A stretch of DNA of 51,656 nt, taken from an uncultured Azospirillum sp. (lineage in GTDB: Bacteria > Pseudomonadota > Alphaproteobacteria > RF32 > CAG-239). Positions within the stretch are counted from its first letter, which is position 1. Each line of letters opens with the position of its first letter. This document shows, piece by piece, positions 1-51,656 of this stretch. Under the pieces are notes generated by a model. The model saw only the letters and a list, made by a program, of their open reading frames with translations, was not told the DNA's origin and made no database searches. Location: contig CAMYUM010000011.1 of the NCBI GenBank assembly GCA_947301965.1, positions 1 through 51,656 on the forward strand, read 5' to 3'. Made by a program: the position numbers and the translations under genes.

Positions 1-1
1 T

Positions 2-55
2 GGCTCAAGCTATGATGCGATTGCTCTGGGTGCCGGTCTGAACTACGCGTGGTAA
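2..55 (+). CDS. Outer-membrane beta-barrel protein, C-terminal end only (partial)
   Basis: Only the last 17 codons and the TAA stop are in the window. The peptide ends GAGLNYAW, with alternating hydrophobic residues and a terminal aromatic residue. This is the usual beta-signal that the BAM machinery recognises on porins and other outer-membrane barrels. A GC-rich hairpin follows within 10 bases. The family cannot be named from so little sequence. The ending is similar in kind to the porin at 21005-22129, which ends in IKF. Confidence 0.55.
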   Translation, partial: GSSYDAIALGAGLNYAW

Positions 56-62
56 ACAAAAA

Positions 63-86
63 CGGAGGCATCAAATGACGCCTCCG
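63..86 (+). terminator. Probable transcription terminator after the barrel gene
   Basis: A 7-bp perfect stem (CGGAGGC with GCCTCCG) encloses a 10-base loop, starting 8 bases after the stop codon. The following run is only partly T-rich (CCCGTTTCCCC), so termination may be weak. A second A/T-rich inverted repeat follows at 95-103/128-136 (CCCTAAAAA with TTTTTAGGG). Nothing else is apparent up to the ferritin-like gene at 206. Confidence 0.5.
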
Positions 87-205
87 CCCGTTTCCCCTAA
101 AAATTCATTATTTGGAGTAAATGGTATTTTTTAGGGAGAAAACCAAACATGTGATTTTGGTGAAAATCGTATAATAAATTTTAGACAATTTGTCAACAAA
201 ATATT

Positions 206-715
206 TCATGCGGTTTCCCTATAAAATCTGCTATCCTCTTGTAAATCCTTGATAAAATCTTCCCAGTCCTGCTCGTGATCAAGCTCGTCATGCATGATTT
301 TTAGAGAGAGGTCAAAGGTTTCATAATCCTTGCCAAAGCAAAGTTCGCAGATTTGCTGATATCTCGCGATAGCACACCTCTCCGAATCCAAATTTTGCTT
401 TAACAATGCCATTGTAGAAGCGTCACGAGGCACTTCATAACCGCATTTTGCTTGTTGCAACCACTCAGAAGGAGCCAACAAAGGAGTTCCCCCCAGTTGA
501 ATAATTCTGTCAGCGATTATTTGTGCGTGTCCGAGCTCTTCTTTGGCATGTTTCATAAACTCTTCCTGCACCAAAGGCCTCATCGGCCCGAAAATAACCT
601 GACCGCCGATCCAATACTGATAATACGCCAGCCACTCCTCGGCATAGGCACGATTTAGCAAATCCAGCAAATTCTTAACATCAAGTTTGCACAATTTTTG
701 TGCTGCTTCTCCCAT
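206..715 (-). CDS. Ferritin-like diiron protein (bacterioferritin/Dps-like)
   Basis: The product is 169 residues. It looks like a four-helix-bundle ferritin-like protein that binds iron and probably protects against peroxide or stores iron. Helix 1 carries EEWLAYYQYW, helix 2 EELGHA (an ExxH motif), helix 3 SERCAIARYQ, and helix 4 DELDHE (a second ExxH). Together these form the expected E/ExxH/E/ExxH diiron pattern. The open frame extends upstream to 733, but GGAGG at 721-725 lies 5 bases before the ATG at 713-715, so that start is preferred. The gene is divergent from rpe. It could equally be called Dps-like (DPSL); the subfamily is not settled by eye. Confidence 0.75.
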   Translation of the reverse strand: MGEAAQKLCKLDVKNLLDLLNRAYAEEWLAYYQYWIGGQVIFGPMRPLVQEEFMKHAKEELGHAQIIADRIIQLGGTPLLAPSEWLQQAKCGYEVPRDASTMALLKQNLDSERCAIARYQQICELCFGKDYETFDLSLKIMHDELDHEQDWEDFIKDLQEDSRFYRETA

Positions 716-824
716 TTTTACCTCCATAAACATGTTAAATATGCCAATTTGAAATAATTGCCGTTAAAGAAAAATCAATATATTGAGATTATAATATCGG
801 CATAATGTTGTAAGGAGAAAACGT

Positions 825-1463
825 ATGGCATTGATATCAGCAAGTCTTTTGGCTGCCGATTTCGGACATTTGGGCAAAGAGATTGCTTCAGTTGAAAAAG
901 CCGGATGTGACTGGTTGCATCTTGATATTATGGATGGACATTTTGTGCCGAATCTGAGTTTTGGCGTTCCCGTCATCAAATCGTTGCGTCCGCTCAGTAA
1001 AATGGTTTTTGATACTCATTTAATGGTTCAAAATCCCGACGAAATGCTGTCCTGGTTTGCCGAGGCTGGGTCTGACATTATAACTGTCCATCTCGAAGCC
1101 TGTCGCGATGTAGTTGCCACTTTGAGCAAAATCCGCTCTTTAGGCAAAAAAGCCGGTGTTTCTTTACGCCCGCAAACCCCGGTTTCAGGGCTTGAGCCCT
1201 TGCTCGACCAGCTTGATTTAATTTTGTTGATGACGGTTAACCCCGGATTTGGCGGACAAGAGTTTATGAACGATCAGCTCAAAAAGATTGCCGATGTTCG
1301 TGCTATGATTGGCCGCCGTAAAATTTATCTTGAGGTTGATGGTGGTATTAACCATAAAACAGCCAAACAATGCCGCGATGCCGGTGCCGATGTTTTGGTT
1401 GCCGGAAGTGCCATATTTAAAACCGATGATTATTCGGCCGCCCTTGCCGCACTAAAAAAATGA
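825..1463 (+). CDS. rpe: Ribulose-phosphate 3-epimerase
   Basis: The 212-residue product is full length for this TIM-barrel enzyme, which interconverts ribulose 5-phosphate and xylulose 5-phosphate in the pentose phosphate pathway. The N-terminal strand (ISASLLAADF), the metal-binding LHLDIMDGHFVPN segment (His32, Asp34), DTHLMV (His65), the MTVNPGFGGQ phosphate loop and the EVDGGIN catalytic strand are all present. An AAGGAG ribosome binding site lies 8 bases before the ATG. It heads a same-strand run reaching to 7248, with a 10-base gap to the response regulator. Confidence 0.95.
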   Translation: MALISASLLAADFGHLGKEIASVEKAGCDWLHLDIMDGHFVPNLSFGVPVIKSLRPLSKMVFDTHLMVQNPDEMLSWFAEAGSDIITVHLEACRDVVATLSKIRSLGKKAGVSLRPQTPVSGLEPLLDQLDLILLMTVNPGFGGQEFMNDQLKKIADVRAMIGRRKIYLEVDGGINHKTAKQCRDAGADVLVAGSAIFKTDDYSAALAALKK

Positions 1464-1473
1464 GGAGAATCAA

Positions 1474-2184
1474 ATGACAACAGTTATGGTAATTGAAGAC
1501 GAAGAATCTTTGGGACTTTTGCTTAAGTATAATCTTGAAAAAGAGGGCTACCAAGTCATTTGGGAAAAAACCGGCAATAAGGCGGTGGCTTCGGTTGAAA
1601 AAAACTGCCCCTCGGTAATTTTATTGGATTGGATGTTGCCGGAATTGTCCGGTATCGAGATTTGCAAAATGATTCGCAATAAACCCGATATTAAAGATAT
1701 TCCAATCATTATGCTCACAGCCAAAGGCGAGGAAGAAGACAAAGTTAAAGGCCTGACCGCCGGTGCTGATGACTATGTTACCAAGCCATTTTCGGTGCCG
1801 GAGCTTATGGCTCGTATCAAAACCAACTTGCGCCGCGCTCCCGAACTTCTTCCCGAAAAAGAATATGTTTTTGAAGATATCCGTATGGATTTGGTCGAGC
1901 GTAAGGTTTTCCGCGGTGACAAATACATTCATTTAGGGCCGACAGAGTTCCGCCTGCTTAAAATGTTGATGGAAACTCCCGGCAAAGTTTTTTCTCGTGA
2001 ATTTTTGCTCAAAAACGTTTGGGGCAACAACATTTATGTTGAATCCCGCACTGTTGATGTACATATCAGGCGTTTACGCAAATCTCTTAATGAATACGGT
2101 CCTGATTATATTCGCACCGTACGTGCGACCGGATATGCCATTGATAATAATGTTAACCAAGATGAAGAAACAGAAGAAGAATAA
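1474..2184 (+). CDS. phoB: OmpR/PhoB-family response regulator
   Basis: The 236-residue product has an intact receiver domain at about 1-120 and a winged-helix DNA-binding domain at about 135-228. The acidic pair Glu8/Asp9, the phospho-acceptor Asp52 in LLDWMLP, Thr82 and Lys104 in TKPF are all present, so it should be phosphorylated normally. The WGNNIYVESRTVDVHIRRLR recognition segment is very PhoB-like. No sensor kinase or pst gene is adjacent; the gene sits between rpe and tgt. The symbol is by resemblance, and another OmpR-family role remains possible. Its stop is directly abutted by the tgt start. Confidence 0.75.
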   Translation: MTTVMVIEDEESLGLLLKYNLEKEGYQVIWEKTGNKAVASVEKNCPSVILLDWMLPELSGIEICKMIRNKPDIKDIPIIMLTAKGEEEDKVKGLTAGADDYVTKPFSVPELMARIKTNLRRAPELLPEKEYVFEDIRMDLVERKVFRGDKYIHLGPTEFRLLKMLMETPGKVFSREFLLKNVWGNNIYVESRTVDVHIRRLRKSLNEYGPDYIRTVRATGYAIDNNVNQDEETEEE

Positions 2185-3309
<1,125 letters not shown>

Positions 3310-3311
3310 TC

Positions 3312-4253
3312 ATGGCAGAACAACAGGATACAATCAAACAATTTGCCCGCGAAAACGCCGAAAGCGGTTTGCGTGTATTTGTTGCCGGTGGCGCTCGTTC
3401 AGGTAACGACGAAATTTATGTAGAAGAAGCATATAATCTCGGTCGCCAAATTGTCAAAATGAACTTAAAACTTGACTTTGGACTATCAAATTCCGGCATT
3501 ATGGGTGCAGTTGCTCGCGGTGTTGTTGACGGTTGGAACAAAATCCACGAAAATAACGAGAGTAAAAGCCCGATACAAGGCATTACTACTCATGACTACT
3601 TTGATTTGTATCCCCATGACGATAATTTAATTAACCAAATAAGCGAAATTGTCGTTGCTAAAACTCTTGAGGAACGCAAACAAAAACTCCTTAAAGCTGA
3701 TTTTGTGGTATTTGCTCCCGGTGGTGTTGGCACACTTGACGAGCTGGCTTATGACTGCGTTGCCATGCAAGACGGTTTTTTAGCCATTAAACCATTTATT
3801 CTCTACAACATCGACGGATTTTTTTATCACCTGCTTGAATACTTGAAACAAATTGCGGCCAAAGGCTTTGCCGAACCGTTGCCGTTTATTGTCGTCGACA
3901 ACTCCCGTGAACTGGAGGTTGTTTTCCGCTTGCTCAAACTCCGTTATCAAAACAGTCAGGATAGCAAAATTGCATATGGCAATACTCGTCAGCTGATTTA
4001 CGAATTGCCTTATTTTCTGAAGAAAAAACCGGACAGTTCCGTCCATGTTGAGGATTTGATTGAAGAATTTGATGCAATCCGCAATACCGGCTTACCTGAA
4101 GAACAACATAAGTTGGATATGGAAATTGAACAGGCTTATCTCGAAAAAGAAATTGAACGTATGTACGAAAGACTGGCAAAAACCGGACGTGATACCTCGA
4201 TTGTCAGTGAAAAACTGACCAAACTAAAAGAAAGACGGAAACTATGGAAGTAA
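3312..4253 (+). CDS. LOG-family (lysine-decarboxylase-like) Rossmann protein with C-terminal extension
   Basis: The 313-residue product contains the LOG-family signature PGGVGTLDE at about residues 137-145 and an N-terminal VFVAGGARSG nucleotide-binding strand. LOG proteins are phosphoribohydrolases that cleave nucleoside 5'-monophosphates; the older lysine decarboxylase label is misleading. The family core is about 180-230 residues. Here a charged, probably coiled-coil tail of about 80 residues follows, ending in repeated Glu/Lys/Arg. It overlaps the next gene, an ABC exporter, by 10 bases, so the two are co-translated. The substrate is unknown. Confidence 0.75.
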   Translation: MAEQQDTIKQFARENAESGLRVFVAGGARSGNDEIYVEEAYNLGRQIVKMNLKLDFGLSNSGIMGAVARGVVDGWNKIHENNESKSPIQGITTHDYFDLYPHDDNLINQISEIVVAKTLEERKQKLLKADFVVFAPGGVGTLDELAYDCVAMQDGFLAIKPFILYNIDGFFYHLLEYLKQIAAKGFAEPLPFIVVDNSRELEVVFRLLKLRYQNSQDSKIAYGNTRQLIYELPYFLKKKPDSSVHVEDLIEEFDAIRNTGLPEEQHKLDMEIEQAYLEKEIERMYERLAKTGRDTSIVSEKLTKLKERRKLWK

Positions 4254-6010
4254 AAACAATACCTTCATCGGTATGGAAATTTTTATGGCACTATCTTTCA
4301 AAACAAAAGGTATTGTTTTTCAGCATTATATTTACAATTATTTTTGGTGAATTTTTACTGCGCGTATCGCTTTATTACGGGGCAAAGATTATTGAGGCTA
4401 TTTCCTTGCCGCCAACGGAAACACAGATTGGTCTTGCCGTAAAATCGGCACTATTGGCATCTTTTTTTCTGTTGCTCAAGAGTTTGATTCAAAACTTTAC
4501 CATTTTTGTTGAGGCTCGGTTTATGCCCAACTGCCTGGTCCGTGTTGCCAAAGATTTATTTTCATATGTTCATCGTCATTCCACGGCCTTTTTTGCTGAA
4601 GAAATGGCCGGCAATATCTCCGGCAAGACCAAAACCATTATTGATGGCATATACCCGATTTTTTACAATTTGATGTGGGGTTTTTTCTCTCCGCTGATTG
4701 CGATGGTTATCACCATCGGCTTTATTTTAAAAATTAACTTTTGTCTTTCGTTAATATTATTGGCGCTTAACATTTTGATGATTTATATCATTTATTGCCT
4801 GTCAAAAAAAATGGTTCCGTTTTCGCAGCGTCGCTCCCAAACTCTGTCTGAAGCCAATGGTGTTTTGGTTGATAGTATAACCAACGCAGGAATAGTCAAA
4901 AACTTTAGCAATTATTATTATGAAAGACGCTATTACTTCAAGTATATGCGAATTGCGGCTCAGGCTGACCGCCTTGAAACCAAAAAATTCGGAATAATTT
5001 TCTTTTGGCAAAATCTGTTACGTTCGGTTGTGCAGGTAATTTTCTACCTTATTCCGGTTTGGTACTGGTATTTAGGCAAAATAAACGTTGCGGATTTTGT
5101 GCTTATTCAATCTCTGATAGCCATTTTAAATAACACTTTCAGCATGTTATCCATGAATTTTATGCAGTTTTTCAGGATATACGGCAGCATGCGTGATGGA
5201 CTTTTGTTATTGTCAAAGCCATATGAGGTGGTTGACATTGCCGGAGCTCCGCAGCTTAAGGCCGCCCACGGACAAATAAATTTTTCAAATGTTTTTTACC
5301 ACTACAAAAATTCCGAACCGCTTTTTCAAGATTTTAATCTCGAAATCAAACCGGCAGAAAAAATCGGTTTGGTCGGACATTCCGGCTCCGGAAAATCAAC
5401 GCTGGTTCGTCTTCTTTCCCGTTATTATGACATTCAAAAAGGTTCTATTGACATTGATGGTCAAAACATAGCCAAAGTTACCCAAGACAGTCTGCGCCGA
5501 CAAATTGCATTTATTCCGCAAGATCCGAGTTTGTTCAATCGCAGTATTATGGAAAACATTCGTTATGGACGACCGGAGGCATCTGATGAAGAAGTTATGG
5601 CGGCGGCAAAACGCGCCCATATTCATGATTTTATTATGCACCTTCCTGATGGTTATGCCTCAAAAGTCGGCGAACGAGGGGTAATGCTTTCCGGCGGTGA
5701 ACGTCAGCGCGTGGCAATAGCCCGAGCCTTGCTTAAAGATGCGCCGATTTTAATTTTGGACGAGGCGACATCTGCACTTGACAGCCTCAGCGAAAAATAT
5801 ATTCAGCAATCGCTGAAAGACGTAATGAAAGGCAAAACCGTAATCGCAATTGCTCATCGACTTTCCACGCTTAAAGAAATGGATCGGATTATTGTGATGA
5901 GCAAAGGCAAAATTGTAGAGTCCGGCTCTCATCGCCAGCTACTTAACAAAAAAGGCGTTTATTATAATTTTTACGAGATGCAATCATCCGGATTTTTGGA
6001 ACTGGAGTAA
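4244..6010 (+). CDS. ABC exporter, fused transmembrane and ATPase half-transporter
   Basis: The 588-residue product has six predicted membrane helices in about residues 15-310 and a nucleotide-binding domain at about 345-580. Walker A (GHSGSGKST), the Q-loop (IPQDPSLFN), the signature LSGGERQR, Walker B (LILDEATS) and the H-loop His in AIAHRLST are all present, so it should hydrolyse ATP as a homodimer. The membrane half resembles lipid or multidrug exporters rather than a specific importer. The cargo cannot be told from sequence. It overlaps the LOG-family gene and precedes the SpmA-SpmB fusion by 5 bases. Confidence 0.85.
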   Translation: MEVKTIPSSVWKFLWHYLSKQKVLFFSIIFTIIFGEFLLRVSLYYGAKIIEAISLPPTETQIGLAVKSALLASFFLLLKSLIQNFTIFVEARFMPNCLVRVAKDLFSYVHRHSTAFFAEEMAGNISGKTKTIIDGIYPIFYNLMWGFFSPLIAMVITIGFILKINFCLSLILLALNILMIYIIYCLSKKMVPFSQRRSQTLSEANGVLVDSITNAGIVKNFSNYYYERRYYFKYMRIAAQADRLETKKFGIIFFWQNLLRSVVQVIFYLIPVWYWYLGKINVADFVLIQSLIAILNNTFSMLSMNFMQFFRIYGSMRDGLLLLSKPYEVVDIAGAPQLKAAHGQINFSNVFYHYKNSEPLFQDFNLEIKPAEKIGLVGHSGSGKSTLVRLLSRYYDIQKGSIDIDGQNIAKVTQDSLRRQIAFIPQDPSLFNRSIMENIRYGRPEASDEEVMAAAKRAHIHDFIMHLPDGYASKVGERGVMLSGGERQRVAIARALLKDAPILILDEATSALDSLSEKYIQQSLKDVMKGKTVIAIAHRLSTLKEMDRIIVMSKGKIVESGSHRQLLNKKGVYYNFYEMQSSGFLELE

Positions 6011-6015
6011 AACAT

Positions 6016-7248
6016 ATGTTAAACTACATTTGGGCATTCTTTTTTATTGCAAGCTTTATTGCCGCGGTCATCACATGCTTTTTAGGCGGCAATATAGATA
6101 TTTGGTCGCAGATGAGCAATGCTTTATTTGAGGCGGCCAAATCGGGTTTTGAGATTTCCATTTATCTTACCGGAATGCTCTGTTTTTGGCTCGGATTACT
6201 TAAAATTGCCGAAAAATCCAAGATAACAGACAGTTTAGCGCATTTTCTTTACCCGTTGTTTAAAAAAATAATGCCGGAAATTCCTGAAAAATCCCTGGCT
6301 TTCGGTTCTATTGTTATGAATATTGCTGCCAATATTCTCGGTCTTGATAATGCGGCTACTCCGATGGGGCTGAAAGCTATGGAACAGCTTCAGGCTGAAA
6401 ACAAAAGCCGTACTTCGGCCTCTAATGCTCAAATTTTGTTTATGGTCATCAATTCATCATCAGTTACCTTAATCCCGATTACAATACTTATGTATCGCAG
6501 TCAGTCAGGCAGCTCTAACCCAGGTTTAGTCTTTATTCCGATTTTGTTGGCGACATCAATTTCAACGCTGGTCGGATTTTTGAGCGTTGCGATGGTTCAA
6601 CGTCTTAACATATTTAACCGCGTTGTTTTGCTGTACGGGATCATTTTTGTCGGCATAATTTCGGCATTAGGAGCCGGCTTTGCTCTGTTAGGAGCCGAGG
6701 CTCGTGCGGCATTATCATCAAGCCTGGGCAATTTTATCCTGATTTTTACGATTTTTTGTTTTATTACCATAGGATTATGCCGCAAAATCAAGGTGTATGA
6801 CGAATTTATCAAAGGTGCAAAAGAAGGATTTAATATTGCCGTTTCCATCATTCCCTATTTGGTGGCAATGCTTGTGGCAATAGCATTGTTTCGCAGCTCC
6901 GGAGCTCTTGATTTGTTGATTATGGGAGTCGAAAAAATCTGCACCATCTTTAATTTGAATGCCGATTTTGTGCCGGCTCTTCCTACTGCCTTGCTGAAAC
7001 CGCTTTCCGGCAGCGGCGCTCGGGCCATGATGATCGAAACTATGCAAAATTACGGTGTTGATAGTTTTCCGGCTTTTGTTTCATCGGTTGTTCAAGGTTC
7101 TACCGAAACAACATTTTATGTTTTGGCGGTATATTTCGGTGCGGTAAAAATTACTAATACCCGACACGCACTCCCTTGTGCGTTGCTTGCTGATTTAGCA
7201 GGTATTGTTGCTGCAGTATTGCTGAGTTATTGGTTTTATGCCGGCTGA
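6016..7248 (+). CDS. SpmA-SpmB fused membrane protein (nucleoside-recognition/Gate domains)
   Basis: The 410-residue, multi-helix inner-membrane protein has an N-terminal half matching spore maturation protein A (for example MNIAANILGLDNAATPMG) and a C-terminal half matching SpmB (LKPLSGSGARAM and VVQGSTETTFYVLAVYFG). In sporulating Firmicutes these are two proteins needed for spore core dehydration. Fused versions occur in non-sporulating bacteria, where the role is unknown and transport of a small molecule is only suspected. GGAG lies inside the end of the upstream ABC gene. Its last 13 bases overlap the convergent thioesterase gene. Confidence 0.85.
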   Translation: MLNYIWAFFFIASFIAAVITCFLGGNIDIWSQMSNALFEAAKSGFEISIYLTGMLCFWLGLLKIAEKSKITDSLAHFLYPLFKKIMPEIPEKSLAFGSIVMNIAANILGLDNAATPMGLKAMEQLQAENKSRTSASNAQILFMVINSSSVTLIPITILMYRSQSGSSNPGLVFIPILLATSISTLVGFLSVAMVQRLNIFNRVVLLYGIIFVGIISALGAGFALLGAEARAALSSSLGNFILIFTIFCFITIGLCRKIKVYDEFIKGAKEGFNIAVSIIPYLVAMLVAIALFRSSGALDLLIMGVEKICTIFNLNADFVPALPTALLKPLSGSGARAMMIETMQNYGVDSFPAFVSSVVQGSTETTFYVLAVYFGAVKITNTRHALPCALLADLAGIVAAVLLSYWFYAG

Positions 7249-7982
7249 TTTTCGCGCCAGTTAATGCGTATCCTTGCCACTTCGCGCCCGTCATCTGTGG
7301 CGTTCAGACAGTGCAAAGATGTCATTCCGTCAATTTGTGAAATTACTTCTATGGTTTCACCGTACAGGCTTTCTTTTTTGAATGATATTTCAATTTCTGC
7401 CGGTTGGTGATTTAGTCTGAAATCGTTATCTACACTTTCCGTTGCCCATAACGGATAAATAGCGTTATTAACATGCTTATTAACGTCAATGTCGTCATAC
7501 CTTACAATAAATGATTTTTTTATATCTTCACGAGCTGCGGCATCAATCTTTGGAAATTCCGTATTCAAAGCTCGTTCTTCTACCACCTGATAGTCTGGCA
7601 TATGCTCACGCAGAGCCACCGGACGTTTGCGCACAAAATCAATCAAAATCCATTGACTTGAAGCGACAATAATTACGTTTCCCTGTTCATCGGTAATGCA
7701 AAAGTCACGTACTGCACCGAGTTTTTTCTCTTGTGCCGGCCAGGTGGTAACGGTTATTTTTTCGTGCCAAAACGGCATACGATTAATTTTAATGTGATAA
7801 TTTGAGCCGACCCAAGCCAGCCCTTTTTCCAAACAATGCTCAATCCCCACCCCTAAAATCAGAGCATGGGAGTCGGCAGCGTCCTGAAGAATATTCATTA
7901 ACGCCACAATTCTGAGGGTTCCGTTGCTGTCACACTCATAACTGCGTAACGAATATTCACGGACAAGCTTACCGACTTGCAT
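7236..7982 (-). CDS. Acyl-ACP thioesterase (Fat family)
   Basis: The 248-residue product has the double hotdog layout of acyl-ACP thioesterases, which release free fatty acids from acyl carrier protein. The N-terminal domain has LRIVALMNILQDAADSHA and GLAWVGSNYHIKINR. The second hotdog has DIDVNKHVNN, which supplies the family's conserved Asn and His. This family is best known from plants and from Firmicutes and Bacteroidetes and is less usual in Alphaproteobacteria. It starts 4 bases after the lytic transglycosylase stop, so the two form one unit. Its 3' end overlaps the SpmA-SpmB gene on the other strand. Confidence 0.85.
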   Translation of the reverse strand: MQVGKLVREYSLRSYECDSNGTLRIVALMNILQDAADSHALILGVGIEHCLEKGLAWVGSNYHIKINRMPFWHEKITVTTWPAQEKKLGAVRDFCITDEQGNVIIVASSQWILIDFVRKRPVALREHMPDYQVVEERALNTEFPKIDAAAREDIKKSFIVRYDDIDVNKHVNNAIYPLWATESVDNDFRLNHQPAEIEISFKKESLYGETIEVISQIDGMTSLHCLNATDDGREVARIRINWRENQPA

Positions 7983-7986
7983 TTTG

Positions 7987-8652
7987 CTAATCTTTCATAG
8001 AAATTTGCAGCTCTTTGGCTTTTTTGTTCTGATTAAACAGTCTGCCTAACCAACTGCGATTATCCTCGGTAATCATCATGTTTGAGGCGTAATTGGTCAG
8101 ATATTGACTGCGCTCAATCTTAACATTTTTGAGTGCAACCAAGAGCTTTCTTGTATATACGCTAGCCTTACGCTGATTCCGCGAGTGATAATCAGCTGCT
8201 GCCCGCAACCAATCTTTGCGGACATTATAGCGATTTTTCAAAAATCTTGCAGCAACATCAACGTTTTTGTGGGGATCAAAAGCATCTTCCACGCTGGCAA
8301 ACTCCTTGCCATGAAAACGCAGATTTATTTGCATGCACCCTACATCAATGCTCTTATAACCGCGTTTTTGCCACTCTTTAACGGCGGCAACGGCTTCAGC
8401 CTTTGTTTTATAAAAGTAGCCTTTGCCGTTCACGTTTACAGTCCAAGGCCAAGCCACCTTTTGGGCGAGCTTTCCGTTCCAACGTCCGGTTTCAACATTT
8501 GAGATAGAAGTTAATAAATTTGTTTTTATCTGATATTTTTCTTCTGCCTGAACAGTAGCATTCAAACAGACAAAATCATCATCGACAACCACAGTTTCCT
8601 GTGCTTCTGCCGGCAATGGCTGAAATAACATCAGCAATATTAGAAAAATCAT
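7987..8652 (-). CDS. Secreted lytic transglycosylase, SLT-like
   Basis: The 221-residue product has a short hydrophobic signal peptide (cleavage probably after PAEA, about residue 17) and a lysozyme-like domain at about 35-170. The probable catalytic glutamate is in SNVETGRWNG. Further family motifs are DVGCMQINLRFHG and FDPHKNVDVAARFLKNRY. It should cleave peptidoglycan glycan strands in the periplasm. No clear Shine-Dalgarno precedes the ATG at 8650-8652; the leader there contains a GATACTT/AAGTATC hairpin and the RNA-like element at 8686-8831, so its expression may be controlled at the RNA level. Confidence 0.75.
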   Translation of the reverse strand: MIFLILLMLFQPLPAEAQETVVVDDDFVCLNATVQAEEKYQIKTNLLTSISNVETGRWNGKLAQKVAWPWTVNVNGKGYFYKTKAEAVAAVKEWQKRGYKSIDVGCMQINLRFHGKEFASVEDAFDPHKNVDVAARFLKNRYNVRKDWLRAAADYHSRNQRKASVYTRKLLVALKNVKIERSQYLTNYASNMMITEDNRSWLGRLFNQNKKAKELQISMKD

Positions 8653-8685
8653 TAAATCTTTTGATACTTATAAAAATCCAAGTAT

Positions 8686-8831
8686 CCCTCTGTTCCCTCG
8701 GACTGCCACAAACATCCCCCGTCGATACGGTTTCAGCTTGCTTAAAGGCAAAACCAAAAAAAATCCGAGGTCAGGTTATTAAAACTACACACGACCTGCT
8801 TTCGCAAGTCGTACCTCATTAAAACAGAGGG
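8686..8831 (-). ncRNA. Candidate structured RNA or leader element of unknown family
   Basis: The gap between two minus-strand genes contains nested complementary segments. Outer stem: CCCTCTGTT 8686-8694 with AACAGAGGG 8823-8831. Inner stem: CCTCGGA 8696-8702 with TCCGAGG 8764-8770. A hairpin at 8791-8799/8804-8812 is fully paired only on the minus strand (with one G-U) and then closes with a GAAA tetraloop, so minus is preferred. An alternative pairing (8767-8771 with 8813-8817) would be followed by eight Us, like a terminator. A possible -10 lies just upstream at about 8832-8842. I see no SRP, tmRNA or known riboswitch motif. Confidence 0.45.
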
Positions 8832-8843
8832 GTTATAACATAA

Positions 8844-9728
8844 CTATTTTTTAAAATCCAGCAAAAAATTTGCAAGGGCCGTTATGGCATCACATATATC
8901 GGCACTAAGATATTGAAAATTCGCTATTTTTTTATACACAGGTTCGTCCTCATAGAGCGCCCTGTTTATTTCCATTTGCAGGGTATAAATGTTTTTTCGG
9001 GGCTGGCAATAATTAAAACTTATGTACGCTCCGGAATACGGACAATCCAGACTGACATTATACTTTTGTCCCAGATATTGGTTCATAAATTCAATAACTT
9101 CTGCCGGACAGCTTTGTTCGAACAGAGTGCCGAGACAGAACTCTATTTGTCGATTGTCTTCCATAATATTACAAATTTTTGACGGCATTGAATGACAGTC
9201 CAACACCAGACAGATACCGAACTTTTTGACCGTACGATCAATCATTTTTTGTAAAGATTTATGATAAACATTATATACGTTTTTAATTCGGCTCTGCGCT
9301 TCATTGTAATTCAGCAGCCCGTCATAAATGTTTTTTCTCTCAGATGTAATACGGTGAAACAACCCCAATCCGACCCGGCTTCTTTTGTTGCCGCTGACCA
9401 TACTGTTTGCCGGATAATTGTAAAACATGACCGGATCGACCTCAATTGCATCGCGGTTTATATCAATAAAAGCTCTGCCGATGTTCAATTTTACCATCGG
9501 AATGCCTAAATCAGAAGCATCCATCAACAATTCATCAACAAAAGGATCTTCGTTTGAACGCAAATCTTCTTCCGACACGCATATATTTTCCAAAAACTCT
9601 TTCGGAAAAATCCGTCCGCTGTGAGGAACCGACAACACCAGCGGATATCGCTGGTTTTGCGTGTTATATTCGCTGATTACCTCAAGCTTTGAATAATCGA
9701 CTTTAAAATCAAGCTGTTTTTCACTCAT
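8844..9728 (-). CDS. N-formylglutamate amidohydrolase family protein
   Basis: The 294-residue product belongs to the family that hydrolyses N-formylglutamate (as in histidine degradation) and related N-acyl amino acids. The motifs LSVPHSGRIFP near residue 32, EDPFVDELL, INRDAIEVDP and LVLDCHSMPS are present, giving the metal-binding His/Asp/Glu set. GAGGAAAA precedes the ATG. No hut genes are nearby, so the substrate may differ from formylglutamate. It is the first gene of the minus-strand group 7236-9728. Confidence 0.8.
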   Translation of the reverse strand: MSEKQLDFKVDYSKLEVISEYNTQNQRYPLVLSVPHSGRIFPKEFLENICVSEEDLRSNEDPFVDELLMDASDLGIPMVKLNIGRAFIDINRDAIEVDPVMFYNYPANSMVSGNKRSRVGLGLFHRITSERKNIYDGLLNYNEAQSRIKNVYNVYHKSLQKMIDRTVKKFGICLVLDCHSMPSKICNIMEDNRQIEFCLGTLFEQSCPAEVIEFMNQYLGQKYNVSLDCPYSGAYISFNYCQPRKNIYTLQMEINRALYEDEPVYKKIANFQYLSADICDAITALANFLLDFKK

Positions 9729-9796
9729 ATCTTTTCCTCAATACTAAATATAGCATACTATACAAGGCAAAGATTAAATTTTTAATAACAAAACGC

Positions 9797-9825
9797 TTGC
9801 CAAATTAAAACAAATAATGTAAAAG
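9797..9825 (+). promoter_or_regulatory. Possible promoter for tRNA-Val
   Basis: A -35-like TTGCCA at 9797-9802 is separated by 17 bases from TAAAAG at 9820-9825, with the tRNA beginning 18 bases further on. The -10 match is poor, so this is tentative. Confidence 0.3.
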
Positions 9826-9843
9826 CATATCCATCTGATTTAT

Positions 9844-9919
9844 GGGTGTGTAGCTCAGCGGTATGAGCACTACGTTGACATCGTAGGGGTCACAAGTTCG
9901 ATCCTTGTCACACCCACCA
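9844..9919 (+). tRNA. tRNA-Val (anticodon GAC), with encoded CCA
   Basis: All arms fold. The acceptor stem GGGTGTG pairs with CACACCC, the D stem is GCTC/GAGC, the anticodon stem CTACG/CGTAG closes a 7-base loop TTGACAT, and the T stem ACAAG/CTTGT closes TTCGATC. The anticodon GAC at 9877-9879 reads GUC and GUU valine codons. The 3' CCA is encoded at 9917-9919. A terminator follows 8 bases later, so it is probably a single-tRNA transcript. Confidence 0.97.
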
Positions 9920-9926
9920 ATCCTCA

Positions 9927-9953
9927 AAAATCCGACATTGTTCGGATTTTTTT
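9927..9953 (+). terminator. Rho-independent terminator after tRNA-Val
   Basis: A 9-bp stem (AAAATCCGA with TCGGATTTT) and a 6-base loop run directly into a T tract. This is a typical intrinsic terminator. Confidence 0.85.
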
Positions 9954-10038
9954 GTTATTATGCTTGAAAATTTATTGACTAAAGATTTTAAAATGTTAAG
10001 ACAACCGGCGTAAAATCGTTTTATCTCGGAGTATACAG

Positions 10039-10644
10039 ATGTTTTCACAATTCGATCTGCAGCAATTTATCGGTGCTTTTGTTGTTTTATTCGCGATTAT
10101 TGATATTACCGGCTCTGTACCGATTATCATCAACTTACAAAAACACGGCAAAAAGATAAATGCTGAAAAAGTCAGCATTTACTCGTTTATAATGTTTATC
10201 GTTTTTTTCTACGTCGGAGAGGTTTTTCTTCAATTGTTTAACTTAAACCTTTCTTCATTCGCGGTTGCAGGTTCGCTAATCATCTTTATCATGGCACTTG
10301 AAATGATTCTTGATATTGAAATTTTTCGTGAAGGGCCGGACACTCCTAAAGATGCCACTTTTGTGCCGTTGGTATTTCCCCTTATTGCCGGTGCCGGTGC
10401 CTTGACCACGTTGCTTTCGATTCGCGCTCAATATGCCGATGTTAACGTAATTTTGGCAATCATTTTCAACGTAATATTTGTTTATATAGTAGTAAAATTT
10501 GCCAAATTTATTCAAAAAAAATTAGGCGTTGGTTGCATTTATTTTATGAAAAAATGTTTTGGAATTATCTTGTTGGCTATTTCCCTCAAGTTGTTTTTAA
10601 CCAACTTAACTATTTTAATTCAGGAAATTTCTCAATCATTATAA
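10039..10644 (+). CDS. MarC-family integral membrane protein
   Basis: The 201-residue product has six predicted membrane helices in the MarC arrangement. Family-typical segments are FVVLFAIIDITGSVPI in helix 1, VAGSLIIFIMALEMI, and PLVFPLIAGAGALTTLLSI in the central helices. MarC was once linked to multiple antibiotic resistance, but that was not upheld and its function is unknown. A GGAG-like site precedes the ATG. It stands alone between the tRNA terminator and the hairpin upstream of the Bat operon. Confidence 0.85.
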   Translation: MFSQFDLQQFIGAFVVLFAIIDITGSVPIIINLQKHGKKINAEKVSIYSFIMFIVFFYVGEVFLQLFNLNLSSFAVAGSLIIFIMALEMILDIEIFREGPDTPKDATFVPLVFPLIAGAGALTTLLSIRAQYADVNVILAIIFNVIFVYIVVKFAKFIQKKLGVGCIYFMKKCFGIILLAISLKLFLTNLTILIQEISQSL

Positions 10645-10656
10645 TTTAATCTCTTG

Positions 10657-10708
10657 ATATTTACCTCGTTACACCTTAAATTTAGTTTGAATGTAATGAG
10701 GTAAATAT
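10657..10708 (+). promoter_or_regulatory. Long hairpin that encloses the ribosome binding site of the Bat operon
   Basis: A 16-base arm at 10657-10672 (ATATTTACCTCGTTAC) pairs with 10693-10708 along its whole length, with a single G-U, around a 20-base loop. The 3' arm contains GAGG at 10698-10701, the only good Shine-Dalgarno for the ATG at 10710. No T run follows, so it does not look like a terminator. It could act as a translational switch or thermosensor. Confidence 0.6.
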
Positions 10709-10709
10709 T

Positions 10710-11159
10710 ATGGAGAACAATCTTCCCGATTTAAGAGATATCCATCTTCCCGCCGAAGCTGTATCGTTTTGGCCTTTAGCCTACGGATGGTGGGTTGTTT
10801 TGTTCTCTGTTTTTTTGCTTTTGGCGGGTTTTTTCTTTGTCAGATTTTTGCTCCGCAAAAGCAAAAAGCGCTATGCTCTTTGTCTCATATCATCATTATC
10901 GTCAGACAATCGTGATAATGTTGTAAAAATGTCGGAGTTATTGCGCCGCATTTGTATATATAAATATCCGCGAGCTGCAACGCTGTTCGGTCAAGAATGG
11001 GTTGCTTTCCTAAATAACCATAGTTCAAAAAAATTGTCTGTTGCTTCATCTCAGCTGTTGCTCAACGCTCCTTACTGCGGACCGACGGCATCATTTGCTC
11101 CACAGGAAGTTAAAAATCTGCGGAATTTCTGTGTGTCATGGATAGGAGAAAATCTATGA
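10710..11159 (+). CDS. DUF4381 protein, first gene of the Bat operon
   Basis: The 149-residue product has one membrane helix at about residues 23-49 after a short N-terminal segment (PDLRDIHLPAEAVSFWPLAY) typical of DUF4381, then a soluble domain of about 95 residues with LLRRICIYKYPR and LFGQEWVAFLN. DUF4381 proteins are encoded in Bat/MoxR operons, and their biochemical role is unknown. Its stop overlaps the next start as ATGA at 11156. The MoxR ATPase and DUF58 genes that usually precede it are not in this window; MarC is upstream instead. Confidence 0.75.
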   Translation: MENNLPDLRDIHLPAEAVSFWPLAYGWWVVLFSVFLLLAGFFFVRFLLRKSKKRYALCLISSLSSDNRDNVVKMSELLRRICIYKYPRAATLFGQEWVAFLNNHSSKKLSVASSQLLLNAPYCGPTASFAPQEVKNLRNFCVSWIGENL

Positions 11160-12163
11160 TTATACTCGCTTATCCGATAGCTCTCTTGCTGGTTGTGGCA
11201 CCGTTTATAGTTTATTATCTTTCTCCCGTCGTAAAAGGCATGCACGGTGATGCTTTGCGTGTTCCTTTCTTACAGGATATTGCCCGCATCAATATTCTTT
11301 CCGGATCTCTGTGGCATCAAAAAACTGCCGCTGACAGCCGTCGTTTGTCTTGGTGGTTGCTTTACATAGCATGGTGTTTTTTATGTTTGGCAGCTACCCG
11401 GCCTCAATTAGTTGGAGAACCGATTCGCGTTAATAATTACGGTCATGATATTTTGCTTGTAACCGACATTTCCGTTTCAATGCTGGAGCCTGATTTTTCT
11501 TATCAGGGACATCGTCTTGACCGCCTTACCGCAGTAAAACTGGCTGCTGATGGCTTTATAAAACAGCGCCCGAATGACCGCATCGGTTTAATTCTTTTTG
11601 GTACCAATGCGTATCTCCAGGCTCCGATTACCTTTGATAAACAAGCAATTTTGGACACCCTTTGGGCAACCGATGCCGGTATGGCCGGACGTTCCACCGC
11701 TATCGGAGATGCCGTCGGATTAGGTTTGAAGACATTACGTCAAAATGACCGGAGCAAACCCAAAATTATGATACTTTTAACCGATGGCGAAAATAACGAC
11801 GGAAGCCTGAGTATGCCGGAAGTCTTAAAGCTTGCCCGTAATGAAAATGTAAAAATTTACACCATCGGTGTCAGCTCCGAAAACAGGATTATCAATTCGT
11901 TTTTTGGTGTAAAAATTTCTCAGCCTTCAGGTCTTGACGAGGACAGTTTGCAAAATCTTGCCGATGAAACTCGCGGCCGTTATTTTCGTGCCTCTGATAC
12001 GGACGGATTGCAACAGATTTATCGTGAGATTGACAAGCTTGAGCCTGATCTCGATCAAAATCAGTATATTCAGGAGAGCAAAGAGCTCTTTTGTTACCCG
12101 ACGGCGATTGCGTTGTTTATAGTGCTGATGCTTTGGTTTATGCAAAGGAGAAAATACGCATGA
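11156..12163 (+). CDS. batA: BatA-like von Willebrand factor A membrane protein
   Basis: The 335-residue product has an N-terminal hydrophobic helix, a second helix near residues 65-85, a VWA domain at about 95-290 and a C-terminal membrane helix. The metal-ion site motif DISVS and the downstream TDGEN loop are intact, so the domain can bind a divalent metal and ligands. The open frame begins at 11138, but AGGAG at 11144-11148 favours the ATG at 11156, which overlaps the previous stop as ATGA. Bat proteins have been tied to aerotolerance and envelope stress, but the mechanism is unproven. Confidence 0.85.
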   Translation: MIILAYPIALLLVVAPFIVYYLSPVVKGMHGDALRVPFLQDIARINILSGSLWHQKTAADSRRLSWWLLYIAWCFLCLAATRPQLVGEPIRVNNYGHDILLVTDISVSMLEPDFSYQGHRLDRLTAVKLAADGFIKQRPNDRIGLILFGTNAYLQAPITFDKQAILDTLWATDAGMAGRSTAIGDAVGLGLKTLRQNDRSKPKIMILLTDGENNDGSLSMPEVLKLARNENVKIYTIGVSSENRIINSFFGVKISQPSGLDEDSLQNLADETRGRYFRASDTDGLQQIYREIDKLEPDLDQNQYIQESKELFCYPTAIALFIVLMLWFMQRRKYA

Positions 12164-13935
12164 GTTTTCTTGCTGATTTCCATTTCCTTCGTCCGTGGTG
12201 GTTGTTATTTTTGCTGTTTTTATTATTGTTTGGCAAATATCTTTTCGCCGGACTGAAAAACACATCTGCCTGGGAAGCCGTTTGCGATAAAAAGTTGCTT
12301 GATTTTTTGTTAATCAAAGGCAGTTCACGTCAGCGGCGGTTAGTGCAATATTTGGGATTAATCGGTCTTGCCGGGGGCATAATCGCTTTAAGCGGTCCGA
12401 CCTGGAGTAAAAAAAATATTCCTACTTATTCTCCGTCCAATCCGGTTATGATATTGCTTAACCTTTCATCTGATATGGAAAATACCGATGTTACTCCTGA
12501 CCGCCTTACGCGTGCAAAGTTTGGTATTGATGACTTGCTCAAATCTTTGCAGGCTCAAGTCGGCATAATGGTTTATACCGATGAACCTTATTTAATTACA
12601 CCGATTACGGAAGACACCATGATTATATCAAACCTTTTGCCGGCAATAAGCCGTGATATAGTGCCAGAAAACGGGGATAGGCTTAACCGAGCCATTGACT
12701 TAGCAACCGAAAAGTTGAAACAGAACGGTTATCCTAACGGTAATATCGTGGTTGTTGCCGCGGATATAGGTCAAGACATGGCGGCAGCCTTATCTTCGGC
12801 TGAAAAAGCTGTTGCTGATGGTTATAAAGTCAATGCTATCAGCGTTGGTTCCGCAGATAATGAAAAACTTAAAATGCTGACAGACAAAGGACACGGGCTA
12901 TATTTCAACATATCGGCGAATTTGACCGAATTGGGGGCTGATATCAACTCTCAATTATCAACCGAATTGCAAAAAAATAAAAACGAGCAGGAAACATGGA
13001 ATGATGGTGGCTATTGGTTTTTGATATTACCTCTGCTGTGTTGTTTGTATTTTTTCCGGCGCGGAATTTTTGTGTTGATAATGTTTTTGATTATGACGAC
13101 AGAAGCCTCGGCCGGATTCTTTACCAATTCCGATCAAGATGGTGCTCGTGCTTTTGCCGCTGGGGATTATGCGGCCGCAGCCGCCAGTTTTATCAATTCA
13201 GACTGGAAAGCCGCGGCTTTATATCGTAATAATGACTATCAATCTGCCACCGAATTATATCGCCGAAAAAGTGATGTAGAGAATATGTATAATCTCGGCA
13301 ATGCGCTTGCCAAATCAGGCAAGATTGAAGATGCAATCAAACAGTACGAAGAAGTTTTAAAAATCAATCCCCAACACGAAGACGCCCAATTTAATCTTGA
13401 ATATTTGAAGCAACAACAAAATCGTTCGCAACAAAATCAATCGCAAAAACAAGACGAAAACGACAATTCTCAAAGCGGTGAAGATAAAAACCAATCAGAG
13501 AACGAAAATAATGAGGAAAATTCGGCTCAACAAGAAGAACCCGATAACAATAATCAAAATAACGATGAGCAGAATGAAAATTCTGAAAAAAATCAAGAAT
13601 CATCGTCTTCTTCCTCAAACGCAGAAAACGACCAAAATGATGAAAATTCCCCGCAATCACAAGGACAGACACCTCAAAGTTCATCTTCTGATGATGACGG
13701 TCAACAACAAAGTTCTGCCAGCGAACAACTTACTCCTGCCGGTGGAGACCCTGACGAAAAAGAAGATAAAGATGCTGAAGGTGTAAGTTCTCAAGAAAAA
13801 CAAGAGCAGGGCGATTTTACTGAAGAAGTTCAGGCTCGTGAAATGTCCTATCGCAACATTCCCGAAAACCCTGGAGGGCTCTTAAAAGCATTTATTTACA
13901 AAGAATATACCAAAAATCGATATGGAGATAATTAG
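12160..13935 (+). CDS. BatB/BatC-like fusion: VWA domain, TPR region and Gln/Asn/Ser/Glu-rich tail
   Basis: The 591-residue product starts at an ATG overlapping the batA stop (ATGA), preceded by AAGGAG; the in-frame extension to 12091 lacks such a site. It has two N-terminal membrane helices, a VWA domain at about 85-270, further hydrophobic helices near 285-320, TPR-like repeats at about 345-430 (MYNLGNALAKSGKIEDAIKQ), and a long low-complexity tail rich in Gln, Asn, Ser and Glu. The metal site reads NLSSD where DxSxS is expected, so the first Asp is Asn and metal binding may be weakened. Bacteroides-type BatB and BatC appear fused here. Confidence 0.8.
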   Translation: MSFLADFHFLRPWWLLFLLFLLLFGKYLFAGLKNTSAWEAVCDKKLLDFLLIKGSSRQRRLVQYLGLIGLAGGIIALSGPTWSKKNIPTYSPSNPVMILLNLSSDMENTDVTPDRLTRAKFGIDDLLKSLQAQVGIMVYTDEPYLITPITEDTMIISNLLPAISRDIVPENGDRLNRAIDLATEKLKQNGYPNGNIVVVAADIGQDMAAALSSAEKAVADGYKVNAISVGSADNEKLKMLTDKGHGLYFNISANLTELGADINSQLSTELQKNKNEQETWNDGGYWFLILPLLCCLYFFRRGIFVLIMFLIMTTEASAGFFTNSDQDGARAFAAGDYAAAAASFINSDWKAAALYRNNDYQSATELYRRKSDVENMYNLGNALAKSGKIEDAIKQYEEVLKINPQHEDAQFNLEYLKQQQNRSQQNQSQKQDENDNSQSGEDKNQSENENNEENSAQQEEPDNNNQNNDEQNENSEKNQESSSSSSNAENDQNDENSPQSQGQTPQSSSSDDDGQQQSSASEQLTPAGGDPDEKEDKDAEGVSSQEKQEQGDFTEEVQAREMSYRNIPENPGGLLKAFIYKEYTKNRYGDN

Positions 13936-13937
13936 TA

Positions 13938-15644
13938 ATGTTCAAATTTGCAGCAGTATTTTTGCTTAGTTTGATAACATCTTTTTCCGCTTCGGCCGAA
14001 AGTTTTATTGCCAAAGTTGACCATAACCCTGTTTCATACGGGGAAACATTCGTTTTAACATTGCAATATGACGGTGCGCCCGGTCGTTCGGAACCGGATC
14101 TTACTCCATTAAAGAAAAACTTTATTATACACTCTGTCGGACGTAGTTCCCAATATCGTAATATCAATGGTGTCAGCTCTAATTTATACCAATGGAATGT
14201 TACACTTTCTCCTAAAACCGATGAACAGGTAACTATTCCGGCAATAAGTTTCAAAAGTTTTTCTTCGCAGCCCATTTTATTAAAAATTGCCGGAGACGGC
14301 GGTTCGGGCAACGCCGTTCCAAAGTTTTCAATCGGCCGCAGTATCAACAATAACAAGCCCTTGGTTCAAGAGCAGATTATTTATACCTTAATTATTAAAA
14401 CTACCGAAGATATTCATGGTGATTTACCTCAGTTTGTTGATAGCGGCAATAATGATTGGATTATCAAACAGCTTGATGCTCCTTCGATTTCGTCTGAAAT
14501 TGATAACGGAACAGAAGTCAAAACCGTTAATATAAACTATGCGTTATTTCCGCAAAAAAGCGGACATTTAAAAACACCCGAGCTTCAGTTTAACGGCTAT
14601 TATCTTGATAAAACTAAAACCAGAAACACCGGTTATTCCAACATGTTCAATGCATTTTTAGATGATGGTTTTGCCTCAAGATTTGGACTAAATCCGGCAC
14701 TTACGCGCATTAATTTAACGGCACAGCCGCTTGATGTTGAAGTGCAGCCGATTCCCTCCGTAAACAACGGTAATTGGTGGCTCCCGTCAACAAAAGTCAA
14801 TATCAGCTCTGACTGGGATGAAAAATTGCCGGAGTTTAAAACCGGCGAGGCAACAAGCCGCAAAATAAAAGTTACGGCGGTCGGTGTTGCCGAAAATCAA
14901 TTGCCCAAGCTGTCTTTTCCTGAAACGACGGCTGTCAAACAATATCCCGAAACGCCGGAATTCAAAAGCGCGGTAATCGGTGATGATATTATATCAGAAA
15001 TGACGCTCAACGTTGTTTATATTCCTCAGCAAGGCGGAGAAATTACAATTCCTGACGTTACAATCCCGTGGTATAATACTGTTTCCGAAAAACTTGAACA
15101 CGCAATTCTGCCGTCGGTCAAAATCCACGTTTCAGGTACAGGTCCGATTGTTCACAGTTCTCCGGTTGTTGCCCCCGAAACGCCGTCAACCGAAACGATG
15201 CCGCCGGTTGTCAGCAATTCACGCTTATCACTAAAATTTGTACTGGGAATTGTAGCTCTTGCTTTTGCTTTAGGGCTTTTGGTCAGTTGGCTCATTTTAC
15301 ATCTTACTCATGCCGAAAAACACCGCAAAGCGGCGCTTGCCGATTCCGAAGTTGATATTGACCGCATTTTGCATACAAATAACCTTAAAGATATTCGTAA
15401 TACCGTAATATCATGGGCTCGCGGGCTATACCCGAAACAAAAAATCATTAACCTTGATGATGTATCGTCTGCCTTTGCTTCTCAAGAACTTGCCGATCAA
15501 TTAAAGGAACTTGGTAGCTCGCTTTATTCGGGGCATAAAGAAGGGTTTGACGCCGTAAAATTACATAAGATTATGAAAAATTTATCGAAAAAAACGGCTT
15601 CTGCCAAAAAACAAAAGCCGCTTCTTCCCGATTTGTATAAATAG
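13938..15644 (+). CDS. batD: BatD-like secreted and membrane-anchored protein
   Basis: The 568-residue product has a signal peptide (cleavage probably after SASA, about residue 20), a large periplasmic region of repeated beta-sandwich-like segments, one membrane helix at about 433-455 and a cytoplasmic tail of about 110 residues. Segments such as PVSYGETFVLTLQYDG and IPAISFKSF are typical of BatD/oxygen-tolerance proteins. It follows the BatB/C gene by 2 bases with GGAG upstream, completing the operon. It ends 2 bases before the convergent ABC exporter, with no terminator visible. Confidence 0.8.
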   Translation: MFKFAAVFLLSLITSFSASAESFIAKVDHNPVSYGETFVLTLQYDGAPGRSEPDLTPLKKNFIIHSVGRSSQYRNINGVSSNLYQWNVTLSPKTDEQVTIPAISFKSFSSQPILLKIAGDGGSGNAVPKFSIGRSINNNKPLVQEQIIYTLIIKTTEDIHGDLPQFVDSGNNDWIIKQLDAPSISSEIDNGTEVKTVNINYALFPQKSGHLKTPELQFNGYYLDKTKTRNTGYSNMFNAFLDDGFASRFGLNPALTRINLTAQPLDVEVQPIPSVNNGNWWLPSTKVNISSDWDEKLPEFKTGEATSRKIKVTAVGVAENQLPKLSFPETTAVKQYPETPEFKSAVIGDDIISEMTLNVVYIPQQGGEITIPDVTIPWYNTVSEKLEHAILPSVKIHVSGTGPIVHSSPVVAPETPSTETMPPVVSNSRLSLKFVLGIVALAFALGLLVSWLILHLTHAEKHRKAALADSEVDIDRILHTNNLKDIRNTVISWARGLYPKQKIINLDDVSSAFASQELADQLKELGSSLYSGHKEGFDAVKLHKIMKNLSKKTASAKKQKPLLPDLYK

Positions 15645-15646
15645 AA

Positions 15647-17413
15647 TTATTTATTCTTAAACTGCGCGTTATATAGTGTGTAATAAGCCCCGCCCGTTTT
15701 TTGCATAAGTTGTTCATGCGTTCCTTCTTCAACGATTTCGCCGTTGTTGAGAACGACAATCATGTCGGCATTTTGAATAGTTGATAAACGGTGGGCAATA
15801 ACAAATACCGTTCTGTCGGTCATCAAATTATCAATAGCTTTTTGTACAACAGCTTCCGACTTGTTATCCAATGCTGAAGTTGCCTCATCCAAAATAACAA
15901 TCGGGGCGTTTTTTACAATTGCACGAGCGATTGCCAGACGCTGGCGCTGCCCTCCCGACAGGGCGGTTCCTCTCTCTCCGATGTCGGTATCCATACCGTT
16001 TTCAAGTGAAGCGACAAAATCCTCAAGATAAGCCATCTTAAGAGCCTTTTTGATATCTTCTTCCGTTGCCTCGGGATTACCGAGTAAAATATTTTCACGA
16101 ATTGTTCCCGAAAACAGAAAATTATCTTGGAAAACAACAGCAATATTGTCGCGCAAAGACTTGAGCGAAAAATCGCGAATATCGGTTCCATCAATTTTTA
16201 CGGCTCCTGATTGCGGATCATAAAAACGCGGCAACAGGCTGACAATAGTAGTTTTTCCTCCCCCGGAATTTCCGACAAAAGCAATCGTGGAACCGGCCTT
16301 AATATCCAAGTTTATATTTTTCAAAACTTTTGTTTCCGGCACATAACCAAAATCTACATTTTCAAAACTGACGCTGTTTTCAACTTTGGATAATTGTTTT
16401 GCATTCGGCTTATCAAAAATTTTAGGTTCGGTGTTTATAATATCCAAAATACGCTCAATTGCCAAAAAAGACACCTGTACATTATTAAAGTTTTTGCCGA
16501 TTCCCTTAATCGGAGTATAAAGCAAAATTAAGGCAGTAATGAATGATACAAAATTTCCGGATGTAATTGTTCCGTTTACAATTAAATAACTTCCGAAACC
16601 GATTACTGCACCGACACCGATTGAAACGACAACGTGCATCAAAGGTGTCATCCAGCCGGTTTTTTGCACCATTTTTATGGTTAGCTTGAACAAATTTATC
16701 AATATCTGATTAAACTTAATATACATTATGTCCTGCAAGTTATATGAAGCAATGGTTTTGTTGCCGGCATAGCTTTCATTATAATGCGTCAGAATAGTTG
16801 TGGATTGGTCAATAGTCTTTTTTATAATTCCCTTAATTCTTCTTTTGACTTGCGCCAAAGGCAGCAACGCACACAAAAGAACAATAATGGCAATTATTGC
16901 CAACTGCCACGAATTGTATATCAGTACAACAATCAGGGATACGGACGAGAAAAACCTTGAAATAAATAATTTTAAATTGTCCAAAAGCCCGGTGCAGGCA
17001 GTATCAGCATCGGTAGTAAAGCGTTGGATGATATAGCCGGAAGGATTTTGATCATAAAAAGCCGATTCAAAAGTCATAAGTTTTTTGAACAGTTTTCTTT
17101 TCAAATCATGGTTAATTTTGGTTCCGACCCAAGTATTAAGATATGTGGCGGCATAGTTCAAAAAACCTTGTACGGTTGTGAAAGCCACAATCAAAAAGGG
17201 AATATATATCGGAGATGAAGCTGATTTATCAACCAACACATTATCCATATAAGGTTTTAATGCCAGAGCAATTACTGAATCCAAAGCTCCGACCGGAATG
17301 CAAATCAAAATAGCCAGCAAAGCCCTTCCCCAGTAGGGTTTTACGAAAGGCCACATTTCACGATAATGTTGGGTGAAATTAATTTCTTTACCTTCAAGTT
17401 CCTTATTTTTCAT
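15647..17413 (-). CDS. MsbA-like lipid A/lipid ABC exporter
   Basis: The 588-residue half-transporter has about six membrane helices in residues 25-320 and an ATPase domain at about 345-580. Walker A reads GNSGGGKTT, the signature LSGGQRQR, Walker B VILDEATS, and the H-loop VIAHRLST. The membrane half (for example NPSGYIIQRFTTDAD) is close to MsbA, which flips lipid A-core across the inner membrane; other lipid or drug exporters remain possible. AGGAAAA precedes the ATG. It is followed in the upstream direction by a DUF1294 gene 12 bases away, probably the same transcript. Confidence 0.8.
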   Translation of the reverse strand: MKNKELEGKEINFTQHYREMWPFVKPYWGRALLAILICIPVGALDSVIALALKPYMDNVLVDKSASSPIYIPFLIVAFTTVQGFLNYAATYLNTWVGTKINHDLKRKLFKKLMTFESAFYDQNPSGYIIQRFTTDADTACTGLLDNLKLFISRFFSSVSLIVVLIYNSWQLAIIAIIVLLCALLPLAQVKRRIKGIIKKTIDQSTTILTHYNESYAGNKTIASYNLQDIMYIKFNQILINLFKLTIKMVQKTGWMTPLMHVVVSIGVGAVIGFGSYLIVNGTITSGNFVSFITALILLYTPIKGIGKNFNNVQVSFLAIERILDIINTEPKIFDKPNAKQLSKVENSVSFENVDFGYVPETKVLKNINLDIKAGSTIAFVGNSGGGKTTIVSLLPRFYDPQSGAVKIDGTDIRDFSLKSLRDNIAVVFQDNFLFSGTIRENILLGNPEATEEDIKKALKMAYLEDFVASLENGMDTDIGERGTALSGGQRQRLAIARAIVKNAPIVILDEATSALDNKSEAVVQKAIDNLMTDRTVFVIAHRLSTIQNADMIVVLNNGEIVEEGTHEQLMQKTGGAYYTLYNAQFKNK

Positions 17414-17425
17414 GTTTTGATTTTC

Positions 17426-17881
17426 CTAAATAAAACGCAAATATTTTAAAATTATATAAACAACGAGTATCTCAGCAATAAACATTGCCCAAAAGAACGA
17501 TTGATAGCTGGCTTTTTTGGTTTTGTGATGAAAAAACTTTTGCCCCAAAATGGCTCCGCACCATCCGCCCATAAATTCCAAAGTATGCAGCTGGTTTTCG
17601 GGAATTCGTCGATAATTTTTTTGTGCCGCACGTTTATCAAAACCATATGCCAAAAAAGTAACGACATTCACAGAAATCAGATGAAATACGGCAAACATCA
17701 GGGCAACACTTTTCCATCCGACAATAAAATCAGGCAAATTTTTATCGTAAAAATATGTTGTTTCCACCCACCATGCGGCAACAATCACAATCAGCATATG
17801 CAACATATAAAAGCCGTTGCGGCGAAGCGGCGCAACCAACAACAACATTCCCAGCATAACTGCTGAAATAAGCAAAACCAT
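17426..17881 (-). CDS. DUF1294 membrane protein
   Basis: The 151-residue product has about four membrane helices. The C-terminal part carries the DUF1294 motif: YGFDKRAAQKNYRRIPE, then LEFMGGWCGAILGQ and FFHHKTKKASYQSFFW. The family is often fused to a cold-shock domain, but here only the membrane part with an extra N-terminal hairpin is present. Its function is unknown. It probably heads a two-gene unit with the MsbA-like exporter downstream. Confidence 0.75.
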   Translation of the reverse strand: MVLLISAVMLGMLLLVAPLRRNGFYMLHMLIVIVAAWWVETTYFYDKNLPDFIVGWKSVALMFAVFHLISVNVVTFLAYGFDKRAAQKNYRRIPENQLHTLEFMGGWCGAILGQKFFHHKTKKASYQSFFWAMFIAEILVVYIILKYLRFI

Positions 17882-18039
17882 AATTCAAATCCTGTTTGGT
17901 CAAAATTGAGCAAACTATAGAACATAAAATGATTTTTTGCAACATTCCTAAAATTTTGTGTGATAAGTAGCAAAAAAAAGATGAGATGACCTTCAAAATA
18001 TTCTATGCTTAACTCAAATTGCAAACAAGGAAAGTAATT

Positions 18040-18741
18040 ATGAGAAACATAGGTATTTTATTGCTAACGGTTATGCTTGCGGCTTGTGCTCGTGACACAA
18101 CGGTTCCGGCTGGTGTATCCGGAGGAGAAAAACTTACGGAACCTCCTGCGGCACTTATGGAACGCAAACCCTTGGTTATTCCCGAAAAGAACGCCCGCGT
18201 TTTTGAAGATGTTGCCGACGAGGCTCCGCAAAAAGCAAAGGTGGCAAAAAAGGTTGAAAAAGATGTATTAAAAACCGAAAAAAAGATATCAACCGTCAGC
18301 AGTTCGCAAAGCAAACACTTTCCGTATCAGAATGTTGAACGAGCAAAGGTTTCAATGCCTCAACTATACTACGTTCTTGCTTCGCGCACGGTTAACAAAA
18401 TGCTGAAATCAACCGCAATCATTTACAATTCGGTTAAATCGCCGACCATGTATGTTGAAATTCCGCAAAATGAAAATCCGGCCGTTGATTTGCCCAACCT
18501 CGAATACGCGGCCACCGCAACAAAAAACATTATTTCCGGTGCGCACGCCTACGCTTTGACCGAAAATCGTGCAACTGCTGATTATATACTTCAAACATAT
18601 ATATCTCAAACCCAAAATTATGATCGGGAAAAGCCCATATTGTCCTATCGCTTGATTTTGAAAAATCGTGCCAACGAAAAAATCGGCACATGGGTTGATT
18701 CGTTAAGCCCTATATCAAATGATGATCAGAGTTGGTGGTAA
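18040..18741 (+). CDS. Predicted outer-membrane lipoprotein of unknown function
   Basis: The 233-residue product has a lipoprotein signal with the lipobox LAAC at about residues 13-16, then a Lys/Pro/Ala-rich linker and a C-terminal domain of about 130 residues. Starting at 18040 puts AAGGA at 18028-18032 at a good distance; the in-frame start at 18019 adds residues ahead of the signal peptide. The folded domain (ADYILQTYISQ, then ILSYRLILKNRANEKIGTW) faintly recalls LpoB/CsgG-type lipoproteins, but this is a guess. Its stop overlaps the next start (TAATG), so the two proteins are probably made together. TTGCAA at 17937-17942 may be its -35. Confidence 0.65.
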   Translation: MRNIGILLLTVMLAACARDTTVPAGVSGGEKLTEPPAALMERKPLVIPEKNARVFEDVADEAPQKAKVAKKVEKDVLKTEKKISTVSSSQSKHFPYQNVERAKVSMPQLYYVLASRTVNKMLKSTAIIYNSVKSPTMYVEIPQNENPAVDLPNLEYAATATKNIISGAHAYALTENRATADYILQTYISQTQNYDREKPILSYRLILKNRANEKIGTWVDSLSPISNDDQSWW

Positions 18742-19877
18742 TGAAAATACGTCTTTTTACTTTAATAACATTTCTGGTTGCAATCTCGCCGTATGCTTTT
18801 GCCGATGATATGATAAAAGTGGCGGGAACAGCCTGTGAAATATATGGTAACAACGCTTCCAAATCGAGCATTCGTGTCAGAGTCACGGACAAGGCCAGTT
18901 ATAATGCGGTCAGCCAAATTCCGTCCCTTGCGGAACTCAAATCGCAAATGCTTGAACACGATTTTAATGTTATTGTTTACAACCTTGTTGACAACTATGT
19001 CCAGAATATGTCGGTTAAAACTGTTGATCAAAGTGATGATGAACTTTGTGTCGAAGTCACCGGCTCCATTCCCGCTGCAGACATTACCACGGTGATTGCC
19101 AATTATTCTCCGTCCAATCCGGCTCCCGAATACGATTTTGCCAAGGCCAACGATGTTATTGAAGAGAGCAATACCCCGCTTACGGAGGACAAACCTACAC
19201 AAGCGGAAGTTATGTATAACGGACCGCATGACTTTGATAAAATTCCGGAACCGAGTGCTGCTCCCATAACATATCAGGAAGACACATCGGCTGGCGAAGA
19301 TGCAATTGTATATCAAGCCCCGGGAACGGAAGAAACTCGTCAACCCGATATAACGGCAACAGCAGAAATTTTGGATTCGAAAACCGAGAGTTTAACCGAA
19401 AATACGGAATATACTCCCGAAATTACGCTTGAAGAAGCCCCAAAATCACTCATTTACGTAGCTCCGGTTGAGTTTACAAACAATACTCATTCATCAAAAC
19501 CGATAGATGTTATAAAAAACTTATTTGATAATGAGGAAGCCTATACGATTTTGGAACATCCTGACGGAGCCGACTATACCATATCCTCAAAAGTGCTTAA
19601 AGCCAAAATCGACCAGATAAATGCGCAGACCCGCCGTTTGCAAATGGTGGTATCGGCAGAACTCAAAATTAAAGATGCTGATGGTTCCATTGCTGATCAT
19701 CAAAATCGTTTTGTTCTGTTTAACAGCGACGAAAACGAACAGGAAGTTGCGATGAACCTGTTACGCAAGCTGCTGTTTAAATCAGGTAAAAAACTTTTTG
19801 CAAGAGTTGAACAAAACGAACGTAAACGCCGCGGACGTGAGTTTTTGACACCGACTAAAATTCCGGATAATCCTTAA
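18741..19877 (+). CDS. Secreted protein of unknown function, partner of the upstream lipoprotein
   Basis: The 378-residue product has a signal peptide (cleavage probably after YAFA, about residue 21). A first folded region spans about 25-120 (VDNYVQNMSVKTVDQ), then comes a Pro/Thr/Glu-rich linker at about 130-230, and a C-terminal domain of about 120 residues starting near SLIYVAPVEF. The ATG at 18741 shares one base with the upstream stop. The C-terminal domain has a pattern of alternating strands and a late helix seen in several periplasmic accessory proteins, but I cannot assign a family. Its 3' end overlaps the convergent gene by 23 bases. Confidence 0.65.
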   Translation: MKIRLFTLITFLVAISPYAFADDMIKVAGTACEIYGNNASKSSIRVRVTDKASYNAVSQIPSLAELKSQMLEHDFNVIVYNLVDNYVQNMSVKTVDQSDDELCVEVTGSIPAADITTVIANYSPSNPAPEYDFAKANDVIEESNTPLTEDKPTQAEVMYNGPHDFDKIPEPSAAPITYQEDTSAGEDAIVYQAPGTEETRQPDITATAEILDSKTESLTENTEYTPEITLEEAPKSLIYVAPVEFTNNTHSSKPIDVIKNLFDNEEAYTILEHPDGADYTISSKVLKAKIDQINAQTRRLQMVVSAELKIKDADGSIADHQNRFVLFNSDENEQEVAMNLLRKLLFKSGKKLFARVEQNERKRRGREFLTPTKIPDNP

Positions 19878-20613
19878 TATTTCTGCACACATAGCTTAAG
19901 TTATTAATTCTTTTGACTCCGGCTGATGAGCAGTATTTGTTAATGTAGTTGTTTATAGTTTCGCTATGGCGTTTCAAATCAAAGTCATAATTGCTGAAAT
20001 ATAAAACGATTTCAACATCGGTAAATCCGCGGTCGGTATAACAATTAAAATCATATCCGCATATTTGTTGCCCGAAATTATCTGCAATCAATTTTTGGAT
20101 ATTGGCAAAATGGGTTGTATATCTCAACCTCTGATAAGTGCGGACAAACTGCGTCAGAGCAGCAAACAGCGGATTTGTCGGAAAAGTGCCGACAACTCTT
20201 GAAAGCAAATCAATATTTCCGACCATCAGAGCAAAACGAACCATTTCCAACGGAAAGATTTTGATACCTTGCTGTAAATTTTCAAAATGCGGTCTCAGTA
20301 ATATTCCGGCCATCTCGGTCATGCCCAGATTTACGAGGTCGCCGGCAAACATTTTTTCAAAAACGATTCTCAAATCACCGCCGATTTCCCAAGCATGCCG
20401 CGCAATTGCACGCGCTTTTTGTTCTTGTGAGTTCATAATTTGCAAATGAGCCTGCATAACAAGAATTTCTGCATTATTCGGATCCTGCAGATTCAGCCGC
20501 TCCGCTTCGGCCAGTACTTGCATAATGGCATTGGTGTTATTACACTTAAGAGCTTTTATTTTTGAGTATAAATTATCTATTTGCGTAGTTGTGTTCCGAA
20601 TAAAATTTTGCAT
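19855..20613 (-). CDS. Hypothetical helical (TPR-like) protein
   Basis: The product is about 252 residues with no signal peptide or membrane helix. The first two thirds are helix-rich with TPR-like spacing (NNAEILVMQAHLQIMNSQEQKARAIARHAW), split here only for illustration; the last third is richer in aromatic residues and cysteine. I do not recognise it. GGAGG lies 3 bases before ATG 20614-20616 and 6 before ATG 20611-20613, so the second is slightly favoured. The gene faces the secreted-protein gene and overlaps its end. Confidence 0.6.
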   Translation of the reverse strand: MQNFIRNTTTQIDNLYSKIKALKCNNTNAIMQVLAEAERLNLQDPNNAEILVMQAHLQIMNSQEQKARAIARHAWEIGGDLRIVFEKMFAGDLVNLGMTEMAGILLRPHFENLQQGIKIFPLEMVRFALMVGNIDLLSRVVGTFPTNPLFAALTQFVRTYQRLRYTTHFANIQKLIADNFGQQICGYDFNCYTDRGFTDVEIVLYFSNYDFDLKRHSETINNYINKYCSSAGVKRINNLSYVCRNIKDYPEF

Positions 20614-20675
20614 CATATGCCTCCACAGAATTCATATACATATATATACATTGCTATTTTTATTTTTGCCAACAA

Positions 20676-20710
20676 AAAAACTTCCATCCCGGAGAGGGAA
20701 GGAAGTTTTT
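20676..20710. terminator. Bidirectional intrinsic terminator
   Basis: A 10-bp perfect stem (AAAAACTTCC with GGAAGTTTTT) continues inward with TCCC/GGGA. The A run on one side and the T run on the other let it work in both directions. It lies 10 bases past the stop of the small minus-strand gene at 20721-20900, which it probably serves. Confidence 0.75.
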
Positions 20711-20720
20711 CATTGATGGT

Positions 20721-20900
20721 TCAGTCGAAATCTGGCTGGTCGCTCTTTCCCTCAAGAATCAGATCGTTTAAAACTTTCATTTTCACAGGGTCAGGCTCTG
20801 CCTGCATCAACAGACGTTCCTGCTCGGCCAATAGCTCGCTGTACAAGAGGTCGAGGTACTGATCTTTGATGCGTTCGTACTCTTCGGGACGGATCTTCAT
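20721..20900 (-). CDS. Small acidic protein of 59 residues, unknown
   Basis: The open frame encodes a soluble, charged, helical peptide that begins MKIRPEEYERIKDQYLDLLY, has EQERLLMQAEPDP in the middle and ends DQPDFD. Codon use is somewhat GC-richer than its surroundings and amino-acid use is protein-like. A strong terminator directly follows the stop, which supports a real transcript. No good Shine-Dalgarno is seen upstream; the leader is AT-rich. I do not recognise the family. The rest of the 20614-21004 gap contains an AT-rich stretch that probably holds divergent promoters for this gene and the porin. Confidence 0.55.
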   Translation of the reverse strand: MKIRPEEYERIKDQYLDLLYSELLAEQERLLMQAEPDPVKMKVLNDLILEGKSDQPDFD

Positions 20901-21004
20901 GATTTTAACTGATTTTGGTAGGATTTAATTATTAATTAATTATACAAATGATACAATCAATATAACATGTACAAAAATTTTGTCCACAACAAAAAGGAAA
21001 ATTT

Positions 21005-22129
21005 ATGAAAATATTTTCTATACTGACTGTAACCGCCGGTATTTTAAGCATCTTTAACGGTAGCGCTCGCGCCGGAGAATGGAGTTTTGATGCATTTGAT
21101 AAGGTTAAGACTTTATATGGCTACAGTGACTACGATTCGTCATACGCTGGCAGCAAATCGCATCACAATTTGCCGACACGCATCAGCAGCAGCCTTATTG
21201 CTCAATACCAATTTAATGAAGACTATCAGATTGGAGCTTATGTGGATTTATCCTATGGTATTGACCAACAAATAAAAGATTATAACCACGGCTCATGGGG
21301 GGAAGAAGTTTATGGTATTTTAGATTCCCCATATGGTAAAATCATTTTGGGACAAAGCTACAATGCGGCGTATCAACTCGGAATAAGCGCCCCGTCAATA
21401 GGCTTGCTTAACGTCAACCAAAGTGACATTGTAAATTTCATAACCAATCCTAACTGGCAACGTAATCATCGAGCCACGGGGTACCGCACACTCAATTCAA
21501 CCGATATTAATACCGATGGAACGGCTCCGAAAATCACTTATATTTCACCCGAATTTAATAACGGCATGATGTTTGGTTTTTCATACGTTCCGGATAGTTA
21601 CAGCCGCGATGGTTTGATTAATCGCCGAGCTTCTTATAAAAATAAAGAAGGTTATATTGCATCATTATATCATTCAGCGGATTTTTTGGGTTTTTCAATT
21701 TCTAGCTCAATCGGTGCCGCATATTTTGCCGACAACGACCAGGAAATTTCTGCCGGATTAAACCTATATCGCAAAGGCTGGACTTTAGGAGGCGGGTTGC
21801 GTCGCACTTGGGTTAATCATTATGATGCCGGAACCAATCAACCGATTCGCAAGAGCATAAACTACTTTGATGCCTATCGTGACGCTTGGGCGTACAACAT
21901 AGGTTTGAGTTACGAATTCGGTCCGTTCAAAAGTGCCGTAACTTATTTTTATTCCAAAGCCGACGGCAAAAACTACGAAGATAAAATCATTCAGTTTTCA
22001 AACTCCTATCAGTTCAACCGCTATTTAACAATTTATGCTGCCGTGGCGTACGGTGATTTTAGTGGAGATACTGAATTTGACAGCAACCGCGGCTGTGCAG
22101 GCATAGCCGGAATCGGTATAAAGTTTTAG
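21005..22129 (+). CDS. Gram-negative porin
   Basis: The 374-residue product has a signal peptide (cleavage probably after ARA, about residue 23) and a series of amphipathic strands with aromatic girdles. It contains the porin-type segment GEEVYGILDSPYGKIILGQS and ends in GIGIKF, a beta-signal with a terminal Phe. It should form a trimeric general diffusion channel in the outer membrane. AAGGAAAA precedes the ATG. It is followed 9 bases later by the atypical response regulator gene, so the two may be co-transcribed. Confidence 0.85.
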   Translation: MKIFSILTVTAGILSIFNGSARAGEWSFDAFDKVKTLYGYSDYDSSYAGSKSHHNLPTRISSSLIAQYQFNEDYQIGAYVDLSYGIDQQIKDYNHGSWGEEVYGILDSPYGKIILGQSYNAAYQLGISAPSIGLLNVNQSDIVNFITNPNWQRNHRATGYRTLNSTDINTDGTAPKITYISPEFNNGMMFGFSYVPDSYSRDGLINRRASYKNKEGYIASLYHSADFLGFSISSSIGAAYFADNDQEISAGLNLYRKGWTLGGGLRRTWVNHYDAGTNQPIRKSINYFDAYRDAWAYNIGLSYEFGPFKSAVTYFYSKADGKNYEDKIIQFSNSYQFNRYLTIYAAVAYGDFSGDTEFDSNRGCAGIAGIGIKF

Positions 22130-22138
22130 GAGGTCGTG

Positions 22139-22756
22139 ATGTCTAATATTTTGCTCATTTCAAATTCTCCCGATTTTGCGGCTGATTTAAAAGAACAACT
22201 CGAATTGTATGCCTCCGACTTTAACGTTTTTGAGCAATGGGATGATGATATTATTTTTGATGCCGCGGTGGTCGATGATTTGCCGGAGACGGTTGCCAGT
22301 CTGCAACAAAAACTGCGCCGGACTCCGATAATTTTTTTGAGTAATTCTGAAAACGATTTTGGTGATTCCGTAACCGTTATCGTCAAACCGTTTTGTTTGG
22401 AGGATTTTCTCGATTCGGTTTTATCTTGTGTAAATTTGTTTGCCCACAGCCGGGACGGGCGTTTAAGTTTTGGTCATTACGTCCTTGATGCTTCCAAAAA
22501 AGAAATCAAAAATACACATTCTCGCAATGTTGTAAAATTAACCGAGAGAGAAGTTGCGATTCTCAACTACTTATATAAAGCATATCCGAAAATTGTTTCT
22601 AAAAGCGAGCTTTTGTCCGAAGTTTGGGGCTACAACCCGGATGCCACCACCCATACGGTTGAAACCCACATTTACAGACTTCGCCAAAAAGTAGAAGAAG
22701 ACAGCTCCGATCCGATTATTTTGACGGAAGAATCCGGCTATCGCTTAAATTTTTAA
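22139..22756 (+). CDS. OmpR-type regulator with a degenerate receiver domain
   Basis: The 205-residue product has a receiver-like domain at about 1-95 and a winged-helix domain at about 105-205 (VSKSELLSEVWGY, then THTVETHIYRLRQKVEE). In the receiver, the acidic pair after strand 1 is replaced by Ser8/Asn9, while an Asp in VVDDLPE and Lys83 in VKPF remain. Loss of the Mg-binding acids suggests phosphorylation-independent action. AGGAGG is 5 bases before ATG 22139; the upstream GTG at 22136 is too close to it. The gene lies directly after the porin, so it may control it. The 3' end overlaps xth by 12 bases. Confidence 0.8.
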   Translation: MSNILLISNSPDFAADLKEQLELYASDFNVFEQWDDDIIFDAAVVDDLPETVASLQQKLRRTPIIFLSNSENDFGDSVTVIVKPFCLEDFLDSVLSCVNLFAHSRDGRLSFGHYVLDASKKEIKNTHSRNVVKLTEREVAILNYLYKAYPKIVSKSELLSEVWGYNPDATTHTVETHIYRLRQKVEEDSSDPIILTEESGYRLNF

Positions 22757-23533
22757 TTCAACCACAATCGGAACATGATCGGAAGGGCGTTCTTCGGCAC
22801 GAAAATATTTGCAAATTTTTGCTTTTAAAATTGCAGATGACAATTCGTTGTCCACCCACACATGGTCGAGCCTTCGTCCTTTATCGTTTTTCATCCAATT
22901 GGGGTTGCGGTAACTCCACCACGAATATATTTTTTCCGATTCGGAAAAATATAATCTTATTGCATCTACAAATTTGCCTTGCTTAAAAAAGTTCTTGAGT
23001 TTCTCAACCTCTACCGGGGTGTGCGATACCGTCTGTAATAATGCCTTATGACTCCAGACATCGTTTTCGGACGGAGCAATATTAAAATCTCCGCATAACA
23101 AACGAGGTGTTGCCGCTTTATTTGAAAAAAATGCAGCAGCCTCATCAACAAAATTCAGTTTATGCGCAAAAGCAGGATTATTTTCAACATCGGGAATATC
23201 TCCGCCGGCCGGCACATATATATTATGTATCTCAATTTTATTATCAACAATTGCGCTGATATGCCGTGCATCATCTTTACCGACATGGCAATATTTGTTT
23301 ATGTCGCTTAGCGGAAGTTTGGACAGTATTGCGACTCCGTTATATCCGGGAATGCTGTATAGTGCTATATTTTCGAATCCGAGTTCCTTTATTTTTTTAA
23401 ACGGAAAATCGTCTTCTTTAGCTTTGACTTCTTGCAAACATACCACATCCGGCGCTTCTTTTTTTGCCAACTCTTCCAAAAGCGGCAGGCGAATCCGGAT
23501 AGAATTAACGTTCCATGTAGCCAAACGTAACAT
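22745..23533 (-). CDS. xth: Exodeoxyribonuclease III
   Basis: The 262-residue product is full length for this endonuclease/exonuclease/phosphatase-fold enzyme of base excision repair, which cleaves 5' to abasic sites. The motifs LRLATWNVNSIRIR, VVCLQEVK (metal Glu), LLCGDFNIAP (Asp and Asn), RRLDHVWV and PSDHVPIV (catalytic Asp-His) are all in order. Its start overlaps the lolA stop as TAATG, so the two genes are translated together. Confidence 0.95.
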   Translation of the reverse strand: MLRLATWNVNSIRIRLPLLEELAKKEAPDVVCLQEVKAKEDDFPFKKIKELGFENIALYSIPGYNGVAILSKLPLSDINKYCHVGKDDARHISAIVDNKIEIHNIYVPAGGDIPDVENNPAFAHKLNFVDEAAAFFSNKAATPRLLCGDFNIAPSENDVWSHKALLQTVSHTPVEVEKLKNFFKQGKFVDAIRLYFSESEKIYSWWSYRNPNWMKNDKGRRLDHVWVDNELSSAILKAKICKYFRAEERPSDHVPIVVELKI

Positions 23534-24147
23534 TAACGGCCTTTTTTCTGTTTGAGCGGATTTTTATTTTTGCGGAACTTAAACAGGGATTGATCAATCG
23601 GCTCATCAATTTTTGCACCGTATAACGACACCGAAATTTCCACGCTTTGCGGATCAATAATCTTCCATTGCCGCAGTTCAAAAGGTGAGTTATTGAAGGT
23701 TAGGGTAATCGTTCCCAAATCACCTTTGCCTTTATAGTCCAGTCCGATAATAGTTGTTCCGGCATCTTTATAAAAAGAAGTAACCTTAATATTTTTATTG
23801 TCGATTTTAATATCGTTTCCCAAAATCAGGCTTGCCGGAATATCATTATAGTCAATGTTGCTCACTTGATCCAGGTCTTTGTCGTGATATATAATATAGT
23901 CACCGTTTCCGACAATCAAAACATTGGTCGGAGCATCATATTCCATATGAATTTTATTGGGTTTTTCAATGAAAATATTGCCTTCGGCCACATTTCCGTT
24001 GCTGGCATTTTGCACAAAACGAGCTTGCAAAGTTTTTACCGAATTAAGGTAGTTTTCTATTTTTTCGAGATCGCTTTTGGTTTGAGCTTTTGCCTGACCG
24101 GCAACAGCAATTAATACGACGGCAACAGCCAATAAAAATCTTTTCAT
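23533..24147 (-). CDS. lolA: Outer-membrane lipoprotein carrier LolA
   Basis: The 204-residue product has a cleavable signal peptide (after QAKA, about residue 21) followed by a LolA-type fold. Family-like segments are LQARFVQNASNGNVAEGNIF and KPNKIHMEYDAP near the N-terminus, then NSPFELRQWKIIDPQ. LolA shuttles lipoproteins across the periplasm; the other Lol genes are not in this window. The C-terminal tail is basic (NKNPLKQKKGR). The gene overlaps xth by one base. Confidence 0.85.
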   Translation of the reverse strand: MKRFLLAVAVVLIAVAGQAKAQTKSDLEKIENYLNSVKTLQARFVQNASNGNVAEGNIFIEKPNKIHMEYDAPTNVLIVGNGDYIIYHDKDLDQVSNIDYNDIPASLILGNDIKIDNKNIKVTSFYKDAGTTIIGLDYKGKGDLGTITLTFNNSPFELRQWKIIDPQSVEISVSLYGAKIDEPIDQSLFKFRKNKNPLKQKKGR

Positions 24148-24503
24148 ATCAACACCTATTTAAATATAATTACCTTGGCAATGTAATAAACTTTTTTGCT
24201 TATTACAATATTTTTTAAAACAAATATGCGTTTCTGAACCTTAAAACGATACTTTTTTGCCTGTGGATTTTAATTGTTTTTTAATAAAGGTTAGTGCGTT
24301 GTTTTTACGCAAAATTTTTATTTGTTAACAAAATTATCCACGAGCCGTTTTTTAAAAATTGAGCTTTTATAATCACATAGCCCTGTCAATAGCAAAAATT
24401 AAAAATTTGCGCCTTGGAAAAGCAGAATCTTTATTACAATATAATTTCAGATTTTTTAATCCGAGTCATTCATTGAATTTACACAATAAAAATTTTCTTG
24501 TGA

Positions 24504-24550
24504 ATACTATATATAGTTTGTTTACTTTTTGTTAATACTAGATGTAGTAT
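24504..24550 (+). promoter_or_regulatory. nrdD promoter with two NrdR-box-like palindromes
   Basis: Two 16-bp near-palindromes, ATACTATATATAGTTT at 24504-24519 and ATACTAGATGTAGTAT at 24535-24550, start 31 bp apart, which is three helical turns. Both the motif and spacing match known paired NrdR boxes, at which NrdR represses ribonucleotide reductase genes. A possible -35 (TTTACT, 24521-24526) and -10 (TAGTAT, 24545-24550, 18-bp spacer) overlap the second box. The rest of the gap from 24148 is AT-rich with no gene; it has a TTAA-N7-TTAA site at 24270-24284. Confidence 0.7.
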
Positions 24551-24596
24551 ATCGGAAGTCAAACAACAAATTTTGTAAAAAGGAAAAATAAATAAA

Positions 24597-26651
24597 ATGT
24601 CTAACCACGAATACGAAGCGTCTAAAGTCAAAGATAATATAAAAATTGCCAACGTTACCAAAAGAGATGGCACGCTTGTTCCCTTTGATAGCGACAAAAT
24701 CTTTAACGCTATCCGCAAGGCTGGCGAATCCACGGGAGAATTTGGTGAGCAGGAATGCTATCTCCTGACCGGTCAGGTTTTAAAAGTATTGGAACACAAA
24801 TTTGCCGATTCTCTTCCTTCAATTGAAAACATACAAGATATAGTGGAACAGGTTTTGATTTCATCAAACTATTTTGCCACCTCCAAAGCCTATATTTTGT
24901 ATCGTGACCAACGCTCTCGTGTTCGTAATGATAAGAAAGTTGTTGTTGATGTTGAAAGCTCCATCAATGAATATCTTGAAAGACTCGACTGGCGCGTAAA
25001 TGCCAATGCCAATCAAGGTTACTCAAACGGTGGTTTGATTTTGAACGTATCCGGTAAAGTTACCGCCAACTACTGGCTCAGCCATGTTTATCCCGCCAAT
25101 GTCGGTGAAGCTCACCGCAACGGCGACATTCATATCCACGACTTGGATATGTTGGCCGCATATTGCGCTGGTTGGTCTTTGAAAAACTTGCTCCACGAAG
25201 GTTTTAACGGCGTCCCCGGCAAAGCCGAAGCCGGTCCGGCCAAACATATGTCTGCTGCCGTTGGTCAAATGGTCAACTTTATGGGCACACTCCAGAACGA
25301 GTGGGCCGGCGCTCAGGCTTTTTCTTCGGTTGATACCTATCTTGCTCCGTATATCCGTGCTGACAACATGTCCTACAAGCAGGTTGAGCAGTGTTTCCAA
25401 GAACTCATCTACAACTTGAACGTTCCTTCTCGTTGGGGTTCTCAGACACCTTTTACCAACTTCACCTTTGACTGGGTCTGCCCGGAAGACTTGCGTGACA
25501 AACACCCAATTATTGCCGGTGTTGAGCAACCGTTTACTTACGGCGAATTAAAGCCTGAAATGGACATGATTAATAAAGCCTACATATCAATTATGATGAA
25601 AGGTGACATCAAAGGCCGTCCGTTTACTTTCCCAATTCCTACCTATAACATTACTCCTGATTTTCCGTGGGAAGACGAAAATACCGAGCTTTTGTTTGAA
25701 ATGACAGCCAAATACGGTTTGCCTTATTTCCAAAACTTCATCAATTCTGTCTTAAAACCGGGACAAATCCGCTCAATGTGCTGCCGTCTGCAGCTTGACT
25801 TACGTGAATTGTTGGCCAAAGGCAACGGCTTGTTTGGTTCGGCCGAGCAGACAGGTTCCATCGGTGTTGTAACTTTCAACTGCGCTCGTTTAGGCTATGT
25901 TTACAAGAACAACGAAGCCGGTTTGTTTGCCCGTGTTGACGAGTTGATGAACATTGCTCGTACCTCACTCGAAATCAAACGCAAACTCATCCAACGCCTG
26001 ATTGATGACGGTTTATTCCCGTTCACCAAGCGTTATCTCGGAACCCTGCGCAACCACTTTTCAACCATTGGTGTTAACGGCATCAATGAGATGATTGCCA
26101 ACTTCACCGACGGCAAGCACGACATCACCGATGAGTGGGGAATCGCTTTTGCCAAAAAGTTCCTGGATTATATCCGTGCCAGAATGGTTACCATTCAGGA
26201 AGAAACCGGACATATGTATAACCTTGAAGCCACCCCAGCTGAAAGTGCCACCTACCGCTTTGCCCGTGAAGACAAAAAGCGTTTTGCCGGTATTATCCAG
26301 GCCGGAACTCCCGAGAATCCTTATTATACAAACTCTTCACAATTGCCGGTAAGCTTTACCGATGACCCGTTTGAGGCATTGGAATTGCAAGCCGATTTGC
26401 AATCAAAATATACCGGAGGTACCGTTCTCCACCTTTATATGGGACAGCGTATATCTTCGGCCAAGGTTTGCCGCGACATAGTAAAACGCGTGTTGACCAA
26501 CTACCGTTTACCGTACATTACCATAACTCCGACTTTCTCCGTTTGCCCGAAGCACGGTTACATTTCTGGAGAGCACAAATACTGCCCGATCTGCGATGAG
26601 GAGAAAATGGCAGAAAAAAGAAAAGCCGCCACTTCTGTAGAAGTTGCTTAA
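24597..26651 (+). CDS. nrdD: Anaerobic ribonucleoside-triphosphate reductase, large part lacking the glycyl-radical segment
   Basis: The 684-residue product begins with an ATP-cone at about residues 15-110 and continues into the class III reductase barrel. Cys190 in AAYCAGWSL matches the conserved active-site cysteine. A Cys395-Cys396 pair in MCCRLQL recalls thioredoxin-dependent (NrdD2-type) enzymes. The C-terminal zinc motif CPKHGY...CPIC is at about 650-666. In one-piece NrdD the RVxGY glycyl-radical loop follows soon after this, but here the protein ends 18 residues later. That loop is encoded by the next gene. AAGGA precedes the ATG. Confidence 0.93.
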   Translation: MSNHEYEASKVKDNIKIANVTKRDGTLVPFDSDKIFNAIRKAGESTGEFGEQECYLLTGQVLKVLEHKFADSLPSIENIQDIVEQVLISSNYFATSKAYILYRDQRSRVRNDKKVVVDVESSINEYLERLDWRVNANANQGYSNGGLILNVSGKVTANYWLSHVYPANVGEAHRNGDIHIHDLDMLAAYCAGWSLKNLLHEGFNGVPGKAEAGPAKHMSAAVGQMVNFMGTLQNEWAGAQAFSSVDTYLAPYIRADNMSYKQVEQCFQELIYNLNVPSRWGSQTPFTNFTFDWVCPEDLRDKHPIIAGVEQPFTYGELKPEMDMINKAYISIMMKGDIKGRPFTFPIPTYNITPDFPWEDENTELLFEMTAKYGLPYFQNFINSVLKPGQIRSMCCRLQLDLRELLAKGNGLFGSAEQTGSIGVVTFNCARLGYVYKNNEAGLFARVDELMNIARTSLEIKRKLIQRLIDDGLFPFTKRYLGTLRNHFSTIGVNGINEMIANFTDGKHDITDEWGIAFAKKFLDYIRARMVTIQEETGHMYNLEATPAESATYRFAREDKKRFAGIIQAGTPENPYYTNSSQLPVSFTDDPFEALELQADLQSKYTGGTVLHLYMGQRISSAKVCRDIVKRVLTNYRLPYITITPTFSVCPKHGYISGEHKYCPICDEEKMAEKRKAATSVEVA

Positions 26652-26689
26652 CCCATTGAATTATGAAAAAATTAACTTGGAGATAAAAA

Positions 26690-26902
26690 ATGACAGTTGT
26701 AAATATTGAAGACATTAAATTGAACGATGAAGAGAGACAGCCTTGCGAAGTTTGGACACGTGTAATGGGTTACCTGCGTCCGGTTTCAGAATTCAACAAA
26801 GGCAAAAAATCTGAGTTCTATACACGCAAATATTTTGCAGAAGGCAAGGCTAGAGCTGGCTTGGGTTGTAGTTGCGAACACATTGACGTTGCTGCAGAAT
26901 AG
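26690..26902 (+). CDS. Separate glycyl-radical subunit of class III ribonucleotide reductase
   Basis: The 70-residue product contains EVWTRVMGYLRPVSEFNKGK, the conserved C-terminal segment of NrdD, with Gly27 as the predicted radical site. It also ends with a Cys-rich GCSCEH. The upstream reductase stops 38 bases earlier and this gene has its own GGAG, 8 bases before the ATG, so it is a separate cistron and not a frameshift. The two proteins must assemble for activity; the activase gene follows 3 bases later. Confidence 0.85.
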   Translation: MTVVNIEDIKLNDEERQPCEVWTRVMGYLRPVSEFNKGKKSEFYTRKYFAEGKARAGLGCSCEHIDVAAE

Positions 26903-26905
26903 TTT

Positions 26906-27619
26906 ATGACATCCAATCCTATCAAAGTCGGCGGTGTTGAGACCTTCAGCACCGTCGATTTTCCTGAAAAAATAAGTGCTGTTGTTTTTATGCAGGGTTG
27001 CCCCTGGCGATGCCCGTTTTGCCATAATGCTTTTTTGCAGGACACCATGGCTGACAATGGTTTTATCTGGGAAAAATTTATTGATTTTCTCAAAACCCGC
27101 CGCAAAGTTTTGGACGGTGTGGTTTTCAGCGGTGGAGAGCCGCTGGTTCAGGACGGTCTCGAATCCGCAATTACGGAGGTCAAATCTCTTGGTTTTGCCA
27201 TAGGTTTGCACACCGGCGGCTATCGTCCGCAGCATTTGCAAAAAATACTGCCGTTGCTTGACTGGGTTGGTTTTGACATCAAAGCTCCGCTAAATGCCGA
27301 GCACTATACCAAAGCCATAGGGATTTCTGCCGTTTCACAACTTCCCAAAATAAAAGAATCCTTGAATATTCTGCTCAATAGCGGCGTTGACTTTGAGTGC
27401 CGCACCACCTGTGATCCCCGAATTTTATCGATTGATGACATCAAAAACATCGGCAACAGCTTGTCGTCTCTCGGGGTCAAAAAATATTTTCTCCAAAAAT
27501 ACCGCCCGATTGAGAGTGATACCACCACTACCGACTCCGATTGCGAGCAATTTTTCTTAAATACCGAACTTTTGACCGCCCTCCGTTGCCAATTTTCTTG
27601 TTTTGACGTTAGAAAGTAA
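26906..27619 (+). CDS. nrdG: Anaerobic ribonucleotide reductase activating protein, radical SAM
   Basis: The 237-residue product has the radical SAM CxxxCxxC motif in GCPWRCPFCHN (Cys32, Cys36, Cys39), followed by VVFSGGEPL and the later FDIKAPLN strand. It should use a 4Fe-4S cluster and S-adenosylmethionine to put the radical on Gly27 of the small subunit encoded just upstream. It starts 3 bases after that gene with no obvious Shine-Dalgarno, implying translational coupling. It belongs to the TIGR02495-type activases, longer than E. coli NrdG. Confidence 0.9.
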   Translation: MTSNPIKVGGVETFSTVDFPEKISAVVFMQGCPWRCPFCHNAFLQDTMADNGFIWEKFIDFLKTRRKVLDGVVFSGGEPLVQDGLESAITEVKSLGFAIGLHTGGYRPQHLQKILPLLDWVGFDIKAPLNAEHYTKAIGISAVSQLPKIKESLNILLNSGVDFECRTTCDPRILSIDDIKNIGNSLSSLGVKKYFLQKYRPIESDTTTTDSDCEQFFLNTELLTALRCQFSCFDVRK

Positions 27620-27657
27620 CGTTTTTTTAAATCTTTTCTGATATTAAACAAAAAAAC

Positions 27658-27686
27658 TAGACAAAAAATATATTTTGTGCTACTAT
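27658..27686 (+). promoter_or_regulatory. Sigma-70-like promoter
   Basis: TAGACA at 27658-27663 and TACTAT at 27681-27686 are separated by 17 bp, 44 bases upstream of the acidic protein gene at 27730. This is a good match to the vegetative consensus. Confidence 0.55.
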
Positions 27687-27729
27687 ACCTTATAAATACG
27701 GGTACAAAATTTTTCTTGGGGAGGAAAAA

Positions 27730-28977
27730 ATGACTGAAACAAACGAAAAAAACAACGAAATGGAAGTAAATCAAACAACCGAAGCAAAGAAAAAACTCAG
27801 CGAATACGGAATGGATTTTGATTCTGCTGTTCTTGAGGAAATGGGCTATAGCGCAGACAAAGAATTAACCCAAGCTGAATTCGACGAGTTCCGTAGAAAA
27901 TATTCTGAAAAATCTGCATCTTCCAAGAAAGGACAAGAGACTCCGGCTCCTAAAGAAGCTGAAGCCGAATCGCCTGCAGAACCGGCAGAAGAAACCGCCG
28001 AAGAAGCAAAAGAGCCTGAAGAAAAAACCGCTGAAAAACAGGAAGAAGTACTACTTGTTCCCCATAAAGAAAACGATGATGAAATGAACGTCGATGAAGA
28101 CTGGATTACCCGTTATGACCGGATTATGACCAAGTATGCCAAAGACCATGATCAGGAATGGAAAAGAGAGTTCAAAGACGAAGACGGCAACGACATTCAA
28201 GGTCTTAAGGGCAGAATGGGCGATGCCGAAATTCATTTTACCGCCCCTGACAAAGCCAAAGCCAACATTGCCGGCATTGAAGCTTTGGTCAACTTGGCCA
28301 AAGAGACCGGTCAGGACATTGCATATAACGAAAAATGGAGCGATGCGTTCAAAGAAAAAATGGTGGCTGCATGCAATGAAATGGGCATAAACATTCAAGG
28401 CCTTCCTCCGCAAATTGAAAACAAGGAAAAAGAGACCAAAGCTTTGCCTGAAGCTGAAAAAGAGGCCGAAAATAAAGAAGAGACCAAAGCTCTGCCTGCT
28501 CACGAAGTTGATGACAGATACAAAATTAATGCCAAAATAGCAGGTGGTCGTTTGGCTGAATATGCGCTCAAAGCAGCTGCCGGTGAAACATTTGAAAAGG
28601 AAGTAGCCGAACAAGAAAAACAATTGGCAAAAGGTTTTTACAAAGTTACCGGCGAAGGCAAGCCTACAGCTGAATTGTTGATGAAAAAATATGCCATCGC
28701 TATGAAGAAAGGTGATAACGAAACTGCGGAAACCTGTGTTACTGCTTTGCAACGTTACGGAGCAGAAAAGATTGAGCGTGTTCCTAACGAGCCACAGGGT
28801 AAATATAAAGTAGTTGAGGGCAAGCCTTATGCAGAACGTACAGATGAGGAAAAAGCTCGCATAGACGAGGCTATGAGCAAAGCTCTTCCGGGTCTTAAAA
28901 AAGAAGAAAAAACCGAAGAGCAGGCCAAAACTAACGTCGCAGTCCTTGCCGCCCAAAAACAAAAAACAATGGAATAA
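27730..28977 (+). CDS. Acidic low-complexity protein of unknown function
   Basis: The 415-residue product is rich in Glu, Lys and Ala and has no signal peptide or membrane helix. Residues about 65-105 are a Pro/Glu/Ala-rich linker. A domain at about 126-228 (including IEALVNLAKETGQDI and MVAACNEMGINIQGL) recurs in the next protein. Another segment, KETKALPEAEKEAENKEETKALPA, is an imperfect internal duplication around 234-258. GGGGAGG is the ribosome binding site and a good promoter is present. I do not recognise the family. Confidence 0.65.
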   Translation: MTETNEKNNEMEVNQTTEAKKKLSEYGMDFDSAVLEEMGYSADKELTQAEFDEFRRKYSEKSASSKKGQETPAPKEAEAESPAEPAEETAEEAKEPEEKTAEKQEEVLLVPHKENDDEMNVDEDWITRYDRIMTKYAKDHDQEWKREFKDEDGNDIQGLKGRMGDAEIHFTAPDKAKANIAGIEALVNLAKETGQDIAYNEKWSDAFKEKMVAACNEMGINIQGLPPQIENKEKETKALPEAEKEAENKEETKALPAHEVDDRYKINAKIAGGRLAEYALKAAAGETFEKEVAEQEKQLAKGFYKVTGEGKPTAELLMKKYAIAMKKGDNETAETCVTALQRYGAEKIERVPNEPQGKYKVVEGKPYAERTDEEKARIDEAMSKALPGLKKEEKTEEQAKTNVAVLAAQKQKTME

Positions 28978-29040
28978 CAATACGTTATTAAATTATTTAA
29001 TAAAAATTTAAGAAATTTGCAAAAATTTGACAAAAAACAC

Positions 29041-29069
29041 TTGCACGTGTCCAAATTTTGTGATATAGT
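29041..29069 (+). promoter_or_regulatory. Strong sigma-70-like promoter with extended -10
   Basis: TTGCAC at 29041-29046 and TATAGT at 29064-29069 are 17 bp apart, with TG at 29061-29062 giving an extended -10. It lies 37 bases upstream of the 830-residue protein's ATG. Confidence 0.65.
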
Positions 29070-29105
29070 GCTTGCAAATCAAGTTTTAGATAGGAGACAA
29101 AAACA

Positions 29106-31598
29106 ATGGACGCAAAAGAAGCAGCAAGAATCGTTAACGAAGGAACTTTTGATCCTTCAGATTTGAGCATTATTGCAGTATTACGTACAGCTTTAAAAAG
29201 CAAGCCTGGGTTTCAAAAAGAACTCAATGCTCTTGACATAGCCTATTACAGAAGAAACAGGGCAGATTCACGCAAAGGTGGACACATTGAAGTAAAGCAG
29301 TCAGGCTTTAAAGCTCAACGCGAAGACACTATGACCGTTACTCAAGCCAAAAAAGAGGAACGTGTTGTTACTCATGCCGCCAGAGGTGCCGCACCTGTCG
29401 CTCCGGTTAAAGGACAGACAGCAGCTGTTGTGTCTGCACCGGTTAAGGAACAAGCGGTTGTAATTCAAACTAAAGACATTGAACCTTGGAAAGTTAAATA
29501 TCGCCAAGATATTTTGCAATTAGCCGCCAAAGCTAAAAAACCGGAGGCCCCGGTTGTTGAAGCTATTCAAGACGGTGGTTTACATGCTGACCTCAGAGAC
29601 GGCACTACATTAAACTTTGCCAGCGCCAATAACGTTTCTGTTGCAACTGAAGAAGACCCCAAAGTTGAAAATTTTGATATTTTAGTTGCTCTCGCTAAAA
29701 AGAACAATAAAAAGATTAAACTCGGCGATGACATGAGCGATGAGTTCCGTACTGCTTTGATTAAAGCATGTGCTCAAGCCAATGTTCAAATCAGCAATTT
29801 GTCTCTTGAAGATTTGGACTTATATTTGGACAACTTGCCGGCACTGGAACAAAAATTAGAAACTGTTGAGAAAAAACAAGAAGTTAAACAAGAAACTCCG
29901 GTTCATACCATTGCTGCTATTCAGCCTGAAGTCAAAGAAGAAGCTAAAGAAGAGCCTGCTCCTGCTCCGGTTGCTGAAGAAAAACAGCCTGAAGTTAAAG
30001 AAGAGGTTAAAGAACAGCCTGCAGTTATCGCTCCGGTGGTTACTCCGGTTGTTGAAGAAAAACAACCTGAAGTTAAGGAAGAAGTTAAAGAAGAACCCGC
30101 TCCTGCTCCGGTTGTTGAAGAAAAACAACCTGAAGTTAAGGAAGAAGTTAAAGAAGAACCCGCTCCTGCTCCGGTTGTTGAAGAAAAACAGCCTGAAGTT
30201 AAAGAAGAAGTTAAAGAAGAACCTCTTCAGGCCTCTACCGCTGATGAGCACGCTCCTCAAGCCGTAGTTGTTGATCAACCCGAAGCTCCGAAACCTGATG
30301 AAAATGAGGAAGATTTCGCTGCCGAAGATGAACACAAACCTGCAGACGAAGGACATGGTCCGGCTGTAATGTTCGTTGATCAACCTGAAGCTCCTCAACC
30401 TGAAGAAGCTCCTCAAGCTGAAGAAGATCAGCCCGAGAAGAAAGGTTTCTGGAACAGAGTTAAAGAGAACAAGGTTGTCAAAAAAGTTCTTATCGGTGCG
30501 GCTATCGTAGGCGCAGTTGCATTCGGCGTATCTCGTTGCAATCCTAAGAAAGCAGCTCCGGTAAAAGAAGATGTAAAAGACAGAACCGAATTGCTTGCTA
30601 CCCCGGTTGATAGTTCATACACCGAAAAAGCTGATACCATTGACCGTCAGTTGGCAATTGCTCCTGAAGAGTGGAATGAAAACATGGATATTAGCAAAAA
30701 GCAGTTTGATAATACGTACAATATTACTCATAAACATGATGCTGAAGGCAATTTGTGGAGAACAATGTGGTTGAACGCAAGTGTTCTTGGAGAAAAATTG
30801 GGATTGTCTCCTGAATCTACAATGTACAAGAGTTTACGTCTTGCCGCTTGGACTAATAAATTGAATGGTAGAGAGTGTGAAGATCATGGTACCAAATGGG
30901 CATACAACTACAGCGGTGCTTTTGGTGAAGTTGTCGGACCTTTGATGGCAAACCTGAAATGCGGCACCGAAATGGATGAAGAAACTCTTGCCAAAGCAGG
31001 AATTATGTTGAGTGCAGTAGGTAAAGACGGAAGACTTAATGCAAATGTTCTTGACCAAGTTGTTCCCGGTACTTCTAAAATCAATGAAACTGACGAACAA
31101 GGTTGGATTATTGGTAAGAGCCACAACGCCATGGTTGGTATTGACTCCGATTGCGGAAGAGAATCTGAAGTTGAGTTTGTTATGGGTAGACCTAAAGCTC
31201 CGGTGATTGAAGAAGTAATCGAAGAAACTCCGGTTGTTAAAGATACCGTTAAATTGGAAATTCCTGCTCCGGTTGCTCCTGTAGCCAAGCTTGAAGTTCC
31301 TGAAGAGACTATCGTTGTTAAAGCTCCTGAAGCTCCTGCGCCAGATGAAATCCGCGGTGGTTCTACTGCAAGCTTTAGTGCTAGGCCAGCTGATGAATCT
31401 TCTGAACATGCTAAACATGTATACGAAAAAGGCAGTGATATTCAAGACGGTACTAGTGGTCAGAAGAGAGCATATACAGGTCTGATTGAGAAGTTGTACA
31501 AGCAGGGAGAAATTACTGAAGCTCAATATGAGGAAGCTGTAAGTAAGGCTCAAGAAGGTAAAACTTCAGTCATTACAAAAGATCGTGGAGGTCGTTAA
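29106..31598 (+). CDS. Large acidic repeat protein with one central membrane helix, unknown
   Basis: The 830-residue product has an N-terminal segment, then at about 130-233 a domain shared with the preceding protein (FDILVALAKKNNKKI and LIKACAQANVQISNL). Next come four Val/Glu/Lys/Pro repeats at 289-377, a further acidic linker with two VDQPEAP copies, a single membrane helix at about 460-476 (VLIGAAIVGAVAFGV) and a C-terminal domain of about 350 residues. There is no cleavable signal peptide, so the acidic half is probably cytoplasmic and the C-terminal part periplasmic. AGGAG precedes the ATG. The family is not recognised. Confidence 0.7.
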   Translation: MDAKEAARIVNEGTFDPSDLSIIAVLRTALKSKPGFQKELNALDIAYYRRNRADSRKGGHIEVKQSGFKAQREDTMTVTQAKKEERVVTHAARGAAPVAPVKGQTAAVVSAPVKEQAVVIQTKDIEPWKVKYRQDILQLAAKAKKPEAPVVEAIQDGGLHADLRDGTTLNFASANNVSVATEEDPKVENFDILVALAKKNNKKIKLGDDMSDEFRTALIKACAQANVQISNLSLEDLDLYLDNLPALEQKLETVEKKQEVKQETPVHTIAAIQPEVKEEAKEEPAPAPVAEEKQPEVKEEVKEQPAVIAPVVTPVVEEKQPEVKEEVKEEPAPAPVVEEKQPEVKEEVKEEPAPAPVVEEKQPEVKEEVKEEPLQASTADEHAPQAVVVDQPEAPKPDENEEDFAAEDEHKPADEGHGPAVMFVDQPEAPQPEEAPQAEEDQPEKKGFWNRVKENKVVKKVLIGAAIVGAVAFGVSRCNPKKAAPVKEDVKDRTELLATPVDSSYTEKADTIDRQLAIAPEEWNENMDISKKQFDNTYNITHKHDAEGNLWRTMWLNASVLGEKLGLSPESTMYKSLRLAAWTNKLNGRECEDHGTKWAYNYSGAFGEVVGPLMANLKCGTEMDEETLAKAGIMLSAVGKDGRLNANVLDQVVPGTSKINETDEQGWIIGKSHNAMVGIDSDCGRESEVEFVMGRPKAPVIEEVIEETPVVKDTVKLEIPAPVAPVAKLEVPEETIVVKAPEAPAPDEIRGGSTASFSARPADESSEHAKHVYEKGSDIQDGTSGQKRAYTGLIEKLYKQGEITEAQYEEAVSKAQEGKTSVITKDRGGR
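29970..30236 (+). repeat. In-frame tandem repeat, four copies
   Basis: Four copies of a unit encoding V-V/A-EEKQPEVKEEVKE plus a Pro/Ala end lie head to tail. The first unit is 78 bp (29970-30047) and the others 63 bp each (30048-30110, 30111-30173, 30174-30236). Units two and three are almost identical in DNA, which points to recent duplication. Copy number may vary between strains. Confidence 0.85.
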
Positions 31599-31615
31599 TC
31601 CTCGCATCCCAAGAA

Positions 31616-31643
31616 AAAATCCCGATCGCAAGATCGGGATTTT
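31616..31643. terminator. Bidirectional intrinsic terminator
   Basis: A 12-bp perfect stem (AAAATCCCGATC with GATCGGGATTTT) with a GCAA loop is flanked by A and T runs, between the 830-residue gene and the convergent alanine racemase gene. Confidence 0.9.
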
Positions 31644-31648
31644 TTTGT

Positions 31649-32734
31649 TTAACCGATATAGTTTCGCACAAACCGCGGATTCTTTCCGATTCGTGATACA
31701 ATTTCATAACCGATAGTGCCGGCGTCGCGCCCAATGTCATCTAAAGTATAAAAATCACCGATAACAACCGCCAAATCACCGACTTCAACCTTAATGTCGG
31801 TAACATCACAAATAATGTTGTCCATTGACACCCGCCCGATAATCCGCGCCTCATGGTTGGCTTTTTTGTCCGCAAAAAACACTTTGCCGACATTTGACAG
31901 CGAGCGTGGTACTCCGTCACCATAGCCGATTGATACAATTGCGATTTTGCGATTGCTGGCGGCTCTATAGGTTACCGAATATCCGACAAACTCACCTTTA
32001 GCCAAATCGGCAACTTCCAAAACTGGTGCTTTTACTGTAACACAAGGCAACATTTGGTTTTCGCGATACGGTGCGGTATTAATTCCATACATTGCCGCGC
32101 CCAAACGCACGATATCCTTTTGAAATTTTTCGCCCAAAAATGTTCCGTCCGAGGCGGACAAAGAGGCTCTGTGGTCGGAAAAATATTTGTTTTTCAACTC
32201 ATTAAAGCGCAATAACTGGTGCTCGTTCATAAAATGGTCTTTCTCGTCTCCGCAGGCCAAATGCGACAGCACCACATCAAATTCTTGTTTTTCTTTTGCG
32301 CTCAACTTGGCAATGTCTTTTTCCCTGAAACCGAGGCGGTTTAAGCCGGTTTCAATCTGAATTGCCGGTTTAATGCCGTCAATTTTATGCTTTTTCCAAA
32401 ATTCAAATTGCTGCGGAGAGGCAATAACCGGTGTGAGCCGTGCTTTTTGAAAAGACTCCAAACTGTCCTCGCCGATACCCTGCAACACAAAAATTTGCGA
32501 TTCTCCGACTACCGGGCGAATCCGTTCGCCCTCAATTCCGTGTGCCACAAAAAAACAACGGCATCGGGCATCTTTATACAGTTTTTCTGCAACTTTTACC
32601 GCTCCCAAGCCATAGGCATCATCTTTTACCACGGCAGCGGCAATTGATTTTGGTGCAATTTGTTGCAACAACTCATAATTTTTCACAATATTGTTGAGAT
32701 TTATCTCCAAAATTGGTCTTGTCAAAACACTCAT
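31649..32734 (-). CDS. alr: Alanine racemase
   Basis: The 361-residue product is a PLP-dependent, type III fold enzyme that makes D-alanine for peptidoglycan. The PLP lysine is in AAVVKDDAYGLGA (about residue 37), and the catalytic Tyr region reads SIGYGDGVPRS. Other family segments are IETGLNRLGF and GRVSMDNIICDVTD. Only a weak Shine-Dalgarno (GGATAAT) lies upstream of the ATG. It stands alone, convergent with the 830-residue gene and divergent from tatD. Confidence 0.95.
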   Translation of the reverse strand: MSVLTRPILEINLNNIVKNYELLQQIAPKSIAAAVVKDDAYGLGAVKVAEKLYKDARCRCFFVAHGIEGERIRPVVGESQIFVLQGIGEDSLESFQKARLTPVIASPQQFEFWKKHKIDGIKPAIQIETGLNRLGFREKDIAKLSAKEKQEFDVVLSHLACGDEKDHFMNEHQLLRFNELKNKYFSDHRASLSASDGTFLGEKFQKDIVRLGAAMYGINTAPYRENQMLPCVTVKAPVLEVADLAKGEFVGYSVTYRAASNRKIAIVSIGYGDGVPRSLSNVGKVFFADKKANHEARIIGRVSMDNIICDVTDIKVEVGDLAVVIGDFYTLDDIGRDAGTIGYEIVSRIGKNPRFVRNYIG

Positions 32735-32781
32735 AACTACATATTATCCTTTTATATCAATGTTCAAAGAGAGCAGTCCGC

Positions 32782-33525
32782 ATGGAATTTATTGACACAC
32801 ATATTCACCTGCAAGATTATGAAGAGAATTTTGCCACCGATATAGTTAAAAAAGCGCAAAAATCAGGATTAAAAAAAATGATTTGTGCTGCAATAGAGCC
32901 CGGTGATTGGCAAAAAGTCGCCGATTTTGCTCGGCAATATCCCGATTTGGTGGTTCCGGCGTTTGGCGTTCACCCCTGGCAGGTTGCCGGCATTTCCGAA
33001 GATTGGGCGGAACGCCTCAAGCAATATCTCAACATTTTTCCTTCTGCCTTAATCGGTGAAACCGGTCTTGACGGCTTAAAGCCGGATTTTGACTTGCAAC
33101 AAAAGTTTTTTTCGGCTCATCTTGAACTTGCCCGAGAATACAACCGCCCGATTATCATTCATGCGGTAAAAGCGGTTGATGTAATGTCCGGCTTTTTCAA
33201 ACAAATGCCGCAAAAATTTATGTTTCACTCTTTTAATGGTAAGGTCGAGCATCTGCATAACATTTTATGTCATGGCGGATATGTTTCCTTCAGTGCCTCA
33301 ATCTTAAAAAATCGCGATATGGAAAAAATTATCAAAGCTGTCCCGCTCAACAAAATTTTGCTTGAAAGCGACGGTCCTTACCAGGCTTTGAACAAAGGCG
33401 AAATTTCGTCTCCGTTTTTTATCGCTGAAATACTGAAAAAATTTGCCCTCGTTCTCAATACAAATGTTGAAGAATTATCTCAACAAATCTATCGCAATTC
33501 TCTGGAGTTTATCAATGTCGGATAA
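32782..33525 (+). CDS. TatD-family metal-dependent hydrolase
   Basis: The 247-residue product is a TIM-barrel hydrolase of the TatD family, generally metal-dependent deoxyribonucleases. The N-terminal HxH (FIDTHIHL), GVHPW, GETGLDG and the late ESDGPY motif (Asp ligand) are present. The usual IHxR segment reads PIIIHAVKA, keeping the His. The last 11 bases overlap the tcdA start, so the two are probably co-translated. Confidence 0.85.
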   Translation: MEFIDTHIHLQDYEENFATDIVKKAQKSGLKKMICAAIEPGDWQKVADFARQYPDLVVPAFGVHPWQVAGISEDWAERLKQYLNIFPSALIGETGLDGLKPDFDLQQKFFSAHLELAREYNRPIIIHAVKAVDVMSGFFKQMPQKFMFHSFNGKVEHLHNILCHGGYVSFSASILKNRDMEKIIKAVPLNKILLESDGPYQALNKGEISSPFFIAEILKKFALVLNTNVEELSQQIYRNSLEFINVG

Positions 33526-34264
33526 TCGTTTTATGCGTACCCAAGCTCTTCTCGGTCAACAAAAGTTTGCGCGTCTTCAAAAATCTTGTGTCATGATTAT
33601 CGGTCTCGGTGCGGTTGGAGGTTATGCGCTTGAGGCTTTGGCTCGTGCCGGTATCGGCAAATTGATTTTGGTTGATTTTGATAAGGTTGATATTACCAAC
33701 ATCAATCGTCAGATTTTGGCTCTTGATTCTACTGTCGGCAAATCAAAAGTCGAACTTGCCGCCACCCGCGTTAAAGACATCAATCCGGCTTGTAAAGTCA
33801 TTACCAAAGAAATATTTGTCAACGACAAGACCTTGCCCGAACTGCTGTCGGAGCCGGTTGATTTTGTTGTTGATGCTATCGATTCTCTCAACCCCAAATG
33901 CGGACTTATTGAGATGTTGGTAAAATCAGACATTCCATTCATATCCTCAATGGGTGCGGCACTCAAAACCGACCCGGCTTGCATAAAGGTACAGTCATTG
34001 AACAAAACCAAAAATTGCCACCTCGCTCGGTTTATTCGCAAACGCCTTAAACATCGGGGTGTCGATATTTCAAAAGTCTTATGTGTTGCCTCTGACGAGC
34101 AGGTCGATTTGCCAGATACGGCGTTGTTTATAGAAGCCGATTCTCAACCCGAGGGCAACACCCGCCAACGCCACACCATGGGTTCTCTGCCCACAATCAC
34201 GGCGATTTTCGGTTTAACAATCGCTAATAAGGTGATTCTTTCTCTCTCTGAACTTGCAAATTAA
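33515..34264 (+). CDS. tcdA: tRNA threonylcarbamoyladenosine dehydratase (t6A cyclase)
   Basis: The 249-residue product is an E1-like ThiF-family enzyme. The nucleotide-binding motif IIGLGAVGGYALEALAR, DFDKVDITNINRQ and VDAIDSLNPK are typical of TcdA/CsdL, which uses ATP to cyclise t6A to ct6A at tRNA position 37. The open frame starts at 33443 but GGAG at 33504-33507 favours the ATG at 33515. It overlaps the TatD gene. The csdE/csdA partners are not in this window. Confidence 0.85.
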   Translation: MSDNRFMRTQALLGQQKFARLQKSCVMIIGLGAVGGYALEALARAGIGKLILVDFDKVDITNINRQILALDSTVGKSKVELAATRVKDINPACKVITKEIFVNDKTLPELLSEPVDFVVDAIDSLNPKCGLIEMLVKSDIPFISSMGAALKTDPACIKVQSLNKTKNCHLARFIRKRLKHRGVDISKVLCVASDEQVDLPDTALFIEADSQPEGNTRQRHTMGSLPTITAIFGLTIANKVILSLSELAN

Positions 34265-34328
34265 AAATTTTTTAATATAGATAGTCTATTATCACTAAAT
34301 AGATTAACAAAAATAATGGTTTAGCGCG

Positions 34329-35186
34329 ATGAAAATGATCAAACCCGTAGTCAATATCTCTAAAATCATGGAAGCCCATGATGTCTATGTATGCGGACTT
34401 AATGGTGTTATTTATGACGGGCAAAATTTTCTTCCCGAAGCCATTGAAGCGCTGATTCGTCTGCGCAAAAACGGCAAACAGGTGGTTTTGTTGAGCAATA
34501 CCTCAATGCGCCTGACCGAACTGATTGAAAAAATGTATGCCGCCGGCGTCTCTCCGCGTCTGTTTAACAATATTATAACTATGGGCGAGGTTTTGCATAG
34601 TCAGCTGCAAGCCAAAAGTGAGCGCTATGCGGCACTCGGACAAGTATATTATAATCTCGGCGATGGTGACACATCAGTTTTTGAGGGATTAAATTATCAA
34701 AGCACCGAAAACGCCCCTCGAGCCGACTTTTTGTATATCGGCAGCGCTCCCTCGCATATTGCCGAGGATTATATGGAAATTTTGAGCCATTCTGCCAGCC
34801 TTAATATTCCGATGCTCTGCATCGGCAATGATACATCAGCCTTTGTCAACGGAGAAATCGGTTCGGCTTCTGCCGCTATTGCCGAACAATACGCTATTTT
34901 GGGCGGGCATATTTTAACTTTAGGCAAACCCGATAAACAAGTTATTGCTTATGCTGTTGAGGCGTACAAAGATATTCCGTCTGAACGCATTTTGCTGATT
35001 GGCGACAGCGCCGCCACCGACATAAAAGGTGCCAACAATGCAGGGATTTCCGGCATGTTGGTCAGCAAAGGGATTCACGTTAACTTTTTGGGCGAGGGAT
35101 ATATTCCCGATGTTACCAAAACCCGTGAGCTTTCCACCGCAATCGGTGCTGCTCCGGATTATGTAATATCCAGTTTGCGCTGGTAA
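34329..35186 (+). CDS. HAD-family (class IIA, NagD-like) protein with a replaced nucleophile
   Basis: The 285-residue product has the class IIA HAD layout with motif II VLLSNTS, motif III Lys in LGKPDKQ and motif IV LIGDSAATDIKGANNAG. Motif I, which should supply the nucleophilic Asp (about DxWGV in this subfamily), reads CGLNGVIYDG, so the Asp is Gly. The enzyme may be inactive or may have taken another role. A second ATG is two codons in (34335). The stop is 4 bases from the convergent uup stop, with no terminator between. Confidence 0.75.
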   Translation: MKMIKPVVNISKIMEAHDVYVCGLNGVIYDGQNFLPEAIEALIRLRKNGKQVVLLSNTSMRLTELIEKMYAAGVSPRLFNNIITMGEVLHSQLQAKSERYAALGQVYYNLGDGDTSVFEGLNYQSTENAPRADFLYIGSAPSHIAEDYMEILSHSASLNIPMLCIGNDTSAFVNGEIGSASAAIAEQYAILGGHILTLGKPDKQVIAYAVEAYKDIPSERILLIGDSAATDIKGANNAGISGMLVSKGIHVNFLGEGYIPDVTKTRELSTAIGAAPDYVISSLRW

Positions 35187-35190
35187 TTTT

Positions 35191-36996
35191 TCAAGATATT
35201 TCTTCTGCCAACATTGATATTTCAAGCCATTGGTTTTCGGCTTCGGCTTTTTGGCTTTCAAGCTCTTTTAATTCATCGCCCAAAGCAAAAAACTTTTCTC
35301 GGTCATTCTGATATAATTCAGTATCTGCCAGTTGTTCGGTAACGTCAGCAATCTTTTTTTCCAACTCTTCAATTTGCGCCGGCAAAATCTGTAACAATCT
35401 TTGTTGATTGTAGGTCAGTTTCTGCGTTTTGATTACCTTTGGTTTTTCCTGTTTGGGCGTAGGTTGTTTGTTTTTTGCGGTTGTTTTTTCTGCCGCCGGA
35501 GCCAGTTTTGCCAGTACTTCGCTGTAACTTCCGACATGTTCATCAATACTGCCGTCGCCTTTCATGTAGATAATTGATGTCACCAGTTTATCCAAAAAAT
35601 CACGATCGTGACTGACAATAATCATTGTTCCGTCATAATCGCCGAGCATATCTTGAAGCAAATCAAGGGTGTCCATATCCAAATCGTTTGTAGGCTCATC
35701 AAGTAGCAAAAAATTTGAAGGTTGAGCCAACACTTTGGCCAACATCAAGCGATTTTTTTCTCCGCCGGAAAGCGTTGCCACCGGAGATTTTGCCTGTTCC
35801 GGCGTAAACAAAAAGTCTTTCAAATAAGCAACTACATGGCGATAAGAGCCTCTGACCCAAATGTGGTCTCCCTCGTTACAAAGCGTTTGCCACAAAGTCT
35901 TTTGCGGATTGAGTGTAAAGCGGTTTTGATCAAAATATGCTTCTTGTAAATTTTTACCGATTCTCACAAAACCTTCGTCAGGTTCAAGTTTTTTGGTCAG
36001 CAATTTAATCAAAGTTGTCTTTCCGGCACCGTTTGGTCCGACAATTCCGATTCGATTGCCGCGGATAATTTTGGTTGAAAAATCTTTAACAATCGTTCTG
36101 TCGCCGAAAGCTTTGCTGATATGTTTTGCTTCAATCACAATCTTTGATTTCCAGACAGTGTTTTCCACTTCCATATTGACGGAACCGATTTGTTTGAGCT
36201 GTTCCCGGCGTTCCTGACGCAATTGTAACAATCTGCGCAAACGTCCTTGGTTTCTGCGCCTTCTGGCGGTAACACCTTTATGCAACCACTCGGTTTCTTC
36301 CGCCAATTTTTTATTGAGATTTTTTTGAGCGATAATTTCTTGTTCAATAATTTGGTCCTGCCATTCTTCAAAATGCGCAAAACCTCTATTGTTGCGGCGC
36401 ATAGTGCCTCTGTCCAGCCAAAAAGTAGTACGCGAAACATTGCACAAAAATCGTCGGTCGTGACTTATGACAACAACTGCTCCGGCATAAGCGGCAATCA
36501 TTTTTTCCAAAAACTCGATTGTCGGCATATCCAAGTGGTTTGTCGGTTCATCAAGCAGCAAAATATCGGGTTCTGCAACCAAGGCCTTTGCCAGAGTTGC
36601 CTTGCGGCGTTCTCCGCCGGAAGAACATTCGGGGTTTTGTTCTGCGGCAATTTGCAACTGCTCAATCAACATTTGCGCCTTATATTCCCAATTGGGCTTA
36701 TCTTTAGGCAAACCGGACAAAACAACTTCTCGCAGGGTTTTATATTCGCTCAAATCGGCATCTTGCGGCATATATCCGACGGTAGTATTGGGCTGAATAA
36801 AAATTTCTCCGTCATCGGGTTCTTGCAGTCCGGCAATAATTTTAAGCAAAGTTGATTTTCCCGACCCGTTACGCCCGACCAGAGAAATTTTATCTCCGCG
36901 ATTAATATACAGTTCAATACCTCGGAACAGCTGGTTGGTTCCGAAGCGTAATTTTATGTCTTTCAACGTATATACAGGCGGTTCAAAAACCGGCAT
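35191..36996 (-). CDS. uup: ABC-F family ATPase, Uup-like
   Basis: The 601-residue product has two ABC domains (Walker A GRNGSGKST and GPNGAGKTT), the signatures SSGGERRK and LSGGEKNR, Walker B LLLDEPTNHLDM and LLLDEPTNDLDM, and no membrane segment. The linker region is charged as in ABC-F proteins. A C-terminal coiled coil (about 520-600) is the Uup hallmark. ABC-F proteins act on the ribosome; Uup also affects branched DNA. The open frame begins with TTG at 37011, but GAGGG at 37001-37005 favours the ATG at 36996. Confidence 0.88.
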   Translation of the reverse strand: MPVFEPPVYTLKDIKLRFGTNQLFRGIELYINRGDKISLVGRNGSGKSTLLKIIAGLQEPDDGEIFIQPNTTVGYMPQDADLSEYKTLREVVLSGLPKDKPNWEYKAQMLIEQLQIAAEQNPECSSGGERRKATLAKALVAEPDILLLDEPTNHLDMPTIEFLEKMIAAYAGAVVVISHDRRFLCNVSRTTFWLDRGTMRRNNRGFAHFEEWQDQIIEQEIIAQKNLNKKLAEETEWLHKGVTARRRRNQGRLRRLLQLRQERREQLKQIGSVNMEVENTVWKSKIVIEAKHISKAFGDRTIVKDFSTKIIRGNRIGIVGPNGAGKTTLIKLLTKKLEPDEGFVRIGKNLQEAYFDQNRFTLNPQKTLWQTLCNEGDHIWVRGSYRHVVAYLKDFLFTPEQAKSPVATLSGGEKNRLMLAKVLAQPSNFLLLDEPTNDLDMDTLDLLQDMLGDYDGTMIIVSHDRDFLDKLVTSIIYMKGDGSIDEHVGSYSEVLAKLAPAAEKTTAKNKQPTPKQEKPKVIKTQKLTYNQQRLLQILPAQIEELEKKIADVTEQLADTELYQNDREKFFALGDELKELESQKAEAENQWLEISMLAEEIS

Positions 36997-37069
36997 TTTA
37001 CCCTCAATCAATTAAGTTTCGGGCATTATAGCGCTTATTCACCAAAAATAAAGATAATTTAAAAAAGTT

Positions 37070-37097
37070 TTGAATATCCGCGAAAAACGTATATTAT
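37070..37097 (+). promoter_or_regulatory. Sigma-70-like promoter
   Basis: TTGAAT at 37070-37075 and TATTAT at 37092-37097 are separated by 16 bp and lie 34 bases upstream of the Sel1-repeat gene. Confidence 0.5.
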
Positions 37098-37130
37098 TAA
37101 AGCACAAACGATATTTTTTTAGGATATGCC

Positions 37131-38309
37131 ATGTTTAGATATATTTTTGTTTTATCAGCTTTTTGTTTAATTTCTTTTCCTTCATTTTCGGCCGAGGAAG
37201 AGCCGTCGTTGATGGATCTTTTCGGCGAAGAAACGGCCAAAGAACAGACCGTTGCCCCCAAAGATGAAACTCCGACAGATTCTTCAGTAGAAACCCCGAA
37301 GGAAGAAAAAAAAGAAAAAGTCGATGATGCCGGCATATTCTCATTCTTAAACTTTTCATTTTTGCGTAAAAAAGAAAAAACTCAGGAATTTACTCGTAAA
37401 CAAAACGAGCCGCAGGAAAACTACTTGGACCGTATGACCCGTTTGGCCGAAGAGCAGGGCGATGTTGAAGCCGCTTTGACTTTGGGATATATGTACTTGT
37501 ACGGAGAGAACGGGGTTGAACCCGATGACAAAAAAGCTTTCAAATATTATAAAATTGCCGCCCAGAAAAACGATATTGTAGCCCTCAACAACTTGGGCAG
37601 CTTATATTTCAGCGGTGTCGGAACAGATCGTGATGTTGAAAAAGCTTCATCACTGTTTAAACGTGCCGCCGATCTTGGTAATAGTGAAGCAGCAGTTAAT
37701 TTGGCCTTTATTTATCTCACATCAACACGCAACATGGATGCTCAACTTCGTAGTGCTGTTGTCCGTCTTTTCAGCCAGGCGGCAGAAGGCGGAAACACCA
37801 CGGCGCAATATATGTTGGGCATGATTTATTATAACGGCTTCGGTGTTGCCAAAAATGATGACAAGGCTTTTATTTATCTCAAAAAAGCAGCCTCTACATT
37901 TGACGAGGCGCAATATCAACTGGCTCTCCGCTATATGAATGCCGAAGGCACCCCCCGCAACTACGGCAATGCCGTTAACAATCTTGCTCGTGCCGCTCAC
38001 CAGGGACACGTTCCGTCAATGATTATGCTGGGTGATATTTTGGCGGCCGGCGTCAACTATCCTAAAAACGAGGTTGATGCCTATATTTGGTATAACGTCG
38101 CTTCCGTATATGATGCCAAAAATGCCGGAAAAAAACGTGATATGCAGGAAAAACGCCTTAAAATAGAAACATTATTACAAGCTCAAGCCAAAGCCGAAGG
38201 TTTTAAGGTTAACCCATCGGAAATGACCAAATATATCCACAGCACCTTTGGCTATGAACTTGCAAAATACGTTACCGAATCCAAACAGGAACAGCCTCAA
38301 TCCAAATAA
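37131..38309 (+). CDS. Secreted Sel1-repeat (TPR-like) protein
   Basis: The 392-residue product has a signal peptide (after SFSA, about residue 21), an acidic Pro/Glu-rich linker to about residue 95 and then about six Sel1 repeats, such as ALTLGYMYLYG, ALNNLGSLYFSGVG, AQYMLGMIYYNGFGVA and AQYQLALRYMNAEG. Sel1 proteins are helical scaffolds that bind protein partners, often in the envelope. The partner is unknown. It has its own promoter and a terminator and stands alone, convergent with thrS. Confidence 0.85.
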   Translation: MFRYIFVLSAFCLISFPSFSAEEEPSLMDLFGEETAKEQTVAPKDETPTDSSVETPKEEKKEKVDDAGIFSFLNFSFLRKKEKTQEFTRKQNEPQENYLDRMTRLAEEQGDVEAALTLGYMYLYGENGVEPDDKKAFKYYKIAAQKNDIVALNNLGSLYFSGVGTDRDVEKASSLFKRAADLGNSEAAVNLAFIYLTSTRNMDAQLRSAVVRLFSQAAEGGNTTAQYMLGMIYYNGFGVAKNDDKAFIYLKKAASTFDEAQYQLALRYMNAEGTPRNYGNAVNNLARAAHQGHVPSMIMLGDILAAGVNYPKNEVDAYIWYNVASVYDAKNAGKKRDMQEKRLKIETLLQAQAKAEGFKVNPSEMTKYIHSTFGYELAKYVTESKQEQPQSK

Positions 38310-38332
38310 AAAACGGTAATTATTAGGCACTA

Positions 38333-38361
38333 AAAACCCCGTCATATTGTGGCGGGGTTTT
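38333..38361. terminator. Bidirectional intrinsic terminator
   Basis: A 9-bp perfect stem (AAAACCCCG with CGGGGTTTT) and an 11-base loop separate the Sel1-repeat gene from the convergent thrS gene. Confidence 0.85.
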
Positions 38362-38378
38362 GGTTTTTGAATGCTAAG

Positions 38379-40310
38379 CTATTCGTTGATATGAGGCATT
38401 TTGGCTTCTTCAACCAGAGCTTTAACAAACTCCTCGACCGGCATAACCGATTGTTTTTCAGAGCCTAGACGACGAACCGTAACCGTTCCGTTTTCCTTTT
38501 CTTTAGCTCCGACAACCGCAATTACCGGAATTTTTGCCATTGAATGTTCACGGACTTTATAATTGATTTTTTCGTTGCGTAAGTCGGCACGAGCCAGCAA
38601 CCCTGCCGCTTTCAATTTATTGGTTACTTCAACCGCATAGTCATCAAATTCGCTGACAATCGGAGAAACCACAACTTGTTCCGGTGACAGCCACAGTGGC
38701 AATTTTCCGGCATGGTTTTCAATCAAAATACCCAAAAATCTCTCAATTGAGCCGAACAATGCACGGTGTAACATAACCGGCTGATGTTTTTCACCATCTT
38801 CACCGATATAAGATATATCAAAACGTTGTGGCAGGTTCATATCAACCTGAATTGTTCCGCATTGCCATTCACGTCCGATGGCATCACGCAGAATAAATTC
38901 CAGTTTAGGACCGTAGAAAGCACCTTCACCGGCATTAATTTCATATTTATAACCATGTGAAGTTAATGCATTGGCCAAAGCATTTTCGCACAAATCCCAA
39001 ATTTCATCGGAACCGATTCGATAAATGCTGTCCGGTCTGGTTGACAGATAAATTTTAACGTCTTCAAAGCCGAAATCTTTATAAATATCCAAAATCAGCT
39101 TTAAGGTTGTGATGCACTCTTCTTCCATCTGCTCCGGGGTGCAGAAAATGTGCGCATCATCTTGTGTAAACTCACGCACTCTCATCAACCCCATCAAAGA
39201 ACCTGAGGCTTCATAGCGGTTAACCATACCGAACTCTGCCATACGCAAAGGCAAATCACGATAAGATTTGATACCTTGTTTATATACCAACAAACCGCCC
39301 GGGCAGTTCATCGGCTTTACGCAAAACATTTTGCCGTCTTCGGTCTTGCCCGAATAGTTATGAGCACCGTACTTATCCCAGTGTCCCGAAGTTTCCCACA
39401 AAACTCGGTCCATAATCCGCGGAGTTGCGATTTCAATATATCCGTTATGCTCCTGACGATTACGCATATAATCAATCAATTTTCGATAGATACGATAACC
39501 CTTGTCATGCCAAAATACGGCACCCGGAGCATATTCAGGCTCAAAATGGAACAAATCCATCTCTTTGCCGAGTTTGCGGTGGTCGCGTTTTGCTGCTTCT
39601 TCAAGCATGGTCAGATAAGCATCCAAATCTTTTTTGTTGGTCCATGCTGTTGCGTAAATACGCTGTAACATTTCTTTTGATGAATCACCGCGCCAATATG
39701 CACCGGCTACTTTCATCAGCTTGAATGCATCGCCGATTTTGCCGGTTGAAGGTACGTGCGGACCACGGCACAAATCGGTAAAGTTGCCTTGAGAATAAAG
39801 CGAAATTACTTCATTCTCCGGCAAATCTTCAATCAACTCAACTTTATAATGCTCGCCGATTGACTTAAAATAAGCAATTGCCTCATTTCTAGGCAAAACT
39901 TTACGGGTAATTTTTTCATCACGCTTAACAATCTCGTGCATTTTGGCTTCAATTTTTTCAAATTCTTCGGTTGTAAACGGTTCTTTGCGTGAAAAATCAT
40001 AATAAAACCCGTTTTCAATGGCCGGCCCGATTGTTACTTGTACATTTGGCCACAATTCTTTTACGGCTTCAGCCATAACATGAGAGCAGGAGTGACGCAG
40101 AATATCCAAACCTTCTTTGTCTTTTGTGGTGATGATAGTTACGGTTGCATCGGTAGTGATTGTTGTGTCCAAATCCTGTAATTTATCATTAACCCTAACC
40201 GCTAAAGCGTTTTTCGCTAAACCGGCACTGATTTTTTCGGCAACTTCAAGTCCTGAAACGCTGCCTTCAAAATCCATAACACTACCATCCGGTAATTTTA
40301 TAGCAACCAT
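38379..40310 (-). CDS. thrS: Threonyl-tRNA synthetase
   Basis: The 643-residue product has the full family layout: a TGS domain at about 1-60, the editing domain at about 65-225 with LRHSCSHVMA and the CRGPH motif, a class II catalytic core at about 240-535 with the zinc Cys in KPMNCPGG, and an anticodon-binding domain at about 540-640. AAGGAATAAAA precedes the ATG. Length equals that of the E. coli enzyme (642). The gene follows the glycosyltransferase by 17 bases on the same strand. Confidence 0.98.
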   Translation of the reverse strand: MVAIKLPDGSVMDFEGSVSGLEVAEKISAGLAKNALAVRVNDKLQDLDTTITTDATVTIITTKDKEGLDILRHSCSHVMAEAVKELWPNVQVTIGPAIENGFYYDFSRKEPFTTEEFEKIEAKMHEIVKRDEKITRKVLPRNEAIAYFKSIGEHYKVELIEDLPENEVISLYSQGNFTDLCRGPHVPSTGKIGDAFKLMKVAGAYWRGDSSKEMLQRIYATAWTNKKDLDAYLTMLEEAAKRDHRKLGKEMDLFHFEPEYAPGAVFWHDKGYRIYRKLIDYMRNRQEHNGYIEIATPRIMDRVLWETSGHWDKYGAHNYSGKTEDGKMFCVKPMNCPGGLLVYKQGIKSYRDLPLRMAEFGMVNRYEASGSLMGLMRVREFTQDDAHIFCTPEQMEEECITTLKLILDIYKDFGFEDVKIYLSTRPDSIYRIGSDEIWDLCENALANALTSHGYKYEINAGEGAFYGPKLEFILRDAIGREWQCGTIQVDMNLPQRFDISYIGEDGEKHQPVMLHRALFGSIERFLGILIENHAGKLPLWLSPEQVVVSPIVSEFDDYAVEVTNKLKAAGLLARADLRNEKINYKVREHSMAKIPVIAVVGAKEKENGTVTVRRLGSEKQSVMPVEEFVKALVEEAKMPHINE

Positions 40311-40327
40311 ATTTTTATTCCTTTATT

Positions 40328-41482
40328 TTAATCAATTTGTAAAAGTTCTTTATATACATCGATAGTTTTATTGCACATAATCTGCTTGGTAAAATTATCG
40401 TGTACGTTCTTAATTGCCGCTGCAGAGATAGCTTTTCTCTCTGCCAAAGGCAAGTCCAATGCCCAATCTATGGCTTCAGCCAAAGATTTTGCATCTCCGC
40501 TCTGGAACAATTTGCCGCTGACACCATCAATCAGATTTTCTAAAGATCCTCCAATATTTGAGGCCAACACAATTTTGCCCATAGCTTGTCCTTCAATTGC
40601 CGCCCGACCGAACGCTTCCGGTTCGATAGCCGTTGACAGCACAATATCCGACACCATTAACAACGCCGGAATATCAAAACTTTCTCCGATAAACTGAATA
40701 CGATTATCAACGCCGAGTTTTTTAGCTGTTTTTTTCAGTTCTTCGGTATATTTAACTCTTCCCTGGTCCGAACCGACAATTATGGCATAAGCATCTTTAT
40801 GTTTAATCAAAGACATTGCCTCTACCAACAAATGTTGCCCTTTCCAACGGGTTATACGCCCCACCAAAGCAATAATCGGCAAATCTTCCGGCAGATTGTT
40901 GTCAGAGATGGTTCTGATAATTCTTTCCTGAGTAACCGTCCGAGGTGAAAACCTCTCAACATCGACACATCTCGGAATAAGTCTTATTTTTGCCGGATCG
41001 ACCTGATAATTTTCAATCATATGCTTTTTTATATGATTAGAAATAGCGATAATCAGCCGTCCGTAGGTCATAACCCGATTATAAAATTTCTTAATCCCCC
41101 GCGGTCCCAAACCATAAGTACCGTGAAAAGTGGTCATAAATTTCACACCGGCTCTTTTGGCGGCCCAATAAGCACTCCATGCCGGAGCTCTTGAGCGCGC
41201 ATGCACAATATTAATGCCGTTTTCTTTTATAAATTTCTCAAGTTTAAGTGAGTTCAAATACATTTTGAGCGGGTTTTTGCTTTTAAGCGGCAGGGTAAGA
41301 TGTTCAACGCCCAATTTATCAAGTTCATGCACCAATCTTCCGCCTTTTGAGGCGACAAAATTGGTATATCCGTGCTGTTTAAGAGCTTCTGCAACTTGAA
41401 TTGTACCCCACTCGACACCGCCATGTTCGAGTTCTGGCAGTACTTGCAACACAACAGGTTTTTCTTCTTTACCTTCAGCCAT
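40328..41482 (-). CDS. Glycosyltransferase family 4 (GT-B)
   Basis: The 384-residue product has a GT-B fold with an N-terminal domain (VLPELEHGGVEWGTIQVAEA, then VHARSRAPAWSAYWAA) and a C-terminal nucleotide-sugar domain with VGRITRWKGQHLLVEA and PEAFGRAAIEGQAMG, where the Glu residues form the family ExxE-like motif. It probably adds a sugar to lipopolysaccharide or another surface glycan. No other glycan genes are adjacent, so acceptor and donor are unknown. It is upstream of thrS on the same strand. Confidence 0.85.
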   Translation of the reverse strand: MAEGKEEKPVVLQVLPELEHGGVEWGTIQVAEALKQHGYTNFVASKGGRLVHELDKLGVEHLTLPLKSKNPLKMYLNSLKLEKFIKENGINIVHARSRAPAWSAYWAAKRAGVKFMTTFHGTYGLGPRGIKKFYNRVMTYGRLIIAISNHIKKHMIENYQVDPAKIRLIPRCVDVERFSPRTVTQERIIRTISDNNLPEDLPIIALVGRITRWKGQHLLVEAMSLIKHKDAYAIIVGSDQGRVKYTEELKKTAKKLGVDNRIQFIGESFDIPALLMVSDIVLSTAIEPEAFGRAAIEGQAMGKIVLASNIGGSLENLIDGVSGKLFQSGDAKSLAEAIDWALDLPLAERKAISAAAIKNVHDNFTKQIMCNKTIDVYKELLQID

Positions 41483-41540
41483 TTTAACTATATAGTCCTC
41501 ACTATGTTTAATCTACAAACCCGCCGGAGCAGGTGACAAT

Positions 41541-42287
41541 ATGCAAAAATACACTTTTAATTCACACTTTGCAACAGATTTTGAATACATTTTGCCCAAA
41601 AAACACCTTCCAACCGTACTATATCTTCATGGTTTTTGTTCCAATGCCTGGGGATATAAGCCCGAAGCTGTCAAAAACGTCTGTTTGGAACAGGGTTTCG
41701 GTCTGGTTCGTTTTGACTTTGCCGGTCACGGAAGTGATGTTGAAAACTTTGAAAAAGCCGATTTTTCGGTTTGGAAAAACCAAGTTTTTGAGGCGATAGA
41801 AAAAATAATATCCGGAGACGTTATTGTGGTCGGTTCTTCAATGGGCGGATGGCTGTCAATGTTGGCGGCAATAAAATATCCGGACAGAATCAAAGGTCTT
41901 ATCGGTCTTGCCGCCGCTCCGAATTTTGTTAAATATTTTTCCGATCAAATAACATCCGAGCAGAAGCAAGAACTTGAACACAGCGGAAAATTCAAAATTA
42001 TCAATAATGATTTTGAATACACGATTACCTCTCGTTTTATTGAAACCGCTTTTGCATCATTGCTTCCGGATAACCAACCATGGAACATAAATTGCCCGGT
42101 ACATTTATTGCAAGGGATGCGCGATGCCAGCGTTCCCTGGCGTTCGGTTCTTGAATATTCATCACACATCACTTCACCAAATGTTGTGGTAAAATTACTC
42201 AAAGATTCAAATCATCGCCTTAATGATGAAAATGCAATCAAAGAACTTAAGTCGTCGTTGGTAAATATTGTGAATATCTGTAAATAA
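41541..42287 (+). CDS. Alpha/beta hydrolase
   Basis: The 248-residue product has the oxyanion region YLHGFCSNAWGY, the nucleophile elbow VGSSMGGWLSM (Ser about residue 98), an acid in GMRDASVPW and a late His in SNHRLND, so the catalytic triad is complete. It resembles the small serine esterase/thioesterase group, but the substrate cannot be told. AGGTGA precedes the ATG. It is divergent from the glycosyltransferase and 64 bases upstream of the FliG-like gene. Confidence 0.8.
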   Translation: MQKYTFNSHFATDFEYILPKKHLPTVLYLHGFCSNAWGYKPEAVKNVCLEQGFGLVRFDFAGHGSDVENFEKADFSVWKNQVFEAIEKIISGDVIVVGSSMGGWLSMLAAIKYPDRIKGLIGLAAAPNFVKYFSDQITSEQKQELEHSGKFKIINNDFEYTITSRFIETAFASLLPDNQPWNINCPVHLLQGMRDASVPWRSVLEYSSHITSPNVVVKLLKDSNHRLNDENAIKELKSSLVNIVNICK

Positions 42288-42351
42288 AAGATTCTAAAAC
42301 CGCTCAAAATCGTCTAGCTTAACAGTAGTTTAGAATGCAGAAGAGAAAAAA

Positions 42352-43428
42352 TTGAAAAGAACCGTACTTGACAAATCAGTTATATGTACTTCATTTGCGT
42401 GCGCAATCGCGGCGTTTGCATGCGGTTTTGTCTTTTGCATGGCAATCATCAGCAACAGTAGCGGTTGCTATTTCTTAATTAAAGATTTTTGGAAAATCAC
42501 GCGCGGTTATTCATGGTATCAAAGTTTACGCCATATGACGATTGATCAAATCCTGCTGTGGGCGGCAGTTACCGGCTTGGTTTTGTTCTCAATCTCAATG
42601 ATTGTCAGCGGTATTCAATTTCTTTTTCGCCGTGCTCACAAAAAACCGGCTCCCGTGCATTCGGATGATACTGATAGTGAAGAACAACCCGTTTTGCCGG
42701 AAACTCCCATAGTTGCCCCTTTTGTTGATGAGGATAAGGTTGCCTCGGCATTGCAGACATATCGTCGTAATACCGATGCCCGCAGTTGGGAAAAGCTCAA
42801 TTCTCTTGAGCCGGCAATTTTAGCCAAACATCTCAAAAAAGAATATCCTCAAATTGCGGCAATAGTGCTTTCTAAACTAAATCCGCAAAAAAGTGCCGAA
42901 GTTTTGTCCCTTTTTACCGGAGGTTTTGCTGCCGAAGTTATTGCAAAAATGTTGAATTTACATTCCGTAGATGCGGGTTTGGCAGGCACAATCGGTCGTG
43001 TTATAGCCGATGACATTGAAAAAAATTCTTTAGATGATACGACAAACCAGGTCTTGTCAATTCTCCGTTGTTTGGATAAAACCACGGAAGAAAGGATTAT
43101 GGCAGTTTTGGAAAATACTTCCCCGTCAGTTGTGGCATCGTTGCAAAACAAAACAATGCAATTTACCGATATCTTACAGCTTTCGGTTGAAGAACTCAGA
43201 CAGGTCTTGATTCACGTCAGCGAACCTAAAATTGTAATGGCAATGCGTGGTGCTACGGAAAATCTTCGCAATCATTTTTATGCCGCCATGCCGGATGAGC
43301 AGGCAAATGTTATTCGCGAGGCCTTAATCCAACTCGGCCCAATCAAATTCAGTGATATAGAAAAAGCCCAACAGGATATAGCCTCTATCTGCAAAAACAT
43401 GTTTGCCGATAGCTTGCGGGGAAGATAA
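42352..43428 (+). CDS. Membrane-anchored FliG-like flagellar switch protein
   Basis: The 358-residue product has two membrane helices at about residues 9-30 and 66-90, a Pro/Glu-rich linker to about 130 and then the FliG middle and C-terminal domains. Middle-domain features include LAKHLKKEYPQIAAIVLSKL (usually EHPQ) and AEVLSLF. C-terminal features are DILQLSVEELRQVL, MAMRGATENLRNHFYAAMP and LGPIKFSDIEKAQQ, the region that touches the stator in true FliG. Ordinary FliG is soluble, about 330 residues, with no membrane helix; its FliF-binding N-terminal domain is missing here. The start is TTG after AGAAGAG. Confidence 0.75.
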   Translation: MKRTVLDKSVICTSFACAIAAFACGFVFCMAIISNSSGCYFLIKDFWKITRGYSWYQSLRHMTIDQILLWAAVTGLVLFSISMIVSGIQFLFRRAHKKPAPVHSDDTDSEEQPVLPETPIVAPFVDEDKVASALQTYRRNTDARSWEKLNSLEPAILAKHLKKEYPQIAAIVLSKLNPQKSAEVLSLFTGGFAAEVIAKMLNLHSVDAGLAGTIGRVIADDIEKNSLDDTTNQVLSILRCLDKTTEERIMAVLENTSPSVVASLQNKTMQFTDILQLSVEELRQVLIHVSEPKIVMAMRGATENLRNHFYAAMPDEQANVIREALIQLGPIKFSDIEKAQQDIASICKNMFADSLRGR

Positions 43429-43430
43429 AT

Positions 43431-43610
43431 ATGGTTAAGTTTACCCCGTTCCTGTTTGACAATTTTATTGAAGACGACCATGTCCCCATTCTTGATTTAA
43501 GTATCAACCATTCAGCGGAGCCTGCCCAAACCGAAGACAAGGACGTTTCAACGCCGGAGATATTAAACAAGATTCGCAGTCAACTGATGGGGCTAATTGA
43601 TGATGAATGA
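43431..43610 (+). CDS. Small 59-residue protein in the FliH/FlbE position
   Basis: The product begins MVKFTPFLFDNFIEDDHVPI and ends in a short helix (STPEILNKIRSQLMGLIDDE). It starts 2 bases after the FliG-like stop, and its last bases overlap the FliN-like start. In alphaproteobacterial operons the order is fliF-fliG-flbE(fliH)-fliN, and FliH proteins often begin with a motif like FLFDxxFD. This one lacks the long coiled coil and the FliI-binding domain of FliH (usually over 200 residues). Relation to FliH is inferred from position and a short motif only. Confidence 0.5.
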   Translation: MVKFTPFLFDNFIEDDHVPILDLSINHSAEPAQTEDKDVSTPEILNKIRSQLMGLIDDE

Positions 43611-43839
43611 TTTTCAAAAAAAATGCGTTAATGTTCAAGCCGTAGCCGGCAAAACATTGCTTAAATTATCTCAACTTGAAGAGTTGAAAATCGGAGACGT
43701 ACTTAAACTTGAACGCAAAATCGATGAACCGATAGATATTTATGCCAATGATGCACTTGTTGCCAAGGGGCGGGTGGTCGTATCCGATAACAAATTAGGC
43801 ATTCTCGTTACCGAAATTATCAAGAATGGTGTTGATTGA
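43600..43839 (+). CDS. FliN-like protein consisting only of the SpoA domain
   Basis: The product is about 79 residues and covers just the C-terminal SpoA domain of FliN (LLKLSQLEELKIGDVLKLER, then IDIYANDALVAKGRVVVSDN and KLGILVTEII). In flagella this domain forms the C-ring rim with FliM; typical FliN is 110-140 residues. ATG codons at 43600 and 43603 are both possible, and the overlap with the preceding 59-codon gene is 8-11 bases. FlhG follows by 3 bases. Confidence 0.75.
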   Translation: MMNDFQKKCVNVQAVAGKTLLKLSQLEELKIGDVLKLERKIDEPIDIYANDALVAKGRVVVSDNKLGILVTEIIKNGVD

Positions 43840-43842
43840 TAA

Positions 43843-44634
43843 ATGGCGGAAACAATAAAACATAAAACTCCTCGCGCCGAAATAGGCAATATTTTGCCGC
43901 ACAATGGCAATATGATAGCTGTAGCATCAGGCAAATCAGGAGTTGGCAAAACCTGGTTTGCCGTAACCTTGGCCAATGCATTGAGCGCGCTCAAACAAAA
44001 AACATTATTTTTTGACGGCGATTTAGGCCTGTCTAACATTGATATTCAGCTGGGACTTGGCATTTCGCATGATCTCAGCTGTGTTGTTACGGGAAAAACT
44101 ACCCTCAATCAAATTATAAGATATAGCGATAAGGCGCATTTTGATGTTATTGCCGGTCGAGGAGGTACGCGCGGACTGGCCTCTATGCCGGTAGGCAGAT
44201 TACAAATTTTGGCCGAGGATTTGTCATTTCTTTCTTCCGGCTACGATAAAGTCGTACTTGATATCGGTGCCGGTATAAACAAAGCCACCCTTATCCTTTC
44301 AGGTATGGCCGGTCGTTTGATTATTCTCTGTACTGATGAGCCGTCATCGCTGACCGAAGCATATGCATTGATTAAAGTGGTGTCTGACCAATACCCCAAA
44401 TGCCACATTTCGATAGTGGTTAACCAATGCGTTTCGGTTCAGGACGGGCAGCGTACTTATGATATTTTACGTAAAGCCTGTCAAAATTTTTTGAAAGTTG
44501 CTCCTCCGTTGTTGGGAGTTGTCCGTCGCGATACACGTATTCGCGATGCTATTCGCAACCAAATGCCGCTGCTTGCTCGCTATCCTTCATCTGAGGCGGC
44601 GGTTGATGTAGTTAATATTGCACGAAAGTTATAA
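43843..44634 (+). CDS. FlhG-like MinD/ParA-family ATPase
   Basis: The 263-residue product has a deviant Walker A (SGKSGVGKTWFAVTLANAL), the switch region FFDGDLGLSNIDIQLGLG and VVLDIGAGINKATL. The order and the phrase GLSNIDIQLGL are typical of FlhG (YlxH/FleN), which controls flagellum number and C-ring assembly with FliM/FliN. No FlhF is present here. A membrane-targeting C-terminal helix is not clear. It lies 3 bases after the FliN-like gene and 2 before the J-domain gene, so the cluster is one transcript. Confidence 0.8.
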   Translation: MAETIKHKTPRAEIGNILPHNGNMIAVASGKSGVGKTWFAVTLANALSALKQKTLFFDGDLGLSNIDIQLGLGISHDLSCVVTGKTTLNQIIRYSDKAHFDVIAGRGGTRGLASMPVGRLQILAEDLSFLSSGYDKVVLDIGAGINKATLILSGMAGRLIILCTDEPSSLTEAYALIKVVSDQYPKCHISIVVNQCVSVQDGQRTYDILRKACQNFLKVAPPLLGVVRRDTRIRDAIRNQMPLLARYPSSEAAVDVVNIARKL

Positions 44635-44636
44635 AA

Positions 44637-45770
44637 ATGAGAGATGCACTGGGATATTATGCTATTTTGGATGTTGATTCTTCAACCGACATTAACATTA
44701 TCAAAACCAATTATCGTGATTTGGCTAAATATTGGCACCCCGATTCAAACAAAAATCCCGATGCCATGGAACATTTCCAAAAGCTTTCGGTTGCATATGA
44801 TGTCATAAAAAATGAGGATAGCCGTTTAGAATACGATTTGTTGAGTGAAATTTATGATACGGCCGATTTTCCGGATATGAAAAATCTCAGCATCCTGAAA
44901 GACAAGAATAATAATGAAAATCCGCTGGTAAGAGTGATAAATATGCATAAGGTCGTCGGCAGATTTATCAAATATGCCGATAGTGATGACAAAATTGTAT
45001 GCAGTTATGATCAAGCCAAAAATCTGGTTTTAAGCGGGTCGTTAGCAAACTGGTTTTTAGGGTGGTGGCATCCTAAAGCGTTTGTCCTAAATCTAAAGGC
45101 TATTATCGGCAACTATACTTCTATCGGGCACAACACTCGCGACAATCTGATACTTTTGGTACACAATGCGCTCGCCTATCACCAGGAAGACAAAGACCGC
45201 CAAGCCATGATTTCTGCCCTGCAGGCGCTAAAGTACGCAGATGCATACCAGCAGGAACTTATCAATCGGTTTATCAAAAGACTTAATGTTGCACGTCCGT
45301 CAAAAGTTCCGGAATGGAGATATACTACGTTGCGTGTGCTTCAGCTGATTGTGCCGTTTTTAATCCTGTTGTGTGCAAGTTATCCGTTTATTCAAAGATA
45401 CAATCTTAGCCGTTATGCCAAAAAAGAAAACACAATCACTTATTTTCAAAAGGTCAACCTCAATAATGGCAAAGAAATTGTTGATGATGTAGTGGTTTCA
45501 AAAATCTTTTCCGTACCGGTGGATTTGAATGATAAAAGCAAGCTTTATCACTTTGCCGGCGATGCAAATATTATGTATGGTCCTGCCGCCAAATTTGATG
45601 TTATGGCTTCCGGAAAAACCGGTCAAACCGTTCGTGTAACCGGTTTTACACCGGATAAGACATGGTATCGTGTTATGATAGATAACGGAGAGATGGGTTT
45701 TGTTCCGGCAAAAACTCTGCAGCCCGGCATTGGAACCGAACCTCCATACGGCAGCAAAATTGTTCCTTAA
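44637..45770 (+). CDS. Membrane protein with N-terminal J domain and C-terminal SH3-like domain
   Basis: The 377-residue product begins with a J domain (about 4-66) whose HPD motif is in YWHPDSNKNPDAMEHF, so it can stimulate DnaK. A helical region follows to about 225, then a membrane helix at about 240-258 (LQLIVPFLILLCASYPF) and a C-terminal bacterial SH3-like domain at about 295-370 (DANIMYGPAAKFDV, WYRVMIDNGEMGFVPAKTL), probably periplasmic. SH3-like domains of this type often bind peptidoglycan. The last gene of the cluster, it is followed by a terminator. Confidence 0.75.
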   Translation: MRDALGYYAILDVDSSTDINIIKTNYRDLAKYWHPDSNKNPDAMEHFQKLSVAYDVIKNEDSRLEYDLLSEIYDTADFPDMKNLSILKDKNNNENPLVRVINMHKVVGRFIKYADSDDKIVCSYDQAKNLVLSGSLANWFLGWWHPKAFVLNLKAIIGNYTSIGHNTRDNLILLVHNALAYHQEDKDRQAMISALQALKYADAYQQELINRFIKRLNVARPSKVPEWRYTTLRVLQLIVPFLILLCASYPFIQRYNLSRYAKKENTITYFQKVNLNNGKEIVDDVVVSKIFSVPVDLNDKSKLYHFAGDANIMYGPAAKFDVMASGKTGQTVRVTGFTPDKTWYRVMIDNGEMGFVPAKTLQPGIGTEPPYGSKIVP

Positions 45771-45772
45771 AC

Positions 45773-45798
45773 AAAATCCCGCGAATAAGCGGGATTTT
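45773..45798. terminator. Bidirectional intrinsic terminator
   Basis: A 10-bp perfect stem (AAAATCCCGC with GCGGGATTTT) with a 6-base loop lies 3 bases after the J-domain gene and also just before the convergent phosphoesterase stop at 45802. Confidence 0.9.
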
Positions 45799-45801
45799 TG
45801 A

Positions 45802-46584
45802 TTAAATATGAAATTGTTCTATTGATTTTGCCAGCCCTGTTTTGTCATCGGTTTCAACGGCGATTCCCCAGACGGTGCCGTTGTTTCGACAAACCTCCAA
45901 TCTGCTGCCGTTATATCTTTGACACAGCCGATCAATGGGGGCTTGTTTTTCAAATCCCAGTACCGAATCATAGTTGCCGCACATTCCTACATCAGTAATA
46001 TATGCCGTACCGTTCGGCAAAATTTTTGCATCGGCGGTCGGTACATGGGTATGAGTACCGGCAACAACAGAAACTCTGCCGTCGAGATAATATCCTAAAG
46101 ACAGTTTTTCTGAAGTGCATTCCGCGTGAATATCGACCAAAATTGCATCAATATTTCCGCCCAATTTATATTTTTGCAGCAGTTTATCAATGGTTAAGGC
46201 CGGATTATCTACGCTTTCCATAAATATTCTGCCCAATACCTGGGTAACCAAAATTTTCTTACCGTTTGAGAGTTCAAACTCAACAGCTCCGTGTCCATTA
46301 GCCGTTTCCGGATAATTAAGCGGTCTTATAATACGTTTGTTTTCATCTAAAAAAGGGATAATATCACGCTGTTGCCATACGTGGTTACCGGTTGTTAAAA
46401 CGTCAGCACCCGATTCCAAAAATTCTTTTGCGATTCCCGGTGTAACTCCAAAGCCGTGTGCCGCATTTTCAACATTAACAATAACCGCATCGGTCTTAAA
46501 TTGCTGCCGAATTTTTTTCAGATTCGATAACACCGCATCTCGTCCGGCTCTGCCTACAACATCTCCGCAATAAACAATTTTCAA
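45802..46584 (-). CDS. YmdB-family metallophosphoesterase (TIGR00282)
   Basis: The 260-residue product contains the binuclear metal motifs: YCGDVVGRAGRDAV, VNVENAAHGFGVTP (Asn-Glu), TTGNHVW (Asn-His), VDIHAE, and VAGTHTHVPTAD. It belongs to the YmdB group, which hydrolyses 2',3'-cyclic nucleotides and affects gene expression in Bacillus. It lies downstream of the 6S RNA candidate, in the place where many Proteobacteria have fau (ygfA). Confidence 0.88.
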   Translation of the reverse strand: MKIVYCGDVVGRAGRDAVLSNLKKIRQQFKTDAVIVNVENAAHGFGVTPGIAKEFLESGADVLTTGNHVWQQRDIIPFLDENKRIIRPLNYPETANGHGAVEFELSNGKKILVTQVLGRIFMESVDNPALTIDKLLQKYKLGGNIDAILVDIHAECTSEKLSLGYYLDGRVSVVAGTHTHVPTADAKILPNGTAYITDVGMCGNYDSVLGFEKQAPIDRLCQRYNGSRLEVCRNNGTVWGIAVETDDKTGLAKSIEQFHI

Positions 46585-46605
46585 CTTGTTTTCTCCGTCA
46601 AAAAA

Positions 46606-46622
46606 GCTCCGTCAGACGGAGC
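46606..46622 (-). terminator. Intrinsic terminator of the 6S RNA
   Basis: Reading the minus strand, a GCTCCG/CGGAGC stem (6 bp and a 5-base loop) is followed by six Ts. It ends the transcript that includes the 6S candidate. Confidence 0.7.
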
Positions 46623-46798
46623 CTAAAAACTTTTTTAGAGAGAACCGTCCGGCCGTATAGGTGCATTCTTACACGAACCGCATCTCAATAAGTGGGCGCC
46701 ATATACCAAGACCACGATCAGGGCAGGGACAGCTCCCCTAAAAAACTTGAGGCTCGGAAGATCTGCGGAACTACGCACCGGACAGTAAACTCTCCATA
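46623..46798 (-). ncRNA. ssrS: 6S RNA candidate (SsrS)
   Basis: The gap between the phosphoesterase and zapA fits 6S RNA, which binds and inhibits sigma-70 RNA polymerase. In many Proteobacteria ssrS lies directly after zapA. The ends pair: GAGAG 46638-46642 with CTCTC 46790-46794, and GTCCGG 46647-46652 with CCGGAC 46778-46783, enclosing a long imperfect stem with a central bubble. The internal phrase GGCGCCCACTT on the minus strand recalls alphaproteobacterial 6S. Ends are approximate; a promoter and terminator flank it. Confidence 0.7.
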
Positions 46799-46805
46799 TT
46801 TCTAT

Positions 46806-46832
46806 ATTATAATGATTCAACCAGTTTTGCAA
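46806..46832 (-). promoter_or_regulatory. Promoter of the 6S RNA, inside the 3' end of zapA
   Basis: On the minus strand, TTGCAA at 46832-46827 and TATAAT at 46811-46806 are 15 bp apart (17 bp if the -10 is read as TAATAT). A start near 46799 would begin the 6S RNA candidate. Confidence 0.55.
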
Positions 46833-47136
46833 TAGCTTTTATTTTTTCATCCAAATCCCTTATACGTTGGGCTATTTTGGGGTTTTCGGCAACGTTAGGT
46901 TGAGGAGCGGCGGCGGGAGCCGAGGACTGGTTTTTTTTGAGTTCAAACAAATCGTCTGCGACCAAGATACCAATCATTGCCAGCATTAGGTTTTCGCTGA
47001 TTCTGCCGCTAAAATCTTTTAACATTAAGGCCTTTTGCTGCAAAATTTGTGCCAATTGCATAATTCTGACTTCTTGTCCGTTTTCGCAAGCAATCGGATA
47101 TTCGCGGTCATTAATATTTATAACTACTTGTGCCAT
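46807..47136 (-). CDS. zapA: Cell division protein ZapA
   Basis: The 109-residue product begins VVININDREYPIACENGQE, the ZapA domain that binds FtsZ, followed by a helix and a C-terminal coiled coil (IAQRIRDLDEKIKAIAKL). ZapA cross-links FtsZ filaments at midcell. A low-complexity Ala/Pro stretch lies near residues 70-82. Its start overlaps the upstream stop by one base (TAATG). The 6S RNA follows, a known gene order. Confidence 0.9.
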   Translation of the reverse strand: MAQVVININDREYPIACENGQEVRIMQLAQILQQKALMLKDFSGRISENLMLAMIGILVADDLFELKKNQSSAPAAAPQPNVAENPKIAQRIRDLDEKIKAIAKLVESL

Positions 47137-47318
47137 TACATTGCCGCCTTATTCAAATTTTCCACCAGTCGATCAATTCTTTCAATTGAACTTTGGGCAG
47201 AGTGCCTCAATTTATTAACGTCTTGTGCCTTTTGACGTATAATTTCTTCCAGTTGGCGCAGGGAATTTTCAATCTCATCCAAAGCGCTTTCGGCAACTGA
47301 TTTTTCTGTATCACTCAT
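47136..47318 (-). CDS. Short coiled-coil protein upstream of zapA
   Basis: The 60-residue product is nearly all one amphipathic helix (LDEIENSLRQLEEIIRQ, then SSIERIDRLVENLNKAAM) with heptad spacing. Alphaproteobacteria often have such a small coiled-coil gene (DUF4164-like, sometimes compared with ZapB) directly upstream of zapA. The frame begins with TTG at 47321, but the ATG at 47318 is more likely. A role in division is inferred from overlap with zapA only. Confidence 0.65.
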   Translation of the reverse strand: MSDTEKSVAESALDEIENSLRQLEEIIRQKAQDVNKLRHSAQSSIERIDRLVENLNKAAM

Positions 47319-47396
47319 CAAATTTCACTTTCTTTTAATCTTATTTGCTATAATCTAGGCATAATAATTAATTTTTTTCAAGCAACAAAACCGATT

Positions 47397-47930
47397 ATGC
47401 CAAACTTTATTCTTAACATAACCTCTCAAGACGATGATTTAATGTTGTCTAATCCCGATATACAGTGCTATTTGCTGGCATCTGATATAGATTATCAAAC
47501 ACTGCAAAAACTTGTGCATCAAATTTCAAATGCCGGCAAAATTTCGCTTTTATACGGGGAAAAATCACTTGATTTAATTTCAGCATTACCTGCCGACGGC
47601 GTACTGGTCGATTTGAGTAAAAGTGAAAACATCAAAAAAGAGATGTCTCTGATTCGGCATCAAATCAAAGACGGAGTTTTGGGCGTAATTTGCCGCAATC
47701 GCCGCCACGAAGCCATGATTGTAAGCGAAAACGAACCTGATTTTGTAGTTTTTAAAATTTGGAACGACGGATGTGATAAAACCCTTGAGCTTGCTAAGTG
47801 GTATAACGAATTCTTTTTGTTGCAAATGGGCGTGTTCCCTCAGGACGAAAACGCCGATTTTACGCAATATCCGTGCGATATCATCATCTTAACACCCGAG
47901 CGATATAAGATTTTTGTTGCGAAAAAATAA
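47397..47930 (+). CDS. ThiE-like TIM-barrel protein, probably degenerate
   Basis: The 177-residue product has strand/helix alternation and phrases that parallel thiamine phosphate synthase: DGVLVDLSKSENIKKE (as DGVHLGQxD), GVLGVICRNRRHEAMIVSEN (as IGxSxHxxxEA) and PDFVVFKIWNDG (as ADYVxxGP). The phosphate- and substrate-binding residues of ThiE are not kept, and it is shorter than ThiE (about 210). It may be a non-catalytic paralogue. It lies 58 bases upstream of efp; similar pairings occur in Alphaproteobacteria. Confidence 0.45.
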   Translation: MPNFILNITSQDDDLMLSNPDIQCYLLASDIDYQTLQKLVHQISNAGKISLLYGEKSLDLISALPADGVLVDLSKSENIKKEMSLIRHQIKDGVLGVICRNRRHEAMIVSENEPDFVVFKIWNDGCDKTLELAKWYNEFFLLQMGVFPQDENADFTQYPCDIIILTPERYKIFVAKK

Positions 47931-47988
47931 AGTTTAGGGTAAGTATTCTAAAAAAAATAAGTGAAGTTTTACTAAAAGGAGTACAAAA

Positions 47989-48552
47989 ATGAAGCAACAA
48001 GCTGTAGCAATCCGCGTCGGTTGGGTTATTGAGTATAAAGGCAAACCATGGACAGTTGTAAAAGCTGTTCACATCAAACCCGGTAAAGGCGGAGCCTTCA
48101 TGCAGGTAGAAATGAAATCGGTTGAAGAAGGCACCAAAACCAACGAACGTTTTCGTTCCGAAGATACAATTGAAAAATTGCTTGTTGAAGAAAAAGATTG
48201 CCAATTTTTGTATGAAGATTCTATTGGTTTGACCTTTATGGATTCGGAAACATTTGAACAATTTACCATGGCTTCCGACATCTTGGGCGATTCTCGTCCG
48301 TTTATGAGTGAAGGTATGACTGTCTACATCAACTTTATTGACGGCAAACCTGTTGCCGTAGAACTGCCGCAACAAGTTGTTTGCACTGTGGTTGAAACGG
48401 AACCTGTCGTTAAAGGACAAACCGCTGCTTCATCTTATAAACCGGCGATTCTTGACAATGGTGTACGCGTAATGGTTCCACCGTTTATTAATCAGGGTGA
48501 AAAAATTGTTGTCGGCACTGCCGAAGCAAACTATGTTGAAAGAGCAAAATAA
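47989..48552 (+). CDS. efp: Elongation factor P
   Basis: The 187-residue product has the three beta-barrel domains of EF-P, which helps ribosomes through polyproline stretches. The loop that enters the ribosome reads KPGKGGAF, with Lys33 matching the modified Lys34 of E. coli. No epmA/epmB gene is in the window. AAGGAG precedes the ATG. The stop overlaps the SuhB-like start (TAATG). Several proteins in this window, such as the 830-residue one, are Pro-rich and may need EF-P. Confidence 0.97.
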   Translation: MKQQAVAIRVGWVIEYKGKPWTVVKAVHIKPGKGGAFMQVEMKSVEEGTKTNERFRSEDTIEKLLVEEKDCQFLYEDSIGLTFMDSETFEQFTMASDILGDSRPFMSEGMTVYINFIDGKPVAVELPQQVVCTVVETEPVVKGQTAASSYKPAILDNGVRVMVPPFINQGEKIVVGTAEANYVERAK

Positions 48553-49349
48553 TGTCATATCTTTCCCCATTGTTGACCATGTTGGTTAACGCGGTCAAAA
48601 AATCAACCGCTAATTTGGATCGTGATTTTAGCGAAATTGAACGCTTGCAATCATCGGTTCGTCCGTATCAGAATTTTGTTACCAATTCATATAATAAGGT
48701 CGCACAAAATCTGCGTGTTGAACTCGGAAAAATAAGGTCGGACGCCGCTTTTTTTGAGCAGGATATTACCGCTATTCCTCAATCGGGAAGCTGTTTTTTG
48801 GTCAGCCCGATAGATGGTTTGAACAATTTTTCACGTGGTTTGGCGGCGTTTGCGACCACGGTTGCCTATTGTGAAAATGGGGAGGTAAAAGCCGCCGTCG
48901 TATACAATCGCGCCAGTGACGAGCTCTTTTTTGCCGAAAAAGGCAACGGTAGTTACAAAGAAGGTTTTCGTAATCATGAACGGTTGCGTGTTTCCAGCAA
49001 CAAAGATGAGAACCTTGCTTTGGTATCGGTACAGATTGGGTACGATTCGGGTGCCGATTTTACTAAGGCCCGCTCTCGTATTTCAACAATTGCATCGCAA
49101 AGCCGTGTTTGGGGTTCTGTTGCTCTCGGCATGGCATATACTGCCGCCGGCAAAACAGATGTTGCCGTAAGCTTGGGTAACGGCTTAAATAGTGTTGTTG
49201 CTGGTCTGTTGTTGGTTAAAGAAGCCGGGGGTTATGTTTATAACCTTGATAAACCAATTGCACCGGCTAAGCTTGAACAAATTTTGACTTCGGTTAATTT
49301 GGCTGCCGCAAACAATAACATGGAAGAGTTATTAAAAAAACTTGCTTAA
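48552..49349 (+). CDS. Inositol-monophosphatase-family (SuhB-like) protein lacking metal ligands
   Basis: The 265-residue product clearly follows the IMPase fold, but the DPxDGT metal motif reads SPIDGLNNF, so the first Asp is Ser, and the late WDxAAG motif reads NSVVAG, so that Asp is Ser. The second Asp of the first motif is kept. Catalysis is therefore doubtful. In E. coli, SuhB acts in rRNA antitermination independently of phosphatase activity, so a regulatory role is possible. Its start overlaps the efp stop by one base. Confidence 0.8.
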   Translation: MSYLSPLLTMLVNAVKKSTANLDRDFSEIERLQSSVRPYQNFVTNSYNKVAQNLRVELGKIRSDAAFFEQDITAIPQSGSCFLVSPIDGLNNFSRGLAAFATTVAYCENGEVKAAVVYNRASDELFFAEKGNGSYKEGFRNHERLRVSSNKDENLALVSVQIGYDSGADFTKARSRISTIASQSRVWGSVALGMAYTAAGKTDVAVSLGNGLNSVVAGLLLVKEAGGYVYNLDKPIAPAKLEQILTSVNLAAANNNMEELLKKLA

Positions 49350-49373
49350 TTGTTTTGGTTCAAAGGAGTTATT

Positions 49374-50195
49374 ATGTTTCGTTTTGTTGTTTTAGTTGCT
49401 ATGCTTTTTGCATTTCCTGCCTTGGCTGATTATCAGGTTAATCTTTCGGCGCTTGATTTTCTGACGATTGATAACGAGACAGAAGACCTTCCTTTGGTTG
49501 AAGCTCCGGCGCGTCCGCGTTTATCGCTTCCCAAGACCAAACCGGAAAGCAAGCCGCAAACCGCTAAAGAACAACCGGTTATTGACCAGCCGTCGGAGCA
49601 GATAACAAATAACTTGGACGAAAACAAACAAACAGAAGAAAATACTCCCGCAGAATTAAAAGATGAAGCCCCGTCTGAACCGGCAAAACCTGAAATTGTT
49701 GTTATAGAGCCTGTTGTCGAAACATCTTCCGAGAGTACGGGTCCCGAAAATATTATACCGGCGGAAGAAACTTCGGAACCCGCCGTTTCTGAAGACAAAA
49801 CCTCCGCCAGTTCGGACAATAGCGAACATAGCCAGGAAGAAATAGAGCTGTCTGTTCCGACCACAAACGAGATTGCTTTAATTCCGTTTAATGAGAACAA
49901 TACTGCTAATTCTGTGCAAATAATTTTTGATGACAATTCAGATGTTTTAACTGATAAAGCGATTTCTGAACTTGATGCTTTTGCCGAAAAAAACAAAGAT
50001 GATCCTACCGGCAAAATTTTAATTGAGGCCTATCACTACAACAGCGGCAACGGTTTTGCCCGTAAACGCACCAGCTTGAACCGCGCCGTTAACGTAAGGT
50101 CTTATCTGTTAAACCGCGGTTTCAAAAGCTTTAATATTCAAATTATCAATACCGAAGAAGAAGTTTTGCAAAACAACACGGTTGTCAGCCGCTGA
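49374..50195 (+). CDS. Secreted protein with Pro/Glu-rich linker and OmpA-like C-terminal domain
   Basis: The 273-residue product has a signal peptide (after PALA, about residue 18), a long Pro/Glu/Ser/Thr-rich linker at about 45-165 and an OmpA-like domain at about 175-265. The domain has IIFDDNSDVLTDKAISELD and NGFARKRTSLNRAVNVRSYL, the Arg being the residue that contacts peptidoglycan in OmpA-type domains. No lipobox is present. AAGGAG at 49363-49368 favours the ATG at 49374 over an in-frame start at 49350. Confidence 0.75.
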   Translation: MFRFVVLVAMLFAFPALADYQVNLSALDFLTIDNETEDLPLVEAPARPRLSLPKTKPESKPQTAKEQPVIDQPSEQITNNLDENKQTEENTPAELKDEAPSEPAKPEIVVIEPVVETSSESTGPENIIPAEETSEPAVSEDKTSASSDNSEHSQEEIELSVPTTNEIALIPFNENNTANSVQIIFDDNSDVLTDKAISELDAFAEKNKDDPTGKILIEAYHYNSGNGFARKRTSLNRAVNVRSYLLNRGFKSFNIQIINTEEEVLQNNTVVSR

Positions 50196-50215
50196 AAAAA
50201 TATTTTAAAAAATGC

Positions 50216-50244
50216 TTGCAATAATAAAAACTCTAATGTATAAG
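50216..50244 (+). promoter_or_regulatory. Promoter of rpmE
   Basis: TTGCAA at 50216-50221 and TATAAG at 50239-50244 are 17 bp apart, giving a start about 30 bases upstream of rpmE. Confidence 0.65.
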
Positions 50245-50280
50245 AGCAACAACTAGCACATTTGTATGGAGTAAAATAAG

Positions 50281-50511
50281 ATGAAAAAAGGCATTCATCC
50301 GGATTATCATGAGATTACATACGTCATGACCGACGGTAGTGAATATACTACAAAGTCTACTTGGGGTAAGACCGGAGACAAAATGAATTTGGAAATTGAT
50401 CCTAAGTCACATCCGGCTTGGACAGGCGTTCATCGCTTGGTTGACACCGGTGGTCAATTGTCAAAATTCAAAAACAAGTTTGGTGCTTTTGGTATCAAAA
50501 CTTCAAATTAA
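50281..50511 (+). CDS. rpmE: 50S ribosomal protein L31
   Basis: The 76-residue product begins [19 protein letters not shown] and contains [13 protein letters not shown] and a final FKNKFGAFG, matching L31. The zinc-type CxxC motifs of one L31 class are absent, so it is a zinc-free form. GGAG precedes the ATG. It has its own promoter and terminator. Confidence 0.97.
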
Positions 50512-50534
50512 TATTATATTAATGTTTTTCGATT

Positions 50535-50563
50535 AACCTACGCTCATGATCAGGGCGTAGGTT
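50535..50563 (+). terminator. Intrinsic terminator after rpmE
   Basis: A 9-bp perfect stem (AACCTACGC with GCGTAGGTT) with an 11-base loop runs into a T tract. Confidence 0.9.
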
Positions 50564-50609
50564 TTTTTATTATTTGAAAATCCGCCCTTCAAATAGAAAG
50601 GATAGAAAC

Positions 50610-51656
50610 ATGACAGCACCTTTAATGCCAAAAGCTACGGCCGTATGGTTGGTGGAAAACACAACACTTACATTCCGTCAAATTGGTAATTTTTGTGAAC
50701 TTCATGAATTGGAAGTTCAGGCAATTGCTGATGGTGATGTAGCCGCCAACATTGTGGGAGTAAGTCCTATTACCACCGGTCAGTTAACAGCAGAGGAAAT
50801 TGCTAGATGCGAGGCCGACCGCACAGCCAATCTGGTGGCTAGTGAACCCGAGGGTAATGTCAAGGCTTTAAATCGCAAAAACAAAAAACTTTTGTCACCG
50901 TCGCAGCGCAGTGACAAACCTGCTGCAATTTTGTGGGTTTTGCGCAATTGTCCGGAAATTATCGATTCGCAGATTTGTAAATTGATTGGTACTACCAAGC
51001 CGACTATTGCCGCATTACGCAACGGCACACATCGTGAGATGTCGGAATTGCGTCCGAAGAACCCCGTTGCAATAGGGCTTTGCAAAGAAAAAGATTTGGA
51101 AAACGCAATTGCTATTTCCAAAAAAATGACTGAGCCTAAAAAGGCTAAGAAAAAAGCTGTTAAGAAAAAAGTTGCTAAAAAAGTTACGAAAAAGGTAGCT
51201 AAAAAAGCGACCAAAAAAGCAACAATAAAGAAAACAGCTAAAAAGAAAACGGTAACAAAATCCACAGCCAAAAAAGTTGTGAAGAAAAAAGTTACCAAAA
51301 AGGCGGCAGCGAAAAAGACCGTCGTTAAGAAAACCGCAGCCAAAAAAGCTCCGGCTAAAAAAGCTGCAACTAAATCAACCGCTACAAAAAAACGTAGCAT
51401 TAAGACAACAAGTAGAAGGGCGACAACCATGAAAAAAACTACAACTAAACCTGCAGCCAAAAAAGCTCCTGCTAAAAAAGCTGCAACCAAATCAACTGTT
51501 AAAAAAACAACTGTAAAGAAAACCGTTGCTAAAAAGCCGGTAGCTAAAAAAGCTCCTGCTAAAAAAGTAGTAGCAAAGAAAACCGTTGCTAAAAAGCCGG
51601 TTGCTAAAAAAGTAGCAAAGAAAACTGTTGCTAAAAAGCCGGTTGCTAAAAAAGCT
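50610..51656 (+). CDS. TrcR-type regulator (DUF1013) with histone H1-like Lys/Ala tail, 3' end outside the window
   Basis: The frame is open for 349 codons to the window edge. Residues about 1-170 match the alphaproteobacterial TrcR/DUF1013 family: LMPKATAVWLVENTTLTFRQ, ELEVQAIADGDVAANI, then the helix-turn-helix-like IDSQICKLIGTTKPTIAALR. From about residue 172 the protein turns into a tail of Lys, Ala, Thr, Val and Pro with repeated PAKKA and VAKKPVAKK units, like histone H1 or AlgP-type tails. Plain TrcR ends near the start of this tail. AAAGGAT precedes the ATG. The opposite-strand open frame at 50780-51490 is a shadow. Confidence 0.85.
   Translation, partial: MTAPLMPKATAVWLVENTTLTFRQIGNFCELHELEVQAIADGDVAANIVGVSPITTGQLTAEEIARCEADRTANLVASEPEGNVKALNRKNKKLLSPSQRSDKPAAILWVLRNCPEIIDSQICKLIGTTKPTIAALRNGTHREMSELRPKNPVAIGLCKEKDLENAIAISKKMTEPKKAKKKAVKKKVAKKVTKKVAKKATKKATIKKTAKKKTVTKSTAKKVVKKKVTKKAAAKKTVVKKTAAKKAPAKKAATKSTATKKRSIKTTSRRATTMKKTTTKPAAKKAPAKKAATKSTVKKTTVKKTVAKKPVAKKAPAKKVVAKKTVAKKPVAKKVAKKTVAKKPVAKKA
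51118..51656 (+). repeat. Degenerate Lys/Ala-coding repeat region
   Basis: Short units of the type GCTAAAAAAGC and AAGAAAACCGTTGCTAAAAA recur in frame, encoding AKKA, PAKKA and VAKKPVAKK. The last 150 bases hold the most regular copies, with near-identical units at about 51516-51656. The repeats continue past the window edge, so their full extent is unknown. Confidence 0.75.

Follow-up and report, generated by a model that had tools for sequence, protein, structure and literature searches.

A conserved 5' leader RNA of a lytic transglycosylase gene in gut and rumen alphaproteobacteria, with a hairpin between Shine-Dalgarno and start codon

An intergenic stretch at positions 8686-8831 of the window (the whole 51,656-nt stretch of DNA that was analysed) had been predicted to form a structured RNA, either a riboswitch- or attenuator-like leader or a free-standing RNA. 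The questions raised by this locus were which strand carries the RNA, whether its fold is kept in other genomes, and what it might do for the neighbouring genes.

The structured stretch is flanked by an N-formylglutamate amidohydrolase gene and by a gene for a small secreted lytic transglycosylase (LT), and it lies in the gap from the stop codon of the first to the start codon of the second. An acyl-ACP thioesterase gene follows LT. All three genes and the RNA are on the minus strand (Table 1). The N terminus of LT resembles a signal peptide by its sequence, and the protein is therefore probably exported from the cytoplasm. The window's genome comes from an uncultured alphaproteobacterium, and its nearest named relatives were two metagenome-assembled genomes, uncultured Rhodospirillales bacterium RUG10691 and Alphaproteobacteria bacterium Tb.RUG.69, RUG standing for rumen uncultured genome. 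On the opposite strand, a tRNA-Val (GAC) gene (9844-9919, plus) was seen immediately before the amidohydrolase gene.

Table 1. Features of the leader and its locus, in window coordinates
Feature	Position	Strand	Basis or remark
N-formylglutamate amidohydrolase gene	8844-9728	minus	Pfam FGase match; upstream neighbour
Possible -35 element CTGGAT, 18 nt before -10	8856-8861	minus	putative, from sequence
Extended -10 element TGTTATAAC	8832-8840	minus	TGNTATA in 78/78 leaders checked, a pattern demanded by the leader search itself
Whole leader RNA	about 8650-8831	minus	immediately downstream of the -10 box up to the start codon of LT; comparative leader alignment
Pyrimidine tract CCCTCTGTTTT	8821-8831	minus	holds predicted transcription start, G 8825; 5' strand of outer stem
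Variable 5' hairpin, GAAA loop in window	8791-8812	minus	similar hairpins there in genus mates; sequence and loop free
P1 5' strand CCTCGGA	8764-8770	minus	both-sided changes in 6/7 pairs
P2 5' strand GCC (partner GGC, 8705-8707)	8747-8749	minus	covariation alignments
UUUAA bulge after P2 5' strand	8742-8746	minus	
P3 5' strand GCAAGC (partner GTTTGT, 8708-8713)	8736-8741	minus	4/6 pairs covary within the family
Internal-loop strand UGAAA, conserved	8731-8735	minus	GAAA invariant in 41 diverse leaders
P4 hairpin CCG...CGG	8719-8730	minus	covariation alignments
Internal-loop strand GGGAU, facing UGAAA, conserved	8714-8718	minus	first two Gs and A invariant across 41 leaders, third G almost invariant
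P1 3' strand TCCGAGG	8696-8702	minus	strong covariation
Shine-Dalgarno AGAGG	8687-8691	minus	columns invariant in 26-leader alignment
P5 hairpin GATACTT...AAGTATC, between Shine-Dalgarno and start codon	8663-8686	minus	98.7% of cells paired (26-leader alignment)
LT gene (SLT domain, 221 aa)	7987-8652	minus	Pfam SLT, E 1.2e-07
Acyl-ACP thioesterase gene	7236-7982	minus	downstream of LT

On either strand, the stretch folded better than its 200 dinucleotide shuffles (z -4.25 and -4.31). The strand was assigned from the non-Watson-Crick pairs. In two alignments made without a covariance model, G-U cells outnumbered A-C cells by 84 to 13 (26 leaders) and by 50 to 3 (core alignment). Read from the plus strand, the G-U cells would turn into A-C mismatches, which identifies the minus strand as the transcribed one.

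At the DNA level, 27 of 90 related genomes gave matches. A leader was obtained from 26 of these, all from one family and all in the same intergenic gap. RNAalifold on the 26 leaders returned P1, P3, P4 and P5 directly, with compensatory change in 17 of 24 pairs. When P2 was included, 93.8% of the cells in this alignment could pair, compared with 38-46% for slid partners and 84.8% for shuffled ones.

A covariance model built from the 26 leaders (R1) matched the window at 8650-8779 with 120.8 bits. It gave one match each in 87 of 152 family genomes, 61 of them outside the training set. In the 86 distinct sequences, 97.5% of the cells paired (about 42% when slid) and both sides had changed in 17 of 25 pairs, in an alignment which was fitted to the model and so leans towards it. 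P1 to P5 are the helices with covariation support, and the compensatory changes that the original prediction had proposed as a check were found. Outside the family, R1 had no match in 289 genomes sampled across the class. The family is made up of gut and rumen alphaproteobacteria, mostly uncultured.

All the stems named in the original prediction are present in the sequence, and they fared differently in the comparison. The inner 7-bp stem is P1, which is conserved with strong covariation. It had been listed among the stems, while P3, P4 and the hairpin beside the Shine-Dalgarno sequence (SD) had been missed. The predicted extent took in the core of the leader and fell short at one end, as the element continues through the covarying P5 to the start codon at 8650. 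The 9-bp hairpin with its GAAA loop can form in the window and is not conserved; a GNRA hairpin was found in 7 of 78 leaders.

Genera that gave no R1 match still have LT, and the LT leader there carries the same core, in the order of a 5-6 bp stem (P3), NGAAA, P4, GGGAN and the P3 partner. Once these diverged genera were included, all six P3 pairs covaried. In 41 leaders of all types, both-sided changes were seen at every P3 pair, and the covariation score was 0.84, compared with 0.31 after shuffling and at most 0.25 after sliding; these counts lean to the model, since a pattern favouring GAAA, GGGA and pairing had served to choose the core positions, a bias limited by the shuffled and slid controls and by anchoring just upstream of LT. 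With GAAA facing GGGA, four consecutive purine pairs of the G-A type could form.

In the order's other family, a weak match (26.4 bits, E 0.0006) fell on the corresponding position, in a leader that is partly N. This family has AGAGGGATGCGTTTAGTATC, then 10 nt, then ATG, which is the same layout of SD, hairpin and start. In the sister family of the order (L112, G050:C58), the LT leader consists mostly of N, and the core was therefore unreadable. By eye, the stretch upstream of a Kiloniella LT homologue had no GAAA/GGGA core.

LT had been described as lacking a clear SD. The comparison identified one, AGAGG, which is split from the ATG by a conserved hairpin: the order at the LT start is SD, P5 directly after it, then ATG. 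In 72 leaders the distance from SD to start was 25-37 nt along the sequence and 7-10 nt, mostly 10, with the hairpin skipped. The most variable P5 pair was GC or UA in a ratio of 13:13, both sides having changed together. The diverged genera were without a hairpin at this place, and their linear spacing was roughly 10-12 nt as judged by eye. In genus g3 (L121-L157), LT apparently starts with GTG, not ATG, and this GTG lies inside a possible short hairpin, ACACG...CGTGT.

A hairpin that restores normal SD-AUG spacing is the arrangement of T4 gene 38. In T4 genes 38 and 25 the SD is far from the AUG in linear distance, and a hairpin shortens the spacing from 22 to 5 and from 27 to 11 nt, respectively (PMC3014915). 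In both the phage genes and the LT leader, a distant SD is brought to a working distance. On the other hand, the hairpin of the leader is kept by covariation in dozens of bacterial species, and it directly follows a structured, possibly ligand-binding domain. The leaders thus offer a natural series of SD-AUG hairpins kept by compensatory changes, by which the old phage observation becomes testable as a general bacterial device.

The structure is tied to LT. Each of the 78 leaders checked ends where LT begins and has the amidohydrolase gene on its upstream side. Among the diverged genera, g3 and g14 have no amidohydrolase gene next to the leader, and no thioesterase gene was seen following LT in g4; the promoter, the leader and LT remain linked in spite of these changes. 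Six genomes of leader-bearing genera that had no R1 match also had no LT, two of them being rated 100% complete.

A short core model was used for second copies in the same or other genomes, and the seven weak matches inspected were all inside protein genes (by sequence, for example, glycogen-branching-enzyme-like, penicillin-binding-protein-like and NuoG-like). Its three matches outside the family in a class-wide search all overlapped protein-coding frames. No second site is known, since the extra matches inspected lie in protein genes. From the association with LT only, the loss together with LT and the lack of a second site, we concluded that the element, a folded minus-strand RNA not catalogued before, is a cis leader of LT.

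The original prediction had also pointed to a possible -10 just before the outer stem, and this was borne out by the extended -10 element in Table 1. The element is kept even in genera without the upstream amidohydrolase gene. The possible -35 element overlaps the 3' end of the amidohydrolase gene, and CTGGAT or CTGGAC is retained upstream of leaders where that gene is absent. A generic sigma-70 scan found nothing at the LT leader promoter. In 50 of 78 leaders, the -10 is followed by its first purine at a distance of 7-9 nt, and LT transcription probably starts near 8825 from this extended -10 promoter.

This start bears on the outer 9-bp stem, which is present on the minus strand (CCCTCTGTT at 8831-8823 with AACAGAGGG). 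Its 5' strand, CCCTCT, is at or before the predicted start and would be mostly missing from such a transcript, so that its function as a stem is doubtful; the two strands are not co-adapted between species. As a conserved anti-SD, the outer stem had no support from a swap test; a test with shuffled tracts was positive, and the pairing is kept as a rival reading below.

We propose that the element is a lineage-specific, cis-acting, riboswitch-like leader that controls the translation of LT, with a probability of about two in three. The riboswitch-like leader upstream of LT was the part of the original reading that held. Its cis position in the 5' leader was found in 78 of 78 leaders, and its covarying structure surrounds conserved unpaired bases. 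P1 enclosing P2 and P3, together with the GAAA/GGGA purine loop and P4, would make a compact, receptor-like fold. This core may bind a small molecule or a protein, and binding would alter the state of the SD, free or paired, because P1 ends 4 nt before it. P5 would close the otherwise overlong spacing, so that use of the distant SD by the ribosome would require both a folded P5 and an open SD. That the leader regulates LT is what this arrangement suggests; alternatively, its effect could be constitutive, a higher translation or mRNA stability with no switching. In leaders folded from the predicted G, the SD was unpaired about half of the time (mean 0.49), which counts against a clear-cut off state.

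Known translational riboswitches such as preQ1 and SAM-II have likewise a compact conserved core, a closing stem that ends a few nucleotides before the SD, and covarying stems around invariant loop bases. The LT leader differs from them in having no Rfam match, one regulated gene, and only candidates for its ligand and its sequestering strand. The 5' strand of P1 could be such a strand, as its CCUC could pair with GAGG of the SD. Among the alternative SD pairings, none had covariation support. A single regulated gene gives little hint of the ligand. From the nature of this gene, cell-wall turnover products or nucleotide sugars are the natural first candidates, and we propose none of them with confidence. 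A bolder reading, less likely than not, is a new riboswitch class: the GAAA/GGGA loop would be the receptor for a metabolite of the cell wall or a nucleotide sugar, and it would set LT translation by way of an SD that is usable only when the spacer hairpin is folded.

Instead of a metabolite, a protein may be what the loop recognizes. LT itself, a ribosomal protein or another RNA-binding protein would then block or help LT translation in the manner of autoregulation. A single gene, present in a single copy in one lineage, would suit such a protein, and a short conserved internal loop in freely covarying stems is typical of protein sites and aptamers alike. On the other hand, LT probably leaves the cytoplasm, and no RNA-binding partner is known. 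CsrA was considered because GGGAU and AGAGGGAU resemble its sites, which contain similar GGA motifs, and it was rejected, as its gene was absent from all seven genomes tested and detected in the control genomes. We regard a protein-binding leader as somewhat unlikely. A switch between transcripts is a further reading: those bearing the tract, made by read-through from the upstream gene or by initiation at C residues, would be silent by pairing of CCCTCT with the SD, and those starting at G 8825 would be translated. Such a switch would resemble E. coli pyrC, in which start-site switching is sensitive to nucleotides. Long tract-SD pairing is possible in the window, and in folded leaders the SD was mostly closed with the tract included (mean unpaired 0.25) and more open when they began at the predicted G (0.49). 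The real tracts paired with -10.0 kcal/mol, compared with -7.5 kcal/mol for shuffled ones, and for this reason the reading was retained although the swap test was negative. In that test, a leader's own tract-SD pair (mean -10.04 kcal/mol) was no better than swapped pairs (-10.37 kcal/mol), so the two are not co-adapted. The longest uninterrupted helix was mostly 5-7 bp, the tract is missing in g5, g6 and g14, and it may be a conserved initiation region and nothing else. Such a switch appears improbable.

A free-standing small RNA with its own promoter upstream of LT had been offered in the original prediction. The promoter-like element fits it, as does a terminator-like hairpin with a weak U tail at 8814-8789. 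This hairpin, however, precedes the conserved core, and the terminator scan found no terminator between the core and the start codon. The conserved element continues into the SD, with its end always at the LT start codon, and was found neither away from LT nor in the LT-less genomes examined, all of which makes an independent RNA quite improbable. Transcription attenuation fared worst and is very unlikely. It would depend on the alternative 5-bp stem GAGGU/ACCUC, in competition with the inner stem, and on the eight Us. This stem (GAGGT/ACCTC before GGA-TTTTTTTT in the DNA) and the U run are indeed present in the window and in its two closest relatives, but elsewhere in the genus the leaders have no GAGGU partner, a long U run at this position is missing from the other genera, and the scan made no terminator call for the stem and U run. 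The preferred reading remains a leader that acts on the translation of LT.

The earlier failure to match the element to a family was confirmed with Rfam 15. There was no match over the element at gathering scores, and the relaxed search gave only chance matches (E 1.5-3.4). On eight whole related loci, Rfam found tRNA, tmRNA and weak chance matches away from the leaders. No description of the element was found in the literature searched; the supplementary motif tables of large RNA surveys lie outside this scope and may hold it as an unnamed entry. The YjbJ motif of Streptococcus is a candidate structured RNA of two hairpins, upstream of a gene annotated as lytic transglycosylase (PMC11109978). 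It shares with the LT leader this position, but it has two hairpins and is confined to Streptococcus, and nothing in the description of it in that paper, the basis of the comparison, indicates homology.

As a structured regulatory leader, the element belongs to a known kind of RNA, in which it forms a new family; its hairpin between SD and AUG is unusual and well supported. We know of few RNA elements that control peptidoglycan-cutting enzymes, and this family is a concrete candidate for RNA sensing of the state of the cell wall.

Other RNA genes were noted in the same searches. A two-piece tmRNA had been considered for the window from the string TATCGACGGGG and was rejected: the window has no RF01849 match, and the tmRNA lies elsewhere (G000:C6:41729-42075), on another contig of the window's genome than LT. 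In some other genera a two-piece tmRNA is close to the LT gene (L140, 1227-1559; L118, 237-677). The window also holds a 6S RNA gene at 46638-46791 on the minus strand (Rfam RF00013), with a score of 50.9 bits, just over the cut-off of 46.4.

Follow-up and report, generated by a model that had tools for sequence, protein, structure and literature searches.

A predicted stripped-down flagellar switch complex with a self-anchored FliG in a non-flagellated genus of gut and rumen bacteria

The flagellar C-ring, or switch complex, consists of FliG, FliM, and FliN. In Campylobacter jejuni, the MS/C-ring together with FlhG positions division, although a fliG mutant shows little or no minicell phenotype (PMC3228812). 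FlhF binds FliG-MC (PMC11236974), and residues 1-18 of FliH bind the SpoA pair of FliM and FliN (PMC4443714). In a recent survey, at least one rotor protein occurs without any filament protein in 11% of non-motile species, for which an alternative function is suggested (ISME J 2025, PMC12199754); the work is a survey only, and the part available contains no module, fusion series, or selection analysis such as those described below. Non-flagellated Lysobacter likewise lost the flagellum and kept part of its genes, but the retained set is the reverse of the one found here, as fliG, fliM, motA, and motB were lost and the export apparatus was kept working (PMC9927559).

The window analyzed here, 51,656 nucleotides long, is the whole of contig C11 in the 100% complete genome G000, one of a group of uncultured bacteria from gut and rumen. 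Five open reading frames, with gaps or overlaps of 2, -14, 3, and 2 bases between neighbors, contain the following features:

42352..43428, + strand: membrane-anchored FliG of 358 aa with a TTG start, two TM helices, a linker, FliG_M, and FliG_C, without FliG_N
42379..42621, + strand: TM hairpin seen in hydropathy, helices at about residues 10-33 and 66-90, with the conserved short loop GCYFLxKDFWxxTRGY
42811..43029, + strand: FliG middle domain (PF14841, E 1.2e-16) with an EYPQ motif, the FliM contact site of canonical FliG
43108..43401, + strand: FliG C-terminal domain (PF01706, E 6e-20) with changed torque-helix charges
43431..43610, + strand: FliH remnant of 59 aa, consisting of an N-terminal FTPFLFDNF segment and a C-terminal EILNKIR helix, the middle being deleted
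43597..43839, + strand: FliN of 80 aa reduced to the SpoA domain (PF01052, SpoA/FliMN_C, E 9e-20), with a 14-base overlap with the preceding gene
43843..44634, + strand: FlhG, a MinD/ParA-type ATPase (P-loop/MinD-like)
44637..45770, + strand: J-domain/TM/SH3-like protein, an operon neighbor (J-domain E 3e-17)

Domain scores and conservation rule out chance reading frames. The locus comparison shows that the gene order and neighbors are those of the flagellar operons of related genera, and the tight five-gene arrangement noticed in the first-pass annotation is conserved in relatives. The order fliG-fliH-fliN, which that annotation called standard, also recurs there with flhG following, except that most relatives carry flhF between fliN and flhG; flhF is cleanly deleted in G000 and is absent from G002 and G009 as well. 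These same three genomes share the TTG start and a purine-rich leader of fliG.

The TM hairpin of FliG occupies the place of FliF/FliG_N, and Pfam profiles gave no match to FliG_N, the FliF-binding domain, at this N-terminus. The AlphaFold2 model places the two helices at residues 8-34 and 64-95, and it matches FliG-MC structures with a Foldseek E of about 1e-8. The earlier description of a FliG with its own two membrane helices and no FliF-binding domain stands. In the torque helix, the positions corresponding to R281/D288/D289/R297 of E. coli are E/E/A/K in the aligned G000 protein. D289 is lost in all 11 aligned FliG proteins, and R281 is kept only in G012 and G003, with a Lys in G008.

Four sister-clade species have a FliG whose N-terminus is a recognizable FliF S-ring domain (RBM3); the three copies that are complete give Pfam E values of 1e-19 to 1e-22. 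Judged by its domains, the RBM3-TM-FliG protein is a natural FliF-FliG fusion, so that the anchor is no new invention in that clade but a FliF remnant fused to FliG. FliG(M+C) is thus predicted to anchor itself in the inner membrane through its N-terminal helices, an RBM3-TM remnant in one clade and a bare hairpin in the other. We infer that the short hairpin derives from the TM helices of FliF, a homology that profile comparison could not demonstrate. The fusions engineered in Salmonella and Vibrio likewise join the C-terminal part of FliF and FliG in one chain (PMC11481574), but the sister-clade protein is natural, has lost RBM1, RBM2, the beta-collar, the FliF C-tail, and FliG_N, and occurs without a flagellum. 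Among open-access texts, we found no earlier report of a natural FliF-FliG fusion.

The 59-aa protein, which has no Pfam match, shares initial residues (FLFDNF) and a C-terminal helix with the FliH encoded at the equivalent place in relatives. FliH shortens from 274 aa in the flagellated G020 to 167 aa in G012 and G003, 79 aa in G005, and 59 aa in G000, G002, and G009. The 80-aa FliN corresponds in alignment to the C-terminal region of flagellar FliN. Identity to the flhG product of the G020 flagellar operon is 70-74% for the FlhG orthologues of G004 and G026, which are 64-68% identical to the FlhG of the window. The first-pass annotation had named a mini FliH-like peptide, a FliN trimmed to SpoA, and an FlhG, and all three identifications hold; for the last protein of the cluster, the J-domain is confirmed, and the SH3_3 match falls below its gathering score. 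The J-domain/SH3 gene is present in 12 of the 13 genus genomes and in every other genome of the family that was searched, whether it has a C-ring or not, and in nearly every case examined FlhG is kept by genera that have no FliG, FliM, or FliN. Because genera without any C-ring retain both, FlhG and the J-domain protein are neighbors, not dedicated parts; a specific C-ring role for the J-domain/SH3 protein is ruled out on the same ground.

No FliM had been seen in the window, but a FliM-like protein (SpoA E 8e-14) is encoded on another contig of G000, at a fliM-DUF6468-motE locus that adjoins uvrB in flagellated and non-flagellated genomes and is syntenic with the family fliM. Its CheC-like middle is seen only as a fold match of a low-confidence AlphaFold2 model (mean pLDDT 55); the model matches, at E 2e-7, the FliM in solved C-ring structures. 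The N-terminal FliM motif that binds FlhG in Shewanella is absent from the FliM of G000 and G002. The search for FliM was negative in G010 (99% complete), and G001 (92% complete) yielded neither FliG nor SpoA. MotE shrinks from 215 to ~154 and 115 aa and, in the short clade, has lost the C-terminal domain; FliL decreases from 180 to 149 and ~60 aa and is then lost. The C-terminal tail of DUF6468 (EAELELLKALRSIK/R) is almost unchanged relative to flagellated species. In sum, FliG is accompanied by predicted FliM and FliN, what remains of FliH as an adaptor peptide, DUF6468, and MotE-like coiled coils in the membrane.

Related genera still have a complete flagellum. We searched the 13 genus genomes with PF01514, PF00771, the MotB plug, and PF00460, for which positive controls worked. 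The FliF N-terminal ring motifs (PF01514; present in flagellated relatives and controls), the export gate FlhA (present in G020 and G049), the MotB plug, and rod/hook proteins (PF00460; five to seven in flagellated relatives) were each found in none of the 13 genomes. MotA/ExbB gave at most one match per genome, which in G000 is TolQ beside ruvAB, and neither a SctV/FlhA-type gate nor a SctJ ring of non-flagellar type III secretion was found in the 13. CheW is absent even from the flagellated relatives tested, and its absence is uninformative on chemotactic switching through CheY. These searches rule out a complete flagellum elsewhere in the genome and agree with the first-pass annotation, which had seen no FliF, export-gate, or rod gene; the complete flagellar set with a canonical fliF that would have overturned it did not appear. 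An assembly gap hiding fliF is also ruled out, because it is absent from 13 of 13 genomes and the same abhydrolase gene precedes fliG in most of them. The genus thus appears to lack the RBM1/RBM2 MS-ring modules, export gate, stators, rod, hook, and filament.

The retained set shares with the flagellar C-ring FliG_M and FliG_C, the FliN SpoA domain, the FliH N-terminal peptide, the order fliG-fliH-fliN-flhF-flhG, and a FliM-like protein with SpoA, the middle of which may be CheC-like, as in the pLDDT 55 model. It differs in its own membrane anchor, its changed torque charges, and the absence of FliF, FliG_N, stator, export gate, rod, hook, and filament. The cluster reading frames are open in 11 divergent species (identity 25-84%), none broken by mutations, and dN/dS is 0.09-0.11 for FliG, 0.10-0.15 for FliN, 0.15 for FliM, and 0.05 for DUF6468. 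The genes are therefore selected and not decaying, as the tight operon had already suggested, and pseudogene decay is disfavored. Sequence comparison accordingly indicates that this non-flagellated genus inherited a stripped-down flagellar switch complex vertically and that purifying selection maintains it.

The best explanation, to which we give a probability of about one half, is a static C-ring scaffold reused for spatial organization, possibly together with FlhG, as in the control of division in Campylobacter. FliG-M would bind FliM, the SpoA domains of FliM and FliN would pair, and the FliH N-terminal peptide may clamp that pair; the product would be a static ring or patch at the membrane that does not rotate. 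Having lost its torque-helix charges and every stator, such a C-ring should not rotate. FlhF, which most species have, could position this structure through its contact with FliG-MC. The structure would most likely serve as a scaffold or spatial cue, at a pole or elsewhere, that works together with FlhG or acts on it; placement of the division site is one example. FlhG and C-ring proteins are both present in G000, a prerequisite of Campylobacter-type control, and the same proteins are proposed here to give a MinD-type ATPase its spatial cue; in C. jejuni, however, they act within a working polar flagellum (PMC3228812), whereas here there is no flagellum, G000 lacks FlhF, and the division role is putative. 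Several observations count against this explanation: FlhG persists in several genera that have no C-ring, G000 and G002 lack the FlhG-binding motif of FliM, flhF is missing from G000, G002, and G009, the C. jejuni fliG mutant has hardly any minicell phenotype, and the searches for FliM in G010 and for FliG and SpoA in G001 were negative. A more specific version is tentative: the C-ring may have turned, via a natural FliF-FliG fusion, into a flagellum-independent membrane-anchored organizer, a Min-like division or polarity system with FlhG, the RBM3-TM-FliG intermediate surviving in the sister clade. Of the repurposed membrane machine first suggested, the self-anchored FliG and conserved cluster remain; FliM has to be added, and FlhG and the J-domain protein drop out as dedicated parts.

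Alternatively, the scaffold might serve the membrane or polarity in general and have nothing to do with FlhG or division, for example by anchoring DUF6468, MotE-like, and envelope proteins or by feeding a signaling pathway. DUF6468, with its lowest dN/dS and nearly unchanged tail, is the most constrained partner, and FlhG is retained elsewhere without a C-ring; but sequence alone names no partner, and FlhF and FlhG still lie in the same cluster in most species, so we consider this unlikely, if a serious alternative. A slowly eroding relic without present function is rather improbable. FliH, MotE, FliL, and FliM do shorten stepwise, the C-ring genes evolve faster than housekeeping neighbors such as ThrS or EF-P, and G010 yielded no FliM, but the open frames, the dN/dS of 0.05-0.15, the retained operon, and the fact that elsewhere in the family non-flagellated genera have lost the C-ring set entirely argue against it. 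A filament-less rotor driven by TolQR, the sole remaining stator-type motor of G000, or by another ion-driven stator is highly improbable: MotE and, in G006, FliL belong to the stator surroundings in flagella, but the torque-helix charges are eroded (D289 in all, R281 in most), there is no MotB, and the short clade has lost the MotE C-terminal domain. A secretion-system sorting platform, with FliH bound to an export ATPase, deserves equally little credence, for although a FliH peptide and SpoA proteins build such platforms in flagella and injectisomes (PMC4443714), the genus has no FlhA/SctV-type gate or PF01514 protein, and G000 has deleted the FliH middle.

One family thus holds a graded, selected series: a full flagellum; an RBM3-FliG fusion with FliM/FliN; a TM-hairpin FliG with FliM/FliN; and no C-ring. 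FlhG and the J-domain protein can persist after flagellum and C-ring have both been lost, which points to a non-flagellar role of FlhG, and in the several genera that keep FlhG without a C-ring, its role needs none. Surveys that detect rotor proteins in non-motile genomes ask what use half a motor may have (PMC12199754), and the family series is a concrete case, showing which C-ring interactions selection keeps once rotation and export are gone.

The window is one entire contig (G000:C11) from the genome of the uncultured Azospirillum sp. (G000), 1.29 Mb in size and rated 100% complete, and carries the cluster as a tight array, as the first-pass annotation had described:

42352-45770 of the window: five head-to-tail open reading frames with spacings of 2, -14, 3 and 2 bases

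Pfam matched FliG_M and FliG_C in the first product and no FliG_N at its N-terminus, bearing out the claim of a FliG without the FliF-binding domain. The third frame encodes a SpoA domain, the fourth a MinD-type P-loop protein, and the fifth a J-domain with a weak SH3 match. The genomes compared are MAGs, the genus species being recorded as uncultured Rhodospirillales/Alphaproteobacteria and several originating in the rumen, colon or omasum. The G005 MAG has the fliG cluster twice in identical form (contigs G005:C75 and G005:C102), probably through assembly redundancy; in G001 (92% complete) the cluster region was not found, and the abhydrolase is likewise missing.

The FliF N-terminal domain, FlhA, the MotB plug and the rod/hook domain were found in 0 of 13 genus genomes by searches that were positive in controls and in flagellated members of the same family. 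The earlier list of missing parts holds for FliF, FlhA and the rod and hook but not for FliM, a FliM-like protein being encoded on another contig (G000:C1). The sole MotA/ExbB protein of G000 is TolQ, within ruvA-ruvB-ybgC-tolQ-tolR-tolA. We are highly confident of this anatomy of parts and of the lack of a flagellum. The E. coli torque residue D289 is substituted in all 11 genus FliG sequences, and R281 is retained only in G012 and G003 (lysine in G008); the flagellated relatives retain R281, E288, D289 and R297. The changed torque residues and the missing MotAB would fit a non-rotating structure. CheW is lacking even in the flagellated relatives tested.

On G000:C1, the gene for a second SpoA protein precedes those for DUF6468 (E 5e-12) and a membrane coiled coil resembling MotE, adjoining uvrB, the spot where flagellated relatives carry fliL-fliM-DUF6468-motE-(large gene)-uvrB. 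In this FliM-like protein Pfam detects nothing but SpoA; its low-confidence model resembles FliM as found in solved C-ring structures (E 2e-7) and also FliM/CheX/CheC middle domains. The locus also occurs in G002, G005, G008 and G012, and, more divergent, in G004, G011 and G006; FliM was not detected in G010. G006 retains FliL (E 2e-4, under the gathering score) and a full-length MotE including the MgtE_N-like domain; in G004 and G011 a mere 56-67-aa TM peptide occupies the FliL place, and the clade with a TM-hairpin FliG has lost the MotE C-terminal domain.

Other genes were seen at or apart from this locus in relatives:

L056:10484-14584; L119:3618-7156; L120:10967-14520: two fliM-adjacent genes (about 240 and 920-1120 aa), conserved in flagellated and non-flagellated family members, with no Pfam match (larger one: N-terminal 393 aa checked); the start of the larger product resembles a type IV pilin-type protein
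L119:9993-13139; L120:4807-7923: ~1040 aa gene between motE and uvrB of flagellated relatives, absent in the genus
L070:9203-9448 (G012); L072:3192-3440 (G003); L127:701-961 (G020): separate FliN-like gene encoding a second SpoA protein outside flagellar loci, immediately preceding acyltransferase-like, KdtA-like and lpxK-like (lipid A/LPS) genes, identities assigned by eye, in flagellated and non-flagellated species

The membrane anchor of FliG takes two forms. FliG is 466-473 aa long in G006, G010 and G011, and its N-terminal half matches PF08345, the FliF C-terminal periplasmic domain (E 3e-19, 1e-21 and 3e-21); hhalign aligns this half with the flagellated relatives' FliF at 99.6% probability and 34% identity across 146 columns, and the fusion is devoid of RBM1, RBM2, the beta-collar, the FliF C-tail and FliG_N. 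G004 has the same FliF-like half in a gene interrupted by a contig end, and all other species carry a TM hairpin instead. A tree of ThrS and a glycosyltransferase (1021 columns) yields two sister clades, one with the fusion form (support 97) and the other with the hairpin form (support 100). The simplest reading is that fliF fused to fliG in the common ancestor and the periplasmic part was later trimmed in one clade; profile comparison cannot prove a FliF origin of the hairpin helices.

The second protein (59 aa) has no Pfam match. FliH at the equivalent position is longer in relatives: G012 and G003 encode 167 aa there, and the flagellated G049 and G020 encode 260-274 aa. The short form retains its relatives' N-terminal residues (KFLFDNF / PFLFDNF) and C-terminal helix. 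Since FliH residues 1-18 bind the FliM-FliN SpoA pair in Salmonella (PMC4443714), the retained piece is likely, by analogy, an adaptor peptide. Species of the fusion clade combine the two products in a single protein, in which an LFDLSINRP-like FliH N-terminal peptide is joined to the SpoA domain of FliN:

L065:4835-5113; L066:10089-10508: FliH peptide-FliN SpoA fusion

The J-domain/SH3 protein occurs in all searched family genomes outside the genus. An FlhG homologue adjoins its gene in the C-ring-less genera of G015, G016, G017, G024, G025 and G028, and was not seen beside it in G014:

L112, L113, L114, L115, L116, L126: FlhG and J-domain/SH3 pair in FliG-less genera

Because the pair occurs without a C-ring, neither protein is tied to one, and the gene adjacency points to a putative non-flagellar FlhG function. 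The pair often precedes tgt (queuine tRNA-ribosyltransferase).

Between G000 and G002 or G009, respectively, dN/dS is 0.09 and 0.11 for FliG, 0.10 and 0.15 for FliN, and 0.03 and 0.07 for FlhG, and between G000 and G002 it is 0.15 for FliM, 0.05 for DUF6468 and 0.15 for MotE, all ratios being approximate because synonymous divergence is high. No frame is interrupted in any of 11 species. The family's other non-flagellated genera have lost the FliG and SpoA genes entirely; therefore, retention in this genus is not passive.

G000 still has EYPQ, the motif for FliM whose canonical form is EHPQ, along with the SpoA pair and the FliH peptide. In Shewanella, FliG-MC is the exact part that binds FlhF, and the FliM N-terminus mediates FlhG binding to FliM/FliN (PMC11236974). 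FlhF is present in most genus species, and an EExxxLL-like N-terminal motif in every readable genus FliM outside the G000/G002 pair; these two have lost both, and flhF is absent in G009. In C. jejuni, FliF, FliM, FliN, FlhF and FlhG prevent polar division, FlhG acting downstream, and fliG mutants show little or no effect (PMC3228812). A role in division control specifically is less likely than not. The retained contacts, together with the Shewanella and C. jejuni findings, favour, at a probability of about 0.5, a static membrane scaffold that would serve the cell as a spatial cue, possibly acting through FlhG.
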